The position numbers were made by a program, and so were the translations under genes. Below are positions 1-64,000 of a stretch of 64,000 bases of DNA, in pieces. Source of the stretch: Caldilineaceae bacterium (GTDB lineage Bacteria; Chloroflexota; Anaerolineae; Caldilineales; Caldilineaceae); assembly GCA_011523365.1 (NCBI GenBank), contig WTGY01000110.1, forward strand, positions 1-64,000. The letters are read 5' to 3'. A model generated the notes under the pieces. The model ran no database searches. It had not been told where the DNA came from and saw only the letters and a list, made by a program, of their open reading frames with translations. Position 1 is the first letter of the stretch. Every line of letters starts with the position of its first letter.

Positions 1-335
1 GTGTCGATGCCGTCGCTGTCGGTGCCGTCGTTGTCGGTCGGAGTTGGCGTGTCGATGCCGTCGCTGTCGGTGCCGTCGTTGTCGGTCGGGGTAGGTGTAT
101 CGATGCCGTCGCTGTCGGTGCCGTCGTTGTCGGTCGTGGTCGGCGTGTCGATGCCGTCGCTGTCGGTGCCGTCGTTGTCGGTCGGAGTTGGCGTGTCGAT
201 GCCGTCGCTGTCGGTGCCGTCGTTGTCGGTCGGGGTAGGTGTATCGATGCCGTCGCTGTCGGTGCCGTCGTTGTCGGTCGTGGTCGGCGTGTCGATGCCG
301 TCGCTGTCGGTGCCGTCGTTGTCGGTCGTATCGAC
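1..335 (-). repeat. 48-bp tandem repeat arranged as an exact 144-bp higher-order repeat
   Basis: Units start at 1, 49, 97, 145, 193, 241 and 289. Each encodes 16 residues on the minus strand (TDNDGTDSDGIDTP plus a two-residue variable linker). Units 1-3 differ from each other at a few positions, yet 1-144 is identical to 145-288. Three-unit blocks have therefore been duplicated recently. The array continues past the left edge. The neighbouring units from about 336 to 600 are more diverged and shorter (TTDNDGVD and TTDGDGVF types). Confidence 0.95.
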
Positions 336-1508
336 ACCGTCGCCATCCGTCGTATCTACACCGTCGTTGTCGGTCGTAAATACACCGTCACCGTCCGTCG
401 TGTCGATGCCGTCGTTGTCCGTCGTATCGACACCGTCGTTGTCCGTCGTGTCGACGCCATCGTAGTCGGTGTATGGAGTGAATGTGCCGTCATTATCAGT
501 GGTCAAAGGTGTGTCGATGCCGTCGTTGTCCGTCGTAGGCGTATCGATACCATCGTAGTCGGTTGCCGGAGTAGAATATCCGTCGTTGTCTGTATCTGGC
601 GCATTGACCTGCCTTGCGGAGATCAGCCCCTCCGTGGTTGCCTTGACGTAACTCGACCATGGACTCGTTTCGCCCGAGTCACTCACCGCACGGATGGCAT
701 ATGTGTAGGTTACCCCATCCGACAGGGCCGTGTGCATGAACTCTGTAGCTGAAAGGCTATTGCCTCCGATGAATTGCCAGGCGTTGGCGCCCTCCCTGGC
801 CCAGAGATCATAGCGCACCGCGCCGGATACGGAGCCCCAGCTCAACTCCACTTGACCCACACCCGGAACCGCGGAAAGAACGGGGGCATCAATCGTGGAG
901 GAAGCCTCTCCCACTCTCGCCGAAACATAGGAAGACCATCCGCTCCCCCGGCCATCATTGCTCCAAGCTTGAATCGTGTAGTGGTAGGTCCTTCCGGAAA
1001 CAACATTTGAGTCAGTAATGGACGTGGCGTTTAATCTATCCCCGCCAAGCTGGCGAAACTCCTCCACATTGTCCCATGCATAGAGCTCAAAGTAATCTGC
1101 TTCCGCCACAGCATTCCAGGTTAACTCAATGCTGTTGCTTTTGGCTTCAACACTAAGCGTGGGAACAGAAGGCGAGTCGATCCCATCATAGTCGGTGTAT
1201 GGGGTAGTGACACCATCATTGTCCGTGGAAAGCGGTGTATCGACACCATCATTGTCTGTTTCTGGTGTATCAATGCCATCATAGTCGGTTGTCGGCGTGT
1301 CGAAACCGTCATTATCGGTGGACGAGGGCGAGTCGTCGTCGTCATCGTCGTCGCCGCTCTCTTCTTCCGTGACCTGCGTCATGCGGGAAACAAGTGCAAC
1401 CGGATCGTCCACGTTGTCATTGGCTGAGGCGTAGGCAGAAATTACGCCACGCGAGGCTAGCGCCAGCGCCAGGAGGGATGTGGCAAGGTACCTAAGGAGA
1501 GTGTACAT
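1..1508 (-). CDS. Secreted Asp-rich repeat protein with two FN3 domains, C-terminus beyond the window
   Basis: Reading the minus strand from the ATG at 1508, a frame stays open for about 502 codons to the left edge with no stop. GGAGG sits 6 nt upstream of this ATG. The protein opens with a signal peptide (about residues 1-27, hydrophobic LLALALAS core), then a run of seven Asp (about 53-59), a few TDNDG/TDYDG units, two fibronectin-III-like domains (about 115-205 and 208-293; motifs IELTWNAV and VELSWGSV), and then Asp-rich units of the type TDNDGIDTP to the edge. The DxDxDG pattern resembles calcium-binding loops of thrombospondin type 3 or dockerin repeats. It is probably a cell-surface or secreted adhesion or matrix protein. 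Function is inferred from architecture only. The apparent open frame on the plus strand here is a shadow of the repeats. Confidence 0.85.
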   Translation of the reverse strand, partial: MYTLLRYLATSLLALALASRGVISAYASANDNVDDPVALVSRMTQVTEEESGDDDDDDDSPSSTDNDGFDTPTTDYDGIDTPETDNDGVDTPLSTDNDGVTTPYTDYDGIDSPSVPTLSVEAKSNSIELTWNAVAEADYFELYAWDNVEEFRQLGGDRLNATSITDSNVVSGRTYHYTIQAWSNDGRGSGWSSYVSARVGEASSTIDAPVLSAVPGVGQVELSWGSVSGAVRYDLWAREGANAWQFIGGNSLSATEFMHTALSDGVTYTYAIRAVSDSGETSPWSSYVKATTEGLISARQVNAPDTDNDGYSTPATDYDGIDTPTTDNDGIDTPLTTDNDGTFTPYTDYDGVDTTDNDGVDTTDNDGIDTTDGDGVFTTDNDGVDTTDGDGVDTTDNDGTDSDGIDTPTTTDNDGTDSDGIDTPTPTDNDGTDSDGIDTPTPTDNDGTDSDGIDTPTTTDNDGTDSDGIDTPTPTDNDGTDSDGIDTPTPTDNDGTDSDGID

Positions 1509-1757
1509 TTCCGGCCTCCAGAACAGAGCAAGACAGTGGGTCACATACTGCTATTGTGGTCGGTCGAGAAGTATGACTGCCCCTGTGCTCAGATTCATAA
1601 ATCGGCACGTCGTCCATTTTGATTGCTAAGAGTCCTTCAAAGACTCTCTGGTGAACTGACCGGCAGGCCAGATGAAGCATTCAGAATGGTAGAGCTTCTG
1701 AGACTATTTTACTGAATAGAGGTTCAGAAAATGTGAAGGAGGTGTTTGGGAGTTGTT

Positions 1758-3116
1758 TCAGTGTGGGGATTTAGGCAGTCGAATGGTGAATTGTGTACCT
1801 TTGCCTGGGGTGGAGTCTGCCAGAAGAACGCCATCGTGGGCTTCAACGATCGCTTTGGCGATAGCGAGGCCGAGACCGGACTGTGCCTGACCGTTGCGAT
1901 GGCGTGATCTGTCGACTTTGTAGAAACGGTCGAAGATATGTTCCAGCTCATCAGGCGGAATGCCTATCCCTGAATCGGAGACGTGTAGCGTGACCGAGGT
2001 GTTGTTGTTCGAACCACCCAGGACGATTTCTCCTTCGGAAGTAAACTGGAGGGCATTCGCGACCAGATTATCCAAGACCTGGGTCATCCGCTCCACGTCG
2101 ACAGAGACTGAGGGAAGCGTATCCGGCGCGTCTACGCGAAGCATGATGTTTTTCTGGCGGGCAGCGACAACATGTGCCAGGCCAGCTCGTTCCAGAAGTG
2201 CTTTGGGATCGATCACACGGCGGGAGAGCCTGAGTTCCCCGGCATCCGCAAGTGACAGAATGCGCAGGTCTTCCACCATGTGCTGAAGGTGGACCACCTC
2301 CATGTGGAGAAGGTCGTACAGCTCGTGACCACCCTGGATCGAACCGTCGCAGAGGCCCTCGGTATAGCCGCGCAGAATTGTCAGGGGTGTGCGCAGGTCG
2401 TGGGCAATGTCAGCCGTCATCTGGCGGCGAAGACGGCTAGCTTGGGCCAGGTCCCTGCTCATTTTGTTGAATGCAGCCGCGAGTTTCCCGATTTCATCTG
2501 CGGTGGGTGCGTCGACCTGCTTGCCCAGTTGACCGGCGGCCATCTGCTGCGTGGCCAAAGTAAGTTGGCGAAGTGGGCGTGTCAGGGCCCGAGACAACAG
2601 AATGCCCAGCGCCAGAGCCAGTATTGCAGCAATCAGGGCTGCCAGCGCGGTGGCCTGGCTCACGCTATTGAGGAAGAAGCTTTCAGGAGAGAAACCGGGC
2701 AGGCTTTCGCCAGGAATGAGACTGCTGCGTAAGAATGCAGTTCCTACCAACTCGTCGTCGTGAATGACGGCTATTCCACCATTTCGGTCAGCGAGATCCG
2801 TTTCGCGCCCTTCCTGACCTGGTTCGGGCGAATAGATTATTTTTTGTTGGCTGTCGACCAGCACGACGAGTCTGCTTAAAAAGCTTAACGAAGGCTCATT
2901 GTTCAACCATTCTTCAATCCCTTCCCAGCTGTAGTCGTTTTCTTCGTAGAACCCCAGGAGAAGTACGGCAACCACGGAGTTTTCGCTCTGCTGAGAAACG
3001 AAGCGGTCAAATTCCAAGCGCGTTCGCTGCCCACTGATGAATGCAACAAGCAACGCGCCGGAAATCCCTACTGCAACGAAAGCCAGCGTGAGTTTCACCG
3101 CCAATGAGCGAAACAT
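1758..3116 (-). CDS. Membrane sensor histidine kinase (HAMP-HisKA-HATPase)
   Basis: A 452-residue kinase of the BaeS/PhoR style. Transmembrane segment 1 is about residues 6-29, an extracytoplasmic sensor region about 30-150, transmembrane segment 2 about 153-177, HAMP about 177-230. The H-box AHDLRTPL places the phosphorylated His at 239. An N-box (DNLVANALQF), a G1 box (DSGIGIP), an F-box (FDRFYKVD) and a G2 box (GLGLAIAK) form a complete ATPase domain. The ATG at 3116 has GAGGG 7 nt upstream. The gene lies 3 bp after the response regulator on the same strand, so the two form one operon. The signal sensed is unknown. The repeat protein at 1-1508 lies downstream on the same strand and is a possible target, but that is a guess. 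Confidence 0.93.
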   Translation of the reverse strand: MFRSLAVKLTLAFVAVGISGALLVAFISGQRTRLEFDRFVSQQSENSVVAVLLLGFYEENDYSWEGIEEWLNNEPSLSFLSRLVVLVDSQQKIIYSPEPGQEGRETDLADRNGGIAVIHDDELVGTAFLRSSLIPGESLPGFSPESFFLNSVSQATALAALIAAILALALGILLSRALTRPLRQLTLATQQMAAGQLGKQVDAPTADEIGKLAAAFNKMSRDLAQASRLRRQMTADIAHDLRTPLTILRGYTEGLCDGSIQGGHELYDLLHMEVVHLQHMVEDLRILSLADAGELRLSRRVIDPKALLERAGLAHVVAARQKNIMLRVDAPDTLPSVSVDVERMTQVLDNLVANALQFTSEGEIVLGGSNNNTSVTLHVSDSGIGIPPDELEHIFDRFYKVDRSRHRNGQAQSGLGLAIAKAIVEAHDGVLLADSTPGKGTQFTIRLPKSPH

Positions 3117-3119
3117 TTT

Positions 3120-3806
3120 TCAGCCCTCAGGAGCAAAGCGGTACCCCATGCCATATACGGTCTGGATGTAACGGGGCTTGCTGGGAACAGGTTCGATTTT
3201 TGTGCGCAGGTTCCGGATGTGAACGTCTATTGTACGCTCGTAACCCTCGTAGGCGTCTCCGCTGACCGCCTCCAACAGATCGAGTCGGGAGAATGCCCGG
3301 CCGGGGGACAACATGAATGTTTCCAGAAGCTCGTACTCTGAAGGTGTAAGAGCAACGGCGTTGCCGCTGACACGTACAGTTCGACCGGCGCGGTCCAACG
3401 TGATTTCCGCCATTCGGAGAATCTCCGGCAGACGGTTCTGCTGGCCGACCCTTCTCAGTACGGCACGGACGCGTGCGATCAGTTCCTGGACGCCAAACGG
3501 TTTGGTCACGTAGTCATCGGCACCCAGCTCCAAGCCAACGACCTTGTCGCTTTCTTCAAGCCTGGCCGTCAGCACGATTATTGGTGTGTCAGATTCCTGA
3601 GTGAAGTTACGAATGAAGTCATAGCCGCCCATCTCCGGCATCATCAGGTCGAGGAGAACGAGGTCGGGTTTCTCGGAGCGCGCCACAAACAGGGCATCGC
3701 GGCCGTTGGCTGCCTCCACCACGCGATATCCTTCGCGCTCCAGGTACCAGCGCGCCATTTCGCGCAGTTTGACTTCATCGTCTACAACGAGGATAGTCTG
3801 CGACAC
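3120..3806 (-). CDS. OmpR/PhoB-family response regulator
   Basis: About 228 residues. The receiver domain (about 1-120) has the acidic pocket D9-D10, phospho-acceptor D53 in LLDLMMP, T80 and K102 in VTKPFG. The C-terminal winged helix (about 130-228) ends with the usual DVHIRNLRTKIE and VYGMGYRF motifs. I chose the GTG at 3806 because GGGAG precedes it by 9 nt and the receiver fold starts there. An in-frame TTG at 3824 would add six residues and has no ribosome site. It presumably takes phosphate from the adjacent kinase and activates or represses transcription of surface or envelope genes. Confidence 0.93.
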   Translation of the reverse strand: MSQTILVVDDEVKLREMARWYLEREGYRVVEAANGRDALFVARSEKPDLVLLDLMMPEMGGYDFIRNFTQESDTPIIVLTARLEESDKVVGLELGADDYVTKPFGVQELIARVRAVLRRVGQQNRLPEILRMAEITLDRAGRTVRVSGNAVALTPSEYELLETFMLSPGRAFSRLDLLEAVSGDAYEGYERTIDVHIRNLRTKIEPVPSKPRYIQTVYGMGYRFAPEG

Positions 3807-4211
3807 GAAATCGTTCTCCCGCAACTATTGCGTAGCAAATAGGAACGGCCCTGGTTTGCGGACGGCAACCTGGTCCGGGTTCCTGTCGATGTTCAGCACT
3901 GCTCCAGAACGTATTATCGCGCACAACTGTTCAGGAATTATGAAGGAGGGTTGAAGAAGTGACAAGTGTTGGACAACAGGCGATGTCAATGGCATGGGGT
4001 TCTTAACCGACTCTGGCAGGGTCAGGCTTCCGAACCGGATGAAGGCATGCGAGTCAGCGCCTGTCTTGTGCAGGCGGCCGACGTATGGGTGCGAATTTCG
4101 GCTGTGGTACAATGCTGGCTGACATTAGGGTAGCAAACATCTTCGGCGGAGAAGACTTAGAAGGCTCAAGAGGCCGCCTCTTCAGACGCGAAAAAGGAAA
4201 GGAAGCATTTC
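3807..4211. other. Divergent intergenic region between the two-component operon and the DinB-like gene
   Basis: About 400 bp with no convincing gene. A 95-codon minus-strand frame (3825-4112) has no recognisable sequence and no clear start signal. On the plus side there is an extended -10 (4105-4113) and a short palindrome (AAGAGGC, one base, GCCTCTT at 4168-4182) in the leader of the DinB-like gene. Promoters for both divergent transcripts must lie here. Confidence 0.6.
4105..4113 (+). promoter_or_regulatory. Extended -10 promoter element, TGGTACAAT
   Basis: TG-n-TACAAT matches an extended -10 box. No good -35 is visible 17 bp upstream. It would start a transcript of about 90 nt leader ahead of the DinB-like gene at 4212. 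Confidence 0.4.
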
Positions 4212-4679
4212 ATGTCACAGGTTGCTGTGGGGATTCACAGGCAGATACGATCTTCGATACACACGGCAGTTGAGGGGCTGTCTGCAGAGCAACTGCACGC
4301 GATGCCGGATGGATTCGACAACAACATCGCCTGGAATCTGGGGCACATAATGGTGGTCCAGCAGCGCATTCTTTACGGCTCCAGCGGTCTTCCTCTGTCG
4401 GTCTCGGAAGAGACCATGCCAATGTATCTGCCTGATACTTCGCCAGCCGACTGGCAGACTGAGCCGGACGCCGAAGCGTTGGTGGCGCAGCTGATGCCGC
4501 AGCAGGAGCAGTTGGAGGCAGATTTCGCGGCGGGCCGCTTCAGCGAGAACGAGTTCAGCGGGTTTCAGACGAGATCGGGACTGACTTTGGGGGACCTTGA
4601 CGCGGTGCTGACTTTCAATATCTATCACGAGTCTCAGCATTACGGCTTTATTCTGGCCCTGATCAATCTGGTGGGCTGA
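4212..4679 (+). CDS. DinB/YfiT-like putative metal-dependent protein
   Basis: A 155-residue protein of the DinB-like four-helix fold, a family that binds a divalent metal through three His and includes thiol-dependent S-transferases. The visible candidate ligands are the His in WNLGHI (about residue 43) and the pair in [10 protein letters not shown] near residues 137-142, spaced as in the family. GGAAG lies 6 nt before the ATG. It is followed after 5 bp by the thiolase gene, so it may be the first gene of the aromatic-degradation run. Substrate is unknown. Confidence 0.75.
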
Positions 4680-4684
4680 GTCGC

Positions 4685-5959
4685 ATGACCGAGGTTGTCA
4701 TCGTCAGTGCAGTGCGGACGCCTATCGGACGGATACGCGGCGCGCTGGCTTCAGTGAGGCCGGATGACCTAGCGGCGCTTGTCGTCCGCGAGGCCGTGTC
4801 TCGCGCTGGAGTAGAGCCTGGGGAGATCGAGGAAGTCTATTTCGGTTGCGCCAATCAAGCGGGGGAAGACAATCGCAACGTCGCGCGGATGGCTGCCTTG
4901 CTTGCCGGGCTTCCGAGTGAGGTGGCGGGGGTAACAGTAAACCGGTTGTGTGCCAGCGGGCTGACGGCCGTCAACCAGGCTGCAAGGGCGATTCTGTGCG
5001 GCGAGGGAGAGGTCTTCGTTGCGGGCGGCGTAGAAAGCATGACACGGGCGCCTTATTCGCTACCGAAGAACCCAACAGGATTCGGCCCGTCGGGCAACAT
5101 CACCGGCTACGATACGACCTTGGGCTGGCGCTACCCCAACCCGGCGCTGGAGGCGCTATTCCCACTGGAGGCGATGGGGGAGACGGCCGAGAACATTTAC
5201 GAAATGAGTTGCGCGTCAAAGATCGCAGGGGGCGTGATAGGACGTGCAGAACAGGACCGCTTTGCCTTGCAGAGCCAGAAGAGGGCGGTCCGTGCGATCA
5301 ATGAGGGCCACTTTGAGCGTGAGATTGTGCCTGTAGAGATCCCGCTAAGGCGAGGTGATCCTGTTGTATTCGATACCGACGAACACCCTCGCTATACGAA
5401 TGGACCGGACGGCTACAGGCTCGCGACCAGCATGGAGGCGCTAGGGGGCCTGCGGCCTGCATTCCGAGAAGGCGGGACCGTCACCGCCGGTAACGCCAGC
5501 GGGCTGAACGACGGGGCCAGTGCGCTCGTACTGATGTCGCGCGAGCGGGCCAGCGAACTGGGGATCCGGCCGTTGGCCCGCTGGGTGGCGTCGGCGGCAG
5601 CCGGCGTGGATCCACGTGTCATGGGCCTAGGGCCTGTGGATGCGGCGCGCAAGGCGCTGGCGCGTTCGGGGCTTTCGACGGACGACATTGATTTGGTCGA
5701 GATCAACGAAGCTTTCGCGGTGCAGACGCTGGCGGTAGTGCGAGAGCTCGATCTGGGAGAAGAGATTACGAATGTAAACGGCGGGGCGATATCCCTCGGC
5801 CATCCCCTGGGCTGCTCGGGCGCCCGCATACTGACGACGCTTATCCACGAGATGCAGAGAAGAGCCGATGCAGGCGAGACTGCCCGGTATGGTCTGGCGA
5901 CGCTTTGCGTTGGCGTGGGTCAGGGCGAGGCGACGGTGGTCGAAAGGGTGGAGGGTTGA
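4685..5959 (+). CDS. pcaF: 3-oxoadipyl-CoA thiolase (acetyl-CoA C-acyltransferase)
   Basis: A 424-residue thiolase. The acylated Cys is C89 in NRLCASG. The His is in the [16 protein letters not shown] stretch and the second catalytic Cys is in [10 protein letters not shown]. The CVGVGQG form and the [11 protein letters not shown] stretch after the first domain are typical of PcaF/PaaJ thiolases, which split 3-oxoadipyl-CoA into succinyl-CoA and acetyl-CoA, rather than of plain acetoacetyl-CoA thiolases. The adjoining CoA-transferase and intradiol dioxygenase fit the beta-ketoadipate pathway. The stop codon overlaps the start of the next gene. Specificity is an inference from motifs and context. 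Confidence 0.85.
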
Positions 5960-7305
5960 AGCTGCTACCGCATATCACGCCTTCGGAAGCTGCTGCACTG
6001 GTCAAGTCCGGAGATACAGTTCTGGTGGGCGGCTTCGGCATGACTGGCAATCCCACCCAGGTACTGCATGCGCTGGCGGATTCGGACGTTGGCGGATTAA
6101 CCTATATTGCGAACAACGTTGGCGAGCCGGGCCTTGGTGGGGGGCGACTGTTGCGTAACGGGCAGATCAAGAAGGCGATCGGCTCGTTCTTTACCAGCAA
6201 TCCGGAAGCGGTTGCCGCTGCACAGTCGGGTGCAATCGAGTTTGAAGTGATGCCGCAGGGCACGATGACGGAGGCGATTCGGGCGGGCGGGGCCGGGATA
6301 GGCGGGTTCTACACACCGACGGCGGCCGGCACTGTGCTGGCCGAAGGACGGGAAACGAAACAGATCGACGGCCGCCTGCATGTCTTTCAGCCGGCTTTGC
6401 GGGCCGATGTCGCGCTGATCAGGGCGTGGACCGCGGATGCAGCCGGCAACCTTGTATACCGGATGACTGAGCAGAACTTCAACAGAGCGATGGCCACGGC
6501 AGCAGACCTCGTCATCGCAGAGGTTGAGGAGTGCGTGCCGGCCGGGGAACTGAGGCCAGAGTCGGTGCATACGCCAGGATGTTACGTCGACTATCTGGTG
6601 CCGGTGAGGACGTCAGAGGCCGACCTGGGTTCGTCGGCGTCGATTGCCGAGAGCGGCAAAAGAGCTGGCGGTTTGCGAATGAAGTTGGCGCGTCGTGCGC
6701 TGGCCGAACTTAAGCCGGGAGACATAGTAAACCTGGGTGTGGGCATACCGACACTCGTGGCGGACCTGATCACACCGGCGCACGGCATCATATTGCATAC
6801 CGAGAACGGGATGCTGGGGGTGGGTCCCGCGCCGGAGAGCGGCGGGGCGATGGAGTACCCGATCAATGCCAGCAAGATTCCGGTGACGGCATTGCCGGGC
6901 AGCAGCTACTTTGACAGTGCCGACTCCTTCGCGATGATCCGGGGCGGGCACGTGGATGTGGCGATCATGGGGGGGCTGCAGGTGGACGCGCAGGCCAATC
7001 TGGCCAACTGGGCGGCGCCCGGGAGGCCGCTGCTGGGCGTTGGCGGGGCGATGGACCTGGCATCGGGCGCCAGGCGCCTGATCGTGACTATGACCCACAG
7101 CAGCCGTGACGGCAGTTCGAAGATTGTGCCGACCTGTACGCTGCCGCTGACTGCGACAGGCGCGGTTGACGTAATCATTACCGAACTAGCCGTCTTTCGC
7201 TTTCTGGACGGGCGCCTGACGGTCACCGAACTGATGGAGGGGGCCTCGCTGGAAGCGGTCCGGGCTAAGACCGAGGCCGAATTCGATATTGCCCTGGAGA
7301 GTTGA
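5956..7305 (+). CDS. 3-oxoacid/3-oxoadipate CoA-transferase, A and B subunits fused
   Basis: About 449 residues joining the two CoA-transferase family I subunits that are separate in most bacteria (PcaI/PcaJ, ScoA/ScoB). The A half (about 1-235) has GGFGMTGNP and NNVGEPG. The B half (from about residue 240) starts like a free subunit and has the active-site Glu in HTENGMLG. I chose the TTG at 5956. It overlaps the thiolase TGA as TTGA, and the sequence before it does not look like CoA-transferase, so translation is probably coupled. A longer frame opens at 5905 inside the thiolase. Reaction: moves CoA from succinyl-CoA to a 3-oxoacid, probably 3-oxoadipate, feeding the thiolase. Confidence 0.87.
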
Positions 7306-7359
7306 GGGAGGCGATGCAGTCCGACTTTCGCTTCCATCTGAAGGAACTGTGACCATCCC

Positions 7360-8133
7360 ATGAAGAAACGGCCACTTAATTGCATTCTGCTCGCGGCAGC
7401 ATTGGCGGCGATAGTTTTGGGCGCATGTGCGGCCACCGAGATAACCGCAGAGCCCAGAATGCAGGCGCCTCAAGGCCACCCCGCAGAGGAAGTGAGCGCG
7501 GCGAGTCAGGAGGAAGGTGATCTGGGCGAGGTGTCAGTTGAACAAGACCTCGAAGCGCTGCGAATTGAGGTCGAATACTACACACCTTCTCAGACCGAAG
7601 GGCCCTTCTATCCTGTGCAGATGCCGGATGATCGAGACAGCGACCTCTTCGTCGTGGACGGGGCGGAGGGAAGGCCTGCCGGGGAGATTCTCGTCTTTGA
7701 AGGAACAGTATACGACGGTGCCGGTATGCCCGTTCACGGCGCAGTTGTCGAGATATGGCAGACCGATGACAACGGAATCTACATGCACCCTGGCGACTCC
7801 AACAGTTCGAGAAGGGATGTGAACTTTCAGTCGTATGGCGAATCGGATACCGGGCCGGATGGCCGCTACAGTTTCAGGACGATCATGCCGGGCGACTACA
7901 ATCCGCGTCCCCGACATATCCACGTGAAGGTCCGGATGGACGGGCGTGAACTTCTGACCACGCAGTTCTATTTCAGTAACGACCCGAATGCCGGGACCGA
8001 CCGGATATTCGCGGGGGCTGGGGCGGAGGTGTCGGCGTTGATCATGGAGATAGAGGAGGGCCTCGACTCCGAGGGCAATTCAATGCTGATGGGCAGACGC
8101 GATATTGTTCTGCGCGATATACTGTCGGAGTAA
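7360..8133 (+). CDS. Intradiol ring-cleavage dioxygenase-like lipoprotein
   Basis: A 257-residue protein. The N-terminus is a lipoprotein signal (lipobox VLGAC, lipidated C23) and a low-complexity acidic spacer (about 24-70). The rest matches the intradiol dioxygenase fold. The family's Fe(III) ligands can be placed: Y141 in [10 protein letters not shown]180 in MPGDYNP, H186 and H188 in RPRHIHV, with the conserved Arg at 183. The catalytic set looks complete. Known family members open catechol or protocatechuate between the hydroxyls. The lipoprotein signal puts this one outside the membrane, which is unusual, as the following two pathway steps are CoA-dependent and cytoplasmic. It sits 54 bp after the CoA-transferase in the same direction. 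Confidence 0.85.
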
Positions 8134-8160
8134 CTTGGTTAGAGCGAGGAAGTCGGGCGC

Positions 8161-8541
8161 GTGAAGCTTTCAGATATTGGCAATCCCAAATACATTGCTC
8201 TGGAGACCTTCCGCAAAAACGGCCAGGGGGTCAATACACCGGTCTGGACTGTTGCGCAGGAGGGCAAGCTGCTGGTGTGGACGCAGGGCGACAGTTGGAA
8301 GGTCAGACGCGCTCGCAATAATCCGCGCGTCAGAGTAGCCCGATGTGACATGAGGGGCAACGTTCAGGGTCCCTGGGTGGAAGGCGTTGTCATGTCGATC
8401 TCAGATGAAGAAGAGACGAAGAGATCAATGGCAGGATTTCTCAGGCGAAAGTATCCCTTCGCGGTGGCCGTGCTTTCGCTGATTGCCGTAATACGCGGAA
8501 CGAATAAAGGACAGGTGGTCATGGAAATCGGGGACGTCTAG
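8161..8541 (+). CDS. PPOX-class (F420-dependent type) flavin/deazaflavin-binding protein
   Basis: A 126-residue split-barrel protein starting with GTG. The segment FRKNGQGVNTPVWTV followed by KLLVWTQGDSWKVRRARNNP is the typical opening of the PPOX-class F420-dependent family related to mycobacterial Rv2061-type proteins. Members bind F420 or FMN and act as reductases or cofactor-binding proteins. The gene follows the dioxygenase by 27 bp and probably closes the operon. Whether it acts on aromatic intermediates is not known. An FMN-binding role is the main alternative. Confidence 0.8.
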   Translation: MKLSDIGNPKYIALETFRKNGQGVNTPVWTVAQEGKLLVWTQGDSWKVRRARNNPRVRVARCDMRGNVQGPWVEGVVMSISDEEETKRSMAGFLRRKYPFAVAVLSLIAVIRGTNKGQVVMEIGDV

Positions 8542-8660
8542 TGGCCGCACGTCTTGAGGCAACTGTTTCCGCGTAACCGCTGTGATATGTTCTGTGCGCG
8601 TACTGTGCGTGGTCTGCCTAGATCCGGAATGACGGAGTGTTCAGTTTGTCGATCTGAGTG

Positions 8661-9010
8661 AGTGCATCCCAGATTAGGGGTGGGAACAGTCTGGCGGGAA
8701 AAAGTGCCAGCGGTGGCTGGAGTCTTTTGCCGTCTTTGTGCGAGACGCAGTGCAGGCGCCGGGCCCGGCCGTACGGCGGAGTCCGTCGGTTGGGGAGGGT
8801 GCGAGAGCACAAGGCCGGCAGCTGCGGGGACCTGATGGGACTGGCGGGACGTGGTCTGGCTGGACACCTTCAATTAGGCACCTGTTACGAATATCGACAC
8901 CCGGTCGAGTAGGCATTAGGGGGGGGCGTTGCGGGGGCGGAGCCCCCGCACAAGGGAGGGCCGAATAGGCCCGACCGCCCAAAACTGCAGTGGTTAGTGG
9001 TTAGTGAAAG
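8661..9010 (+). repeat. Dispersed repeat, copy A, with cloverleaf-like core
   Basis: This intergenic stretch (the gap is 8542-9149) shares long near-identical segments with 50637-51005 and parts of 19970-20185 and 61525-61635. The 5' part (8661-8905) carries no credible gene. The core at about 8921-8981 has an outer stem (GGGCG with CGCCC), hairpin 1 (8930-8938 with 8942-8950, loop GGA) and hairpin 2 (8958-8962 with 8968-8972). It ends in short direct repeats of the type CAGTGGTTAGTG. The remaining 8542-8660 and 9011-9149 hold no gene. An inverted repeat TGAAT-N6-ATTCA lies at 9065-9080, upstream of the sulfatase. Confidence 0.9.
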
Positions 9011-9149
9011 CAGGGACGGATGGGCGGCAGGAGTGGAGGAGAGATTGAATCAAATTTGTCTAGCTGAATCATGATATTCATTTGGCAAGGACTTCGAAGT
9101 CACGCTTGATCTACGACGTCTTTTTTGGAAAACAGGAGCCTTATTCGTC

Positions 9150-10673
9150 ATGAGAGCTGTGATGGTCATGTTCGACACGTTGAACCGGCATATGTTGCCT
9201 CCATACGGCTGCGACTGGACGCATGCGCCAAATTTCACCCGGCTGGCGGAACGGACGGTCACTTTCGACAACTGCTATGTTGGCAGTATGCCCTGCATGC
9301 CGGCGCGGCGGGAGCTGCATACAGGCCGCTACAATTTCCTGCATCGCAGCTGGGGACCGCTTGAGCCGTTCGACGATTCGATGCCGGAGAATCTGTCGAG
9401 GAACGGAATTTACACACATCTCAGCACAGACCACCAGCATTATTTCGAGGATGGCGGGGCATCCTATCACACGCGCTATGATAGCTGGGATTTTCACCGA
9501 GGCCAGGAAGGGGACGCCTGGATCGGGCAGGTGGCGGACCCGGAAGTGCCGGAGAACATCAACCGGACGTCCTCTTCAAACTTGCGGCCTCTGCCTCAGG
9601 GAACTAAGCGCCGGAACGGGGACACCTCTCGCCAGGACTGGATCAACAGGACGGTCCTAGACAGTGAGGAGAAGCAGCCGCAGGCGAAGACCTTCTCGGC
9701 CGGGCTGGAGTTTATCCGCCGCAACCACGAAGAGGACAACTGGTTCCTGCAGGTAGAGACCTTCGATCCGCATGAACCGTTCTTTACGCAGCAGAAGTAC
9801 AAGGACCTCTATCCGCACGAATACAACGGTAAGCTCTTCGACTGGCCATCCTATCGAGAGGTGGAGGAAACGCCTGAAGAGGTGCAGCATCTGCGATACG
9901 AATACGCGGCGCTGCTCAGTATGTGCGACGAGTACCTGGGGAAAGTGTTGGACCTGATGGATAATCTTAACATGTGGGAGGACACGATGCTGATCGTGTG
10001 TACCGACCACGGCTTTCTGTTGGGAGAGCATGACTGGTGGGCCAAGATTGTGCCTCCCTTCTACAATGAGGTCGCTCACACCCCGCTCTTCATCTGGGAC
10101 CCTCGCAGCCGGGCGGCTGGCGTGCGCCGGAAACAGTTGGTGCAGATGATTGATCTGCCGGCGACGCTCCTGGAGTTTTTCGGGGTTGACAGGCCACTGG
10201 ACGTGGAGGGGATCCCCCTAGGCGATGTCATTGCGACGGACGCGCCGACGCGCGATGCGGTGCTTTTTGGCGTTCACGGCGGACACGTGAATATAACAGA
10301 CGGGCGTTATGTGTATATGCGGGGCCCAGTGGACCCATCCTACAACCAACCCCTCTTCAACTACACGCTGATGCCCAATCATATGCGGGACCGCTTTGGC
10401 ACAGATGAACTGCAGGAATTTGAACTGGCCGAACCGTTCTCATTCACGAAGGGCTGCCGGACGATGAAGATCGCCTCCCGCCAGGTCTTCGGCGCGGTCC
10501 CGCGTTACACGATGCTATTTGATTTGAAGGCGGATCCAGGGCAGGAAAGCCCTATCGACAATGTGGCCGAGGAGGCAAGGTTGTCGGCGCGTATGGCGGA
10601 ACAGATGCAGGCAAACAGTGCGCCGCGGGAGCAGTTTGAGCGGCTGGGGTTGGCCGTTCAAGAACCAACATAG
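9150..10673 (+). CDS. Type I sulfatase (alkaline-phosphatase superfamily)
   Basis: A 507-residue sulfatase. The site CMPAR (C49-x-P-x-R53) is the formylglycine signature, so C49 should be converted by a maturase before the enzyme works. Metal-site features include the start MVMFDTLNRH, with the first Asp at residue 9, and CTDHGFLLGEH near residues 286-296. No signal peptide is seen, so it is probably cytoplasmic. It hydrolyses sulfate esters or N-sulfates; the substrate cannot be read from sequence. A second sulfatase lies at 13296-14669. The ribosome site is AGGAG 11 nt before the ATG, a rather long spacing. Confidence 0.9.
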   Translation: MRAVMVMFDTLNRHMLPPYGCDWTHAPNFTRLAERTVTFDNCYVGSMPCMPARRELHTGRYNFLHRSWGPLEPFDDSMPENLSRNGIYTHLSTDHQHYFEDGGASYHTRYDSWDFHRGQEGDAWIGQVADPEVPENINRTSSSNLRPLPQGTKRRNGDTSRQDWINRTVLDSEEKQPQAKTFSAGLEFIRRNHEEDNWFLQVETFDPHEPFFTQQKYKDLYPHEYNGKLFDWPSYREVEETPEEVQHLRYEYAALLSMCDEYLGKVLDLMDNLNMWEDTMLIVCTDHGFLLGEHDWWAKIVPPFYNEVAHTPLFIWDPRSRAAGVRRKQLVQMIDLPATLLEFFGVDRPLDVEGIPLGDVIATDAPTRDAVLFGVHGGHVNITDGRYVYMRGPVDPSYNQPLFNYTLMPNHMRDRFGTDELQEFELAEPFSFTKGCRTMKIASRQVFGAVPRYTMLFDLKADPGQESPIDNVAEEARLSARMAEQMQANSAPREQFERLGLAVQEPT

Positions 10674-10748
10674 AAGTAGAAAGAACAATGCGCCGAACAC
10701 ACAGGTCGTGTGCCGGCGCAGATTTGAAAGCGTTACTGGCGTGCCATT

Positions 10749-11111
10749 CTAAACGCTGATGAAGCGTTTCTCCTTGAGGCGGGCAGACTTGCCCTGCCGA
10801 TCGCGCAGGTAGTAGAGTTGGGCGCGGCGCACTTTGGTCTTGCGCAGAACCTCGACCTTATCGACGTTCTTGCTGTAAAGCGGGAACGTGCGCTCAACGC
10901 CGACGCCGTGGGATCCTGTGCGGCGTACCGTGTAGCTGGCACCGGCGTCATGGCCCCCGCGCATCGATATTACCACCCCTTGAAAGACCTGAATACGTTC
11001 GTTTCGGCCTTCGGTGATGCGTTGGTGAACGCGAACTGTATCACCGGGATCGATTTCAGCCATGCTCTCGGGCAGTTTCGGCTGCAGAGAAGCCATCAAT
11101 GCGTTTGTCAT
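10749..11111 (-). CDS. rplS: Ribosomal protein L19
   Basis: About 120 residues of the large-subunit protein L19, which lies at the 30S/50S interface. Visible family motifs are [34 protein letters not shown] and [22 protein letters not shown] chose the ATG at 11111 because AGAGGTGG precedes it by 7 to 8 nt; an upstream in-frame start at 11159 would add 16 unrelated residues. The usual neighbours rpsP, rimM and trmD are not here, so the gene stands alone between a sulfatase and a MetE-like gene. Confidence 0.97.
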
Positions 11112-11328
11112 CCTATACCACCTCTTATCTTTTGCAGGGCCACAGCCGGAGAGTGCCATGCCTCTGCATTAGCCTAATAGTCTTTTTGCTGCACTCACCA
11201 CCGGCGCCGAATCCACCGGTCGAATACCGAACTTCACCTGGTCCGGGGGCTCAATTCTTCCAAGGCAACCGGTATGCACACAGCCCCGCAGTCTACCATA
11301 GCGGAAAGCTCACTACAAATTTTCGACG

Positions 11329-12366
<1,038 letters not shown>

Positions 12367-12443
12367 TGGAAATTCGGGCTCTTGTGGCTATGCAAAGACT
12401 TGCGAGGGTCTTCGGGACTCGGTCCGTACTGTTTGGAATTCGA

Positions 12444-13226
12444 TCAGTCCCCATAAACGCGGCGAACTCGGCGCCTGTAGTCGTCGTAAGAGGCGTCGAA
12501 CTTGGCTGCAGAGGCGTCTCCTGAGAACACGCTGCTGGAGAGGACAAGAGGCGGCTTTCCGCGCGCGGTCAGGCCTGAGGCAACCTGGCATTTGATGGCA
12601 TTCACGACGGCGGCGGCACCGACTGTCGAGCCTGGTCCGACTGGATCTTCGAGACCTTCGATGTTGACCATGGCATCTCCGGCGGGGGTACAGTTGTCGA
12701 TCGTGACGTCTGCTATGTCCATCAGCTTTTTTCCGCTGCTATGTTTCGGTGCCGACGCGGTGCAGTGATCGACTGACACGACCGCAATCACGGGTAAGTC
12801 CAGCGCTTTTGCTTCCATGGCCATCTCCACGACAACCTCATTGACACCGCTGTTCGAAAAGATCATGAAACTGTCGGGAGGATGCAGCACGAAGTTGCGC
12901 AGAATCTGCCGGGCAAAGCCCTCCACATGCTCAATGAACATGGCCTGGCGCTGCCCGTTGGCGCCAACGACCTGGTTGTGAAAGGTCAAGGACAGTTCAA
13001 CGATAGGGTGGAAACCCGGAAAGGAGCCGTGGCGAGGATACATCTCCTCTATGAACATGCGGGAGTGGCCTGTACCGAACAGGTGCACCAGACCTTCCGC
13101 GGCAATGGTGTCGACACAGATATCGGCGGCTCGCTGGATATTCTCGGTCTGGGTGGAGACGATGCGGTCCAATATGGCTTGCGCTGCGTGCAGATAGGCA
13201 GTTGCTGGATTCAAGGTTTGGTTCAT
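12444..13226 (-). CDS. SIS-domain sugar-phosphate-binding protein (UPF0309 type)
   Basis: A 260-residue protein with one SIS (sugar isomerase) fold. The phosphate-binding loop regions are HLFGTGHSRMF (about 48-58) and IFSNSGVNEV (about 122-131). The family is annotated as UPF0309 or sugar isomerase domain protein and is related to phosphoheptose isomerase and to MurQ/GCKR proteins. It probably isomerises or binds a phosphosugar, perhaps an amino sugar released by the neighbouring sulfatases. GGAGG directly abuts the ATG, an unusually short ribosome-site spacing, so the start is less certain. Confidence 0.82.
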   Translation of the reverse strand: MNQTLNPATAYLHAAQAILDRIVSTQTENIQRAADICVDTIAAEGLVHLFGTGHSRMFIEEMYPRHGSFPGFHPIVELSLTFHNQVVGANGQRQAMFIEHVEGFARQILRNFVLHPPDSFMIFSNSGVNEVVVEMAMEAKALDLPVIAVVSVDHCTASAPKHSSGKKLMDIADVTIDNCTPAGDAMVNIEGLEDPVGPGSTVGAAAVVNAIKCQVASGLTARGKPPLVLSSSVFSGDASAAKFDASYDDYRRRVRRVYGD

Positions 13227-13295
13227 CCTCCATTGTCAGACTCAGAACATGCTGAGTGTACGTCGGGGCTCCTCAGGACATACCTCGGTCCTCGA

Positions 13296-14669
13296 TCACC
13301 AGCTAAAGGGAACTGTCCCGGATTCGTCCAGAGGGTAGCCCCAGTGCTCGACATAATGCTTGCCAGGCAGAAACTCATCGCCGCGGTCATCGAGTCTGGC
13401 TTGTAGCTGAGACTCCAGTTCAGCTTGCAGAGACTCTACTTCGGGGCGGTTCACCAGGTTCTGCATCTGGAAGGGATCGGCTTCGTTGTCGTAGAGGAGC
13501 CAGGGACCGTCCAAGGCGCGAGCGTAGGTGTGTGTACGCGTGCGGAGTCCTCGATACTCGCGGCCGCCGTCACGTCGCAAGAACTGGCCAAAGGGATGAG
13601 GGCAGTAGATGAGGGCGGCGCCCCCGGACGGATCGGGACCGCCCTCGATCGCGGCCGAAAAATCCCTTCCCTCAACCGTGCCAGGAATGGGAATCCCACA
13701 CAGAGACAAGAGAGTAGGCAGAATGTCGGGGGTATCCAGCAGTGCGTCGATCTCGCGTCCATTGAGGCCGAAACGCTGCGGCCAGCGGAGCAGGAAGGGC
13801 ACACGGATCGACTCCTCCCAGGGCCGCTGCTTCTTGACTTCACCCTGGGAGCCCAGCATGTCACCATGGTCGGACGTAAAGACGAAGATTGTGTCGTCTG
13901 CCAGGCCCTCTTCTTGGATGGTCTGGAGCAGCGCGCCGAGACAGTCGTCAAGGGCCGTGCAGTGGGCGTAGTAGCCAGCGATCCATTCGCGGGCTTCGCC
14001 GGCCATCTCCGGGGGCACGTTTGGTCTCAGCTCCACGTCGTCGGGACTGTAGAGTTTGCGATAGGCTGCGGGAGCCGTTTCGTAGGGCGCGTGGGGAGGG
14101 CCCCAGGAGAGGAGGAGTAGAAATGGGTTGTCGGACTTGCCGTCGCCGTCCCTGTGAACGCGAGAACGCAAAAAGGCCTGTACATCCTTGGTCTGCTCGA
14201 TCGCGTCGTATCCATCCCATGTCAATTGCTGGTCCGAGTCACCGGCGTAGTATTTGGAGTTGTTGTAGTCGTGTGTGCACTCCAGCGCCTTAAAGTAGTC
14301 GAATCCCTGGCGGCTTTCAGGCGGGACGTAGTTGCTTCGTCCGCGGCCGTCAACATGCCATTTGCCCACGTAGGCGGTGTCGTATCCGGCCGCTTTGTAT
14401 AGCTTGGCCATAGAAACAGCGTCGTCGGCCAGATGGACGTCATTGACGAATACGCCGTGGGTCAGCGCGTGTTGACCGGTAAGCAGGGAGGCACGTGCCG
14501 GGCAGCAGACGGGAATACCGGCAACGGCATGGATAAAGTTGGCGCTCTGAGCCGCTAACCGGTCCAGATGGGGTGTACGGACCTGGCGGTTGCCAGCGTA
14601 GCCTGTGTCCTGCGCCCGCCACTGGTCGGCGAAGACGTAGATTATATTGGGACGATTTTGGGACATCAT
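13296..14669 (-). CDS. Type I sulfatase (choline-sulfatase/iduronate-sulfatase-like)
   Basis: A 457-residue sulfatase beginning RPNIIYVFADQWR, the usual metal-binding opening. The formylglycine signature is CCPAR (C55-x-P-x-R59) followed by ASLLTG. TSDHGDMLG near residue 265 gives the second metal-ligand pair. KWHVDGRG (about 103) is the conserved active-site Lys/His block. There is no signal peptide. The gene is followed (in its own direction) by the SIS protein and preceded 24 bp upstream by the UxaA-type hydrolase, so sulfatase and sugar-acid breakdown are probably co-transcribed. The specific sulfated substrate is unknown. Confidence 0.9.
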   Translation of the reverse strand: MMSQNRPNIIYVFADQWRAQDTGYAGNRQVRTPHLDRLAAQSANFIHAVAGIPVCCPARASLLTGQHALTHGVFVNDVHLADDAVSMAKLYKAAGYDTAYVGKWHVDGRGRSNYVPPESRQGFDYFKALECTHDYNNSKYYAGDSDQQLTWDGYDAIEQTKDVQAFLRSRVHRDGDGKSDNPFLLLLSWGPPHAPYETAPAAYRKLYSPDDVELRPNVPPEMAGEAREWIAGYYAHCTALDDCLGALLQTIQEEGLADDTIFVFTSDHGDMLGSQGEVKKQRPWEESIRVPFLLRWPQRFGLNGREIDALLDTPDILPTLLSLCGIPIPGTVEGRDFSAAIEGGPDPSGGAALIYCPHPFGQFLRRDGGREYRGLRTRTHTYARALDGPWLLYDNEADPFQMQNLVNRPEVESLQAELESQLQARLDDRGDEFLPGKHYVEHWGYPLDESGTVPFSW

Positions 14670-14693
14670 TTGGACTCGTTGCGGCGTTGGCGG

Positions 14694-17444
14694 CTATAGA
14701 GAGACACCAAGAAGACCGCGCGTAAACTGGAATTCGATGTTGCCTGCGCGCGTCGCTCTTGGCTGGTGATTACCTTCCAGTGTCCTGGTCAACAAGCTGG
14801 CCAGAAACTGAGGCCAGGAACCGGCCTCGTCTTCGAGAACTGCGTCCATGTCTTGGGCGTACTGCATTGCCGTACAGTCGGGCGTCGTTACCTGGAGCAC
14901 AGGCACAAGGGGATGGCCTTCGACCGGGTGGCTACTCACATGGGCCAGGATGACTTCAACGCCGGTGCCGCCGAGACCGGTCAGGGTTTCGGCCCAGTGT
15001 TCGGTGGGCGTCTCCATCACGTGGAGCCCGCTGCGCTCGGATGCGTCAGCCAGCGACTGCCCGTACGCAAGAGTGGGCAGGTGCGGGCCGTCGCCAATGC
15101 TCTCATCAAGAAAGGCTTTGGACGAAAGAAGTGACGTGTTTTCCGGTAGAATGACGGTTCCGCCGCCAGCGGCGATGGCTGCAGCCAGGCGACCGAACTG
15201 TTGAGAAACCGCGGCCGGGGGGTCTCCGGCGCTCAGAAGCCCGATTCGAAGGGCGGATATGTCAGCCATCGTCTGCTCAGCCGTCTCAGCAGAGGCCAGT
15301 CGCTGCGCGAACCAAGCATCGACCTTTTCCAGCACGGCGTCGATCCCTCCGTCCAGTTGGATGCTGGCCCAGCCATATTGATCCAGGTCCAAACCGTTTT
15401 CTTCCAGCTCGTTGCGGAAGTAGTCATTGTGAGTCTTTTCGCAGCCATGTTCCAGGAGCAGGGTCTCGGCGGCAAGGGGGTGTTGCAGGTAGCCCAGGAC
15501 GGTGCGCACGTAGAGGTCGCCGGTGTGTCCGCCTGAGAACCCGCAGCCTTCGGTATGGGCAAGCGCGACGAATCGCTTGAGAGAGGACGTTGACTCATTG
15601 CCGGCGGTGTATCGGCGATTGAGGCGTGCAGCGGCGATCTGGCCGATCTGGCCGGAGCAGAGGCTGGTCGGCAGAATCAGGCCGATGCGGTCTGCGGCGG
15701 GACCGGTTGGCGTCGAAAACGCAGGGTAGGCGAGATCAAGAACGGGGGCGGCTGCATTGCGGCGTATTTGCAACGGTCGGCCTGCAGGCTTAGGCCGGCG
15801 GTTGATCTCTTCAACGCGGCCTGGTCCCGTCTGGCGCCAGTCTCGCCAGAGCTGCACCTGGGCGTGGCCGGCTTTTTCGCCTACTGTTCGCTCGCCAGAG
15901 GCGGCGCGCACCGTCAGGTCAAGCGTTTCGGCGCCAAGTTCGTCCATAGGCGTTCCGTCGAGATAACTGCCTGCGTTCACGTCCATATCCTGGCTGAGCA
16001 ACTCATACCGGCGCGTCGTGGTGACGATCTTGATGGTGGGAACGAACGGGAAATTAGTGATCGAGCCGTTGCCGGTGACAAAGTAGATCATGTTACAGCC
16101 GGACGCAACCTGCCCGGCAATGCTCTCCAGATCATTTCCCGGGCTGTCCATGAAGTAGTAACCGGGCTCACTCATCGGCGCGCTATAGGGAATGACATGG
16201 TCGAGTCGCACGTCAGGGTGTCGTTTCATGGCTGCGCCAATTGACTTGAGGACGATGTTGTACAGCCCGCGATATTTGTTGCCGCCGGAGGGATTGCCGG
16301 CGGCTGAGTGGCCGTGCCAGGCAACCCGTTCCTGGAAACGCTCGATGGTGGAGAGAAACTCGGCAGCGGTCTCAAGGTCGCGCACGTTGAGCATGATGTA
16401 GGGTTCGGCGCCGATCAGTTCGTCGGTCTCTGCCAGATTGGCGGCGCCGCCGTACCGGACCAGCTCGCGTGCTACCCAAGAGGCAAGGGGGTTGCCCGAG
16501 ATGCCGGAGAAGGCGTCTGAGCCGCCGCATTGCAGAGCCAGCTTCAACTCAGAAAGGGGTTGCGGCGTACGCGGGGTGGCGTTGACCTCGTCAAGCCAGC
16601 CGTTCACAGTGGCTTCGGCCTGTTCCAATCCGGCCTGAAAACCGCCTGTGAGGGTCAGGAAGGCGTGAGGGACTTCCTCGAGCGGGTAGTCCTTCTCCGT
16701 CAGAAAGGTATGCAGCAGGGCGTTGTTGACCGGCTCAAGACCGTAGTCCACGCACAGGACGGCGCCGGCATTGGGATGGGTGATAAAGCCGGCCAGTGTG
16801 CTCAAGGTGGACTCGGTGTTGTTGGGATTATCGTGGCCGCCCTCGGTGTGGGCAACGGCTACGATGCCGTCTATGTTGCTGTATTGATCGGCGACGCCGG
16901 CGAACCTGGACTCCAACTGCCTGACGAATCCTCCTGTGCGGGAGGATGTTCCGAGTAGAATGATTGTATTTCGGGTCCCAACCCCGCGGCCGCCGGAACG
17001 GGCATAGCCTTCAAAGCAGCGATCTTCAGAATATCGTTCAACCTGCCGGCCGGGTTGGAAGCCGCCAGCGTCCAGATCGTAGGCCTGGACGTGATCGGCG
17101 AAATTCGGCTCGCTGGGAAGATCAAAGTCGAGCGCACGTACGCCGAGCGCATCGAGCATTTCGGCGTTGCGTATGTATTCGCCCGGAGCAATCTCCCGCG
17201 TCGCCAGGCCAAATGGCAACTCCCATGAGAGTAGCGGGGCGCCCTGCTGGATCGGGGCCACGGCGAACCGGTGTCCTTCCATGGTTGTAAAGTCCAACGT
17301 CAGGAGATTTTCGCCAAATGCGATTTGCGTGCCGGCTGCCAGAGTACGCGTGGCGATAGCTACGTTGTCACCGGGAAGAGGCAGGCGGGCGACCTCATGG
17401 AAGGGTAGCGGGGAAGCGTTTTGGGATTTGTGTGGTTGTGACAT
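14694..17444 (-). CDS. Double-length UxaA/altronate-dehydratase family hydrolase
   Basis: A 916-residue protein, nearly twice the length of UxaA (about 500). The layout is an N-terminal SAF-type domain (about 20-105), a UxaA catalytic region (about 145-545; GRGVGTRNTI, HTEGGHDNPNN, LQCGGSDAFSGISGNP), then a second related segment (about 580-916; LPTSLCSGQIGQIAAA, ALAHTEGCGFSGG, CEKTHNDYF). The second half repeats the family's HTEG and CEKTHNDY-type motifs but has no GGSDAFSG block, so the halves may have divided the work. UxaA relatives dehydrate sugar acids such as altronate or galactarate with a metal. AAGGTGA lies 6 nt before the ATG. It precedes the sulfatase in the same direction. Confidence 0.85.
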   Translation of the reverse strand: MSQPHKSQNASPLPFHEVARLPLPGDNVAIATRTLAAGTQIAFGENLLTLDFTTMEGHRFAVAPIQQGAPLLSWELPFGLATREIAPGEYIRNAEMLDALGVRALDFDLPSEPNFADHVQAYDLDAGGFQPGRQVERYSEDRCFEGYARSGGRGVGTRNTIILLGTSSRTGGFVRQLESRFAGVADQYSNIDGIVAVAHTEGGHDNPNNTESTLSTLAGFITHPNAGAVLCVDYGLEPVNNALLHTFLTEKDYPLEEVPHAFLTLTGGFQAGLEQAEATVNGWLDEVNATPRTPQPLSELKLALQCGGSDAFSGISGNPLASWVARELVRYGGAANLAETDELIGAEPYIMLNVRDLETAAEFLSTIERFQERVAWHGHSAAGNPSGGNKYRGLYNIVLKSIGAAMKRHPDVRLDHVIPYSAPMSEPGYYFMDSPGNDLESIAGQVASGCNMIYFVTGNGSITNFPFVPTIKIVTTTRRYELLSQDMDVNAGSYLDGTPMDELGAETLDLTVRAASGERTVGEKAGHAQVQLWRDWRQTGPGRVEEINRRPKPAGRPLQIRRNAAAPVLDLAYPAFSTPTGPAADRIGLILPTSLCSGQIGQIAAARLNRRYTAGNESTSSLKRFVALAHTEGCGFSGGHTGDLYVRTVLGYLQHPLAAETLLLEHGCEKTHNDYFRNELEENGLDLDQYGWASIQLDGGIDAVLEKVDAWFAQRLASAETAEQTMADISALRIGLLSAGDPPAAVSQQFGRLAAAIAAGGGTVILPENTSLLSSKAFLDESIGDGPHLPTLAYGQSLADASERSGLHVMETPTEHWAETLTGLGGTGVEVILAHVSSHPVEGHPLVPVLQVTTPDCTAMQYAQDMDAVLEDEAGSWPQFLASLLTRTLEGNHQPRATRAGNIEFQFTRGLLGVSL

Positions 17445-17608
17445 TGCTTCACCTTCGCAGTGGGGAGACGGTTCTTACAACTCCGATAGCCTAACACATT
17501 TGCCTGAATTTCACAGTTTCGAGGCACGCAGATGGGACGGTTCTCGAGCATACGGGTGCACGGAGCGGAAAGGAGATGGCAGTCCAGGGTCGGGATGGCT
17601 ATGCGGCT

Positions 17609-18283
17609 CTACCGGCTACCCGTCATCTCAGCGTCCAACTGTTCGAAATAGCGGACCATAAACTCGTGCCGCCGCTCCCCGATTTTGCGTGCGGTTGGCG
17701 TGTAGAGCGTAGTCAGAACCTGGCGCAGCTTATAGACGAATTCGTGTACAGGCGTATACTCGGGCGGTTCAGGTTGGGCGGTTTGCGGCGGTACATCGGT
17801 CGCGGGCTGGGTCCAGAGACGGTTTGTATAGTTACCGGCGTGGGCGAAGGCCCTGGCAACGCCGATTGCCCCGATACTATCCAATTTGTCGGCGTCGTAG
17901 AGACATTTGGATTCGAGCGTATGGGGCTGGACCGAGCGGTCTCGGTAACGGTGGGCCCGGATGCAGTGGACGACGTTTTCAATGCGGGAGGCATCCATGC
18001 CGGCTGCGGACAGGTATTCGGCGGCAAACTCGGCGGCGGCAAAGTGATGTGTGGTTCGTCCTCTGCCGGAAACGGGCAGGTCATGAAGGAGGGCAGCGGC
18101 GCGAACGACTTCGGGGTCGGCGTTCTCGGCATGGGCGATGCGCAACCCCAACTGCGTTACTCTCAGAACATGGTCAATGTCGTGGGCTACGTCGCCGGCC
18201 AGGTACAACTGTCGGATCTTCGATTCGCTCAGGCAATCGTTGACGGATGACCGAACTGGTGAGCTTTCAGGGGCTGAGGGCAT
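17609..18283 (-). CDS. HD-domain phosphohydrolase
   Basis: A 224-residue HD protein. The metal-binding residues fit H-x-DHVLRV (about 34-42), LLHDLP (about 67-72) and the DADKLD stretch (about 129-134), as in YedJ-like uncharacterised HD hydrolases. The C-terminal third is helical with no second domain. GGAGAGG lies 5 nt before the ATG. The GT4 gene lies 42 bp away in the same direction. The substrate, probably a nucleotide or phosphate ester, cannot be deduced. Confidence 0.85.
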   Translation of the reverse strand: MPSAPESSPVRSSVNDCLSESKIRQLYLAGDVAHDIDHVLRVTQLGLRIAHAENADPEVVRAAALLHDLPVSGRGRTTHHFAAAEFAAEYLSAAGMDASRIENVVHCIRAHRYRDRSVQPHTLESKCLYDADKLDSIGAIGVARAFAHAGNYTNRLWTQPATDVPPQTAQPEPPEYTPVHEFVYKLRQVLTTLYTPTARKIGERRHEFMVRYFEQLDAEMTGSR

Positions 18284-18325
18284 ATTAGCCTCTCCGTTCT
18301 CGTGCGGATGGGATCGTTAGCGGTG

Positions 18326-19468
18326 TCAGCGGTTGACGAATTCACGCAGGCAATCGAGCAGGCGGAGGCGAAAGGCCTCTCTACTGAAGCGCTCGGCTTG
18401 ACGGCGGCACGCGGCGGGGTCGTAGGCGTGGACGTTGAAATGTTCAATGGCTTCCCTCAACAGATCCGGCGTCTGCCTGTCAAAAAACTCGCCTGTTTCG
18501 CCTGGGATGACGGTATCCAGAGCCCCTCCTCCGCGAAAAGCTATCACTGGCCGGCCGGTGCTCATCGCCTCAACCGGCGTGATCCCAAAGTCCTCAAGGC
18601 CGGGGAAGAGGAAGGCCTTGCAGCCCCGCATCAACTCCAGAATTCGATTGCCGGGCTGCCAGCCGTGGAAGGTCACATTGGGCCCAGCCATCTCCTCAAG
18701 CGCGTTTCTGGCGCGGCCGCTGCCGACAACGATCAGCCGTTCGTGCGGCAGTTCCCGGAAGGCCCTGACGGCCAGGTCAACGCGTTTGTAGGGTATCAGG
18801 CGACTGACGATCAGAAAGTAGTCACCCACGGGGACCGCCGGGTCAGGAGAGAATCGTTCGGTATCGACCGGAGGGTGGACGATTACGCTGTCGCGATCGT
18901 AGATGGTGCGGATGCGCTCCTGTACGGCGCTGCTTATGGCGATGAAATAGTCGACCTTCTGGGCGGCGGCGTAGTCCCAGCGTCGCAGCAGAGCAAGCAG
19001 CGGCCTCAGGGCGAGATCGAGCAGCCCGCCGATTTGCTCCCTTTGGCGGTACTGGTCGTAGAGCCACAGGAACCGGGTTGGTGTAAGGCAGTAACAGACG
19101 TGAAGTGCTCTTTGCCGGCCCTTGCGTGACGTGATCCCGTGGCAGAAGCCGCTCTTGTTGCTGAGAATCAGATCGAACCCACTTAAGTCGGTAGTCTGAA
19201 ACGCGGCCGGATAGAGGGGAAGGTAGGCCTGGTGGTGGTCGGTCACCAGTGGGAGGCGCTGCATGAAGGTGGTGCGGATGGGCCAGTTTGCGTACGAATC
19301 GGGCATTTTGTCCGGCCCGTACATACTGGTGTAGACCGGCGCGCCTGGGAAGAGGTCCACAAACTCTTCGAGCACATTTTCTGCGCCTCCCATCTGATTG
19401 AGCCAGTCGTGGACGAGGGCCACGCGGACGCTGGCCCGCCAGTCATCCGGGTTGGGCCGGGTACTCAC
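18326..19468 (-). CDS. GT4-family glycosyltransferase
   Basis: About 380 residues with two Rossmann-like halves of the GT-B fold. The N-half begins RVALVHDWLNQMGGAE. The C-half has SRLIPYKRVDLAVRAF (donor-site Lys/Arg region) and the E-x7-E motif in GLEDFGITPVEAMSTGRPVIA. It transfers a sugar from a nucleotide-activated donor with retention, probably in cell-surface polysaccharide synthesis. I chose the GTG at 19468, just 4 bp after the chorismate mutase stop; an alternative upstream start at 19516 would overlap that gene. Confidence 0.88.
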   Translation of the reverse strand: MSTRPNPDDWRASVRVALVHDWLNQMGGAENVLEEFVDLFPGAPVYTSMYGPDKMPDSYANWPIRTTFMQRLPLVTDHHQAYLPLYPAAFQTTDLSGFDLILSNKSGFCHGITSRKGRQRALHVCYCLTPTRFLWLYDQYRQREQIGGLLDLALRPLLALLRRWDYAAAQKVDYFIAISSAVQERIRTIYDRDSVIVHPPVDTERFSPDPAVPVGDYFLIVSRLIPYKRVDLAVRAFRELPHERLIVVGSGRARNALEEMAGPNVTFHGWQPGNRILELMRGCKAFLFPGLEDFGITPVEAMSTGRPVIAFRGGGALDTVIPGETGEFFDRQTPDLLREAIEHFNVHAYDPAACRRQAERFSREAFRLRLLDCLREFVNR

Positions 19469-19472
19469 GCGT

Positions 19473-19856
19473 TCACGACCCTTTGGAGTCGGCCCCCTCG
19501 GGGCGCCCGGCATCAACCGCGTCGCTCAGGGAAGAAGGGGTCTGGCTATCCGTTTCTCTATTGCCAAGAGCTGAAAACACAGCCATCTCTGCCTTGATAA
19601 AGTGGTCGACCATTTTGCGAAATAGTGCTTCAATCAGATCCGGGTCTACCCCTTCGTTCTCTGCCCAGAGCCGGCGGGCAGCCAGCATGCTGCGCTGGCG
19701 CTCGTGGGCATGTACCTGTTCTTGGCTTTGTTTGAATTGGGCTGCTGCGTGGACGTACTCCTGGCGGCGGCCGATGGTAGTGATGAGGGACCGATCCAAC
19801 CGGTCGATTTGCGCTCTTACCTCGTCGAGAGACTCGCAGTCCTGTGGCTCTTTCAT
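19473..19856 (-). CDS. AroQ-type chorismate mutase family protein
   Basis: About 127 residues. The helix EVRAQIDRLDRSLITTIGRRQEYV, then Lys/Gln, ARRLWAENEGVDPDLIEALFRKMVDHFIKAE follow the all-helical AroQ pattern shared by chorismate mutases and PchB-type isochorismate-pyruvate lyases. The first helix Arg and the central Lys are present. The C-terminal 30 residues are polar and not conserved. I chose the ATG at 19856 (AGGA upstream). The frame stays open further upstream, but that part is made of the dispersed repeat copy B and is not real protein. It is followed 4 bp later by the glycosyltransferase. Confidence 0.82.
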   Translation of the reverse strand: MKEPQDCESLDEVRAQIDRLDRSLITTIGRRQEYVHAAAQFKQSQEQVHAHERQRSMLAARRLWAENEGVDPDLIEALFRKMVDHFIKAEMAVFSALGNRETDSQTPSSLSDAVDAGRPEGADSKGS

Positions 19857-19969
19857 CCGGTATCCTGGTTCTATTGCGGCGGGAATCCAATGCTTGGTGG
19901 AGAATTCTACCGCAGACAGTTTCGAGGGCAAAGAGAAAGGGCATTGGGAATCCGCACAACTGCCGGCGA

Positions 19970-20185
19970 CAGGGCAGGCAGCTACGGGGATTCGATGGGA
20001 CTGGCGGGACGTGGTCTGGCTGGACACTTTCGATCAGGCACCCGTCTCCAATGTCGACACACGGTCGATGAGGCATGGTGTAGGGGGGGCGTTGCGGGGG
20101 CGGAGCCCCCGCACAAGGGAGGGCCGAATAGGCCCGACCGCCCAGAAATGCAGCGGTCAGTAGATAGTGGTCAGTGGTCAGAGAA
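19970..20185 (+). repeat. Dispersed repeat, copy B
   Basis: This copy lacks the 5' half seen in copies A and C but keeps the GGCGGGACGTGGTCTGGCTG region and the core. Hairpin 1 is 20094-20101 with 20105-20112, followed by the GGGCC/GGCCC hairpin and the CCGCCC closing arm, then the GGTCAGTGGTCAG tail. The next 150 bp (to about 20330) still align with the sequence after copy C (for example GGACTGGACATGGC), so the unit may extend into the promoter of the M20 peptidase gene. It fills most of the gap 19857-20370. Confidence 0.88.
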
Positions 20186-20295
20186 GGCGCATCGTCTGCC
20201 TCAGAGCTTCAGAGGGACTGGACATGGCCCTGGTGCGACCCGAGGTAAAAGCGAGTTCGCCGCCATTTGGGGATGCACTCGCGTGAGCGTTTCTC

Positions 20296-20325
20296 TTGAC
20301 CAGCGGCCAGGCACTACAGTAGAAT
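20296..20325 (+). promoter_or_regulatory. Sigma-70 type promoter for the M20 peptidase gene
   Basis: TTGACC at 20296-20301, an 18-bp spacer, and TAGAAT at 20320-20325. The predicted start of transcription is about 38 nt before the ATG at 20371. The same block resembles sequence at 61737-61765 in front of the HxlR gene. Confidence 0.6.
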
Positions 20326-20370
20326 GCGCCGAAACGGCTGGAACCGATCCCACAACCAGGAGAGCAGAGC

Positions 20371-21753
20371 ATGGCAGATTACCAAAACTATCTCGAGTCC
20401 AACCAGGACCGTTTTCTAGAAGAGTTGCTTGACTTCCTGCGCATACCCAGCATTTCTGCGCTGCCAGAACGCGCCGAGGACGTGGAGCGTGCCGGCCACT
20501 GGGTCGCCAGGCGATTGAATGCTGCCGGTGTGGAGAACGTCGAGGTGCTGCCAACGGAAGGCCACCCTGTGGTTTACGGAGACTGGCTGCATGCGCCAGG
20601 CAAGCCTACAGTGATGATCTACGGACATTTCGACGTGCAGCCTGTCGACCCGGTTGAACTATGGACAGACCCGCCTTTCGAGCCCACGGTAAGAGAGGAG
20701 CGGGTCTATGCTCGCGGCGCATCTGACGACAAAGGGAACATGCTGGCGCCCATCCTTGCGGTTGAGGCTCTTTTGCAAAGCGAGGGGGCTGCGCCAGTCA
20801 ATTTGAAGTTTTGCTTCGAAGGCCAGGAGGAGATTGGAAGTCCACACATTCCTGCATTTATGCCGCCGCACAGGGGGCGCTTCGCCTGCGATCTAGCTGT
20901 CAGCGCCGATGGCGGGCAGTTCAGCGAGACCGAGCCGATCCTGCTCATGTCGCTGCGAGGCGTGTGCGGACTGCAGGTCGATGTGCATGGCGCATCGTCA
21001 GACCTCCACTCCGGGCTACACGGAGGCCGTATCCAGAATCCAATTCACGCTCTGACACAGATCCTGGGATCGTTGCGCAGGGCAAACGGCTCGGTAGCTG
21101 TTGAGGGTTTCTATGATGATGTGGTGGAGCTAACGGCCGAAGAGCGCGCCGCAATCGCGCGTGTCCCCTTTGACGGGGAGGAGTACCTAGAGGATCTGGG
21201 TTTAGATAATGAGTTTGGTGAACCTGGATACACGAACAGGGAGCGAGGCTGGGTTCGACCCACGCTGGAGATGAACGGCATCTGGGGCGGCTTCCAGGAG
21301 GAGGGCATCAAGACGGTACTTCCCAACTCAGCACACGCGAAGATCACCTGCCGCCTGGTGGCCGACCAGGATCCCGCGGGCATCATCGACTTGCTGAAGG
21401 AGCATATCACTCAGAAAGCGCCGCAAGGTGTCAAGGTAACAGTGACGCCGTTGTCAATTCTAGGTCGACCTTACAGCATAGCGGCGGACCACTGGGGCAA
21501 CCGGGCCGCGGCCGCCGTTCTGGAAGAGATGTACGGCCGTGAACCCTACCAGACCCGAAGCGGTGGCAGCATCCCCATCACCGGCGTCTTTCAGGAACAG
21601 CTAGGAGTGGACACTATCAGCTTCGGATTCGGCATCGAAGACGAGAATTTCCACGCGCCGGACGAGTTCTTCCGGCTGGCCAGTTTCCGCAAGAGCCAGA
21701 TTGCTTACTGCAAGCTGCTCCACAAACTTGGGGAGTCGTCCCCGCAAAACTGA
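20371..21753 (+). CDS. M20-family metallopeptidase (dipeptidase)
   Basis: A 460-residue zinc peptidase of the M20/M25/M40 family, closest in style to broad dipeptidases (CNDP-like). The metal and catalytic residues lie in MIYGHFDVQPVDP (about 90-102), ARGASDDKGN (about 115-124) and the general-base Glu in CFEGQEEIGSP (about 150-160). A late His is in ENFHAPDEFF. A dimerisation or lid domain occupies about 200-330. There is no signal peptide, so it is cytoplasmic. It probably releases amino acids from dipeptides taken up from outside. GGAGAG lies before the ATG, and a promoter lies at 20296-20325. Confidence 0.92.
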   Translation: MADYQNYLESNQDRFLEELLDFLRIPSISALPERAEDVERAGHWVARRLNAAGVENVEVLPTEGHPVVYGDWLHAPGKPTVMIYGHFDVQPVDPVELWTDPPFEPTVREERVYARGASDDKGNMLAPILAVEALLQSEGAAPVNLKFCFEGQEEIGSPHIPAFMPPHRGRFACDLAVSADGGQFSETEPILLMSLRGVCGLQVDVHGASSDLHSGLHGGRIQNPIHALTQILGSLRRANGSVAVEGFYDDVVELTAEERAAIARVPFDGEEYLEDLGLDNEFGEPGYTNRERGWVRPTLEMNGIWGGFQEEGIKTVLPNSAHAKITCRLVADQDPAGIIDLLKEHITQKAPQGVKVTVTPLSILGRPYSIAADHWGNRAAAAVLEEMYGREPYQTRSGGSIPITGVFQEQLGVDTISFGFGIEDENFHAPDEFFRLASFRKSQIAYCKLLHKLGESSPQN

Positions 21754-21783
21754 GGATTCAGCGATGGGCGGCACAGCAAAGGG

Positions 21784-22230
21784 TCAGGAGGCGAATTGAA
21801 ACCACAGTACTGTGTAGAGAACGCCGATCAGTGCGCCTACGTACACCTCTGTGGGAGAATGGCCGATCAGCTCTTTCAGTTCCTCTTCGCTGACGGGCTG
21901 ACCGGTGAAGAGCTCTCTCAGGATCTGATTCAGGACTTTCGCTTGCTTGCCGGCGGCTTGCCGCACGCCTGTGGCGTCGTACATGACGACAAGTGCGAAT
22001 ATGGCGGCCAAGGCAAATACGTCGCTGCGCGGGCCGGAGCGATAGCCGATTGCGGCGACGAGGCTGCAGACCATAGCCGCATGGCTGCTGGGCATGCCCC
22101 CAGCGCGAGCCAGCACGCGCAGGTCGAAGTCGCGCCGCAATACCCATTCGAAGAGAAACTTGTAGAGCTGCACGATGAGACCGGCAGACAGCGGAAGCCA
22201 GATGATTGAGCTGTTACCCAGTAGCTGCAT
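21784..22230 (-). CDS. Divergent PAP2 family (DUF212/YuiD) membrane protein
   Basis: A 148-residue protein with four or so hydrophobic segments. GGMPSSHAAMV (about 45-55) is the family's PSSH phosphatase motif and IGHSPTEVYVGALIGV at the C-terminus holds the second conserved His. Related proteins resemble lipid phosphate phosphatases, but their substrates are not established. The xseB gene ends 4 bp before it, so the two are co-transcribed; this pairing is probably by convenience rather than function. Confidence 0.87.
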   Translation of the reverse strand: MQLLGNSSIIWLPLSAGLIVQLYKFLFEWVLRRDFDLRVLARAGGMPSSHAAMVCSLVAAIGYRSGPRSDVFALAAIFALVVMYDATGVRQAAGKQAKVLNQILRELFTGQPVSEEELKELIGHSPTEVYVGALIGVLYTVLWFQFAS

Positions 22231-22234
22231 TTGT

Positions 22235-22486
22235 CTATGGGTCCGAGATATCGCTCAAATCAGTTAGGGTTCCGTCCGGCTCCCATTTCCTGACTCGAAG
22301 TTCGGCTTCTTCGAGCAGAACGCCGCAGCGGGCGGCCAGTTTCACGCCTGCTTCATACAGGTCCAGTGAATCGGCCAAGGGTAGATCGCTGGCTTCAAGT
22401 TTCTCCAGAATGGCTTGAAGTTGGGCATAGCTTTCTTCGTACGGGAGTTTGGGGGTTTGATCGGACACGCTGTTTTGGTTTTCCAT
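22235..22486 (-). CDS. xseB: Exodeoxyribonuclease VII small subunit
   Basis: About 83 residues. YEESYAQLQAILEKLEASDLPLADSLDLYEAGVKLAARC is the coiled-coil XseB signature (split here for quoting: it starts YEESYAQLQ and ends YEAGVKLA). Several copies bind one XseA to form the enzyme that trims single-stranded DNA. I chose the ATG at 22486 because AAAGGA precedes it by 7 nt; a frame from 22519 is longer but has no ribosome site. The large-subunit gene xseA, often adjacent, is not in the window. Confidence 0.9.
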   Translation of the reverse strand: MENQNSVSDQTPKLPYEESYAQLQAILEKLEASDLPLADSLDLYEAGVKLAARCGVLLEEAELRVRKWEPDGTLTDLSDISDP

Positions 22487-22719
22487 TTCGTTCCTTTCGG
22501 TACCGGCCAATTTTGGCATCAGTATATCAGAGAGAGCACAGGTTTCGGCAATGGAAAAGCGGGCCCCATGATTCGAACTTTGTCCTGAGCAGGATTGGCG
22601 CAGTTCAGGCCGTACGCAGTAGAATCCGGCACAATCACAGAGATGGATTCCGTCGGCTTTTTGGTGGCCGACTTCAGGAAGAGCTCACCGGAATCAAGGG
22701 TTGTACGATGGAGGACCAG

Positions 22720-23550
22720 ATGTCCGACAACCACCAATATCGACCGGTAGTAGTGATAGTTGAACCGGACCTCTTTTTTTCGGTCAGGCTGGAGGACGTT
22801 GTACGGGCGGCAGGCGGCGACCCATACACCGTCGACGAAGCCGACCAGTTTGTGGAGGCGGTAGCACGAACCTTCCCAGTGCTAGCCCTGCTGGATCTGA
22901 AGACACCCGGAGACTGGGAAGCGGCCGTTCGTGAATGCAAAGTGAAGCCGCACACGCGCCTGGTACCGATCTTTGCGTTCGGAAGCCACGTCGACGTGAA
23001 GACGCTGCAGCGCGCCCGCAGAGCGGGGGCAGACCATGCCTGGGCACGCAGCAGAATGATGGAGGAACTGGTGGCGGTAGTTGACCGGCACATACACCCG
23101 CCGGTTCGTCATCTGGAAGGCTGTGCAGATTCGCCCAGCCGCGCCGCGGTAGCCGGATTACTTACCTTCAATGAGGGGGATTATTTCGAACAGCATGAAT
23201 ACCTGGAGCTGGCGTGGAACGAGGAAACTCGTGCGGTTCGCGATCTGTACCAGGGGATCTTGCAGGTAGGGGTGGCTTTTCTTCAGATGGAGCGTGGAAA
23301 CCGACGCGGGGCCCTGAAGATGTTTCGCCGCGGCCTGCCGAAGTTACGCGGACTGGCCGACGTGTGCCAGGGGATCGAGGTGGGGGCATTTCGTGCGGCA
23401 TCCGAGCAGATTCATCGCGAGCTGTCTGAGTTGGATTCGGACGAACCTGTTGAGGAATCAAGGTATTCCTTTCCCAAGGTGGAGTTTGACAATCCTTACG
23501 GAGCAACCAGGCCTGACGATCTTGGGATTATCCTTCCGGACGAAGGCTAG
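22720..23550 (+). CDS. Degenerate receiver-like domain fused to a DUF309 domain
   Basis: About 276 residues. Residues 8-125 follow the receiver fold (VVVIVEPD, then LLDLKTP with D59, then FAFGSH) but the usual Thr/Ser after strand 4 is Gly and the Lys after strand 5 is missing (HAWARSR), so normal phosphorylation switching is doubtful. Residues about 148-215 are a DUF309 domain (FNEGDYFEQHEYLELAW and YQGILQVGVAFLQMERGN). The role of DUF309 is not established. I chose the ATG at 22720 with GGAGG 5 nt upstream; ATG at 22708 is an alternative. The gene is convergent with the operon ending at 23660. Confidence 0.82.
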   Translation: MSDNHQYRPVVVIVEPDLFFSVRLEDVVRAAGGDPYTVDEADQFVEAVARTFPVLALLDLKTPGDWEAAVRECKVKPHTRLVPIFAFGSHVDVKTLQRARRAGADHAWARSRMMEELVAVVDRHIHPPVRHLEGCADSPSRAAVAGLLTFNEGDYFEQHEYLELAWNEETRAVRDLYQGILQVGVAFLQMERGNRRGALKMFRRGLPKLRGLADVCQGIEVGAFRAASEQIHRELSELDSDEPVEESRYSFPKVEFDNPYGATRPDDLGIILPDEG

Positions 23551-23659
23551 TGGAATCGGCTTGGGAAGTTTCGTCACTTGTCGAAAGCCGGTGGGTCTCT
23601 TCATCTTGCTCAAGGGTAAAGCCGGGAATCTTTTGGGAGGGAGGGGAACCGGGAAACCT

Positions 23660-23989
23660 CTACTCTATTTGATCCAGCCGGCGTCCTTGCTGCGACAGGT
23701 AAAGAGTGGCCGCAGGGAACTTATGGTTGCTGAGCAGGAGGCCTTGCTCCTCCAGCCCCTGGACATCCTGCAACGGGACCTGGGTCGCGTCACCGTATAG
23801 AGGATGGAGACGGTATTCCTTGCCTCCGTCCAGATAGCGGTGGGACTTCAGCGTGGCGCCGTCCAGTAGCGATCGCAGGATCTGTTTCTGTACGGGGGAT
23901 AGCTCTCCTTGAGAGGAGGGGGGCCTGAGGGTCCTGCTTGCGGTCAACAGTGCTTCGCGCAACTTCGCGACGGCGGAGCGAAGTATCAT
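23660..23989 (-). CDS. Uncharacterised protein, last gene of a radical-SAM operon
   Basis: A 109-residue soluble protein that I do not recognise. It has an N-terminal helix (SAVAKLREALLTAS), a central segment that could be a small winged-helix (PVQKQILRSLLDGATLKS) and a C-terminal LYLSQQGRRLDQIE. Its ATG overlaps the TGA of the preceding small gene as ATGA, so it is very likely translated with it. That overlap and the tight spacing to the radical-SAM gene are the main evidence that the gene is real. Confidence 0.7.
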   Translation of the reverse strand: MILRSAVAKLREALLTASRTLRPPSSQGELSPVQKQILRSLLDGATLKSHRYLDGGKEYRLHPLYGDATQVPLQDVQGLEEQGLLLSNHKFPAATLYLSQQGRRLDQIE

Positions 23990-24192
23990 CCCAGTTCGTG
24001 GACGTGCTCTTGCAGCTTGCGCTGGCTGATCTTTTTGTACTTTTCGGCTCTGATCTGGGACATCTCTTCATCTGTCAGACGCAGACGCAGAATGTCGAGA
24101 GCGTCTTCGGGGCTCTGACCGTAGGCAAGCTTTTTCTTGCCGTTCTTCATGTCAAACAAGTACATGTAGTGGGGATTGGAAAAGCTGCTCAT
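23986..24192 (-). CDS. Small uncharacterised charged protein between radical SAM enzyme and a second small gene
   Basis: A 68-residue protein, Lys- and Glu-rich, with no Cys, no signal and a predicted helical C-terminus (EDALDILRLRLTDEE and EKYKKISQRKLQEHV). The N-terminus NPHYMYLFDMKNGKKKLAYG looks like a short beta hairpin. It starts 3 bp after the radical-SAM stop and overlaps the next gene by 4 bp. It may be a partner or adaptor of the radical-SAM enzyme. A modified-peptide precursor is possible but the composition is not typical. Confidence 0.72.
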   Translation of the reverse strand: MSSFSNPHYMYLFDMKNGKKKLAYGQSPEDALDILRLRLTDEEMSQIRAEKYKKISQRKLQEHVHELG

Positions 24193-24195
24193 TGG

Positions 24196-25653
24196 TCAGG
24201 CCTTGACCAGCGCCTGCTGGTACATGCCGTCGTAGCCCCGCTGCTGCTGCTCCTCAGTCAGGCCGCGATTCACTTCCGCATCGAACTTGCCGGCTAGCAA
24301 TTCGCGGTAGAAGCCGTAGTTGACGCCCTTTACCTTTTCATCATCCGGGAAGCGGTGGTAGTTGTCCTTGCTCATCAGGCTCTTTCCTTCGGCGATCAAC
24401 TGAAAGCCCAGTGCCGAGCCGGGATAGGGCGCGTAGTAGGAGATGGACGGGAACACACGCTTCATGCGCTTGAGCATGCGCATTGTTTTGAAGGCGTCTT
24501 CGTCCGTTTCGCCTGGAATGCCGAGCATGATGTTCGACCAGAAGACAGGCGGTTCTTTTCCTTCCGCCACCATCTCATCCCCAAGGCGGTTGACGAGGTC
24601 GATGGCGAAGTTGTTGTCCTCCTCAGTGCACTCCTTGTTGAGGAGTTTCAGTATGCGATCACTACCCGACTCAAAGCCGATGGAGATCAGGTTCCAGTTC
24701 GTCTCGCGCACCAAGGCGGTGAACAGATCGGGCCATTGACGCACCGTGTCGGCACGGCCGGCTGCCCAGTAGGGCCACAGTTTATTGGCGCGGCGGGGGT
24801 ACTCTTCGATCCACTCCTGCAGCCATTTGGGGTTCTGGAAGAACATAGAGTCGTGGATCACAACTGAGCCCACCCCGTACTTTTCGTCGAGGGCGTTGAG
24901 TTCGTCGATCACCATGGAAACAGGGCGGCGTCCCATGTTGGGGATGTAGGATGCCTCATTGCAGAACACGCATTGCCAGGGGCAGACCCGGCTGGTAATG
25001 ATTGTGGCGACAGGCGGAGGTCCCCAGCCGCACTCCGGCTCCATCGGCCAGTTGAAGTTTCGCTCCAGCTTCAGGGCACGCACCGCCCTCCTGGGCCGGG
25101 CGTTGGCGAGCGCCTCCTTCCAGTTGGCAGGTTTGGGCCACAGCTCGCGGTCAATCTCCGGCCAGTCGGCCATTGAACGGGAGCCCTTTCCAAGGAACAC
25201 TCTAGGAAAGCTTCCAGGGTCCCGAACCAGATCTACTATGATCTCTTCACCGGCGCCCTGGCAGATCTTGTCGAAGGCATCAGCCTCAGCCATTTCTTCC
25301 GGCGCGACCGTTGCGTGCATGCCGCCGGCCAGTACCAGGCCGTCGGGGTTGATCTCCTTGAAGATCTGAGCGGCTTTCAGGGCGACAGGAAAGGTGTAGC
25401 TGCGCACGTTCATCAGGGCCATTTTGTAGCCACGAAGTTTCGGCGCCAGCTGCTCCCATGAAGTGACGGCACGCGTGGAGACGATGTCGGTCTTCAGGCC
25501 GTGCTGGTGCATGATCGTACGCAAAAGCCCCAGCCCGTGGTCCTGCCACTGTTCGTGGGGGCCCCGGGGATAGACCAGATCACCTAGATCGCCCAAATCG
25601 ATCCAGATGATGTCGCTCTCACGTTTCCCGCTAACCTGCCGGTTCAATTTCAA
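24196..25653 (-). CDS. B12-binding domain radical SAM enzyme
   Basis: About 485 residues. The N-terminal part (about 15-165) resembles a cobalamin-binding fold (MALMNVRSYTFP, LVLAGGMHATVAPEE), though without an obvious DxHxxG motif. The radical SAM core has the cluster motif CPWQCVFC (C-x3-C-x2-C, about residues 235-242), and ends with LGIPGETDEDAFKTM. I chose TTG at 25653 since GGAGG lies 8 nt upstream; a TTG at 25668 is also in frame but lacks spacing. Relatives methylate or rearrange unreactive carbons. The product here is unknown. Two small genes follow without gap. Confidence 0.85.
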   Translation of the reverse strand: MKLNRQVSGKRESDIIWIDLGDLGDLVYPRGPHEQWQDHGLGLLRTIMHQHGLKTDIVSTRAVTSWEQLAPKLRGYKMALMNVRSYTFPVALKAAQIFKEINPDGLVLAGGMHATVAPEEMAEADAFDKICQGAGEEIIVDLVRDPGSFPRVFLGKGSRSMADWPEIDRELWPKPANWKEALANARPRRAVRALKLERNFNWPMEPECGWGPPPVATIITSRVCPWQCVFCNEASYIPNMGRRPVSMVIDELNALDEKYGVGSVVIHDSMFFQNPKWLQEWIEEYPRRANKLWPYWAAGRADTVRQWPDLFTALVRETNWNLISIGFESGSDRILKLLNKECTEEDNNFAIDLVNRLGDEMVAEGKEPPVFWSNIMLGIPGETDEDAFKTMRMLKRMKRVFPSISYYAPYPGSALGFQLIAEGKSLMSKDNYHRFPDDEKVKGVNYGFYRELLAGKFDAEVNRGLTEEQQQRGYDGMYQQALVKA

Positions 25654-25759
25654 CGGATGCTCCTCCAACTTCCAATACGGACCGAGTCAGACTCCTCGAA
25701 ACTGCTGACTCTCGGCATGTCGCCAACTCTCTGATCGCCCGAATAGGCAATGAGAGATC

Positions 25760-26131
25760 TTACATGCTGGCATATTTACCGACCGATTCGTCGATCTCAT
25801 CAGCCCAGGCATCGATGCCTCCGGCCATACTGACAGCATTTGACCAGCCCTGTTGACGCAGAAATACGGTTACCTGTGCGCTTCGCAGTCCTTTATGGCA
25901 GAACAGGACCACCTCCAATTCCTTGTTCTGGCGTATGTCCTCCGGTATGGCGTCGAGACGCCGCTCGCGAAGCTCGCTCAGGGGCAAGTTGATGAAATCT
26001 GCATCAGGGAGACTTGCGAGTTCAAGTTCATTGGGTTCACGCACGTCGACCAGCAGGAATTCGCTATCGTCCTTCTGTTTAGCGGCGACATCGTGCACGC
26101 TGATTTCCGGAGCGCCATACGGGTTGGGCAT
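25760..26131 (-). CDS. Rhodanese-like domain protein
   Basis: A 123-residue single-domain rhodanese. The start ISVHDVAAKQKDDSEFLLVDVREPNE is typical, and the active-site loop is CHKGLRS with the catalytic Cys near residue 80. It can carry persulfide sulfur. Its position between a radical-SAM operon and the Fe-S carrier and molybdopterin genes suggests a role in sulfur supply, but that is inference. No clear ribosome site is seen before the ATG. Confidence 0.87.
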   Translation of the reverse strand: MPNPYGAPEISVHDVAAKQKDDSEFLLVDVREPNELELASLPDADFINLPLSELRERRLDAIPEDIRQNKELEVVLFCHKGLRSAQVTVFLRQQGWSNAVSMAGGIDAWADEIDESVGKYASM

Positions 26132-26219
26132 CGTCTTGACTCACGTTTTCTTGTACCTGCCGGCCAGGAAGGAGAATAGGGAAAGGAGTTCCGGGGACGG
26201 GGGATCACCCGCTTTGCCT

Positions 26220-26612
26220 TCAGAAGTCTTCGGGATCGATGGGTTGACGGCCACCGAAACCGGCGTTGACGTCGTGCCAGAATGAGAGATCCTCTTCGCC
26301 ATGCTTCCAGCAGAGATAGACTTCGCGCCCGTTGCGAATTGACAGAAAATCAATAAGGCCCTTGTCGATATCCTTCACAAGGATTCCCATCTTCAGGATA
26401 CCCTTTACCCCTGTTTCCAGCTTGTCGAACTGGGAGTAAACGGAACCTGCCGCGGCGTTGCCGCCGTTTTGGGCAGCCTTCTGCAGCACGGGCCAGATTT
26501 CCGGTCGCAGACGGAGAATCTCACTGCGCGCCTCCTGAACCTGCGACATCAGGGCCTTAACGACCGGAAGTGCGGCTCTCGCCTCATTCAAGGTGTAATA
26601 GCGGGCCTGCAT
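26220..26612 (-). CDS. DUF2203 family protein
   Basis: A 130-residue protein. YYTLNEARAALPVVKALM at the N-terminus, and GILVKDIDKGLIDF, GREVYLCWKHGEED and WHDVNAGFGGRQPI at the C-terminus are the family's signatures. Function is unknown; the conserved Cys, His, Trp and Asp residues suggest a metal or ligand site. GGAG lies 4 nt before the ATG. It is transcribed in the same direction as the Fe-S carrier gene upstream. Confidence 0.85.
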   Translation of the reverse strand: MQARYYTLNEARAALPVVKALMSQVQEARSEILRLRPEIWPVLQKAAQNGGNAAAGSVYSQFDKLETGVKGILKMGILVKDIDKGLIDFLSIRNGREVYLCWKHGEEDLSFWHDVNAGFGGRQPIDPEDF

Positions 26613-26736
26613 AGTGCTCCAACCCGGTCAGGGCAAAGTGGAAAGACCAGGTTGCTCGCCCAAGCACTGTGACGAACAACCTGTTGGTTTCCGAACTCTA
26701 CTTTCCCTCTGCCGACTCACATCGTCAGGTCAACGA

Positions 26737-27153
26737 CTAGTGTCCGCAGCCACTGCCGCAGCCCGCGCCGGCCGACGCGCCAGCCGGAGCGCCGTTGGTA
26801 CGAAAGCTGCTTCCGCAACCGCAGGAACTGACGGCATTGGGATTCTCAATGTGGAATCCCCCGCCCATAAGGTTGTCGATGTAGTCGATGCTGGAGCCGC
26901 CGACATAGAAGAAGCTGGTCGGATCGACAACGACGCGCAGGCCAAACTGCTCAAAGACCTGATCAGCTTCCTGGATGTCGTCGTCAAAGGTCATGCCGTA
27001 CTGCATGCCTCCGCAGCCGCCGCCCTTGACAAAGACTCGCAGTGCGTGCGACTCCCGCAGGCCCTTCTGCTCGAGGATGCCGCCCAACTTCTCGGCAGCC
27101 ATCTCCGTAAGCGTAATTTCCTTCGTTGCCGTGTCGGTCAGAGAAATGTCCAT
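26737..27153 (-). CDS. A-type Fe-S cluster carrier (HesB/IscA/ErpA family)
   Basis: A 138-residue protein. The three cluster-binding Cys are in GGGCGGMQYG (about residue 47) and SSCGCGSSF (about residues 110-112). An unusual C-terminal tail (about 116-138) is Gly/Ala-rich and ends GCGSGCGH with two more Cys and a His. GAGGAG lies 7 nt before the ATG. It takes 2Fe-2S or 4Fe-4S clusters from a scaffold to targets. The neighbouring MoaA has two 4Fe-4S clusters, and the SufR-like regulator senses clusters, which fits a local Fe-S theme. Confidence 0.92.
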   Translation of the reverse strand: MDISLTDTATKEITLTEMAAEKLGGILEQKGLRESHALRVFVKGGGCGGMQYGMTFDDDIQEADQVFEQFGLRVVVDPTSFFYVGGSSIDYIDNLMGGGFHIENPNAVSSCGCGSSFRTNGAPAGASAGAGCGSGCGH

Positions 27154-27308
27154 CGGAATCTCCTCAAAAGAATTGATAAATGTGACTTGAAGTCCTAGTC
27201 TGAACTCTCACCAGTGTGCTGATTCTTCGGCCTCAGAACGGGCCTTAAGCTAGACTGCTCTCACTCTCAACTTCGAGTAGGCCTGTGACGGCCCCCTTCT
27301 CCTGAAAG

Positions 27309-28439
27309 TCAGCCGCCAATCTGGTTCATGGCCCGGTTTTCGGCGAAGACGCCGGATTCCAGTCCATGGCCCCACGGCTTATGGAACGCTCCGTCCTTCA
27401 TCAACTCTCGTATCTTATCGAAATCAGCACCGCTGCGCAAAGGAGACAGCAGGTCTACTTCGTCATCACGCAGAAGGCAGAGCCGCAGTTTTCCGTCTGC
27501 AGTGAGACGTACGCGGCCGCAGCCCTGGCAGAATGGTTCAGTTACGCTGCTGATGAAGCCGAGCGTGCCGGCGGCGCCTGGGATGCGAAACGGGCGGCTG
27601 GGGTCGACAAAGTCGTAACTGGCCTCTTCAAGCTCGCCGAAGACCGACTCGACATTCTGGCGGATCTCTCTGAACGAGACGACATGGCTTAACTGGAAGT
27701 CGCTGACCTCCCCGAACGGCATCATTTCAATGAAGCGGACTTCCCAGTCGTTTTCCATCGTCAGAGCGGCCAGATCGATGACGTCCTCTTCGTTAAAGCC
27801 GCGGGTCACCACGCAGTTGAGTTTAATGGGGCGCAGCCCAGCCCTTTCAGAAGCCTCGATTCCGCGCCACACGTCATCAATGTCCCCCCAGCGCGTAATG
27901 CGGCGGAAGCGATCAGGATCGATCGTGTCGATGCTGATGTTAACCCTGTCCAGCCCGGCATCGGCCAGAGGTTGTGCAAGCTCCTGCAGGAGCAGGGCAT
28001 TGGTTGTCATGGCCACATCGCGAATGCCCGGAACACTGGAAATCCGGTGTACCAGATCCACTACGCCGGGACGGATAGTCGGCTCGCCGCCGGTAAGGCG
28101 AATCTTGTCCACACCGAGGCTGGCGGCGACATTGACCAGGAAGATAATCTCGTCGTCGGACATCAGTTCGTGACGCGGGCGGAACTGCATATGCTCCGGC
28201 ATGCAATATACGCAACGCAAATTGCAGGCGTCGGTCAGACTGATGCGCAAGTAGCGGACGCGTCGCCCATAGCTATCGTGGGTAGGCTCTGTCATCGAAA
28301 CCAGCTCTTCCGCGCCGGGCGGAGGCGACAGGGTTACGCTGCCGTATCTGGTTCGATGTTTGTGCCCGTTCTGCCCGGCTACCGCCGCTTCGGTTAGAGG
28401 CAGTTCCTGCAGATTCGGATCGCGTAATGTCGTCGGCAT
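27309..28439 (-). CDS. moaA: GTP 3',8-cyclase, molybdenum cofactor synthesis
   Basis: A 376-residue radical SAM enzyme. The first cluster motif is CNLRCVYCMP (about residues 75-84). The second is CQGCGRVRLTADGKLRLC (about 296-313), which binds the 4Fe-4S cluster that holds GTP. The C-terminal Gly-Gly (NQIGG) needed for activity is present. It turns GTP into 3',8-cH2GTP, the first step of molybdopterin. The N-terminal 48 residues are an extension; translation could instead start at the Met in VSMTEPTH. No other moa genes are in view. Confidence 0.95.
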   Translation of the reverse strand: MPTTLRDPNLQELPLTEAAVAGQNGHKHRTRYGSVTLSPPPGAEELVSMTEPTHDSYGRRVRYLRISLTDACNLRCVYCMPEHMQFRPRHELMSDDEIIFLVNVAASLGVDKIRLTGGEPTIRPGVVDLVHRISSVPGIRDVAMTTNALLLQELAQPLADAGLDRVNISIDTIDPDRFRRITRWGDIDDVWRGIEASERAGLRPIKLNCVVTRGFNEEDVIDLAALTMENDWEVRFIEMMPFGEVSDFQLSHVVSFREIRQNVESVFGELEEASYDFVDPSRPFRIPGAAGTLGFISSVTEPFCQGCGRVRLTADGKLRLCLLRDDEVDLLSPLRSGADFDKIRELMKDGAFHKPWGHGLESGVFAENRAMNQIGG

Positions 28440-28473
28440 GCTTGCAGATTCCCCGTGGGATCCGATCGTAATC

Positions 28474-29133
28474 TCAGAAGATCAGTTCAACATTATGTGA
28501 CTTGGGCGCTCCCTCTTCAATATCTACCTGCACACGAAAACTGCAACAACTCTGACCGTCAGCGATGGCTTGAACACGTTCGCACCTCTGTCCACTGAGA
28601 GATTCCATGAGCGCCAGATCCATGCAGCAGAGTTCCTTGTGCTCGGCGGCTACACCCGTGTAGGGGCAGTTATGCGTATGCAGCAGGCCGGAAGCCGGCT
28701 CCCATTGGGACAGGTACCCTCTTTCGTTTAGAAAGGCGACGACTCTGTCCATTCGTTCATCCAGTCTTTCATTTTCAGGGCAGTCAAGCACAACCGGCTG
28801 CGCCATCTCCTGCGCCAACATGCGAAAGCAGCCGTCGATCTTGTCAGGTGGAAGCATCTGTTTCATCTGGCGAACGACGCCAGCGGTGAGCAGGGCGAAA
28901 TTGTCGGGGAAATGCGAATCGGCATCAGCGGTCAAAGAGTAGATCTGCCGTGGACGACCAACCTTTCGGCGTCCCTTGGCTTTGGACACTGTGATCAGGT
29001 TGTCCGATAGCAAGATGTCCAGATGATATCTTACCGAAATGGGAGCCATGTCCAAGCGTTCAGCCAGCGCACCGACCGATGCCTGGCCGTCTTGTTTGAG
29101 TATTTCCAAGATGCGATTGCGAACGGTCTGCAC
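28474..29133 (-). CDS. SufR-like HTH transcriptional regulator with Cys cluster-binding motif
   Basis: A 219-residue protein with an N-terminal winged helix-turn-helix (about 1-70; QASVGALAERLDMAPISVRYHLDIL). The C-terminal part carries Cys in HNCPYTGVA, KELCCMD, SGQRCERV and QSCCSF, spaced like the 4Fe-4S ligands of SufR. Known SufR proteins repress Fe-S assembly genes when they hold a cluster. It is followed 34 bp later by moaA and then by the A-type carrier gene, so it probably controls these. A strong promoter and a palindrome lie upstream (29173-29228). Confidence 0.85.
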   Translation of the reverse strand: MQTVRNRILEILKQDGQASVGALAERLDMAPISVRYHLDILLSDNLITVSKAKGRRKVGRPRQIYSLTADADSHFPDNFALLTAGVVRQMKQMLPPDKIDGCFRMLAQEMAQPVVLDCPENERLDERMDRVVAFLNERGYLSQWEPASGLLHTHNCPYTGVAAEHKELCCMDLALMESLSGQRCERVQAIADGQSCCSFRVQVDIEEGAPKSHNVELIF

Positions 29134-29172
29134 AAGAGTGCTCCAAGAATTCAGCCGAGCAGGTTGATACCT

Positions 29173-29201
29173 ATTTTAGCAGATCGAGGGGGCATTGTCA
29201 A
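29173..29201 (-). promoter_or_regulatory. Sigma-70 promoter of the SufR-like gene
   Basis: On the minus strand, TTGACA (29201-29196), exactly 17 bp, then TAAAAT (29178-29173). This is the best-matching promoter in the window. The start of transcription would be about 32-34 nt before the ATG at 29133. Confidence 0.8.
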
Positions 29202-29204
29202 ACA

Positions 29205-29228
29205 TTTTTATGAATAAATTCATAAAAA
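29205..29228. promoter_or_regulatory. Perfect 11-2-11 palindrome, candidate operator
   Basis: Arms TTTTTATGAAT (29205-29215) and ATTCATAAAAA (29218-29228) are exact inverted repeats around AA. The TGAA/TTCA centre resembles the 12-2-12 operators of ArsR/SmtB-type repressors. It begins 3 bp upstream of the -35 box of the SufR-like gene, so it could control that promoter or a divergent one. Confidence 0.65.
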
Positions 29229-29861
29229 ACTATTACGGAGACTGCGCGGGTAAGTCAGGATTGGCTTCGGGAGTGTTCTGCAGGTAACTCACGCGTGCGC
29301 GCGGATACGTTTCGGGGGAGACAGAATTTCCTTACTCCGGCTGAAGGGTCCGATTGGAGCGGATAAGACTGTGTGGGAAGTGACAGGCTACCCTGCAATC
29401 CAACCCGACTGCAATGGACGTTTTTTCCGCATCTTGACTAGCCGGCTGCTTTCCGCTACCATGCACCTCAGCCTCCACCTGAACAGCTTTTCTTCATTGG
29501 ATGCCAACGACTCATAGTCCAGCGCATATGGAGCGAAACTGCATCTAATTTCTATTTTATCCCACGCAATACAAGCCCAGTCTGAACTGCTTCGGGCCGC
29601 AATTGCCTCGTCCTTCTCAACTGGCAGAAGGAGCGAAATAGGCCAAGACACGTTCGTGCGAATAGAAATCAGCCAAAATGCAATGGCCCTATTGCCTCGT
29701 TGAACCGAGACGCGGAACATAACTCTATTCCGGAGCGTCAGTTCATTTAAGCTGTCCAAGCGCCGTAAGGCGCACGCAAACGAAGACAGCCCATTCCTAT
29801 CCCTTTGACGTCCAATTGAACTCGGTTCACTGACCGTCAGCCATTCAAGAAAGAACATCTC
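29229..29861. other. Long intergenic region upstream of the cadherin-like gene
   Basis: About 630 bp. A 156-codon minus-strand frame (29388-29858) begins 3 bp from the ATG of the gene on the other strand. It has no recognised domain and an odd composition (many Arg, Ser, Trp), so I do not count it as a gene. I see no RNA gene or repeat here. Confidence 0.5.
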
Positions 29862-30647
29862 ATGCCTACCTCAGCTTATTGCGGTGTCAAGAGTAGACTG
29901 TATCCTCAGGACTTCCTCAGCCCACGTCTGATTCGTACCATCGGGGCGGGGATCCTAGCAGCCCTGGCCATGCTGATTTTCGCCGAATCGCCCACTTTCG
30001 CTCAGTCACCGCCATCCCCGAATGTTCTGGTAGACGATTACGTTTCCGTCCCCAAGAATGGCAGTGTGGATATTGAGGTCTTGGGCAATGATACCCTGCC
30101 TGAATTTGGCAGCTTTGATTTCACAGGCCCGGAGTTCGGAAGGATTAGCTCCTTCACAAGCAACGCGTTCAGAAAGATTCTCTCATTCAATTACAGGCCA
30201 AACACGAATTACGAGGGCAAAGACAGTTTCTACTATCTGGTCTCCGACAATGGAGGGCGGACTCAACACGCGGCCGTATACATCACGGTCTACGCGGCCC
30301 TCGACTGCGCCACCTGTTTGATCAGGCACGAAGCCACGCCGATCAACATTACGATTGGCGGAGACGGCGCCTTCAACTTGCACTTCATTGGAGACGGCGG
30401 CGTTGCAACGGGGCCGATACTCCCGCCTGTGAAAGAACTGATTGAACTGCACGCACAGGTTTCAGGCAATGTCATGCTTTTCGAAGGCACAAATTTGATT
30501 TCGGGCGCGCAGGTGATGATCAGCTATCTGTCCGCCGAGCAGGTCCTCCATGTGCACACATATTATCCAGACCGCCATGACGGATCGATGAAACCCTACA
30601 TATTCATAGTTGACCAGGACAACGAGGTTTCGCATTGGGAGTGGTAG
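29862..30647 (+). CDS. Secreted protein with cadherin-like Ig domain
   Basis: A 261-residue protein. A signal sequence lies at about 22-47 (hydrophobic AGILAALAMLIFAESPTFA, cleaved after TFA). Residues about 55-145 match bacterial cadherin-like or tandem-95 domains: DDYVSVPKNGSVDIEVLGND, then the NYEGKDSFYYLVSDNGG stretch. The remainder (about 150-261) has two Cys (DCATC) and ends in aromatic residues, with no known domain. It is probably an exported adhesion protein. No operon partner is evident; the ABC transporter starts 268 bp downstream. Confidence 0.78.
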   Translation: MPTSAYCGVKSRLYPQDFLSPRLIRTIGAGILAALAMLIFAESPTFAQSPPSPNVLVDDYVSVPKNGSVDIEVLGNDTLPEFGSFDFTGPEFGRISSFTSNAFRKILSFNYRPNTNYEGKDSFYYLVSDNGGRTQHAAVYITVYAALDCATCLIRHEATPINITIGGDGAFNLHFIGDGGVATGPILPPVKELIELHAQVSGNVMLFEGTNLISGAQVMISYLSAEQVLHVHTYYPDRHDGSMKPYIFIVDQDNEVSHWEW

Positions 30648-30811
30648 GCAAGACAGCAGGGGGATATGTTTTCTTCAGGCCGGGTATGGCGGCCGGCCTT
30701 GGACGCAAAGCAGTGCGTTCTAGCATTGCGACATAGAACCCATCCCGGACGAGTTTCCAAAGCGAGGGAAAGGAGGAGCACGAAGAACCAATAGGAGCTA
30801 AGTTAGTGCAA

Positions 30812-30836
30812 TTGGCGCAGATCTGTTTGCCGCCAA
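30812..30836. promoter_or_regulatory. Inverted repeat upstream of the sugar transporter operon
   Basis: TTGGCG (30812-30817) and CGCCAA (30831-30836) are perfect inverted arms separated by 13 bp. The site lies about 80 bp before the binding-protein start. It could be an operator of a sugar-responsive repressor. The gap 30648-30915 holds no gene. Confidence 0.35.
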
Positions 30837-30915
30837 AATGGAATTATGGCCGTACGCCTTGACAGGCAGTGAGCCGTCGTGCGATGCGGCCCAACCCAAC
30901 CGCAAAGGGGGCAAA

Positions 30916-32289
30916 ATGTCAGACACGCGAAATTCTCACCAGAAGATGAGTCGGCGCAGCTTCTTGCACGCCATGGCCTTGGGCGCAGGCGGTGCCGCGC
31001 TAGCCGCATGTGTTATGCCAGAGGGAGCCATGCCGGCGGCAGAAGAAGCAGCTGCACCGGCGCAGGAAAACCTCCCAATCATTTATTGGTCGATGTTCGG
31101 CCTGCAGGAGGCCGCACAGGCACAGAACCAGGTCGAGCGCTTTAACGAACAGACAGGCGAAAACGCCATTTTCATGTCGATCGGCTGGGGCAACGTTACC
31201 CAGAAGGCACAGGTCGCGATCCAGGGCGGCAACCCGCCCGACATGGTATCGCTCTGGTCCCAAGCGTATACGTGGGGGCCCCGCGGGCTTCTGCTCCCGC
31301 TTGAGGACTACGCAGAACGTGACGGCTTTGACGGCGAGGGCTGGTCCAAGCCGGCATGGGAGGCTCTGTGGTCCGACGGCCACCTCTGGGGCACTGGCCA
31401 TACGCTTAATGTCTTCGCATTGCACAGCAACGACACGCTCTTGGAAGAGGGTGGATTCAGTGCCGACAGCCCTCCCGAAACGTTCGCCGACCTAGACGTG
31501 ATGGCAGAGGCGTTGACTACCCATGACGACGATGGCAACATCACCCGGCTGGGCTTCCTTCCCTGGTTACGTTCGGGCAGCCTGTGGCACTGGGGCTGGG
31601 CCAACGGCGCTCAGTTCTACGATGAAGACACCGACACCATCACCGCCGGCTCCGAAGAGGCCTTGCTCTACACTCTGGAATGGTTCAAGTCCTATGCAGA
31701 CAAGTATGACATAGAGAAAATCGACCGCTATGTTTCCGGCTTTGGCAATCGCAGTTCGCTGACCGAGGATCCCTGGTACGTCGACCTGATCGTGCTGCAG
31801 ATTGACGGCAGTTGGAAACGGAGTTGGATTCCGCGCTACGCGCCCGACCTAGACTACTCGGTGTTCAAGTCCCCCTATGGCCCGGGTTACGACGAACCAA
31901 CCAGTCTGGTAGAGATTGGCGCGATGTTCAACGTTCCCAACGGCGCCAAGAATCCGGAGGGCGGCTGGCAGCTGGCCCACTTCATGGCCGGCAAGCAGCA
32001 GCAGATCGAGTTCGGAAACCTGGTTGGCGACGTTCCTCCTCTGAACGAAGCTGCCCGAGATCCGGAGTTCCTTAATTCGCTGCCGTTTAATGAGCTATAC
32101 GTCGAGCTGACCGAGTCGACGGGCGGCCGCGCGTGGCCGCGCATCCCGGTCCTGGAGCAGTACAAGACCGAGATCCGACGCCTCCAGGACGAGGTCATTC
32201 ACGGGCAGATCGATCCCCAGCAAGGCCTGGATGATATGACGGCCAAGTTGCAGCAGGAGTTGAACGACTTCCGCCAGCAGGTTGGCTGA
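30916..32289 (+). CDS. ABC sugar-transporter substrate-binding lipoprotein (Tat-exported)
   Basis: About 457 residues. MSRRSFLHAMALGAGG is a twin-arginine signal and ALAAC is a lipobox with lipidated C32. The body matches family 1 extracellular sugar-binding proteins (MalE/UgpB-like), with the FNEQTGENAIFMSIGWG region and WQLAHFMAGKQQQIEFG. I chose the ATG at 30916 with AAGGGGG 5-6 nt upstream; an earlier in-frame start at 30838 adds 26 residues that block the signal. It delivers a sugar, possibly a galactoside given the downstream glycosidase, to the two permeases that follow. An ATPase gene is absent, so a shared MsmK/UgpC-type ATPase is probably used. Confidence 0.92.
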   Translation: MSDTRNSHQKMSRRSFLHAMALGAGGAALAACVMPEGAMPAAEEAAAPAQENLPIIYWSMFGLQEAAQAQNQVERFNEQTGENAIFMSIGWGNVTQKAQVAIQGGNPPDMVSLWSQAYTWGPRGLLLPLEDYAERDGFDGEGWSKPAWEALWSDGHLWGTGHTLNVFALHSNDTLLEEGGFSADSPPETFADLDVMAEALTTHDDDGNITRLGFLPWLRSGSLWHWGWANGAQFYDEDTDTITAGSEEALLYTLEWFKSYADKYDIEKIDRYVSGFGNRSSLTEDPWYVDLIVLQIDGSWKRSWIPRYAPDLDYSVFKSPYGPGYDEPTSLVEIGAMFNVPNGAKNPEGGWQLAHFMAGKQQQIEFGNLVGDVPPLNEAARDPEFLNSLPFNELYVELTESTGGRAWPRIPVLEQYKTEIRRLQDEVIHGQIDPQQGLDDMTAKLQQELNDFRQQVG

Positions 32290-32361
32290 TAGGGACGTCC
32301 TGTGGCACGAAATCCCGGCGGGTTGACCAGTCAGCCCGCCGGGAGATGGGAGAAGGCGGTC

Positions 32362-33264
32362 ATGACACTTGGACTTACGCGGCAGGAACGCCGGCGCTTG
32401 CGAGTTGGCGTGCTGTTTGCGCTTCCCTGGATTGTCGGATTCTTGAGTTTCACGGTTTTCCCGGTCGCCTACTCGTTCTACTACAGTCTCAACGTGTTCA
32501 CGACTTTTGGGCAGCCATTGCACTGGGTCGGGTTGAGCAATTATGTCAAATTGTTGAATGACGATCTCTTTTGGGTCTCACTTTACAATACGATGTACAT
32601 GGTCGTCTTCGGTGTCTCATTTCACATCGTCCTAGCCATCATTCTCGGGCTCCTGCTCAATCAGAATCTTCGCGGGGTCTCCGTATACAGAACCGTCTAC
32701 TATATCCCTACGATCGTCCCTATTGTCGCCACTTCAGTGCTCTGGATGTGGGTGTTCAACCCTGAGTTCGGTCTGATTAACTCTGCGTTAAGCGTCATAG
32801 ACGTGCACGGGCCGGGATGGCTGACCGACCCCGTCCTGTCAAAGCCGTCGTTGATTCTGATGGGCGTGTGGACGATCGGTGGCACACTGGTGATCTTTTT
32901 GGCCGGATTGCAGGACATTCCGCAGCATCTCTTCGATGCCGCGATGATCGATGGTGCGGGGGCCCTGCAGAGGATCAGGAATGTTACGCTTCCGATGCTG
33001 TCTCCGGTCATCTTCTTCAATGTAATTATGGGCGTCATCAGCGGTTTCCAGATTTTCGCCCAGGCTTTTATCATGACCAGGGGCGGCCCGCTGGACACGA
33101 CCCTGTTTTACGCTTACTACCTCTACCAGAACGCTTTCGAGTTTTTTCAGATGCCATACGCTTCGGCCATGGCCTGGATCTTGTTCCTCGTCGTAATGGG
33201 GACGACGCTGATTATTTTCCGCAGTTCAGCCCGTTTGGTTTACTACGAAGGGGAGGAGCGGTAG
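32362..33264 (+). CDS. ABC sugar-transporter permease, MalF/UgpA type
   Basis: About 300 residues with six predicted membrane helices (first at about 15-37). The EAA-type loop that contacts the ATPase is DAAMIDGAGALQRIRNVTLP near residue 195. I chose the ATG at 32362 (GGAGAAGG upstream); a GTG at 32302 is in frame but has no ribosome site. It is 72 bp after the binding-protein gene and 4 bp before the second permease. Confidence 0.93.
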   Translation: MTLGLTRQERRRLRVGVLFALPWIVGFLSFTVFPVAYSFYYSLNVFTTFGQPLHWVGLSNYVKLLNDDLFWVSLYNTMYMVVFGVSFHIVLAIILGLLLNQNLRGVSVYRTVYYIPTIVPIVATSVLWMWVFNPEFGLINSALSVIDVHGPGWLTDPVLSKPSLILMGVWTIGGTLVIFLAGLQDIPQHLFDAAMIDGAGALQRIRNVTLPMLSPVIFFNVIMGVISGFQIFAQAFIMTRGGPLDTTLFYAYYLYQNAFEFFQMPYASAMAWILFLVVMGTTLIIFRSSARLVYYEGEER

Positions 33265-33268
33265 GGCC

Positions 33269-34168
33269 GTGGGTAGAACAGCAACGACTCTAAAGCGACA
33301 ACAACAGGTGGGAGCCACTGGCCTTGGCAGCCTCTCGAGGACGCGACGCGAGACCTTGAGCCATTCAGCCAGCCACGTCGGACTTTTCACGGTGGGGCTT
33401 CTGTTCTTTCTACCCTTCTTCTGGCTGGTAACTACCTCGCTCAAAGATCTGGACCAGATTTTCACGCTGCCTCCCATTTGGGTTCCCGATCCGTTTCGAT
33501 GGCAGAACTATCCAGAGTCATTGAGTTACTTTCCATTCTTTCAGCAGCTGCGCAACACGTTGATCATCGCGGTGTCAGCAGTATTTCTAACTGTGATTTC
33601 CAGTTCGCTGGTCGCCTACAGTTTCTCCCGGCTGCGCTGGCATGGCCGCGACATTCTGTTTTTCGCCATGCTGTCGACGATGATGTTGCCGTACCAGGTT
33701 ACGATGATACCGCTTTTCATCATGTTCCGGAGTCTGGGCTGGGTCAATACGCTTCTGCCGCTGATTGTGCCCCATGCATTTGGCGTTCCGTTCTTCATTT
33801 TCCTGCTTCGTCAGTTCTTTCTTAGCTTGCCCAGAGACCTGGACGACGCCGCAATTATTGACGGCTGCTCAGAGTTCGGCGTTCTGTGGCGAGTGATTCT
33901 TCCTCTGGCAAAGCCGGCTCTGGCTACGGTAGCGCTCTTTCAGTTCCTGGGAAGCTGGAACGACTTTATCGGACCGCTGATATACTTGAATGATCCCAGC
34001 AAGTACACACTCTCTCTGGGAATCCAGGTTTTCGTCAGCACCGTTGGCGTTCAGTGGGGCTGGATGATGGCGGTAACGACCGTGCTGACAGTGCCGGTGA
34101 TCATCCTCTTTTTCTTTACGCAGAGAACTTTCATCCAGGGAATCGCACTCACTGGAATCAAGGGGTGA
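33269..34168 (+). CDS. ABC sugar-transporter permease, MalG/UgpE type
   Basis: A 299-residue inner-membrane protein with six predicted helices. The coupling loop is [21 protein letters not shown] near residue 195-215, and the C-terminus ends [12 protein letters not shown], as in MalG-like permeases. The GTG at 33269 follows the first permease by 4 bp, with a GGAGGAG run about 12 nt upstream. It pairs with the preceding permease to form the channel. Confidence 0.93.
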
Positions 34169-34237
34169 ACAACCCGCAGGTTCTGTTGCAGGAATCACGT
34201 CTGGCCTCGCTTCAAACCCCGCCCCAAGGAGACTCTA

Positions 34238-36226
34238 GTGTCCAGTAAAGACGGCATTCTGATTGGCACCCATTACGAGTATCCGTTCGGCGGTATGGCT
34301 ACGCGCCCGGAATGGCTGCCGCAGGGAGAAGAAGACTGGCGCCGGGACCTGGAAATGATCAGAGATACCGGCTTCGACTCCATTCGCATTCGCATCGGTC
34401 TGGACAGCAGTCTTGACGAAGTGGGGCGGCTGTTGGACATTTGCCAGGAACTTGACATTGGGGTCCTATTCGGATTTGCAACCTTTTATGTTCACAATAG
34501 CTTCATCGAGGCGTTTCCCGACGCCAAAGTGATAGACAGGAACGGCGTGGCCTACCCTCAGCATGAGCATGACTTCAGCTGGCAGCGAGCCTGCATCAAT
34601 CATCCCGAATACCGCAGGCAGCGGGACCAACTCCTGGCCGACTGCGCCATGCGCTTTGCTTCACACCCGGCAATCATTGATTGGGACGTCCACAACGAAC
34701 CCAGCATCGGCCCGGGTGACCATTCCTGTTACAACCCGCATACGTTGAATCGGTACCGCGAGGACCTGGCGGAGCGGTTTTCCTCGATATCAAAGGTAAA
34801 CGAGCGTTGGGGGACAGGGTTCGAAGAGTTCGCCTCAGTAGAGCCTCCGACGGTGGAGGAAACGGACCCAGGCAGTTTCTGGCGTGACTGGCGGGAGTTC
34901 ATCGCGCGCAACCTGAATGAATTCCTGTTGGGAGGCATCGATATCATCAAACAGCACGCACCGGGTGTGCGCGCAAGTTTCAACTACACCGACCCGTACC
35001 ACATTCAGCGCAACGGTCAGGACTGGTGGATTCTCCCGGAGTTGGACTACGCCTCCTCCAGCCACTACTGGGGGTCCGGTCCACGCACGGGTGCGGAGGC
35101 CGGTTCGCGGATTGCTCTTCTCAAGGCGCTGGCCCCGGGCTCCCAGGCATGGTTGACAGAATGCCAGGGCGGTCCCTTCCGATCGGACATTTTGTGGCGG
35201 GGCATAAACATCGATGCTGAAGTAAACCAGGTCTTCAGTTACGCCAGCCACGCCCATTACTTCTACCGCTGGGACCCACTGATGTCGGGGCCGGAGCCGT
35301 GGATCAACCACATGGTCGACGCGGATGACTACGACACGGAGAGAAGGCTGGCAACCAAGCGGGTCATCGCGGACCTGCGGCGGTACGAAGATTTGATTGC
35401 GGCCGGCGACACGGTGCCAGCCCGGGTCGGCATCTATTTGACAAGGGAAATGGTATGGGCGGCCAACGCACGCGCAGCGCCACTGAGTGATGCGGTGGTA
35501 GGTCTCTATGGGCTCTTCATGGACCTTGGCTACGAGGTAACGTTTGTTCCCTATAGTTTCGACGCCGATTGCGAACTTGAAGTGGTGGCAGTGCCATTCT
35601 CGCTGGGAATCTCTGCGAAGGAGGGGAAGGCATTTGGAAGCTACATGGAGCGAGGCGGCAGGGTAATCGCGGAACTGCCGATGACAAATCTGGCGGAGTG
35701 CCAGCAGGTGGGTGAGCAACTTGGCTTGGCTTGCCGTGAGTGGATTCGCCCAATATACTTCATCGCCGGGTGGAGTGTGAACGATTCTGAAGGGAAATTC
35801 GGCGGCTATGCCTTTCACGATCAGGTGCTCCTGGACGATTATATGGGGCAACCTATCGCGACCTACCGCGACAGCGGCGAACCGGCCCTGATCAGTTCCG
35901 GCCCGGAAGGCCGTCTCCTGATCCCTACATTCGCACTGGGCCGCTCCTATTTTTCATCGCTTCACCGGGGACTGCGCCGGCTGATTCAGGGCTGGCTTCC
36001 CGAAACACTGCCACCTGATGTTACAATTCAGGGCGTGCCCGACGAGTACCGGTCATTGGTGGAGGCCCGGCTGGTAGAGAGCGACCGCGGCAATCTGCTC
36101 TTTCTCATCAACCGCTCCGGCTACGACTGGGAGGTGGAAGTAATACCCAGAGGCTATCAGGCCGAAAAGGTACGGCTGCCGACACAGGGCGCCGCCCACA
36201 GGCTGGTTCGCAGAACAGGTCATTAG
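34238..36226 (+). CDS. GH42-like beta-galactosidase-type glycoside hydrolase
   Basis: A 662-residue protein with the three-part layout of GH42: an (alpha/beta)8 barrel (about 1-385), a trimerisation or Rossmann-like domain (about 390-590) and a small beta domain (about 595-662). The acid/base Glu is in IDWDVHNEPS (about residue 153) and the nucleophile Glu probably in WLTECQGG (about 308). There is no signal peptide. The GTG start has AAGGAGA 5-6 nt upstream. It follows the second permease, so the sugar taken up is probably a beta-galactoside or a related oligosaccharide hydrolysed inside the cell. Confidence 0.87.
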   Translation: MSSKDGILIGTHYEYPFGGMATRPEWLPQGEEDWRRDLEMIRDTGFDSIRIRIGLDSSLDEVGRLLDICQELDIGVLFGFATFYVHNSFIEAFPDAKVIDRNGVAYPQHEHDFSWQRACINHPEYRRQRDQLLADCAMRFASHPAIIDWDVHNEPSIGPGDHSCYNPHTLNRYREDLAERFSSISKVNERWGTGFEEFASVEPPTVEETDPGSFWRDWREFIARNLNEFLLGGIDIIKQHAPGVRASFNYTDPYHIQRNGQDWWILPELDYASSSHYWGSGPRTGAEAGSRIALLKALAPGSQAWLTECQGGPFRSDILWRGINIDAEVNQVFSYASHAHYFYRWDPLMSGPEPWINHMVDADDYDTERRLATKRVIADLRRYEDLIAAGDTVPARVGIYLTREMVWAANARAAPLSDAVVGLYGLFMDLGYEVTFVPYSFDADCELEVVAVPFSLGISAKEGKAFGSYMERGGRVIAELPMTNLAECQQVGEQLGLACREWIRPIYFIAGWSVNDSEGKFGGYAFHDQVLLDDYMGQPIATYRDSGEPALISSGPEGRLLIPTFALGRSYFSSLHRGLRRLIQGWLPETLPPDVTIQGVPDEYRSLVEARLVESDRGNLLFLINRSGYDWEVEVIPRGYQAEKVRLPTQGAAHRLVRRTGH

Positions 36227-36364
36227 GGCTGCCTGTCAGAAAGGGCCACTAGACGCGAAGAGATTCCCAAGAGATCTATTTGCGATGGCCGCGACGTCAG
36301 GGAAGTGCACTCAAGTGAACGTTTTGTGAGGGTCTTGGAACTTACCATTCAGAGGGAGAGAGGA

Positions 36365-37471
36365 ATGAAGACAAGAGCAGCCGTAGTGTACGAGCACGAC
36401 GCTCCAGTCGTAGTAGAAACGCTGACACTGGACGATCCCAAAGAGAACGAAGTCCTGTTGCGGATGGGAGCCAGTGGTGTGTGTCATTCCGATCTGTCGG
36501 TTGTAAACGGAACGATCTATTATCCCCCGCCGGTTGCGCTAGGCCACGAGGGGGCCGGGGTCGTCGAGCGGATAGGCGCCAATGTCAGCTATGTCAAGCC
36601 GGGCGACCACGTCATTCTCTCGTTCGTGACCTATTGTGAAGACTGTGTAATGTGCGAGACGGGCCGGGTCTGTCTGTGCCGGGGCATTGACGCACGCAAA
36701 GGCTATCTGCTGGACGATACCTGCCGATTGCACAACGCCGCAGGCAAGGACATACCGCAGATGTCCCGCATCGCCACCATGTCAGATTTGGCGGTGGTTC
36801 CTGAACAGGCTTTGATAAAGATCGACCCGGGCTATCCACTGGATCGGGCAGCTCTCGTCGGCTGCGGCGTAACGACCGGCGTGGGCGCTGTGCTGAGGAC
36901 GGCGAAAGTTGAGGCTGGCAGTACAGTGGCAGTAATCGGTACTGGAGGAGTCGGCCTGAATGCCGTGCAAGGGGCAAAGATTGCCGACGCTGAGCGCATC
37001 ATTGCAGTTGACCTGGTCGACAAGAAACTGGACTTCGCTCGCCAGTTCGGCGCTACTGACACAGTTAACGGGTCCGAAGTTGATCCTGTCGAGGCTGTCA
37101 GAGAGATGACAGGCGGGCTGGGGGTGGACTACGCCTTTGAGGCGATCGGCAGTTCAGTGACGATCAGGCAAGCCTTCGATATGGTCCGGCCCGCCGGGAC
37201 AGCCGTGGCGATTGGGCTGGCGCGCCATGATGACACCGTGCCGATTCCTCCTCAGGAGCTGATTTGGAGCGAGAAAAGCCTGCTCGGATCATATTACGGA
37301 ACGTCTCGTCCGCGGGTGGATATGCCCGAGTACCTTCGTCTCTACGATGAAGGGAAGCTCATGCTCGATGAATTGATCACGCAGACCTATAAGTTGGAGC
37401 AGATTAACGAAGCCTTTGCCGACATGGAGGCGGGAAAGAACGCCCGCGGCATACTGGCTCTCGATCTCTAG
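36365..37471 (+). CDS. Zinc-dependent alcohol dehydrogenase (MDR family)
   Basis: About 368 residues. Catalytic zinc ligands are Cys in ASGVCHSD (about 38) and His-Glu in GHEGAGVVE (about 60). Structural zinc is bound by four Cys in CEDCVMCETGRVCLC (C-x2-C-x2-C-x7-C). The NAD site is AVIGTGGVGLNAVQGAKI. This resembles Zn-type dehydrogenases with glutathione- or mycothiol-linked formaldehyde activity (AdhC/MscR group), but specificity is open. I chose the ATG at 36365 because GAGAGAGGA precedes it; 36305 is an earlier in-frame start without one. It lies after the glycosidase and may act on the released sugar alcohol or aldehyde, though the gap (138 bp) leaves an own promoter possible. Confidence 0.9.
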   Translation: MKTRAAVVYEHDAPVVVETLTLDDPKENEVLLRMGASGVCHSDLSVVNGTIYYPPPVALGHEGAGVVERIGANVSYVKPGDHVILSFVTYCEDCVMCETGRVCLCRGIDARKGYLLDDTCRLHNAAGKDIPQMSRIATMSDLAVVPEQALIKIDPGYPLDRAALVGCGVTTGVGAVLRTAKVEAGSTVAVIGTGGVGLNAVQGAKIADAERIIAVDLVDKKLDFARQFGATDTVNGSEVDPVEAVREMTGGLGVDYAFEAIGSSVTIRQAFDMVRPAGTAVAIGLARHDDTVPIPPQELIWSEKSLLGSYYGTSRPRVDMPEYLRLYDEGKLMLDELITQTYKLEQINEAFADMEAGKNARGILALDL

Positions 37472-37502
37472 GTCAAGACATTTGGTAGTCTCGTTCCAGA
37501 GG

Positions 37503-39971
37503 CTATGGCTCGTCTGACTCCTCCTTAGACGGCAAGCCTATCACGTCTAACGACTTCCACGCAGCGGACTCTGCCAACCATCTGTCCTTCAAACCAGCTG
37601 GCAGCGTGCCGGTATTCAACCGGTGCGCTGTTTCCGCGTTACAGCGCAGTTCCACGCCAAAGCTGCTGGTGTTGCGGTCCGCATTCAGAACGCGCTCACG
37701 CAGATTTGCCAGACCGTTGGCCGCGGCATGGATCTCGGCTCCGGTGTGGTCCTCGGTGGTCAGCGCCCCTGCCTCTTCGTCGGTCATGCCGTCCTGCAAG
37801 CGAGTCAGTTGCCAGCACCACTGCAAGACGCCTGTGCCCTCTTCTTCCCGGGCGAGAACACTCAACGAAAAGTCAGCCTGGCTGGTAAGCGCCTCCCGAT
37901 AGAACTGGTAAACCGATCGATAACTGCGGCTGAACTGTGCAGGCGGTAGATCGCCCCGCGCTTGCCTGCCATAGCCCCGGCTGGACAGACGCTCGTCCAG
38001 AATGGCAACTACGCCCCGGTCAGCTGTGCGACGGATCAGGCGGCCGAACCCCTGTTTCAGCGTCAGCGTCATCAGCGGGACCATGTACTTTCTGAAGCTG
38101 CTGCCATCTTCAATCTCGTCGAGGGCCATCGTTCTGGCCTCATGGAGGGGATCGCTCGGCGTGGGAAACGGCAACTTATCCAGTACTACAAGGCTCAAGT
38201 CGTCGCCGGGTAGATCGACACCTTCCCAAAAGGACTTTGTCGCCAATAAAACGCTATGCGGGGTATTGCGAAACCAGTCCAGGAGCAGATTGCGGGGATG
38301 ATGTCCTTGGGCGCGCAAGGGCCAGACGACATCATTCAGGCGCTCATGGACCTGCTGCAAACCGGTCCAGCTGGTAAAGAGACACAGCGCTCGACCCCGG
38401 CTCACATTCAGAAGCCGCACGATCTCAGCCGCGACCCCATCGTAGAAGGGGGCCTTGTCCCGCCAGTCGAAGGGAGGCAGGGCGGGCTGATACAGCAGGG
38501 CCTGCTCGGTGTAATCGAAGACAGGGTCAGCGATCAGCTCAAGCGGTTCAGCGGATACGCCGCACCTGGCCTTGAAGTGTTCGAAGCTGCCTTCGGTTGC
38601 CAGGGTAGCACTCGTGCAGATTACAGTGCGTCCTTCCTCATCGAAGAGATGCCGGGCAAGGTCCCGGGAGGGATCGATCGGGGCGGCATGAAGACGAAGA
38701 CTGAGGCGGCGAGAACCCCTAATCCGTTCGGCGTAGCGTACAACAAGGTCGTCCCTCGAGCTGCTTGCCACCGCCCTCAGTTTGCCCGCCAAAGAACCAA
38801 GCCCCTTGACCGCCAGTTCGTAGTTGGCTTCCTCCTCGGACTCCTCGGCAGAAAGGGGCGGGTGGCCCTCTTCGTTCTGCCGGCGGAATGGGTTGGCCTG
38901 GCGCATTTCGTCCTGCAAGGCACTCAAGTCTCCAGCAAGCTTCTTGAGCTCATGCAGATCGCAATCAATTCGAAAAACTCCTTTATCCGAAATTTGTTCA
39001 GCTTCGGCAAATGCCATTCCGTTATGCAGAACCAAGCCGTCGAGCCGCGAATCTTCCAGGTATTTTCGGAAGATTGCTCCCGAAAGTAGCTGTTCCAGGG
39101 CATAGTTGGAGGTCTCATCCTCGAAAACCGAAGTAGCCGTGTTTTCCAACTGGTGCGCCTCGTCAATTACGTAGATAGCAGCTTCAGGCAGAATTGCCTG
39201 TCCCATCTCCCCCAACTCCAGGGCGTTGAGCAGTAGATGGTGATTGGTGACTATCACTTGTGCGTTTCGCGCCTTGGCACGCATCTGATATACAAAGCAG
39301 TTGTCGTCGAAGTGGAGGCAGCTGCGACCGATGCAGTCATCAGGAAAACTGACTACTCGGGGCCTCAAGTCGCCTTTCAAGACAAACGGCAGGTCGTCCA
39401 CGTCCCCGGTCTCAGTGCTCGCCAGCCAATCTTGCAGAAAGGCGACTTGCTCGTCCGTCCTGTCCAGGAAGGCAATCCGCCTTCTCTCCACCTCCTCCTT
39501 TTCCCATTTGTGGTTGCAGATGTAGCTATTGCGGCCCTTTACGACGATGGCGTCGATTGGTCGATCCAGCACTCTGCGTAAGAAGGGAATATCTTTGCGA
39601 AACAGCTGGTCTTGCAAAGACTTGTTTGCAGTGGCGACAACCACGGTACACTCGCTCAAAATGGCAGGAAGCAGGTAGGCAATAGACTTACCCGTACCCG
39701 TTGGGGCCTCGATCAGCGCCGTGCGCTGTGCCAGAATCGCCTCTTTTGCGACCTCAGCCATCGCAATCTGACCCGATCTGAGTTCGTAGTCATGCATCAA
39801 CGAGGACAACGCACCGCCGGCACGGAAATATGCGCCCAGATCCACGTCTTGCAAGGGAGACGGATCACTTTGGCCGCTGTCACTGGAATAATCGCCCTCA
39901 CCTTCCCTGGCCGGTGTCTGAGAGAGGTCGCCGAGCGTTTCCTCCATATAGGTTTGATCGAAAGTTTCCAT
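37503..39971 (-). CDS. dinG: DinG-family 5'-3' DNA helicase with Fe-S cluster
   Basis: About 822 residues. Walker A is EAPTGTGKS (Lys near residue 95), Walker B/DEAH is VIDEAHQLE. The four Cys of the 4Fe-4S domain are near residues 152, 213, 218 and 225 (SYICNHK, DDCIGRSCLHF, DNCFV). The C-terminal helicase half has QGFGRLIRRTADRGVVAILD. Such enzymes unwind DNA 5' to 3' and act on R-loops and stalled forks. The ATG at 39971 is preferred as it sits about 6-7 nt after a -10 box, i.e. a leaderless message; an ATG at 39989 is alternative. Neither has a ribosome site. Confidence 0.92.
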   Translation of the reverse strand: METFDQTYMEETLGDLSQTPAREGEGDYSSDSGQSDPSPLQDVDLGAYFRAGGALSSLMHDYELRSGQIAMAEVAKEAILAQRTALIEAPTGTGKSIAYLLPAILSECTVVVATANKSLQDQLFRKDIPFLRRVLDRPIDAIVVKGRNSYICNHKWEKEEVERRRIAFLDRTDEQVAFLQDWLASTETGDVDDLPFVLKGDLRPRVVSFPDDCIGRSCLHFDDNCFVYQMRAKARNAQVIVTNHHLLLNALELGEMGQAILPEAAIYVIDEAHQLENTATSVFEDETSNYALEQLLSGAIFRKYLEDSRLDGLVLHNGMAFAEAEQISDKGVFRIDCDLHELKKLAGDLSALQDEMRQANPFRRQNEEGHPPLSAEESEEEANYELAVKGLGSLAGKLRAVASSSRDDLVVRYAERIRGSRRLSLRLHAAPIDPSRDLARHLFDEEGRTVICTSATLATEGSFEHFKARCGVSAEPLELIADPVFDYTEQALLYQPALPPFDWRDKAPFYDGVAAEIVRLLNVSRGRALCLFTSWTGLQQVHERLNDVVWPLRAQGHHPRNLLLDWFRNTPHSVLLATKSFWEGVDLPGDDLSLVVLDKLPFPTPSDPLHEARTMALDEIEDGSSFRKYMVPLMTLTLKQGFGRLIRRTADRGVVAILDERLSSRGYGRQARGDLPPAQFSRSYRSVYQFYREALTSQADFSLSVLAREEEGTGVLQWCWQLTRLQDGMTDEEAGALTTEDHTGAEIHAAANGLANLRERVLNADRNTSSFGVELRCNAETAHRLNTGTLPAGLKDRWLAESAAWKSLDVIGLPSKEESDEP

Positions 39972-39977
39972 ACTCAG

Positions 39978-40006
39978 ACAATAGCACAAATGTGCCGATA
40001 AAGCAA
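39978..40006 (-). promoter_or_regulatory. Predicted promoter of dinG, giving a leaderless transcript
   Basis: On the minus strand, TTGCTT (40006-40001), 17 bp, TATTGT (39983-39978). The expected transcription start is at or within 1-2 nt of the ATG at 39971. The -35 box lies inside the T-rich tail of the terminator at 40010-40045. Confidence 0.45.
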
Positions 40007-40009
40007 AAG

Positions 40010-40045
40010 GGGAACGCCCTCGTTCATTTGACTGAGGGCGTTCCC
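40010..40045 (-). terminator. Rho-independent terminator of the LysM/fasciclin gene
   Basis: Perfect 12-bp inverted arms GGGAACGCCCTC and GAGGGCGTTCCC with a 12-nt loop. On the minus strand the second arm is followed by CCTTTTGCTTT. It lies 42 bp after the stop of the gene at 40087-41967. Confidence 0.85.
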
Positions 40046-40086
40046 GGGGCTGGTTTTGGTGCGGTAGTCTTGGTAAGGGTTAAAGG

Positions 40087-41967
40087 CTATTGCGAACTGC
40101 TGTCATCCGGGTCCGGCAAGAGCTGGTGGATGAAGTGAATTACGCCATTGGAGGCCTCGACATCAGCCGTCACAATGCTGATTCCTTCGACCGCAAGAGA
40201 TCCGCCGTCGACGGTACTGATGTCGATCGTCCCGCCATGAAGCGTAGTCAGTGAAGTTTGCGAAGAAAGGTCCGACACTTTCAACTTTCCAGATACAATG
40301 TGATATCTGAGGGTTTCGGCCAACAGGTCTGAGTCCGCCATCAACATGTCCAGCCTGGCCTCAGGCAGCGAAGCGAACGCAGCGTTTGTCGGAGCAAAGA
40401 TGGTAAAGGGGCCACCGTCGGCTACCGACGAAGTCAGGCCGGCAAGGTCCAGTGCCAGGAGAAGGATGTCCAACTGCTCGTAGTCTCCGGCCACTTCGAT
40501 GAGATCATCCTCCATCATGCCGGCGTCACTGGTAGGCTCCGGCATCGCAGTAGCAGCCGGCGCCGCCGTTGCAGTTGCCTCGGGCATCGCCTCCACAGTT
40601 GCGGCGGGCGTCACCGTCGCAGTTGGCCCGGGCATGGCATCCGCCGTGGCGGTGGGAGAGGCAGCTGCAGTCGGCACAGCCGTCGCGGCCGTTGTCGCGG
40701 CTGGCGTCGGGGCTCCTCCTGCAAGAAAGGCGTCGGCATCAGCCTGAGATGGAATCGTCAGAACGTCACCCACTTCAATCAGGTCGCAGTTCGACAGCGA
40801 GTTCGCAGTGCAGATTGAAGACCAGTACTCGGTACTGCCGTAGGCTTGTGTGGAGATCGTGCCAAGCGTGTCGCCCGCCTTTACCGTGTAGGTAGTGCCC
40901 TGCGAAATCACTGTTCCGCCCGTCGTGGACGAGGCATCGGTTCCTGCAGCGGGCTGCTGGACGACCACCCTGTCCCCTTCAACCTGCTCACCGGAGTCGT
41001 CGAGGAACAGGATGTTTTCGCCCTGTAACGTGTAGGAGAATGGCATCGTCGTGTCGTTGTAGGTTACCAGAGCCACGACTTCGCCTACGTCGTCAATACC
41101 GATCTCGGCCACTTTCCGTTTGATGCCATCCATCGACTCCAGGGAGCCTGACACAAATACACTCTCGGACGGCGACGCGGCATTTATGTAGCGGTCGAAT
41201 CCTGACAGTTTGAAGACGTAGAAGCCGGAACTGTCGTCGATCTGACTGCTGTCTTGAGGATCGTATTCCATCTTTATGGTTACCGGCTGTCCGGTATCGA
41301 CGACCGAAAGCCCGAGGTAATGCTTTGCGAACTGGTCATTCAGCTGGCCCCGGACCCAGGCCGACCGCACGGCGCTAGTTGCCACGACGGCCTGCGGGGT
41401 TGCGGCAGATGTCGCGGCCGCCTGGAGCCCCGCCTGGGTGGGCGTGGAGGTTTCCGGGATGGCAGGTGTACTTCCACTAACAACCTGTTCGCCGGATTCG
41501 TCCACAAATCTGACGTTTTCTCCCGTCAACGTGTAAGAAAGGTCCATAGTCGTGTCGTTGTAGACCACAATCGTAACGATGTCGGGGACATCATCGGCGC
41601 CTATCTGGGTGACCTTACGCTTTATGCCCTCCATGGACTCCTGTGTGCCTGTCCTAAACGCGCTATCCGAAGGAGGAGCTGCGTTGATATAGCGGTCGAA
41701 TCCGGACTGTTTGAAAACATAGAAACCGGAGTTTTCATCCAGTGTATGGCTATGCTGGGGCTGGTAATCCATCTTAATTGTTACTGGTTGCGATGTATCG
41801 ATGACTTGCAAGCCAAGGTAGTGCTTGGCGAACTGCTCGTTAAGTTGCCCGCTTACAGTCGAAGACTCTACGGAACCCTGTGCAGTCAGTGCATAGGGGC
41901 CTGCAACCAGAGCCAGTGCCAAGAATGCAGCGAGGCCAATATAACGCCATGAAGTGTTCAAATGCAT
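40087..41967 (-). CDS. Secreted LysM and fasciclin (FAS1) protein with a duplicated unknown domain
   Basis: A 626-residue exported protein. A signal peptide spans about 1-30. Two related segments of about 125 residues follow (about 38-165 and 205-332), sharing QFAKHYLGL, PVTIKM, SGFYVFK-SGFDRYINAA and YNDTTM; I do not know this domain. Next are a LysM domain (about 357-405, YTVKAGDTLGTIS), a Pro/Thr/Ala-rich spacer (about 415-490) and a FAS1 domain (about 497-615, with FTIFAPTNAAF and the HFIHQLLPD end). LysM suggests attachment to peptidoglycan and FAS1 adhesion. A good terminator follows. The two penicillin-binding proteins lie upstream on the same strand. Confidence 0.85.
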   Translation of the reverse strand: MHLNTSWRYIGLAAFLALALVAGPYALTAQGSVESSTVSGQLNEQFAKHYLGLQVIDTSQPVTIKMDYQPQHSHTLDENSGFYVFKQSGFDRYINAAPPSDSAFRTGTQESMEGIKRKVTQIGADDVPDIVTIVVYNDTTMDLSYTLTGENVRFVDESGEQVVSGSTPAIPETSTPTQAGLQAAATSAATPQAVVATSAVRSAWVRGQLNDQFAKHYLGLSVVDTGQPVTIKMEYDPQDSSQIDDSSGFYVFKLSGFDRYINAASPSESVFVSGSLESMDGIKRKVAEIGIDDVGEVVALVTYNDTTMPFSYTLQGENILFLDDSGEQVEGDRVVVQQPAAGTDASSTTGGTVISQGTTYTVKAGDTLGTISTQAYGSTEYWSSICTANSLSNCDLIEVGDVLTIPSQADADAFLAGGAPTPAATTAATAVPTAAASPTATADAMPGPTATVTPAATVEAMPEATATAAPAATAMPEPTSDAGMMEDDLIEVAGDYEQLDILLLALDLAGLTSSVADGGPFTIFAPTNAAFASLPEARLDMLMADSDLLAETLRYHIVSGKLKVSDLSSQTSLTTLHGGTIDISTVDGGSLAVEGISIVTADVEASNGVIHFIHQLLPDPDDSSSQ

Positions 41968-42234
41968 CTAATCCCTCCAGATTCCCGCATAGGTGAAAAG
42001 CCGGCCCACATTTTGCAGGATACGAATTCCTTGCTACGACTTCGGGCAATGCCCCGGAGCACGGATTCATTTCGGAGCCATTACACGTATTCTATCCAGT
42101 TTAACTAAATCCCATGTCAAATCCCAAGGCATTTGTTCCTGATTCTGGTCTGTCTTCCCCATGTTGCAGGCAGCCAGAACGACATTGTGGCGCGACCGTA
42201 GGTACAACGCATTACAATCGTTGAATTGGCGCTG

Positions 42235-45126
42235 CTACGAACCACGCCGCACGATCAGGTGGTGGCAGGGCCTGTTGCTGGATTCGTCTGTACGATGTGG
42301 AACGAGGATTGGGGAGCCGTTCGGATTCCCGTTGCTGTCGAGGACTTGCAGAGTGAAATACTGGGGGGCGTCTCTGGCGTAGATGGGGAAATCGAACCGG
42401 CCGGCGTCGTTTGCGCCGCTCTTTGAGACAGTCTGATATGTGTTGTCCCAGGCATCAGTCAGTCGGATTGAGACTCCCGGGAGGGCGACGCCTCTGTCGT
42501 CGACAGCCTGTCCCATGACGTACTCTCCCGGGCACTGGTCATCATGCCAGATTCGGTCCAGGATGTAACGATGCGTTCCAAGGGAGTCAGAGCTACTCAC
42601 ATCAGACAACTGTCCACTTGTGAAGACTTCGGGAGAAACCAAGGTACCGGCGTTGGCAAAATCGATACCGACCGACAGTCCAGTATGGGCTGCCATCAGG
42701 TCCATTTCGTCACACTGACCCAGATAGACTGGGAAGACAGGCCCCAGATTCCACAGAAGCGCGCCCCTCCTGTCGCGTAACAGCCTGCCCTCGTCGACTG
42801 ACCTAGAGTCTCCCTCATCAATGGACCAGCAGTCAGGGCAATTGGCAGCAGCATCCTGAGGCAAGCCAAAAGGATCGGGCAGGGCAAGAAGATCTCGCCG
42901 GGCGCCATCCTGGTGCCCGCAGTAGCCAAGCAGGCGTGTTTCCAGGCCTGCGTCGGTCTGCCTTTTCAGGTAGACGGGAGCGGAAGGGGTGCTGCGAACA
43001 CTGTCCACCAGAGGGAGTATACTTTTTTTCTGATGGAGGGCGGCAGCTTCGCTTTCATGCTGCTCGGGGTAGCCTTCACCAAGGCTGCCGGCGGCGTCCA
43101 GCCAGGTTGAGCTGAAGAGTTCGCCGCCTCCCTTTCGGCAAGTAAGGCCGGGAGGGCACATTTCCAGCAGTTTCACGCTTTCACTTACATGGAAGATCCA
43201 GTCTTCTTCTGCTGTTGGCGCCTGGAGAACAGCCAGGAGTGAGGGATCTGCGAGGACAGTGCGCATGAACTCGTTCCAGACAGGTGCAGCTGCGCCGGCT
43301 CCGGTAGCATTTCGCATGGGCCGACCATCTGTGTTGCCGACCCACACACCTGCAAGCAGATAGCGCGTGAATCCCATCGTCCAGGCATCCCGGTTGTTGT
43401 CGGTCGTACCGGTTTTGGCCGCCGCGGGTCGGCTAAGCGTCAGTTGGCTTCCGGCGCCAAACATAGGTACTCGCGCCGGATCATCACTGAGGATATCGGT
43501 GACCAGTGAAGCGGCGTCCTCTGATATCGCAGGGAATCCTTCATTGGAACTGTATTCATACAGGGTCTGACCATGCCCGTCGGTGATGGTCGTGACAAAG
43601 CGAGGAGGTTGGTAGAGACCTCGATTGGCAATGGTGTGGTAGGCAGTTGCCAGATCGAGAAGGGTAACTTCGCCACCTCCCAGGGTCAGACTCAGACCGT
43701 ACCAGTCGGTACCTCGGTGCAGGCTCCCTATTCCCATACTGCGAGCGTTTTCCAGCATACGCCCTACACTTACTGCGTCCAGCAGTTTTACGGCGGGGAC
43801 GTTGTAGCTGTTGGCGAGCGCTGCTCGTGCAGTAACGGGCCCGTGAAACCTACGATCGTAGTTGAGTGGCTCGTACTGTTCAATTGTACTGAGGGTGTAG
43901 GTGATGGGCGTGTCCCAGATAACAGTTGCCGGGCTGATCAGATTGTCGTTGAAAGCAGTTGCGTAGAGTATTGGCTTGATGGCACTGCCTGGCTGCCGAG
44001 GGCTGATTGCGACATTGACCTGGCCGTCTATCTCTTCATTCCTGTAGTCGACGCTGCCGACCATGGCCAGGATCTCTGCTGATCCAGGCTTGAGGGCGAT
44101 GAGAGAGCCGTTGTTCATGTCGAAACGGGATTTGAGAGCCTCTACCTGTTGGAAGACGATCTGCTGCGCTCTTTCCTGCAAAGCCATATCAACGGTTGTA
44201 TAGATGCGCAACCCGGCCCTCCGAACATATCCTTCGCCCAGTGACGTGTCCAGTTCGCGGACCACATAGTCCACAAAATGCGGAGCATCGGGTGAGCTTA
44301 TTTCCGGCGACCCACCCAGCTCAACTTCTGCGGTAAAGGCTGCGTTTGCTTCGTCAAGCGAGAGGAATTCGTGGCGTACCATCAGTGAAAGGACGGTCCT
44401 CTGCCGTTCCTTGGCGGTCGCGAAATCATCGAAAAGGTCAAAGTGTGCCGGCGATTGGGGAATGCCGGCAATCAGCGTTGCCTCTGCCAGGTTCAGATCT
44501 GTCGCAGATTTGCCAAAGTAGGTGCGGGCGGCCGCTTGCGGACCGTACGCCAGGTGGCCGTAGTTGAGGAGATTCAAATACAATTCCAGGAGTTCTTCTT
44601 TGGCATAGGTCCGCGTCAGTTCACTTGCCAGTCCCGCCTCTGAGATTTTGCGATCGAAAGTCTGGTCGTAGCGTTCCTCGGACCCCAGAAACAGGTTGCG
44701 CGCAAGTTGCATGGTAATTGTACTGGCCCCGGAGACGATCTGGCCTTGCTCGACGTTTTGGAGCGCAGCACCGGCTATACGAAACGGATCCACACCGGGA
44801 TTGGTGAAGAAAGTGGCATCTTCGGTTGCGATGGTGGCGTTGATCAAGTGGGGGGAAATCCGATCCAACGAAACCCATTCACGACGGCCCTCTCCGATTA
44901 GCTCGGCGAGCAGATGCCCGTTGCGGTCATACACGAATGTTGTTTGAAAGACGCGAGGAAGGGGACCGGGCTGGTACAGCTGCAGATAGGCTTCGGCTAC
45001 ATCTGACAGCGAGATTGCCGGCCTTCGCCCCACGGCGCCGCGCCGGGAACCGCAACCGGCCAGGATAATCGTCAGTAGAAGAAGAATCAAGAGAGTAAGG
45101 TGCCGATTTAGAGGAATCCCGGGCAT
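42235..45126 (-). CDS. Class A penicillin-binding protein, lipoprotein-type N-terminus
   Basis: A 963-residue bifunctional enzyme. The N-terminus ends a hydrophobic run with a lipobox (IILAGC, C25). The glycosyltransferase 51 domain (about 60-245) has TIATEDATFF with the catalytic Glu and GASTITMQLARNLF. The transpeptidase domain (about 300-650) has SxxK in PGSAIKP (about 380), SYN in ANSYNVPA (about 442) and KTG in AAAKTGTT (about 574). The last 300 residues are a Cys-containing extension ending in a carboxypeptidase-regulatory-like beta domain (VDDRGVALPGVSIRLTD). It polymerises and cross-links peptidoglycan. It is a clear paralogue of the next gene upstream. Confidence 0.9.
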   Translation of the reverse strand: MPGIPLNRHLTLLILLLLTIILAGCGSRRGAVGRRPAISLSDVAEAYLQLYQPGPLPRVFQTTFVYDRNGHLLAELIGEGRREWVSLDRISPHLINATIATEDATFFTNPGVDPFRIAGAALQNVEQGQIVSGASTITMQLARNLFLGSEERYDQTFDRKISEAGLASELTRTYAKEELLELYLNLLNYGHLAYGPQAAARTYFGKSATDLNLAEATLIAGIPQSPAHFDLFDDFATAKERQRTVLSLMVRHEFLSLDEANAAFTAEVELGGSPEISSPDAPHFVDYVVRELDTSLGEGYVRRAGLRIYTTVDMALQERAQQIVFQQVEALKSRFDMNNGSLIALKPGSAEILAMVGSVDYRNEEIDGQVNVAISPRQPGSAIKPILYATAFNDNLISPATVIWDTPITYTLSTIEQYEPLNYDRRFHGPVTARAALANSYNVPAVKLLDAVSVGRMLENARSMGIGSLHRGTDWYGLSLTLGGGEVTLLDLATAYHTIANRGLYQPPRFVTTITDGHGQTLYEYSSNEGFPAISEDAASLVTDILSDDPARVPMFGAGSQLTLSRPAAAKTGTTDNNRDAWTMGFTRYLLAGVWVGNTDGRPMRNATGAGAAAPVWNEFMRTVLADPSLLAVLQAPTAEEDWIFHVSESVKLLEMCPPGLTCRKGGGELFSSTWLDAAGSLGEGYPEQHESEAAALHQKKSILPLVDSVRSTPSAPVYLKRQTDAGLETRLLGYCGHQDGARRDLLALPDPFGLPQDAAANCPDCWSIDEGDSRSVDEGRLLRDRRGALLWNLGPVFPVYLGQCDEMDLMAAHTGLSVGIDFANAGTLVSPEVFTSGQLSDVSSSDSLGTHRYILDRIWHDDQCPGEYVMGQAVDDRGVALPGVSIRLTDAWDNTYQTVSKSGANDAGRFDFPIYARDAPQYFTLQVLDSNGNPNGSPILVPHRTDESSNRPCHHLIVRRGS

Positions 45127-45365
45127 ATGGGTTAGCAGGCTCTATCGCTATGGGTTGGTTCCTACCCCGTGGCGTCTACCCCGCGGCCTCGATACGACAG
45201 ACACAAGCGTGGACTGAACGCCTCACTCCCGATAACGACGGGACCGCGAGTTATGGTTCCACCTGTGCAGGGGCCTGCAGCAAATGTCGCTCCAAAGTTT
45301 TCGGGCCGCACGTCGATTCTGACCAGCATCATTCCTGCAGGAAGTGCCGTGACGGTACGGATCGC

Positions 45366-48311
45366 TCATTCAAATGGATTCTGAAAGATTTCCAGGTTTT
45401 CCGGGATATGCAGCAGATCTCCCGGCCGCAGGATATAGTATGGCCGAATCGCGTTGGGATTGGCTGCCCGCAGCAGGCTGATTGGGATGTCGTACTTCGC
45501 GGCAATATTTACCCAGGAATCACCTGACTCCACTTCGTGAATCATACTTTCTGCATGAAGCCGAATTGGAATCGCACGGGGCAAAAGCAGGCGCTCACCG
45601 TTCAACGAGCCATTTACATGCAGGTTGGCGTTGCGCAACACGCTTTCAGGCAGACCGTGGGCGCGTGCTAGTCCGGCCCAACTGTCATTTGCTCTCGCGG
45701 TGTAATAGCGCAAATCTGAACAAGAACCCAGTGAAACAGGAATACCTTGTTGCATGCTGTATGAGAGCAGCCTGAACTTTTCCAGTTCTGTGGCGGGAAT
45801 GTACACCAGGTCCTCCCTGTATTCGGGAGGCGGTGTATTCAACCCATCATCGTCCTCGTCAACTTCTATTGGCGGCATCGGAGCGAGAGGCCTACCCACT
45901 GTGGAGTAGCCAGGGGGAAAGGCGAGCCCGACCCAGCTTGAAATCCGGAGCAAGGAACGGGTCTCCGGGGCGCTGTTTGTTCTGCCGCCATTGACCGCCC
46001 CTACTGATTCGTCGACTATACAATAAGACAGGTCCTCAAAATCGCTGGACCGAGCGAAATGGGTCGGCAACGATTTGCCGGTGACCACAGTTCCGGCCAG
46101 CAGACCGTTTCCTCGTGTCTTGCTCAGCCAGCTGGAAGTAAAGTACTCGCCTCCGGTGCGGCAGCGTACGGCCGGCGGGCAGTCAGGAAGTTGGACAACC
46201 GAATCCGGCACGTCGAACGCCCAAAGGTTCGGGTCATCGGGAGCACCGATCAACTCCCTCATTCCCTTGTCAGAGATCACAGCTTCCATGAAGTTGTGCC
46301 AGAGGGGGGCTGCACCGGCGGCGCCGCTATTTCCCCACATGGGGGTACCGTCGCTGTTCCCAGTCCATACACCGGCCACGAGATACTTGGTGAAGCCAAC
46401 GGTCCAGTTGTCCTTGAAGTTGGTTGTCGTTCCTGTTTTCGCAGCCGCAGGACGGCTCAGTTTTAGTCTGCTGTTTGCGCCGAAAGCCGGTTTTCGGGCC
46501 TCGTTGTCGCTCAGAATGTCGGTCAGCTGGAATGCTACGCCTTCAGAGATTATGCGCTTCTGTCTAACAGGGGGCGGCGAACGATAGCGGCCCAGATCAT
46601 CGACCATGAACATTGCGAATTGAGGCGGAGAGTAGAGACCGTCGTTTGCAAAAGTGCGAAATGCATTCGTCAACTCAAGTAGAGACACTTCGCCGGCCCC
46701 GAGAGAAAGGCTCAGGCCGTAGCTGTCCGGTTCTCTCGTAAGACTCGTGATACCGAACTCTTCCGCTTTGGAAACCAGGCGTTCGTTGCCGAGAGATGCC
46801 AGGAGCTTTACGGCCGGCACATTGTAGCTGTTCGCCAGCGCTGTACGCACCGTAACAGGTCCATGGAAAGTCCGGTCGTAGTTCCGGGGACTGTAAAAGT
46901 ACCCCATGCCCACCGGGTAGGCAGTTGGTGTATCCCAGATGACGGTGGCGGGCGATATCAGGTCTTCGGAAAGCGCGGCAGCGTACAGGATGGGCTTGAA
47001 GGAGCTTCCCGGCTGCCTTAAGCTGACAGACAGGTTTACCTGACCGGCATCTTCTTCATTGAAATCGACTCCTCCGACCATGGCCAGGATTTCGCCGGTC
47101 TGCGGCTGAATTGCTACCAGAGCGCCATTTGTCATGCGATAGGCTTCGCCGACCCTGTCGATCCAGGCTTTCAACTCCTGTTCGGCTAGCACTTGCATGG
47201 GCATATCCAGGGAGGTAATGATATGCATACCAGACCGGCGCATCTTCCACCGCCCGTTCTCAATGCCCAGGGCTTCGGCCATCCGTCTCTCCAGAGCCTT
47301 CTCCACATAGAGAACGAAATGGGGCGCCAGGTAGTCCTTTTCTTCGGAGCTGCCGATCAGGAAAATCTCCTCGGCAAATATGGCATTGGCCCTTTCTTGC
47401 GTCAAAAAGTCATGACGAACCAGCAGGTCCAGAACGACGCGTTGCCGTTGTTTGGCGGCTCCGAAGTTACTGAACAGGTCAAACGATGCAGGCTGTTGGG
47501 GCACGCCAGCCAGGATCGTGGCCTCAGCCCAGTTCAGATCGATGGCGCTCTTGCCAAAATAGGTCTGCGCGGCTGCTTCCGGTCCATAGGCCAGGTGACC
47601 GTAGTTGACAAGGTTCAGATAGATCTCAAGCAACTCTTCTTTGTTGAACAGGATCGTCAGATCGTGGGCCAGACCAATTTCGAGAAACTTTCGATCGATC
47701 GTCTGTTCGAATCTTTCCTCTGGTTCAAGGAATAGATTGCGTGCCAGTTGCATAGTGATAGTGCTGGCGCCGGAGGCAATCGATTGGGTCTGCACGTTTT
47801 GAATTGCCGCGCCGACGATGCGACGGCTGTCCACACCGCGATTCGTGAAAAAGGAGGCGTCCTCTGTTGCGATAGTGGCGGAAATCAGAGCGGGTGAAAT
47901 CTGGTCGAGAGTGACCCAAGTGCGCCGCCCTTCCTCAAAGAATTCCGCGAGAAGAACACCGTTGCGATCGTAAACGCGTGTCGTTTCGAAGAGCTTTGGC
48001 AGACTGCCGCTGGGTTGGTACTGCTGCAAGTAATGTTCTACTACCGTCTTTATCGAGCCTTCGGGACGCGGGCCTAACCTGCCAGGTACGAGCTCATCCA
48101 GTGAAGGAGCCTCCATTTGCTCGAATCCGAACGGGATGTTCCCCAGTCCTATCTCCGCCTCTTCAGATTCATCGCCGGAACAGCCCGTTGACAAGAGCAA
48201 GGCCAGCGCGAGGAAACCTGTGATTGCGGCGCGGCGCGCCGTTACGAGCCGCGATGAACTGCACAAGAAATCCGGAAAGAAGTGCAGAAAATTACGTCCG
48301 GACATTGTCAT
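45366..48311 (-). CDS. Class A penicillin-binding protein with C-terminal LysM domains, lipoprotein-type
   Basis: About 981 residues. The signal ends in the lipobox LLLSTGC (near residue 44). GT51 has TIATEDASFF and GASTITMQLARNLF. The transpeptidase has PGSSFKP (about 437), ANSYNVPA (about 499) and AAAKTGTT (about 625). After a Cys-bearing linker come two LysM-like repeats (ARANDSWAGLARAHGLP, about 875-920, and VESGDSWVNIAAKYDIP, about 932-975). I chose the ATG at 48311 because GGAGGG lies 6 nt upstream; the frame extends to 48404 with no ribosome site. After the TGA stop at 45366-45368 the same frame stays open for 67 more codons (to 45162) before TAG; the gap to the next gene otherwise holds nothing. 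Confidence 0.9.
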   Translation of the reverse strand: MTMSGRNFLHFFPDFLCSSSRLVTARRAAITGFLALALLLSTGCSGDESEEAEIGLGNIPFGFEQMEAPSLDELVPGRLGPRPEGSIKTVVEHYLQQYQPSGSLPKLFETTRVYDRNGVLLAEFFEEGRRTWVTLDQISPALISATIATEDASFFTNRGVDSRRIVGAAIQNVQTQSIASGASTITMQLARNLFLEPEERFEQTIDRKFLEIGLAHDLTILFNKEELLEIYLNLVNYGHLAYGPEAAAQTYFGKSAIDLNWAEATILAGVPQQPASFDLFSNFGAAKQRQRVVLDLLVRHDFLTQERANAIFAEEIFLIGSSEEKDYLAPHFVLYVEKALERRMAEALGIENGRWKMRRSGMHIITSLDMPMQVLAEQELKAWIDRVGEAYRMTNGALVAIQPQTGEILAMVGGVDFNEEDAGQVNLSVSLRQPGSSFKPILYAAALSEDLISPATVIWDTPTAYPVGMGYFYSPRNYDRTFHGPVTVRTALANSYNVPAVKLLASLGNERLVSKAEEFGITSLTREPDSYGLSLSLGAGEVSLLELTNAFRTFANDGLYSPPQFAMFMVDDLGRYRSPPPVRQKRIISEGVAFQLTDILSDNEARKPAFGANSRLKLSRPAAAKTGTTTNFKDNWTVGFTKYLVAGVWTGNSDGTPMWGNSGAAGAAPLWHNFMEAVISDKGMRELIGAPDDPNLWAFDVPDSVVQLPDCPPAVRCRTGGEYFTSSWLSKTRGNGLLAGTVVTGKSLPTHFARSSDFEDLSYCIVDESVGAVNGGRTNSAPETRSLLRISSWVGLAFPPGYSTVGRPLAPMPPIEVDEDDDGLNTPPPEYREDLVYIPATELEKFRLLSYSMQQGIPVSLGSCSDLRYYTARANDSWAGLARAHGLPESVLRNANLHVNGSLNGERLLLPRAIPIRLHAESMIHEVESGDSWVNIAAKYDIPISLLRAANPNAIRPYYILRPGDLLHIPENLEIFQNPFE

Positions 48312-48546
48312 ATAGTCCCTCCTGCAGCGGATTGGGCTTCCCAGTCCTCCCGCTACATTAAGCCCTGGATCAGAGGATGTCCCCGCCCGGGTCTTTTTCT
48401 TCATATTTCTTTTGCCCTGCGAAAGAGCACAGTGTCAATCGGGCCTCGAAACGGTTCATGGTGCACAGGTTTCGTGCGCCAATAGGGGAGACGGGTATCT
48501 TACCCGTTCAAGGCGTGAATCATCAGTAACGGGGGCCGTACACCAA

Positions 48547-48555
48547 ATTGTATCA
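48547..48555 (-). promoter_or_regulatory. Extended -10 element upstream of the LysM penicillin-binding protein gene
   Basis: On the minus strand TGATACAAT is a TG-n-TACAAT extended -10. A weak -35 (TTGTAG) lies about 15 bp further upstream. It would give a leader of about 230 nt. The rest of the gap 48312-48659 holds no gene that I can see. Confidence 0.4.
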
Positions 48556-48659
48556 CACCATCAGTTTCTACAAGCGCGAAGATCAGAAAGTGCGCAATAG
48601 AAAAGTCAATCGGCATTTATAGACAGATTGCAATGGTTTCACTTCGGAGTCAAACAGGA

Positions 48660-48681
48660 AAACCGCTCGAATGAGCGGTTT
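48660..48681 (-). terminator. Hairpin terminator after tRNA-Cys
   Basis: Arms AAACCGCTC and GAGCGGTTT with a 4-nt loop. On the minus strand the hairpin is followed by TCCTGTTT. It starts 2 nt past the end of the tRNA. Confidence 0.75.
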
Positions 48682-48682
48682 G

Positions 48683-48755
<73 letters not shown>

Positions 48756-48882
48756 ACAACCTGCAGGAATCAACTCGCAAACGATCGTATCAGTACTGTA
48801 TTGCATTGTCAAATCAGGCAGGTGGGAGTTATTCTTTAGCTAACTATTCCGGACGTGGGAGTTTTCAACGAAGGTCTTTGCA

Positions 48883-49242
48883 ATGGCATTGTCAGACGAA
48901 ATAATCGTTTGCGAACGCTGCGGTGTCACGTTCTTATGGACGGTGGAGGACCAGCGGAAGGGGAGTGATGGACAGAAGCCACCGTCACTTTGCTTAGGAT
49001 GCGGCATTCTTCTGCCTGCTTCAGGTCGGGAACGCGGACTGGTAAAGTGGTACAGCCCAAGCAGAAGCTATGGTTTCATCTCGCGTTCAGACGGGCAGGA
49101 CCTCTTTGCGCACCGGTCCCGCTTCGACGGTGTTGCCCGCCTGCGGCCTGGTGATCTGGTTGAATTCGCGGTCGAGGAGACCGAGAAAGGCGACGCGGCG
49201 GTAGACGTGAGATTGCTTTCCAGACCGCCAAAGGGTGGGTGA
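48883..49242 (+). CDS. Zinc-ribbon plus cold-shock-domain protein
   Basis: A 119-residue protein. Residues about 8-45 have a zinc-ribbon pattern, CERCG and CLGCG, 28 residues apart. Residues about 52-113 are a cold-shock domain (GLVKWYSPSRSYGFI, then DLFAHRS, then DLVEFAVEE), which binds single-stranded nucleic acid. Standard CspA proteins lack the ribbon and are about 70 residues. GAAGG lies 8 nt before the ATG. It probably acts as an RNA chaperone or regulator. It is transcribed divergently from tRNA-Cys. Confidence 0.88.
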   Translation: MALSDEIIVCERCGVTFLWTVEDQRKGSDGQKPPSLCLGCGILLPASGRERGLVKWYSPSRSYGFISRSDGQDLFAHRSRFDGVARLRPGDLVEFAVEETEKGDAAVDVRLLSRPPKGG

Positions 49243-49279
49243 ATGGACCTCCTCTCGCCCGACCGGCAGCGATGCAAGC

Positions 49280-50419
49280 CTAATGTCGGACAGCGGAGGG
49301 GGTAACCGCCAGCTCTGCGAAAAGCTGGTCGTAAGCTTTGGCTACGACAGGCCAGTCAAATCTTTCTCGTACTGCACGGCGAAGAGATGGCGGCGCTGCT
49401 CGGGGCATTTCCAGTCGTCGACGCGCCATTGCGAAGAGGTCTTCTTCGTCAGAATACAGACAGGCTGCGTGCAGGCTGGCAGGAATCAGTTCGGGGTAGC
49501 TGAGACGGTTGGGCAGGAGTGGAAACGCCCCTGCTTGCACCGCTTCCAGAATACTGATGCCGAAGAATTCGTGCTCCGCGGTACTGACGACAAGATCAGC
49601 TTTTTGGAGTAGAGCAAGGTACGCTTCCCTTGATGGCAGGTAACCCCAATGCTCCAGACGATGCGCAAGGCGGTTCGCGGCCTCTTCAAACTCAACCGGG
49701 ATTTTGCGAAAGTTTTCTCCAGCTACCGCCAGTTTGTATTCTTGTCCCGTCTCCTCGAGTCTATATATAAGGTCGAAAAAGCGGTCCGGACGCTTGTCGT
49801 ACTCCCAGCGTTGATTCCACAGTATTAGCGGCGTACCCTGTACTTCTTGCCTCCGATTCACCTCCTGAAAGTCGATGCCGACGGGCAATACCCTTGTTCT
49901 TGACACTACCCGCTCGATCAGTTCCAGGTGATTGTAGTCCGGAAAGTGCTTGAGAAGGTTTGGCAGTTCACCGAACCAACTCCGCCGGTGATAGGCCGAG
50001 TTGAAAACCACCAGGTCGGCGGCAAGCTGGCTCAACCAGTTTATCATGGCGTAGGTGAGATCGGGTTTGTCGCCCGGGCGCCAAGGGTAAGTTAGTTGAT
50101 TCTCATGCATATAGAGGACGGTCCTGGTACGCGCAGGAAGCGTCCCCCTCGTAAGAGCAAGCCACGCGGGAAGATTTGTCATGTCGGTGGCCAGGACGAG
50201 GTCAGGCGGCGGGTCGAGGCGAACTGCGTTCGTCTGGGCGGCCAGCTCTACCGCGCCCCCTTGCATTCGCCACTTCCAGAATCGACCAGGCAGAGTAAAG
50301 AGCTTAACTGAATGACTGCTGTGGGCTTGATAGCCTTCAGCCCATGCTCTGTGGCTTCCCGTGTGGTAGGGGGAGAGGAGCCAGATCGTCAGAGGTTTCG
50401 AAGGGAGAAAGAGCGTCAT
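49280..50419 (-). CDS. tRNA-queuosine alpha-mannosyltransferase-like glycosyltransferase (DUF3524/GTDC1)
   Basis: About 379 residues. The start [18 protein letters not shown] and the [10 protein letters not shown] stretch near residue 105 are the DUF3524 signature of the GTDC1/QTMAN group. The C-half is a GT-B donor domain ([18 protein letters not shown], then the E-containing [21 protein letters not shown]). Characterised members attach mannose to queuosine in tRNA-Asp. Whether this bacterial protein does the same is inference; another nucleotide-sugar transfer is possible. The ATG at 50419 is preferred over the in-frame TTG just before it. Confidence 0.8.
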
Positions 50420-50636
50420 CAATCAGGAGCATGGCTGTTAGCAGAAGACGGCCAATGGCGAATTATGCGGGCGGGCAGGACATTTGTGGCCCAACACATC
50501 GGGAGGTCGACTCCCTGGACGGGAATTCTTGAGTTCAATCAAGACGGGCCTAGGACCTAGCGGGTTGTCTCTTTGCAAGTCGCTAATTCAAGGTACCTTA
50601 ATTGCGAGCTTCTTTCAACCCCCTTTCCGGTAGAGG

Positions 50637-51005
50637 GTGCGTCACAGATTTGGGGTGGGGATAGTCTTGCGGGTAATCCACGGCGGTGGCTGAGATTGTC
50701 TAACGTTATTTGGCGAGAAGAAGTGCAGGCCCCAGGGCCTGGCCTTACGGTGGAGTCCGTCAGTTGTTGAGGGTGCGAGGGCAGGAACAAGGCCGGCACC
50801 TACCGGGATCTGATGGGACAGGCGGGACGCGGTCTGGCTGGACACCTTCGATTAGGCACCTGTTACGGATATCGACACCCGGTCGACTTGGGATGTTGTA
50901 GGAGAGGGGGCGTTGCGGGGGCGGAGCCCCCGCACAAGGGAGGGCCGAATAGGCCCGACCGCCCAGAAAAGCAGTGGTCAGTGATTAGTGGTCAGTTGTC
51001 AGAGA
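50637..51005 (+). repeat. Dispersed repeat, copy C
   Basis: The fullest match to copy A, including the 5' part (GGAGTCCGTC, GAGGGTGCGAG, AAGGCCGGCA, GCTGGACACCTTC, AGGCACCTGTTACG, ATCGACACCCGGTCGA) and the core, with hairpin 1 at 50915-50922 and 50926-50933 and the CAGTGGTCAGTG tail. Sequence to about 51160 aligns with that after copy B. The whole gap 50420-51316 contains no gene; the promoter of the BFN gene lies at its end. Confidence 0.9.
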
Positions 51006-51184
51006 CTGCATTTGGTCTGTATCAGAGTTGATAGCGGACTGGACATGGCTTCGATGCTAGCCGAGGGACGGGAAAGTTCAACCCAATATTGGGATACGTC
51101 TGCGGCAGACGATCATCAGGACACGGGCGGCATCCAGTGCCAGAATATGCCTGATCGGGCGGACCCCGGAATTGAAATTTCACT

Positions 51185-51212
51185 TTGCGGTAAAATGCGC
51201 CTATGCTATAAT
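51185..51212 (+). promoter_or_regulatory. Sigma-70 promoter with extended -10 for the BFN gene
   Basis: TTGCGG (51185-51190), 16 bp, TATAAT (51207-51212), with TG one base before the -10 (TGCTATAAT). It would give a leader of about 98 nt before the ATG at 51317. Confidence 0.75.
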
Positions 51213-51316
51213 CCGAATCGGGCAGGCTGGGAGGCTCAGACTGCTCGGGCCACCTTCGGCGATACAGCGGGAGATTCCCAAGAACGGGTGCAGCATATCG
51301 TGTACAGGAGCAAGGG

Positions 51317-51835
51317 ATGATTGAAGTTGTAATCGACAGCGTGCGCGTAAGTCTGATGTCCCAGCACAGAATTGTAGTACTGCGAGAAGAGAACGGCGAA
51401 AGATATCTCCCCATTTGGATTGGCCCCTTTGAGGCGGATGCGATCACAATACAACTGCAGGGCATCGAGGTTGTGAGGCCGATGACTCATGATCTGCTTC
51501 GCCAGATCACTGAATCACTTGACGGCGAGATCACACATGTTGTGATAAGCGATCTGCAGAACGAGACCTTTTTCGCCGAGATTGTTCTTGAAGCCAACGG
51601 CGAGTCGTTGGAGATTGACAGCCGGCCCAGCGACGCTGTCGCCTTGGCAGTAAGGGTTGACGTACCCATTTATGTTGCCGAGGAGGTAATGGAGCGGGCC
51701 GGTATGCAGCCGGAAGAGGAGTTAGGCGTACTGGGCCAGGGCACCGATGGCGTCGAGGAGGAGGTCGGAGAAACGAGCGACGAGGATCTCGACGTCTTCC
51801 GTGACTTTATTGAAGGACTCGACATCGACAATTAA
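51317..51835 (+). CDS. Bifunctional nuclease (BFN, DUF151) family protein
   Basis: A 172-residue protein. [43 protein letters not shown] and [11 protein letters not shown] are the BFN-domain signatures (about residues 1-128). Plant BFN proteins act on DNA and RNA; bacterial ones are largely uncharacterised. An acidic C-terminal tail (about 133-172) follows. AGGAG lies 6 nt before the ATG. A strong promoter lies upstream, and dnaB follows after 258 bp. Confidence 0.9.
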
Positions 51836-51854
51836 GGGGGCCTGGTAGAGGGAT

Positions 51855-51884
51855 CCGCCGTCCACAGCCAAGGTGGACCGGCGG
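51855..51884 (+). other. Strong hairpin after the BFN gene
   Basis: CCGCC-GTCCAC and GTGGAC-C-GGCGG pair with one bulge around AGCCAAG. No T-run follows, so it is a possible mRNA 3' stabiliser or a weak terminator rather than a standard one. The rest of 51836-52093 holds nothing that I recognise. Confidence 0.4.
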
Positions 51885-52093
51885 AGGTGGACAGGGGCTG
51901 CGCAATCGCAACAGAAGGGATCTAAAGCAGCGGCGGGGTCGCAACCAAGCGGTTCTCGCCGTTTTTGTCTCTCCCGCAACTGCCAATCTCCATTTCTTCC
52001 ACAAAGTGATTGTAACTGGCCGCCGGAATGGTAGTTTGACAGGTATGGCCATAGCTGAGCCCGGACAGCAGGATCCTTACCTAAAGTACTCCG

Positions 52094-54070
52094 ATGAGCG
52101 AAACAGTTGAAGCAACCGTCAAGACGACACCGGCCAATGTGGAAGCTGAGCAGGCCGTGCTCGGCTCCTTGTTGATCGATCCTGATGCGATTATTAAGGT
52201 GTCTACCACTCTCCAAGACGGAGACTTCTATCGCGAGCCGCATCAGTGGATCTTCAGAGCCTTGTTGGCACTGCACGAGAGGCGTGAACCGGCCGACTTC
52301 GTCACTCTTGTCGACGAACTGGAAAGAAACGAGCAACTAGAGGAGATCGGTGGGCCCGCCTACATCACGCAGCTGATAAACAGCACGCCGACCGCCATCT
52401 ATGTAGACCACTACGCGCGAATCGTTGAGCGCACGGCCACGCTGCGACGACTAATCGGCGCGGCCAATCAGATCGCCGAGCTCGCCTATGACGAGAGCCA
52501 CGATGTCAACGAAGTTGTCGACAGAGCGGAGGCGATAATCTTCGGCGTTAGCGAGAGCCGCATTCACCGAGACCTGACCCCGGTTGCGCGCGTGTTGGAC
52601 GAAGTCGTTGACCAGATCGACTTTCTGGCCCGCAATCAGAACAGGATGATGGGGGTCCCCACGGGATTTATTCTGCTTGACAAGATGCTCGGCGGCTTCC
52701 AAAAGAGTGATTTGATAATCGTTGCCGGGCGCCCAGGGATGGGCAAATCCAGTTTGGGACTGTCAATTGCGCAGAATGCCGCCCGCCGATACGACGCCCG
52801 CGTTGCCATATTCAGCCTGGAGATGAGCAGCGAGCAGGTTGTTCAGCGACTTCTTTCAATCGAGACCGCCATCGACAGCCATCGCTTGCGGATGGGTCAG
52901 ATCGATGAGGAAGAGTGGCCGATCCTGGTCGAGGCAGCCAACACGCTGGCCGGAACCAACATATTTATTGACGACACGCCCAGTGCGTCTGTATTGGAGA
53001 TCCGTACCAAGGCGCGCCGGCTCTACGCCGAACGCGGTATCGACCTGATCGTTGTCGACTATATGCAGCTGATGTCTGGCGGAGGAAGTGGTCCGCGCGG
53101 CGAAAACCGTCAGCAGGAGATCAGTTTTATCAGTCGCTCGCTCAAAGGGCTGGCCCGAGAACTGAATGTACCCGTAATCGCCCTGAGTCAGCTCAGCAGG
53201 GCCGTGGAGACGCGTGCGAACAACAAGCCGGTACTTTCCGATCTGCGCGAAAGTGGTTGCCTTAGCGGGGATACTCTGGTCTATCTTCCCGAACTGGGAA
53301 TGTCGTGCCCGATTCGGGAGCTCGCGCAACGCGAGGGGTTCCAAATTGCCGCGCTCGATCAGGCGGACGGCGGAATGGTAGCCGCCAGAGTCAGCAACGC
53401 CTTTTGCACCGGAATCAGTTCGGTATTCCGTATCACGACAAAGGCGGGCAGAACGATAAGAGCGACTGCCAATCACAAATTCCTTACTGAGTACGGATGG
53501 AAACGCCTGGACAAATTATGCGTTGAAGAGTACATCGCCACGACAGACGCGAGTTCTCTGCGGACGGTCGCTCCAGAGTCTGAAAGGTCAGCCGGGAACT
53601 CCGTTGAACTTCCTTTGCTTCCTGCCGGCCTGACAGCGTCCCTCCAGACTGGAGAAGTGACAGGGGCGCCCCGGGGACGGCTACAAGAGGACGAATGCAA
53701 GGCAACTTCTTTTGTTGTCTCAAGTGCTGCCGCAAGCGAGAAGACTATCGCTAGTGAGGTACATTGGGACCAGGTCGTTCAAATTCGGGCCGATGGTGTC
53801 GAAGAGGTCTACGACCTTACTGTGCCGGCCTATCACAACTTCGCTGCCAACAGCTTCATTGTCCATAATTCGATTGAACAGGATGCCGACGTTGTTATCT
53901 TTGTTTATCGAGAAGACTATTATAATGAAGAGAGTGAACAACAGAATATCGCCGATCTGATGGTCGCCAAGCACCGCCACGGTACGACCGGAACGGTCAG
54001 TCTGTACTTCCGCAAGGAACTTACCCAGTTCAGAGATCTGGAGTTGCGGCGTGAGGACCTGGACTATTGA
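52094..54070 (+). CDS. dnaB: Replicative DNA helicase DnaB with an in-frame intein
   Basis: A 658-residue precursor. After removal of the 204-residue intein (389-592) the product is 454 residues, the normal DnaB length. The N-terminal domain begins [18 protein letters not shown]. Walker A is GRPGMGKSS (about 211-219), Walker B is [11 protein letters not shown], and the C-extein starts [15 protein letters not shown]. The helicase unwinds DNA ahead of the replication fork. The intein interrupts RESG/SIEQD, a well-known DnaB intein site next to the ATPase motif. It is followed by DnaD-like and DnaI-like loader genes, probably in one transcript. Confidence 0.96.
53258..53869 (+). mobile_element. 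Mini-intein in DnaB (204 residues)
   Basis: Starts with Cys ([10 protein letters not shown], block A), has block [13 protein letters not shown], block [20 protein letters not shown] and block G FIVHN followed by Ser of the extein. All residues needed for splicing (Cys1, the block B His, the His-Asn end and Ser+1) are present. The middle (about residues 100-165 of the intein) is low-complexity and lacks LAGLIDADG homing-endonuclease motifs, so it should splice but not move itself. It occupies the same site as the Synechocystis DnaB intein and is similar to it at both ends. Confidence 0.95.
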
Positions 54071-54244
54071 CAGGCGACTCCAGCGAAACGCTTTTGGGAT
54101 GTACCTATTTCACCGTGAAGGCTGGTTGCACACGGATTGCGTTCATATCTGGATGGCTTGTGCAAGTCGCACAGAAGAATAGCCATCAGAACCCTGGATT
54201 ACGCATACAGATGTCGCAAGTTTCAGAATGAATGAAGGTTCCTC

Positions 54245-54994
54245 GTGGGAGATGTTGTGACACGACAGCTGCCCGGTTTTGTCGGTTTCCCTGACCAAGA
54301 TATGCAGGCGGTCGTCGTGCCAGACCTGTTTTTTGTGGACCTGCTCCCGCAGATCGACGACCTGGCGGAACTGAAGCTGACCGTCTACTTTTTCTGGCTA
54401 TTGAACGAACAGGAAGGGACGCTGCGGTTTGTGCGCGGGGATGACCTGCGCGACGACGAAACGCTGTTAGAGGGCCTGAGCCTAGAAAACGAGCTGCGCA
54501 GTTCCCTAGATGTGCTCGAAGACGCGCTTCAGCGAGCGGTTGCCCGAAACACGCTAATCCGCATGGACGTCGATACAGGTCAAACGGGCGGGGTGAAACG
54601 CCAGAACGGCCATGGCGGGCAAAGCAAGGAGGTCTCAAGTCAAGGTGAATGTGAACCTTCAGTGGAGGACTGGTACTTCCTGAATACGGCTAAGGGACGG
54701 CAGTCGGTAGCCGCAATCCGCCAGGACCGGTTGGCAGAGCTGAGAAGGGTAGTGCCGGTTGAAGCCCGGATCCACGTTGAGCGACCGAACATATTTGTAT
54801 TGTACGAACAGAACATCGGACTGATGACAGCCTTTATCGCCGACCAACTCAGGGACCTTGAGAAGAGCTATCCTCCCGAATGGATTACCGAAGCCATGGA
54901 GATCGCACTGCTCAACAACAAGCGCCACCTGAACTACATACGGGGGATACTGAGAAGGTGGGAGACGGAGGGCAAAGACGAAGGCTATGGATGA
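54245..54994 (+). CDS. DnaD-domain protein, putative helicase-loading factor
   Basis: A 249-residue protein. The C-terminal part (about 180-245) matches the DnaD/DnaB_2 domain: [47 protein letters not shown]. The N-terminal part (about 1-115) is a helical, possibly winged-helix region ([16 protein letters not shown]). In Firmicutes, DnaD-like proteins bring DnaB and its loader to the origin. The GTG at 54245 has GAAGG 7 nt upstream. It overlaps the following loader ATPase by 8 bp, so the two are probably made together. It follows dnaB by 174 bp. Confidence 0.87.
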
Positions 54995-56498
54995 GTTGAA
55001 CGACCTCCTGCGGGGCTTGACAGACGGGATGAAGAGCGGCGCAGGGCCGGGTGATGGGGCCGGCGCGGATCAGCAAAGGGTTTCCGAGGCGGGTGCGGGA
55101 CCATTTCGAAACAGGCCAGCACCGCAAGGACTGCCTTCCCGCTCTGAGCGAGTGGGCACTCCCCAGGAAAGTCAGTGCCCAGAATGCGGGGGGGCAGGCT
55201 TTCTGATCGACGATCTACCACTGGGCCATCCCGACTTCGGTACGCCTGTTCCATGCCGATGCAAGGTTAATGAACGCCGATCGAGTCGTCGTCGCCAATT
55301 CGGTGATATTCACAACCTGGATGCGCTCGCCAGGTATACTTTCGAAGGATTTGACACGAATCTCTCCTGGCTCCCCGCGCATAAATTGGAGAGCCTGGAT
55401 AGAGCCTATAGCGCCGCCCTTGAATTTGCTGAGCAGCCCGCCGGCTGGCTGCTCTTCACCGGCACCTATGGATGCGGAAAGACGCACTTGGCCGCGGCCA
55501 TTGCAAATCAGCGCATCGAGAGCGACCGGTCAGCCATTTTTGTGGTGGTGCCCGATCTGCTCGACCACCTGCGTTCCACTTTCGGTCCCAGCAGCGAAGC
55601 CAGCTATGACGACCTCTTTGAGGAAGTTCGTAACACTCCGGTACTCATCCTTGACGACCTCGGTGTACAGGGCGTAACGCCTTGGGCGCAGGAGAAGATG
55701 TTTCAGATTCTGAACCACCGCTACAATAGCCAGCTGCCGACGGTCTTGACTACGAATCAGCGGCTCGTAGACCTGGACCAGCGGCTGCGCAGCAGGCTCC
55801 ATGACTTGAATCTCGTGCAGCACATTCACATCAGGGCTCCGGACTATCGCGCCGGGGCAGACCCTGTCCACGGCGATCTGAGCACGCTATCGCTACATGC
55901 TTCACAGAGATTTGAGACCTTTGAAGTGCAACGGCGCAACAGCTCGCCCGCAGAAGTCGCCAGTCTGCGAGAGATAAAGCAGTCGGCAATGTTGTTCGCC
56001 GAAGATCCTCAGGGATGGATAGTGTTGATTGGGGCGAGTGGTGCTGGCAAGACTCATCTGGCGGCGGCAATATCAAATGAGTTGAGGGCATCAGGGCAAG
56101 ACGACGTCATGTTTGTCGTCGTTCCCGATCTCCTGGACTACCTGCGGGCGGCTTTCAACCCGGACTCCGGGGATTCACACCAGCGACGTTTTGACGAATT
56201 GAAGCGTGTGCCGCTGCTCGTTCTGGACAACTTGGGGACGGAGAGTGCGACGCCCTGGGCCAAGGAGAAGCTGTTCCAACTGCTGAACTACCGCCATAGC
56301 GCCATGCTGCCCACAGTCATCACAACGACGATCGCGGAGGAAAGACTGGACCCCTGGCTGCGAACCCGCATTCGCGATGCAGAGTTCTGCCGGGTCTGGA
56401 CAATCAGGGCGGCGAATTATCGAGGAGGCGCCGACCAGGCACCTTCGCCCCAGCCCCAGCGCACGCAAGGAACATCGCGTAGGAGGTACTCCTGGTAA
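54987..56498 (+). CDS. DnaC/DnaI-type helicase loader with two AAA+ domains in one chain
   Basis: A 503-residue protein. A zinc-finger-like segment (CPECG at about 64 and PCRC at about 89) is followed by AAA+ domain 1 (about 115-290; Walker [10 protein letters not shown], Walker B VLILDDLG) and AAA+ domain 2 (about 305-480; Walker [10 protein letters not shown], Walker B-like LLVLDNLG). Each domain resembles the IstB/DnaC/DnaI ATPase, normally one per protein of about 250-310 residues. Domain 2 has Asn in place of the second Asp of the DD pair. The gene overlaps the DnaD-like gene and lies close to dnaB, which supports helicase loading. Confidence 0.88.
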
Positions 56499-56538
56499 TA
56501 GCAATTATTCGACCACTTTCTTATTCATGGTCGGCGTA

Positions 56539-56547
56539 TGATATAAT
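56539..56547 (+). promoter_or_regulatory. Extended -10 promoter, TGATATAAT
   Basis: TG-A-TATAAT is a perfect extended -10. An inverted repeat CGACCA/TGGTCG (12-nt loop) spans the -35 zone just upstream. It would drive the SH3 lipoprotein gene. Confidence 0.6.
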
Positions 56548-56619
56548 CTGTTGGCCTTTTTTCCTCCGTTATATCCATGTGCCTGTCGTTCTTTCGATAT
56601 GAACAGGGGGATCCGTTCA

Positions 56620-57531
56620 ATGCGCTGGCTTCGCCTGCCGACCTTCTTGATTTCAGTCCTGTTGTTCGCTGCATGTGGCTCGCGGGGTGCGTCGGTAGAA
56701 CCGGCCCTTCCAACCAGCACACCGGTACCGACCTTTACCTCAACCCCGGTCGGTCCGGCGCCCGCGACCGGCGGCGGACAAAGTAGCTCACAGACCCAGT
56801 CCCAACCTGCCGCTACTCCTGTGCCGCCGGCGGCCACCGCCACGCCTGAGGCACCAATGGTCACAATTGGCAACGTCCTCATGAACGTGCGAGGCGGTCC
56901 CGGCACCAATTACAATGTGATTGGTACGGCTGCCCCTGGTCAGCAGTTCCCAATTACCGGCAAGAACCCCGGGCTGGGCGACTGGTGGCAAATTGACTAT
57001 AGTGGGCGCACTGGGTGGGTCTTTGGCCAGCTGGTTACGGCAACCAATGCCGATGCTGTGCAGGTGGCATTGGTCATCCCGGCACCTCCTCCGCCGACTG
57101 CCACGCCAATTCCCCCAACGCCGGTCCCCGTGCCGACGCAACCGCCGGCGCCTCGATTCCCGTACTCCTTGGTGAACCAGGGGAACTGCAATGCCCATTC
57201 GGCCATCAGTTTTTTCACCGGATATGTTCGCGACGTCAACAATAATCCGGTTAACGAAGTCTGCGTGCACATCGCCTTTCACGGTCCCAGGAACACCAAA
57301 TGCACCGGATGCGGAGACGCCGCAGGAAAGTGGGGTTTCACGCCATTCGGCCGGGAGACCGGCTCCGGGACCACCGTAGAGATTTATGTTGTCAACTGCC
57401 CGCCTGGCGTGCCGAGGGATCGCGGGCTGTCTGGTTCCTCGACAGGACCTCTTTCACCCATTTCCGATAAGTGGATCAAAACGCTCAGCGGGGGACAGAC
57501 TTGCTCAGACATTACATTCAGGAGGAACTAG
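56620..57531 (+). CDS. Lipoprotein with bacterial SH3 domain
   Basis: About 303 residues. The signal MRWLRLPTFLISVLLFAAC gives a lipobox with C19. A Thr/Pro/Ser/Gln-rich spacer (about 28-80) is followed by an SH3b-type domain (about 82-148; NVLMNVRGGPGTNYNVIGTA, then WWQIDYSGRTGWVFGQLV). After another Pro-rich linker (about 155-180) comes a Cys-containing domain (about 185-303) with four or more Cys (NEVCVHI, KCTGCGD, VVNCPPG) and no known match. I chose the ATG at 56620 with AGGGGG 8 nt upstream. It is probably a cell-envelope protein binding peptidoglycan. Confidence 0.83.
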   Translation: MRWLRLPTFLISVLLFAACGSRGASVEPALPTSTPVPTFTSTPVGPAPATGGGQSSSQTQSQPAATPVPPAATATPEAPMVTIGNVLMNVRGGPGTNYNVIGTAAPGQQFPITGKNPGLGDWWQIDYSGRTGWVFGQLVTATNADAVQVALVIPAPPPPTATPIPPTPVPVPTQPPAPRFPYSLVNQGNCNAHSAISFFTGYVRDVNNNPVNEVCVHIAFHGPRNTKCTGCGDAAGKWGFTPFGRETGSGTTVEIYVVNCPPGVPRDRGLSGSSTGPLSPISDKWIKTLSGGQTCSDITFRRN

Positions 57532-57539
57532 AGCTGTTG

Positions 57540-57568
57540 TTGACACCGGCATTGCTTTACCTTAGGTT
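57540..57568 (+). promoter_or_regulatory. Sigma-70 promoter for the glycosidase/glycosyltransferase pair
   Basis: TTGACA (57540-57545), 17 bp, TAGGTT (57563-57568), about 70 bp before the first start codon. Confidence 0.6.
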
Positions 57569-57635
57569 TGGCGCAATGCGGACGACATGGACCTGGACAG
57601 AAGTTGGAACAGCCTGAAACTGTCCGACTGGCAGT

Positions 57636-58925
57636 TTGAACACCGTGAAACGCGCAGTACGTGAAACTTTTACTCTGTGGGCCGGCCTGCTGCTCTGCGG
57701 CGGACTGGCTCTTTTGCTGTTGGCGCTGAGCCCGAGTCGTCAGCTGCTCTGGTCTCTGACGGGAGAGTCGGACTATTTGCCCCAGATCAAAGGGCTTTCC
57801 GATCTGGCCGGAGGTATGCTGCGCCCGTCGCTGGAGCCTGCCCCACAGGAAGTAGGAGAGCATGCCGGCGTTTCACCTTTCGGCGTGAATGTCTTTCTTG
57901 AGCAGGAGGTGGAAACGGTCAAGCGTGAGCAGGCGGTACAGCTGGCGGCGCAGGCTGGCTTCAGATGGCTACGGCAGGAGTTCACCTGGGAGGATATCGA
58001 AGTTCACGGCAAGGGCGACTTTGAGGACCGCCGCCATGAGCCAGCCCGTTCCGCCTGGGAAAAATACGATCACATCGTCGCACTTGCCGAACAATACGAC
58101 TTGAAGCTGATCGTCAGGATCTCAAATCCGCCGGCCTGGAGCCGTGTCGAAGGCAACGACGCCGGCTCGTACGCACCGCCCGACAGCGATCAGGACTTTG
58201 CCGATTTCGCAGGCGCCGTGGCCGCCCGCTACAAAGGCCGAGTCCGATATTACCAGCTATGGAACGAACCCAATATCTACCCCGAATGGGGCAACGCCAC
58301 CATTGATCCGGAAGCGTACGTCGAGCTACTCAAGGCAGGCGCCGAATCGATCCGCGCCGTCGACCCCGATGCCGTGATCATCGCGGGCGCGCTGGCCGCG
58401 ACCGTAGATTTGGACGGAACCACGGTCCCAGGGCGCAGCTTTTCGGACCTGCTCTTCCTGCAGAGGATGTACGATGCGGGCGCGGCGCCCTTTTTCGACG
58501 TGATGGCGACACAGGGCTACGGACTCTGGTCGGGGCCGACCGACCGGCGCATGCACCCGCGGGTTATGAACTTCGGCCGGCCGCAGTACATACGCGATTT
58601 GATGGTAGCCAACGGCGACGGGCACAAGCCAATCTGGATCAGCGAGATGAACTGGAACGCGGCCCCGGAAGAGGTTGAGCCGCGATACGGAAGGGTCAGT
58701 CTCGAAGAGCAGGCAGCCAATCTGCCACTGGCTTACGATCGCATTCGCAATGACTGGCCCTGGCTGGGGGTCGCCAACGTATGGTATCTGAAGCGGGCGA
58801 CAGATCTCTGGGAGCAGAATCAACAGCCAGAAGCCTACTTTCGACTTGTCGCGCCGGATTTCACCCCGCAGCCTGTCTACTTGTCGATGAAGGAGTATAT
58901 GGCCAGCATGGGCGGCCAAGACTGA
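57636..58925 (+). CDS. Membrane-anchored clan GH-A glycoside hydrolase
   Basis: About 429 residues. A single N-terminal membrane segment (about 12-32) anchors an extracytoplasmic (beta/alpha)8 enzyme. WNEPNIYPEW (about 209) holds the acid/base Glu and WISEMNWN (about 338) the nucleophile Glu, a GH39/GH5-like arrangement. GH family and substrate are open. The start may be TTG at 57636 or GTG at 57645; neither has a clear ribosome site. It ends 3 bp before the glycosyltransferase gene, so the pair may build and trim a surface glycan. Confidence 0.82.
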   Translation: MNTVKRAVRETFTLWAGLLLCGGLALLLLALSPSRQLLWSLTGESDYLPQIKGLSDLAGGMLRPSLEPAPQEVGEHAGVSPFGVNVFLEQEVETVKREQAVQLAAQAGFRWLRQEFTWEDIEVHGKGDFEDRRHEPARSAWEKYDHIVALAEQYDLKLIVRISNPPAWSRVEGNDAGSYAPPDSDQDFADFAGAVAARYKGRVRYYQLWNEPNIYPEWGNATIDPEAYVELLKAGAESIRAVDPDAVIIAGALAATVDLDGTTVPGRSFSDLLFLQRMYDAGAAPFFDVMATQGYGLWSGPTDRRMHPRVMNFGRPQYIRDLMVANGDGHKPIWISEMNWNAAPEEVEPRYGRVSLEEQAANLPLAYDRIRNDWPWLGVANVWYLKRATDLWEQNQQPEAYFRLVAPDFTPQPVYLSMKEYMASMGGQD

Positions 58926-58928
58926 ACT

Positions 58929-61373
58929 ATGTTGAAGATGACGGCGCGACCGTCCCACTTGCGTTGCGCCCTCTTCGTTTTCGTTCTGGCGCTTGCCGCG
59001 TTCTTACGATTCTATTGCCTCACCTGTTCCTCTCTCTGGCACGACGAAGGCAACTCCTGGGCAGTGGCGCAACGCAGCCTGGACCAGATCGCTCGAGACG
59101 CCGCGGCCGACATTCATCCACCCGGCTACTACTGGCTGCTGAAATTCTGGGCCGGTCCGTTCGGCTACTCGGCCAAGGGGATTCGCAGCCTTTCGGCGCT
59201 TTCGGGGCTCCTCATTGTGGCAGTAATTTACAGGATCGGCCTGGAGATTGCCCTCGGGTCCGAAGGGAAACAGCGCCACCTGGCGCTCCTCGCCTCTTTT
59301 TTGGCCGCCCTGAGCCCCTTCCAAGTGTTCTACAGTCAAGAGGCGCGCATGTACGCCCTGGTGGCCCTGGAGGGCACGGTACTGATGTGGGCTCTTCTCG
59401 CCATGAGAAGACGAGTCGTCGCGCAAGGCCTGAAATCTTCGGTCACCGGGTATGCGTTCATCTATCTGCTTGCGGCCGCGGCGGGGTTGTGGACGCATTA
59501 CATTTTCGGCGTCCTCATTGTGGCGGCGGTGGGAGCTGCCGTCTGGTGGTGGCTGGGAAATATGGAGCGGCATCCAACATTTGGTGGCGAAACCGGCGTC
59601 GACACCGAAGTGCCCAGCGGAGCGTCGGACCGAAGGAAGGCAATTCTCCTTTTTCTCATCCTGAACTTTCTAGCGCTGTTGGCGTTCTTGCCCTGGCTGC
59701 CTACGGGTATTGACCGGCTGCTCAGCTGGCCCTCCCAGGATGGTATCGCCGGCTCGCTCGAAGGGCTACGCGTGACACTGCAAACCATCGCCGTCGGGAC
59801 GGTCCGGACCGGACCACAGCTGGCGTGGGGTTGGCTTCTTGTGGTCGCGCTGCTTCCCATTGGGGGTCTCTGGCAGCTGCGGCGCTCGGGCGCGGGCGCG
59901 GCCCTGCTTCTTTGGTTGCTTCTGCCCGTAGGCGTCATGTTCAGCGCCGGCTTTGTCAATCCATCGTTCCTGAAATTCCTACTTATTGTGTCGCCGGCCT
60001 GGTGCCTGGCAATGGCCGCTTGTCCCTCGTTTCTTAGAGCAGGGTCACGGCCAACCCGCACATTGAGCTGGTTTTCCTCGGTGAAGATCCTAGAAGTGAT
60101 GGGAAATGCGACAGCCATCCGGCTGCAGCTATCATCTGTAGCGACTGGCTCAGTTGCCGTTATGGCCTCGGCACTCGCAACGACCGCCCTTGCTGCCTAC
60201 TACTCCGACCCGGCCGCGCGCGACAACTACGCCGGTATCGCTCATACCGTGGCCGCGCTTGGCGACCCCGATGCTGACCTGGTCATTCTCAATGCTCCGG
60301 GCCAAGCGGATGTCTGGCGCTTTTACGATGTCGGGTTTGAAACGCTTCCGTTGCCAGCGGAGAGACCGCCCGATCGGGCACGGACTGAGGAAGCGTTGTT
60401 GGAGGAAACGGCGGACCGACGTCGAATCTTTGCCCTTTTCTGGGCAACTGAGCAGTCCGATCAGGAGAAGATTGTCGAAAACTGGTTGGGAAGACACGCA
60501 TTCAAGGGATGGGAAAGCTGGCAAGGCAATGTGCGTTTCGCGACTTTTTCCATGCCGAACGACCTTTCTTGCTTGCTGCTGGACGATCCGTATGTTTTTG
60601 AGGACCTCGCCGAGCTGGTCGAGCTCTGCCTGTCACAGGGTTCGCTGGCCGCTGGCGATACACTCATGGTTGGACTGCGTTGGCAACCGTTCAGCACGCC
60701 CACCCGGCGTCTCAAAGTGAGCGTGCAACTGCTGGATACCCGCGGCCAGGTTGTTGTTCAACGAGACGGTGAACCTGCAGGCGGCTCTATGCCGACTACG
60801 GTCTGGCAGAAAGACGAAGTGGTGGTTGACAATCACAGTCTCTCCGTTCCGTTTGGCACACCACCTGGCGATTACCGCCTCATCGTCGCCGTCTACGATG
60901 CCGAAACCGGCTCACGGATCCCGGCCCAGTCCGACGATGCGGTCGAACTTGCGAGGTTAGAGCTGGTCCGTCCCGAGCAGACGGTTCCGGTGTCGATAGT
61001 GCCAATTCAGCACCGTGCCAGTCTTGATTTCGGCAGATTGGATGCAATTGGATATGACTACCATCGTAAGGCGTTTGCCCATGCGCCATTGACGGCTATC
61101 CCTGGGGGAGCATTGGTCCAGGTAACATTGTATTGGAATGCGCCTTCTCCCCTCCCTTCCGACTGGCCAGAGGACATGAGAATGAGGCTCCTCCTCGGCG
61201 ACCAGTCCATTGAGGCACCTTTGGCCGGTGGCAGCTACCCAACCGGGCAGTGGCGCGCCGGCGAGCTCGTGCGGAGCACTTTCGAGATTCGGTTTGATGG
61301 TTCGGATCCCGTGCTTTGGCTGGAGGTCGGGGACATACGAAAACCCCTGGGCCGGATTCCCTACGATGGGTAG
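58929..61373 (+). CDS. GT39/ArnT-like membrane glycosyltransferase
   Basis: An 814-residue protein with about ten predicted membrane helices in the first 440 residues. LWHDEGNSWAVAQ (about 37) and DIHPPGYYWLLKFW (about 57) are the acidic and His loops of the GT-C fold, in which a lipid-linked sugar is donated. The last 300 residues form a soluble part with two probable beta-sandwich domains (LMVGLRWQPF and LVQVTLYWNAP). The gene follows the glycosidase by 3 bp. It probably transfers sugars to a lipid or protein on the outside of the membrane. Confidence 0.85.
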   Translation: MLKMTARPSHLRCALFVFVLALAAFLRFYCLTCSSLWHDEGNSWAVAQRSLDQIARDAAADIHPPGYYWLLKFWAGPFGYSAKGIRSLSALSGLLIVAVIYRIGLEIALGSEGKQRHLALLASFLAALSPFQVFYSQEARMYALVALEGTVLMWALLAMRRRVVAQGLKSSVTGYAFIYLLAAAAGLWTHYIFGVLIVAAVGAAVWWWLGNMERHPTFGGETGVDTEVPSGASDRRKAILLFLILNFLALLAFLPWLPTGIDRLLSWPSQDGIAGSLEGLRVTLQTIAVGTVRTGPQLAWGWLLVVALLPIGGLWQLRRSGAGAALLLWLLLPVGVMFSAGFVNPSFLKFLLIVSPAWCLAMAACPSFLRAGSRPTRTLSWFSSVKILEVMGNATAIRLQLSSVATGSVAVMASALATTALAAYYSDPAARDNYAGIAHTVAALGDPDADLVILNAPGQADVWRFYDVGFETLPLPAERPPDRARTEEALLEETADRRRIFALFWATEQSDQEKIVENWLGRHAFKGWESWQGNVRFATFSMPNDLSCLLLDDPYVFEDLAELVELCLSQGSLAAGDTLMVGLRWQPFSTPTRRLKVSVQLLDTRGQVVVQRDGEPAGGSMPTTVWQKDEVVVDNHSLSVPFGTPPGDYRLIVAVYDAETGSRIPAQSDDAVELARLELVRPEQTVPVSIVPIQHRASLDFGRLDAIGYDYHRKAFAHAPLTAIPGGALVQVTLYWNAPSPLPSDWPEDMRMRLLLGDQSIEAPLAGGSYPTGQWRAGELVRSTFEIRFDGSDPVLWLEVGDIRKPLGRIPYDG

Positions 61374-61524
61374 TGACGGGTAGACTCCGGTGGACCCCAG
61401 TCTTGGGGCGAGAGAAGGCGGGCACAAGGTCTGCTCCTGAGGTAGTCTCGGCTGGTGGCTTCGCGGCACGACGTGGGTGAGCCACCGGTGGGACAGGGAG
61501 CTCGCCGGCGACGCGTCGCCAACG

Positions 61525-61635
61525 TGGCATGGCATGGTGTAGAGGGGGGCGTTGCGGGGGGGAACCCCCCGCACAAGGGAGGGCCGAAGGCCCGACCGCC
61601 CAACTGCAGTGCTCAGTTGTTTGTGACTAGTGGCA
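61525..61635 (+). repeat. Dispersed repeat, copy D, with a compensated hairpin
   Basis: Only the core and tail are kept. Hairpin 1 is GCGGGGGG (61554-61561), loop GAA, CCCCCCGC (61565-61572); the loop-closing pair is G-C where copies A, B and C have C-G. Hairpin 2 has a 3-nt loop (GGGCC-GAA-GGCCC). The closing CCGCCC arm and a CAGTGCTCAG tail follow. The rest of the gap 61374-61904 holds a promoter (61737-61765) and no gene. Confidence 0.85.
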
Positions 61636-61736
61636 GGGTCTTTGGTCGGGGATGGAAGTGAGGACTGGTTAGTGGTTACCTAAGTTCTGCAGACTCGTGC
61701 CACTGTTTTGGGATGCACGTCCGACCATGGTTTCCT

Positions 61737-61765
61737 TTGACAAGGGGCAATGCGCATAGTAGGAT
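61737..61765 (+). promoter_or_regulatory. Sigma-70 promoter for the HxlR gene
   Basis: TTGACA (61737-61742), 17 bp, TAGGAT (61760-61765). The leader would be about 130 nt. The block from GGGATGCAC to the -10 box resembles the promoter block after repeat copy B (20270-20325). Confidence 0.65.
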
Positions 61766-61904
61766 ATTGCCGACGTCAGCAGTGACTTGAATTGGAAGTC
61801 GCGCCGGGCCGTCGAGTCTCGAAAGCTCAGTGTCCGGACTTAGCAAGGCGCTTAAGCCAGGGACCGCAGATCTCTGGCCCTGGAGCGGGAAGGGATTCTG
61901 CCCG

Positions 61905-62306
61905 ATGCGCATGCCAACGCATCCAGTCATTCTTCCGGATGAGTTGCCCTGCCCAGTAGAAGCTGCCGCGCGCATTATTGGAAGGAAGTGGACGCTCCAG
62001 ATCGTTCATCGCCTTCTGAATGCCAGAAACAAGCGATTCTGTGAGCTGCAGGAAGAGTTGGGAGGCGTTAATCCAGGCACGCTCAGCAGCAGACTGAAGA
62101 TGCTGGAAGACGAGGGGCTGGTCATGCGCGAGCAGGTCAGTTCGGTACCCCGGCATGTTGAATACAGTCTAACGGACAAGGGCCGGGAATTGACGCCTGT
62201 CATCGCGGAGTTGTCCGAATGGAGCCAGCGCTGGATTTGCAGTGAAGAAGAACCGGTTGCCGAGGGACAGCTGAAGGCGGCAAAGGAAGACCTGAATCAT
62301 GGATGA
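61905..62306 (+). CDS. HxlR-family transcriptional regulator
   Basis: About 133 residues, a single winged-helix domain. LPCPVEAAARIIGRKWTLQIVHRLL and LSSRLKMLEDEGLVMRE are family hallmarks. The Cys at CPV is the common redox-sensing position. I chose the ATG at 61905 (GGAAGGG about 10 nt upstream); an in-frame earlier ATG at 61830 adds 25 unrelated residues. The MBL hydrolase gene follows 15 bp later, so it is the likely target. Confidence 0.9.
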   Translation: MRMPTHPVILPDELPCPVEAAARIIGRKWTLQIVHRLLNARNKRFCELQEELGGVNPGTLSSRLKMLEDEGLVMREQVSSVPRHVEYSLTDKGRELTPVIAELSEWSQRWICSEEEPVAEGQLKAAKEDLNHG

Positions 62307-62321
62307 AGGAGCGCGGCAAGT

Positions 62322-62975
62322 ATGTTGATTGCAGGCCTCACGGTTGGACTGTTGCAGGAAAACTGCTACATCCTTGGATGTGAGGATACGCAACGCGGGG
62401 TCATCATCGACCCAGGAGACAGCGCCCGGGCTCTCCTCAACGAAGTCGATGAAATGGGTCTGACGCTTGAGAAAATAATCAACACGCATTCGCACTTTGA
62501 TCACGTGCTGGCAGTGAACGCAGTGCGGGCTGCCACGGGGGCCACGTTTCACCTTCATCGCGAAGACCTACCCATACTGCATGCAGCACCTGAACGGGTC
62601 CGCGAGTGGCTCGGCGCCCGCATCGATCCTATAGACGAACCGGACCATTACCTGGAGGAGGGCCACGTTATCGAATTCGGCAACGAGACCCTGGAGGTCC
62701 GTTTCACACCGGGTCACTCACCGGGGCACGTCGTATTCGTAGACCACGACAACGGGCAGGTCTTTGCCGGTGATACACTTTTTCGCGGCAGTATAGGACG
62801 TTTCGATCTGCCGCTCGCTGACGGCCAGACGCTGCTGGAAAGCATTCAGAACCAGTTGCTGTCGCTTCCCGACAATTATGTCGTGTATCCGGGCCACGGA
62901 GAGGCGACTACAATCGGGGCAGAACGAGAGACCAATCCCTTTGTTGGCAGGACCGCTGCGTTTTCCTTCACGTAA
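62322..62975 (+). CDS. MBL-fold hydrolase (glyoxalase II-like)
   Basis: A 217-residue metallo-beta-lactamase-fold protein. THSHFDHV is the HxHxDH metal motif, followed by GHSPGHV (third His), GDTLF (bridging Asp) and YPGHGEATTI (last His). Relatives hydrolyse thioesters such as S-lactoylglutathione, or use a persulfide. It is shorter than true glyoxalase II. AAGGAG lies before the ATG. Its stop is followed 16 bp later by the DUF2007 gene. Confidence 0.9.
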   Translation: MLIAGLTVGLLQENCYILGCEDTQRGVIIDPGDSARALLNEVDEMGLTLEKIINTHSHFDHVLAVNAVRAATGATFHLHREDLPILHAAPERVREWLGARIDPIDEPDHYLEEGHVIEFGNETLEVRFTPGHSPGHVVFVDHDNGQVFAGDTLFRGSIGRFDLPLADGQTLLESIQNQLLSLPDNYVVYPGHGEATTIGAERETNPFVGRTAAFSFT

Positions 62976-62991
62976 CGCACAGGAGAGTGCC

Positions 62992-63348
62992 TTGACGACA
63001 TTGGCAGGAGGACTCCAAAGGCTATGGGGAAAGCAGAGGCGCCGCGCCCGGACAGTCGAGGCGGATACAGAGGACTGCCAGGCGACAACGGGCGGATCTG
63101 TTTCTCAGGAGCCAGTTGTGGTTTGGCAGGCCGCAAACCCGATGGAAGCACAGATAGTCAAAGGACGCCTGCAGAGCGTGGGTATACCAGCCATAGTCCG
63201 CGGTGAATCCATGGGTAGGATTTACGGCTTCATTTACGGCGGACTGGCGGAGCGCGATGTGCTGGTGCCTGCACCTTTGGCCGAGTCGGCCGAGGAGATC
63301 CTTGCTGAGGAGATCGATTGGGACCTGGAAGGTGAGGACAGTGCATAG
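62992..63348 (+). CDS. DUF2007-domain protein
   Basis: About 118 residues. VVVWQAANPMEAQIVKGRL and GIPAIVRGES, then ERDVLVPAPLAESAEEIL match the DUF2007 fold (putative signal-transducing, ferredoxin-like). The N-terminal 45 residues are basic and not conserved. I chose TTG at 62992 because AGGAG lies about 6 nt upstream. A longer frame from 62878 overlaps the MBL gene and is not supported. Confidence 0.75.
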   Translation: MTTLAGGLQRLWGKQRRRARTVEADTEDCQATTGGSVSQEPVVVWQAANPMEAQIVKGRLQSVGIPAIVRGESMGRIYGFIYGGLAERDVLVPAPLAESAEEILAEEIDWDLEGEDSA

Positions 63349-63476
63349 TCCGGATTCGGCGTACCTGCGTGAGGCGCCTTTTATCTGGCGGAGTTGTCCC
63401 GGCCGTACAGGTCTGCGATTTCGTGTCCATGCACTTTGTCTGAGAGAAGTCACGCAGCAATTCAGGTGGGAACCAG

Positions 63477-63989
63477 ATGGCTGAACAGTCGACAATGCAA
63501 GACGAATTCACTGAAGAAGAGCTGGGGGATGGTCCCATCCCGGGGCGCCTGGCCCGCAAGCGAACCGGCATCAAGCCGCAGTTCCTGGTGGCCGGACTCC
63601 TATTGGTTGGGGTAATCATATCGCTGATGGTTTATGGGTTGACCACGGCCAAAGCCTACTGGTTAACCGTTGACGAGGTACATCAGAAGGGTGACTCTCT
63701 GATTTCACAGCGCCTGCGGGTAAACGGCGTAGTCGTCGAAGGCAGCGAGGACTGGAACGCCGAAGAGGTAACCCTTCGCTTCAAGATAGAGGACGAAGAA
63801 AACCCGGGCCGTCAACTGTCAGTTGTCCATTACGAACCGCGGCCGGATAATTTCCACCGGGCCGCATCGGTCATCGTAGAGGGAGAACTTCTGCAGGGTG
63901 GCGTTATAGAGGCCGATGTGTTGCTACTCAAGTGTCCTAGTCGGTATGAGGAGTCCCCTGAAGACATACTGCTTCAGGCCGCAAATTGA
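63477..63989 (+). CDS. ccmE: Cytochrome c maturation heme chaperone CcmE, Cys type
   Basis: A 170-residue protein with an N-terminal cytoplasmic arm, one membrane helix (about 36-54) and an OB-fold domain (about 60-155). The heme-binding site reads CPSRY (C153-x3-Y157) where the common form has His-x3-Tyr. Both types are known; in them heme is bound covalently to the His or Cys and passed on to apocytochrome c. AGGTGG lies before the ATG. Other ccm genes probably follow, beyond the right edge. Confidence 0.9.
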   Translation: MAEQSTMQDEFTEEELGDGPIPGRLARKRTGIKPQFLVAGLLLVGVIISLMVYGLTTAKAYWLTVDEVHQKGDSLISQRLRVNGVVVEGSEDWNAEEVTLRFKIEDEENPGRQLSVVHYEPRPDNFHRAASVIVEGELLQGGVIEADVLLLKCPSRYEESPEDILLQAAN

Positions 63990-64000
63990 TTAACGCCGTA

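Follow-up and report, generated by a model that had tools for sequence, protein, structure and literature searches.

Four copies (A to D) of a dispersed repeat, all on the plus strand, lie in the window, i.e., the whole 64-kb stretch of DNA that we analyzed. All of them had been claimed in the initial annotation and their positions proved real; the extents given were incomplete, as the true unit is a MITE that measures about 467 bp in copy C (Table 1). The common orientation had likewise been recorded correctly and was left uninterpreted there, an important clue. Copy A lacks the 3' inverted repeat. Copy C, whose end was read from the sequence, is flanked by CCGGTAGA and GCGGCAGA, a decayed 8-bp target duplication with six of eight bases matching. 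In copy D, the 5' repeat GGTGGACCCCAGTCTTGGGG (61389-61408) is weak (16 of 21 bases) and the 5' end was inferred by eye; its core shows the differences described before, i.e., a hairpin 1 closing pair changed from C-G to G-C and a shorter hairpin 2 loop. The tail that follows the core (8986-9007 and 20152-20181) varies in length and consists of either a drifting seven-base GTCAGTG repeat or a purine tract of the GAGAGAG type.

Table 1. Repeat copies and their cores in the 64-kb window.
Feature	Position	Strand	Remarks
Copy A, MITE-1	8660..9007	+	5' terminal inverted repeat GAGTGCATCCCAGATTAGGGG, both arms, core, GTTAGTG tail
Copy A core, outer stem and two hairpins	8922..8981	+	covariance model R1, 82.4 bits
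Copy B, MITE-1 without 5' module	19969..20280	+	3' inverted repeat GGGGATGCACTC at 20269-20280
Copy B core	20085..20144	+	covariance model
Copy C, full MITE-1, ~467 bp	50635..51101	+	5' repeat GGGTGCGTCACAGATTTGGGG, 3' repeat TTGGGATACGTCT
Copy C core	50906..50965	+	covariance model
Copy D, diverged MITE-1	61389..61720	+	3' repeat TTTTGGGATGCACGT, ends at 61720
Copy D core, hairpin 1 closing pair G-C, short hairpin 2 loop	61545..61602	+	covariance model, 86.0 bits

With copy A as query, the 5.67-Mb genome to which the window belongs (214 contigs) gave 427 candidates, and the best 40 of these 427 were all at least 83% identical. A 36-base core pattern found 110 forward and 104 reverse matches, compared with none in a reversed control; the repeat is hence far from chance. 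With a shorter exact pattern, 239 cores were counted in this genome and between 335 and 0 across the genus. In total the genome holds about 280 cores, i.e., 239 of one hairpin type and 41 of a variant type. Covariance model R1 found the core to be present in 16 of the 17 species of this genus of the Caldilineaceae (Chloroflexota), whose members we take from their record names to be sponge-type symbionts, and in none of 29 genomes from other genera of the family. The repeat thus extends far beyond the four copies. Phages, plasmids and viral contigs yielded nothing except one chance coding match. Copies are intergenic in 255 of 257 cases. Many draft contigs of four genomes (G000, which is the window's own, G001, G003 and G009) begin or stop inside a core, and the repeats help explain assembly breaks at these sites in such genomes.

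When copies were aligned together with their surroundings, sharp ends appeared. The type found in the window's genome, MITE-1, is about 460 bp long (median 461 bp) and has inverted ends GGGTGCATCCCA and 8-bp target duplications; its 5' end reads GGGTGCATCCCAGATTTGGGG and its 3' end CCCCATTTTGGGATGCACCC, and several copies have identical 8-bp flanks, e.g., TTCAACTC, CAATTGCC and GAGGAAAG. Sister species carry MITE-2, which has the same core, a median length of 300 bp and GTAACTACTAAGCC at its ends; AACAGAGA and CTGTTGAG are examples of its 8-bp duplications. Both types thus possess terminal inverted repeats, identical 8-bp flanks occur in many copies (decayed in copy C), and neither type has a transposase gene of its own, with potential trans partners of the same ends found among ISKra4 and IS66 elements. 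About 60% of the sampled cores have no recognisable end pair, and many are mosaic or decayed. From these sequence features it is well supported, and in our view very probable, that the repeats are MITEs mobilised by DDE transposases. The suggestion of a non-autonomous mobile family without a transposase was borne out by the inverted ends, the 8-bp duplications and the missing gene.

Several derivatives accompany the family. Two loci (L028, 1263-1365, and L254, near 1500-1600) hold MITE-1 derivatives of about 100 bp with intact ends and no core, the one at L028 with a perfect 8-bp duplication. Arm plus core also recurs in direct tandem arrays of up to seven copies, with a repeat period of roughly 170-207 bp, at L056, in G011 at 5.106-5.107 Mb and in G015 at 4.1358-4.1362 Mb. 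Several MITEs contain or adjoin another short palindromic repeat, GGGGCAGGCACAAGGCCTGCCCCTAC(CGG) (L060; L171, 10.7 kb; L186, 1.7 kb); this second repeat looks REP-like, with GTAG at one reverse-strand end, though no Y1 transposase was found.

Two insertion sequence families have matching ends (ISKra4 at L284 and L276, IS66 at L225 and others). The IS66-family element is 1569 bp long, encodes a 501-aa transposase (PF03050, NF033517) and has the ends GTAACTACTAAGCC, identical to those of MITE-2; it lacks the core. Six G015 copies of this recently active element are 99.9-100% identical and have 8-bp duplications. An ISKra4-family element (NF033572, E 2e-73) has MITE-1-type ends, and in its copy L284 in G002 both end sequences are identical to those of MITE-1; this partner was found in related species and was not located in the window's own genome. 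Because MITE ends match insertion sequence ends and target duplications are present, we infer that the MITEs are mobilised in trans by ISKra4 and IS66 enzymes.

A RAYT/TnpA-like partner had been envisaged instead. Y1_Tnp (Y1/HUH, RAYT-type) was absent from all 17 genomes of the genus, whereas 5 of 14 controls were positive; the DDE enzymes of the ISKra4 and IS66 families are the likelier partners. Like REP/BIME with RAYT, the repeats comprise hundreds of palindromic intergenic copies with mosaic arms and occasional tandem arrays; unlike them, they have no GTAG tag, no Y1 transposase and 8-bp target duplications, where REP/RAYT insertion proceeds without duplication. Single-strand transposition of the REP/RAYT or IS200/IS605 type would account for a fork-linked orientation, which is described for that group (PMC5371812). 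The missing enzyme and the perfect 8-bp duplications with inverted ends, which are DDE signatures, contradict it, and we consider it extremely improbable.

The core common to both MITE types comprises 58-60 bases, with an outer stem GGGCG/CGCCC, a hairpin 1 GCGGGGG...CCCCCGC and a hairpin 2, joined by conserved unpaired TT, ACAAGGGA and GA. It is far better conserved than its carriers, with 96% identity between MITE-1 copies versus 72% for the rest, and 93% versus 70% in MITE-2. Among 36 distinct cores, 97% of cells pair and six pairs change on both sides; 19 double-changed cells were observed against a shuffled mean of 2.7, and none of 500 shuffles reached the observed number. The underlying alignment was fitted to the covariance model and leans towards the structure; cores were taken mostly from contiguous stretches, as selecting loci by the pattern GGGAGGGCC biases the count. 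Hairpin 2 has been rewritten in full, its three versions being GGGCC/GGCCC, GGCCGC/GCGGCC and GGGCGC/GCGCCC; the latter two together account for 125 cores in G015 and 131 in G009, and for 41 in the genome of the window. The earlier claim that the structure itself is selected is hence supported by the double changes and the rewritten hairpin, and there is good support for the core having a function at the level of structure. Folded as DNA, the two core strands have similar energies (-22.0 and -21.6 kcal/mol), so that energy alone is silent on which strand matters.

Of 150 cores scored in G011, a complete genome (OY282376.1), 145 form two orientation blocks that match the GC-skew replichores, i.e., minus from 0.11 to 2.68 Mb and plus elsewhere. 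In 10,000 random orientation assignments never more than 106 agreed. GC skew switches near 0.077 and 2.727 Mb, and core orientation changes at the same places; a dnaA motif search near the switch found nothing. Three of the five exceptions cluster at 4.01-4.10 Mb. With strands named from GC skew, the G-rich core strand of G011 is on the leading-strand side and thus has the same sequence as the lagging-strand template. Draft genomes agree: with contig-start copies excluded, adjacent copies on one contig share the strand in 22 of 22 cases in the window's genome and in 45 of 53 in G009. Orientation thus follows replication, as in fork-directed transposons, and 164 of 196 copies with enough flank follow the local skew. 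The idea that hairpin 2 variants insert the opposite way was dropped: a few in G015 did, and the first nine among the genome-wide matches listed follow the blocks.

Replication, not transcription, is the main reference for this orientation, since 26 of 28 copies still follow skew when both neighbouring genes are antisense. Genes exert some pull: where skew and neighbouring genes conflict, 26 copies follow skew and 14 follow genes. The core might alternatively be a structured RNA (UTR element, sRNA or terminator) riding on mobile elements, as its covarying stems with G-U wobbles, its intergenic location and a downstream gene in sense for 18 of 26 G011 copies would allow. However, Rfam gave no covariance-model match to the core (the best weak one was chance, and the window gave only a tRNA), a T-run is absent after the core, the flanking sequence varies between carriers and copies follow replication even between antisense genes. 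An ordinary regulatory RNA is therefore disfavoured and the structured-RNA reading improbable; compared with the "unnamed RNA element" of the initial annotation, a function at the DNA level is more likely, as copies are oriented with replication and not with genes.

The very strong polarity in G011 and the highly conserved junction ACAAGGGA would also suit a polar chromosomal motif used by the host (KOPS-, Chi- or primosome-site-like), which MITEs have spread and host use keeps polar. We regard this as quite improbable, given that copy numbers differ greatly across the genus, where some species have hundreds, G002, G006 and G016 have 4-8 and G004 has none, and that enrichment of the polar motif towards the terminus was not significant (80/142, p = 0.15).

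The transposase families that appear to move the MITEs leave the shared orientation unexplained. Of 25 IS66 copies, 12 agree with skew, which differs from the cores (p = 0.0002), most of these copies having only about 1 kb of flank. Among orientable core-less MITE-1 elements two of four follow skew, four usable elements being too few for a control.

The main rival to orientation at insertion is selection afterwards: ordinary MITEs would insert both ways, and wrong-way copies would be lost because, in that orientation, their strong hairpins or G-rich strand hinder the fork or are deleted. This accounts for the unbiased IS66 elements and fits the stable folding of both core strands; moreover, older copies agree better with skew, as 15 of 16 MITE-2 with decayed duplications follow it compared with 23 of 33 with intact ones. 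The lower agreement of intact MITE-2 could reflect recent rearrangements or selection. In the genome G015 (OX638330.1) cores form more than two orientation blocks, rearrangements hence probably occurred. At 0.97-1.14 and 1.75-1.96 Mb, core blocks and GC skew have flipped together, which points to large inversions. In a stretch of positive skew at 3.37-3.69 Mb, seven of the eight minus copies have recognisable ends and duplications, whereas only one of the eight plus copies does (p = 0.005, post hoc). The simplest reading is that a putative recent inversion changed the fork direction here and newer insertions follow the new direction. This pattern favours orientation set at insertion, with the comparison post hoc and the inversion putative; selection is at odds with intact-ended copies sharing one direction against the old skew. 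It also leaves the core as the best conserved part unexplained, and since the strands fold almost equally, a strand-specific hairpin cost is not obvious. We hence consider selection after insertion unlikely.

Orientation at insertion belongs to a reading that we find probable as a whole, i.e., trans-mobilised MITEs with a shared, structure-selected core whose orientation is coupled to the fork when they insert. The gene-less MITEs would move by cut-and-paste with DDE transposases supplied in trans, an ISKra4-family enzyme for MITE-1 and an IS66-family enzyme for MITE-2 of the sister species. Both contain the common core of 58-60 bases, which folds and is maintained by selection on its structure; the core may act when the lagging-strand template exposes it as folded single-stranded DNA. 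The core could couple insertion to the replication fork, directly or via a host fork protein, and orientation would then be fixed upon insertion by the fork direction at that time. We advance tentatively the hypothesis that the orientation is caused by the core and is set when insertion takes place.

Transposons with enzymes that themselves contact the fork are known to have a fork-linked orientation. In the present repeats such orientation seems to accompany a short DNA module and not an enzyme, because two MITE families with different enzymes share the module and IS66 elements have neither module nor bias. In IS200/IS605 and in Tn7 with TnsE, orientation follows replication direction as it does here (PMC5371812); unlike in these, the partners are of DDE IS66 and ISKra4 types, and IS66 copies are unoriented. 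Bacterial MITEs such as RUP, NEMIS/Correia, ERIC and Nezha are similarly short, gene-less, intergenic and of high copy number, with inverted ends, target duplications and ends in common with a full insertion sequence. In contrast to them, two MITE types with unrelated ends here share one covarying structured core, and copies are locked to replication direction. The Bordetella BRE, which emerged from an RNA-structure screen, is likewise a short GC-rich intergenic repeat with tandem copies; it is reported not to be co-oriented with the replication fork, and the passages considered describe no mobile ends (PMC3110155), whereas the present MITEs are fork-oriented and have such ends. More speculatively, we propose the core as a portable module for coupling to the fork: MITEs belonging to two unrelated transposase families would have captured this signal of folded single-stranded DNA, and with it DDE transposition that is otherwise unoriented would insert in step with the replication fork. 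If true, the core would act in cis as a signal that couples insertion to replication. Core orientation moreover allows replication direction and past inversions to be mapped readily in draft genomes.
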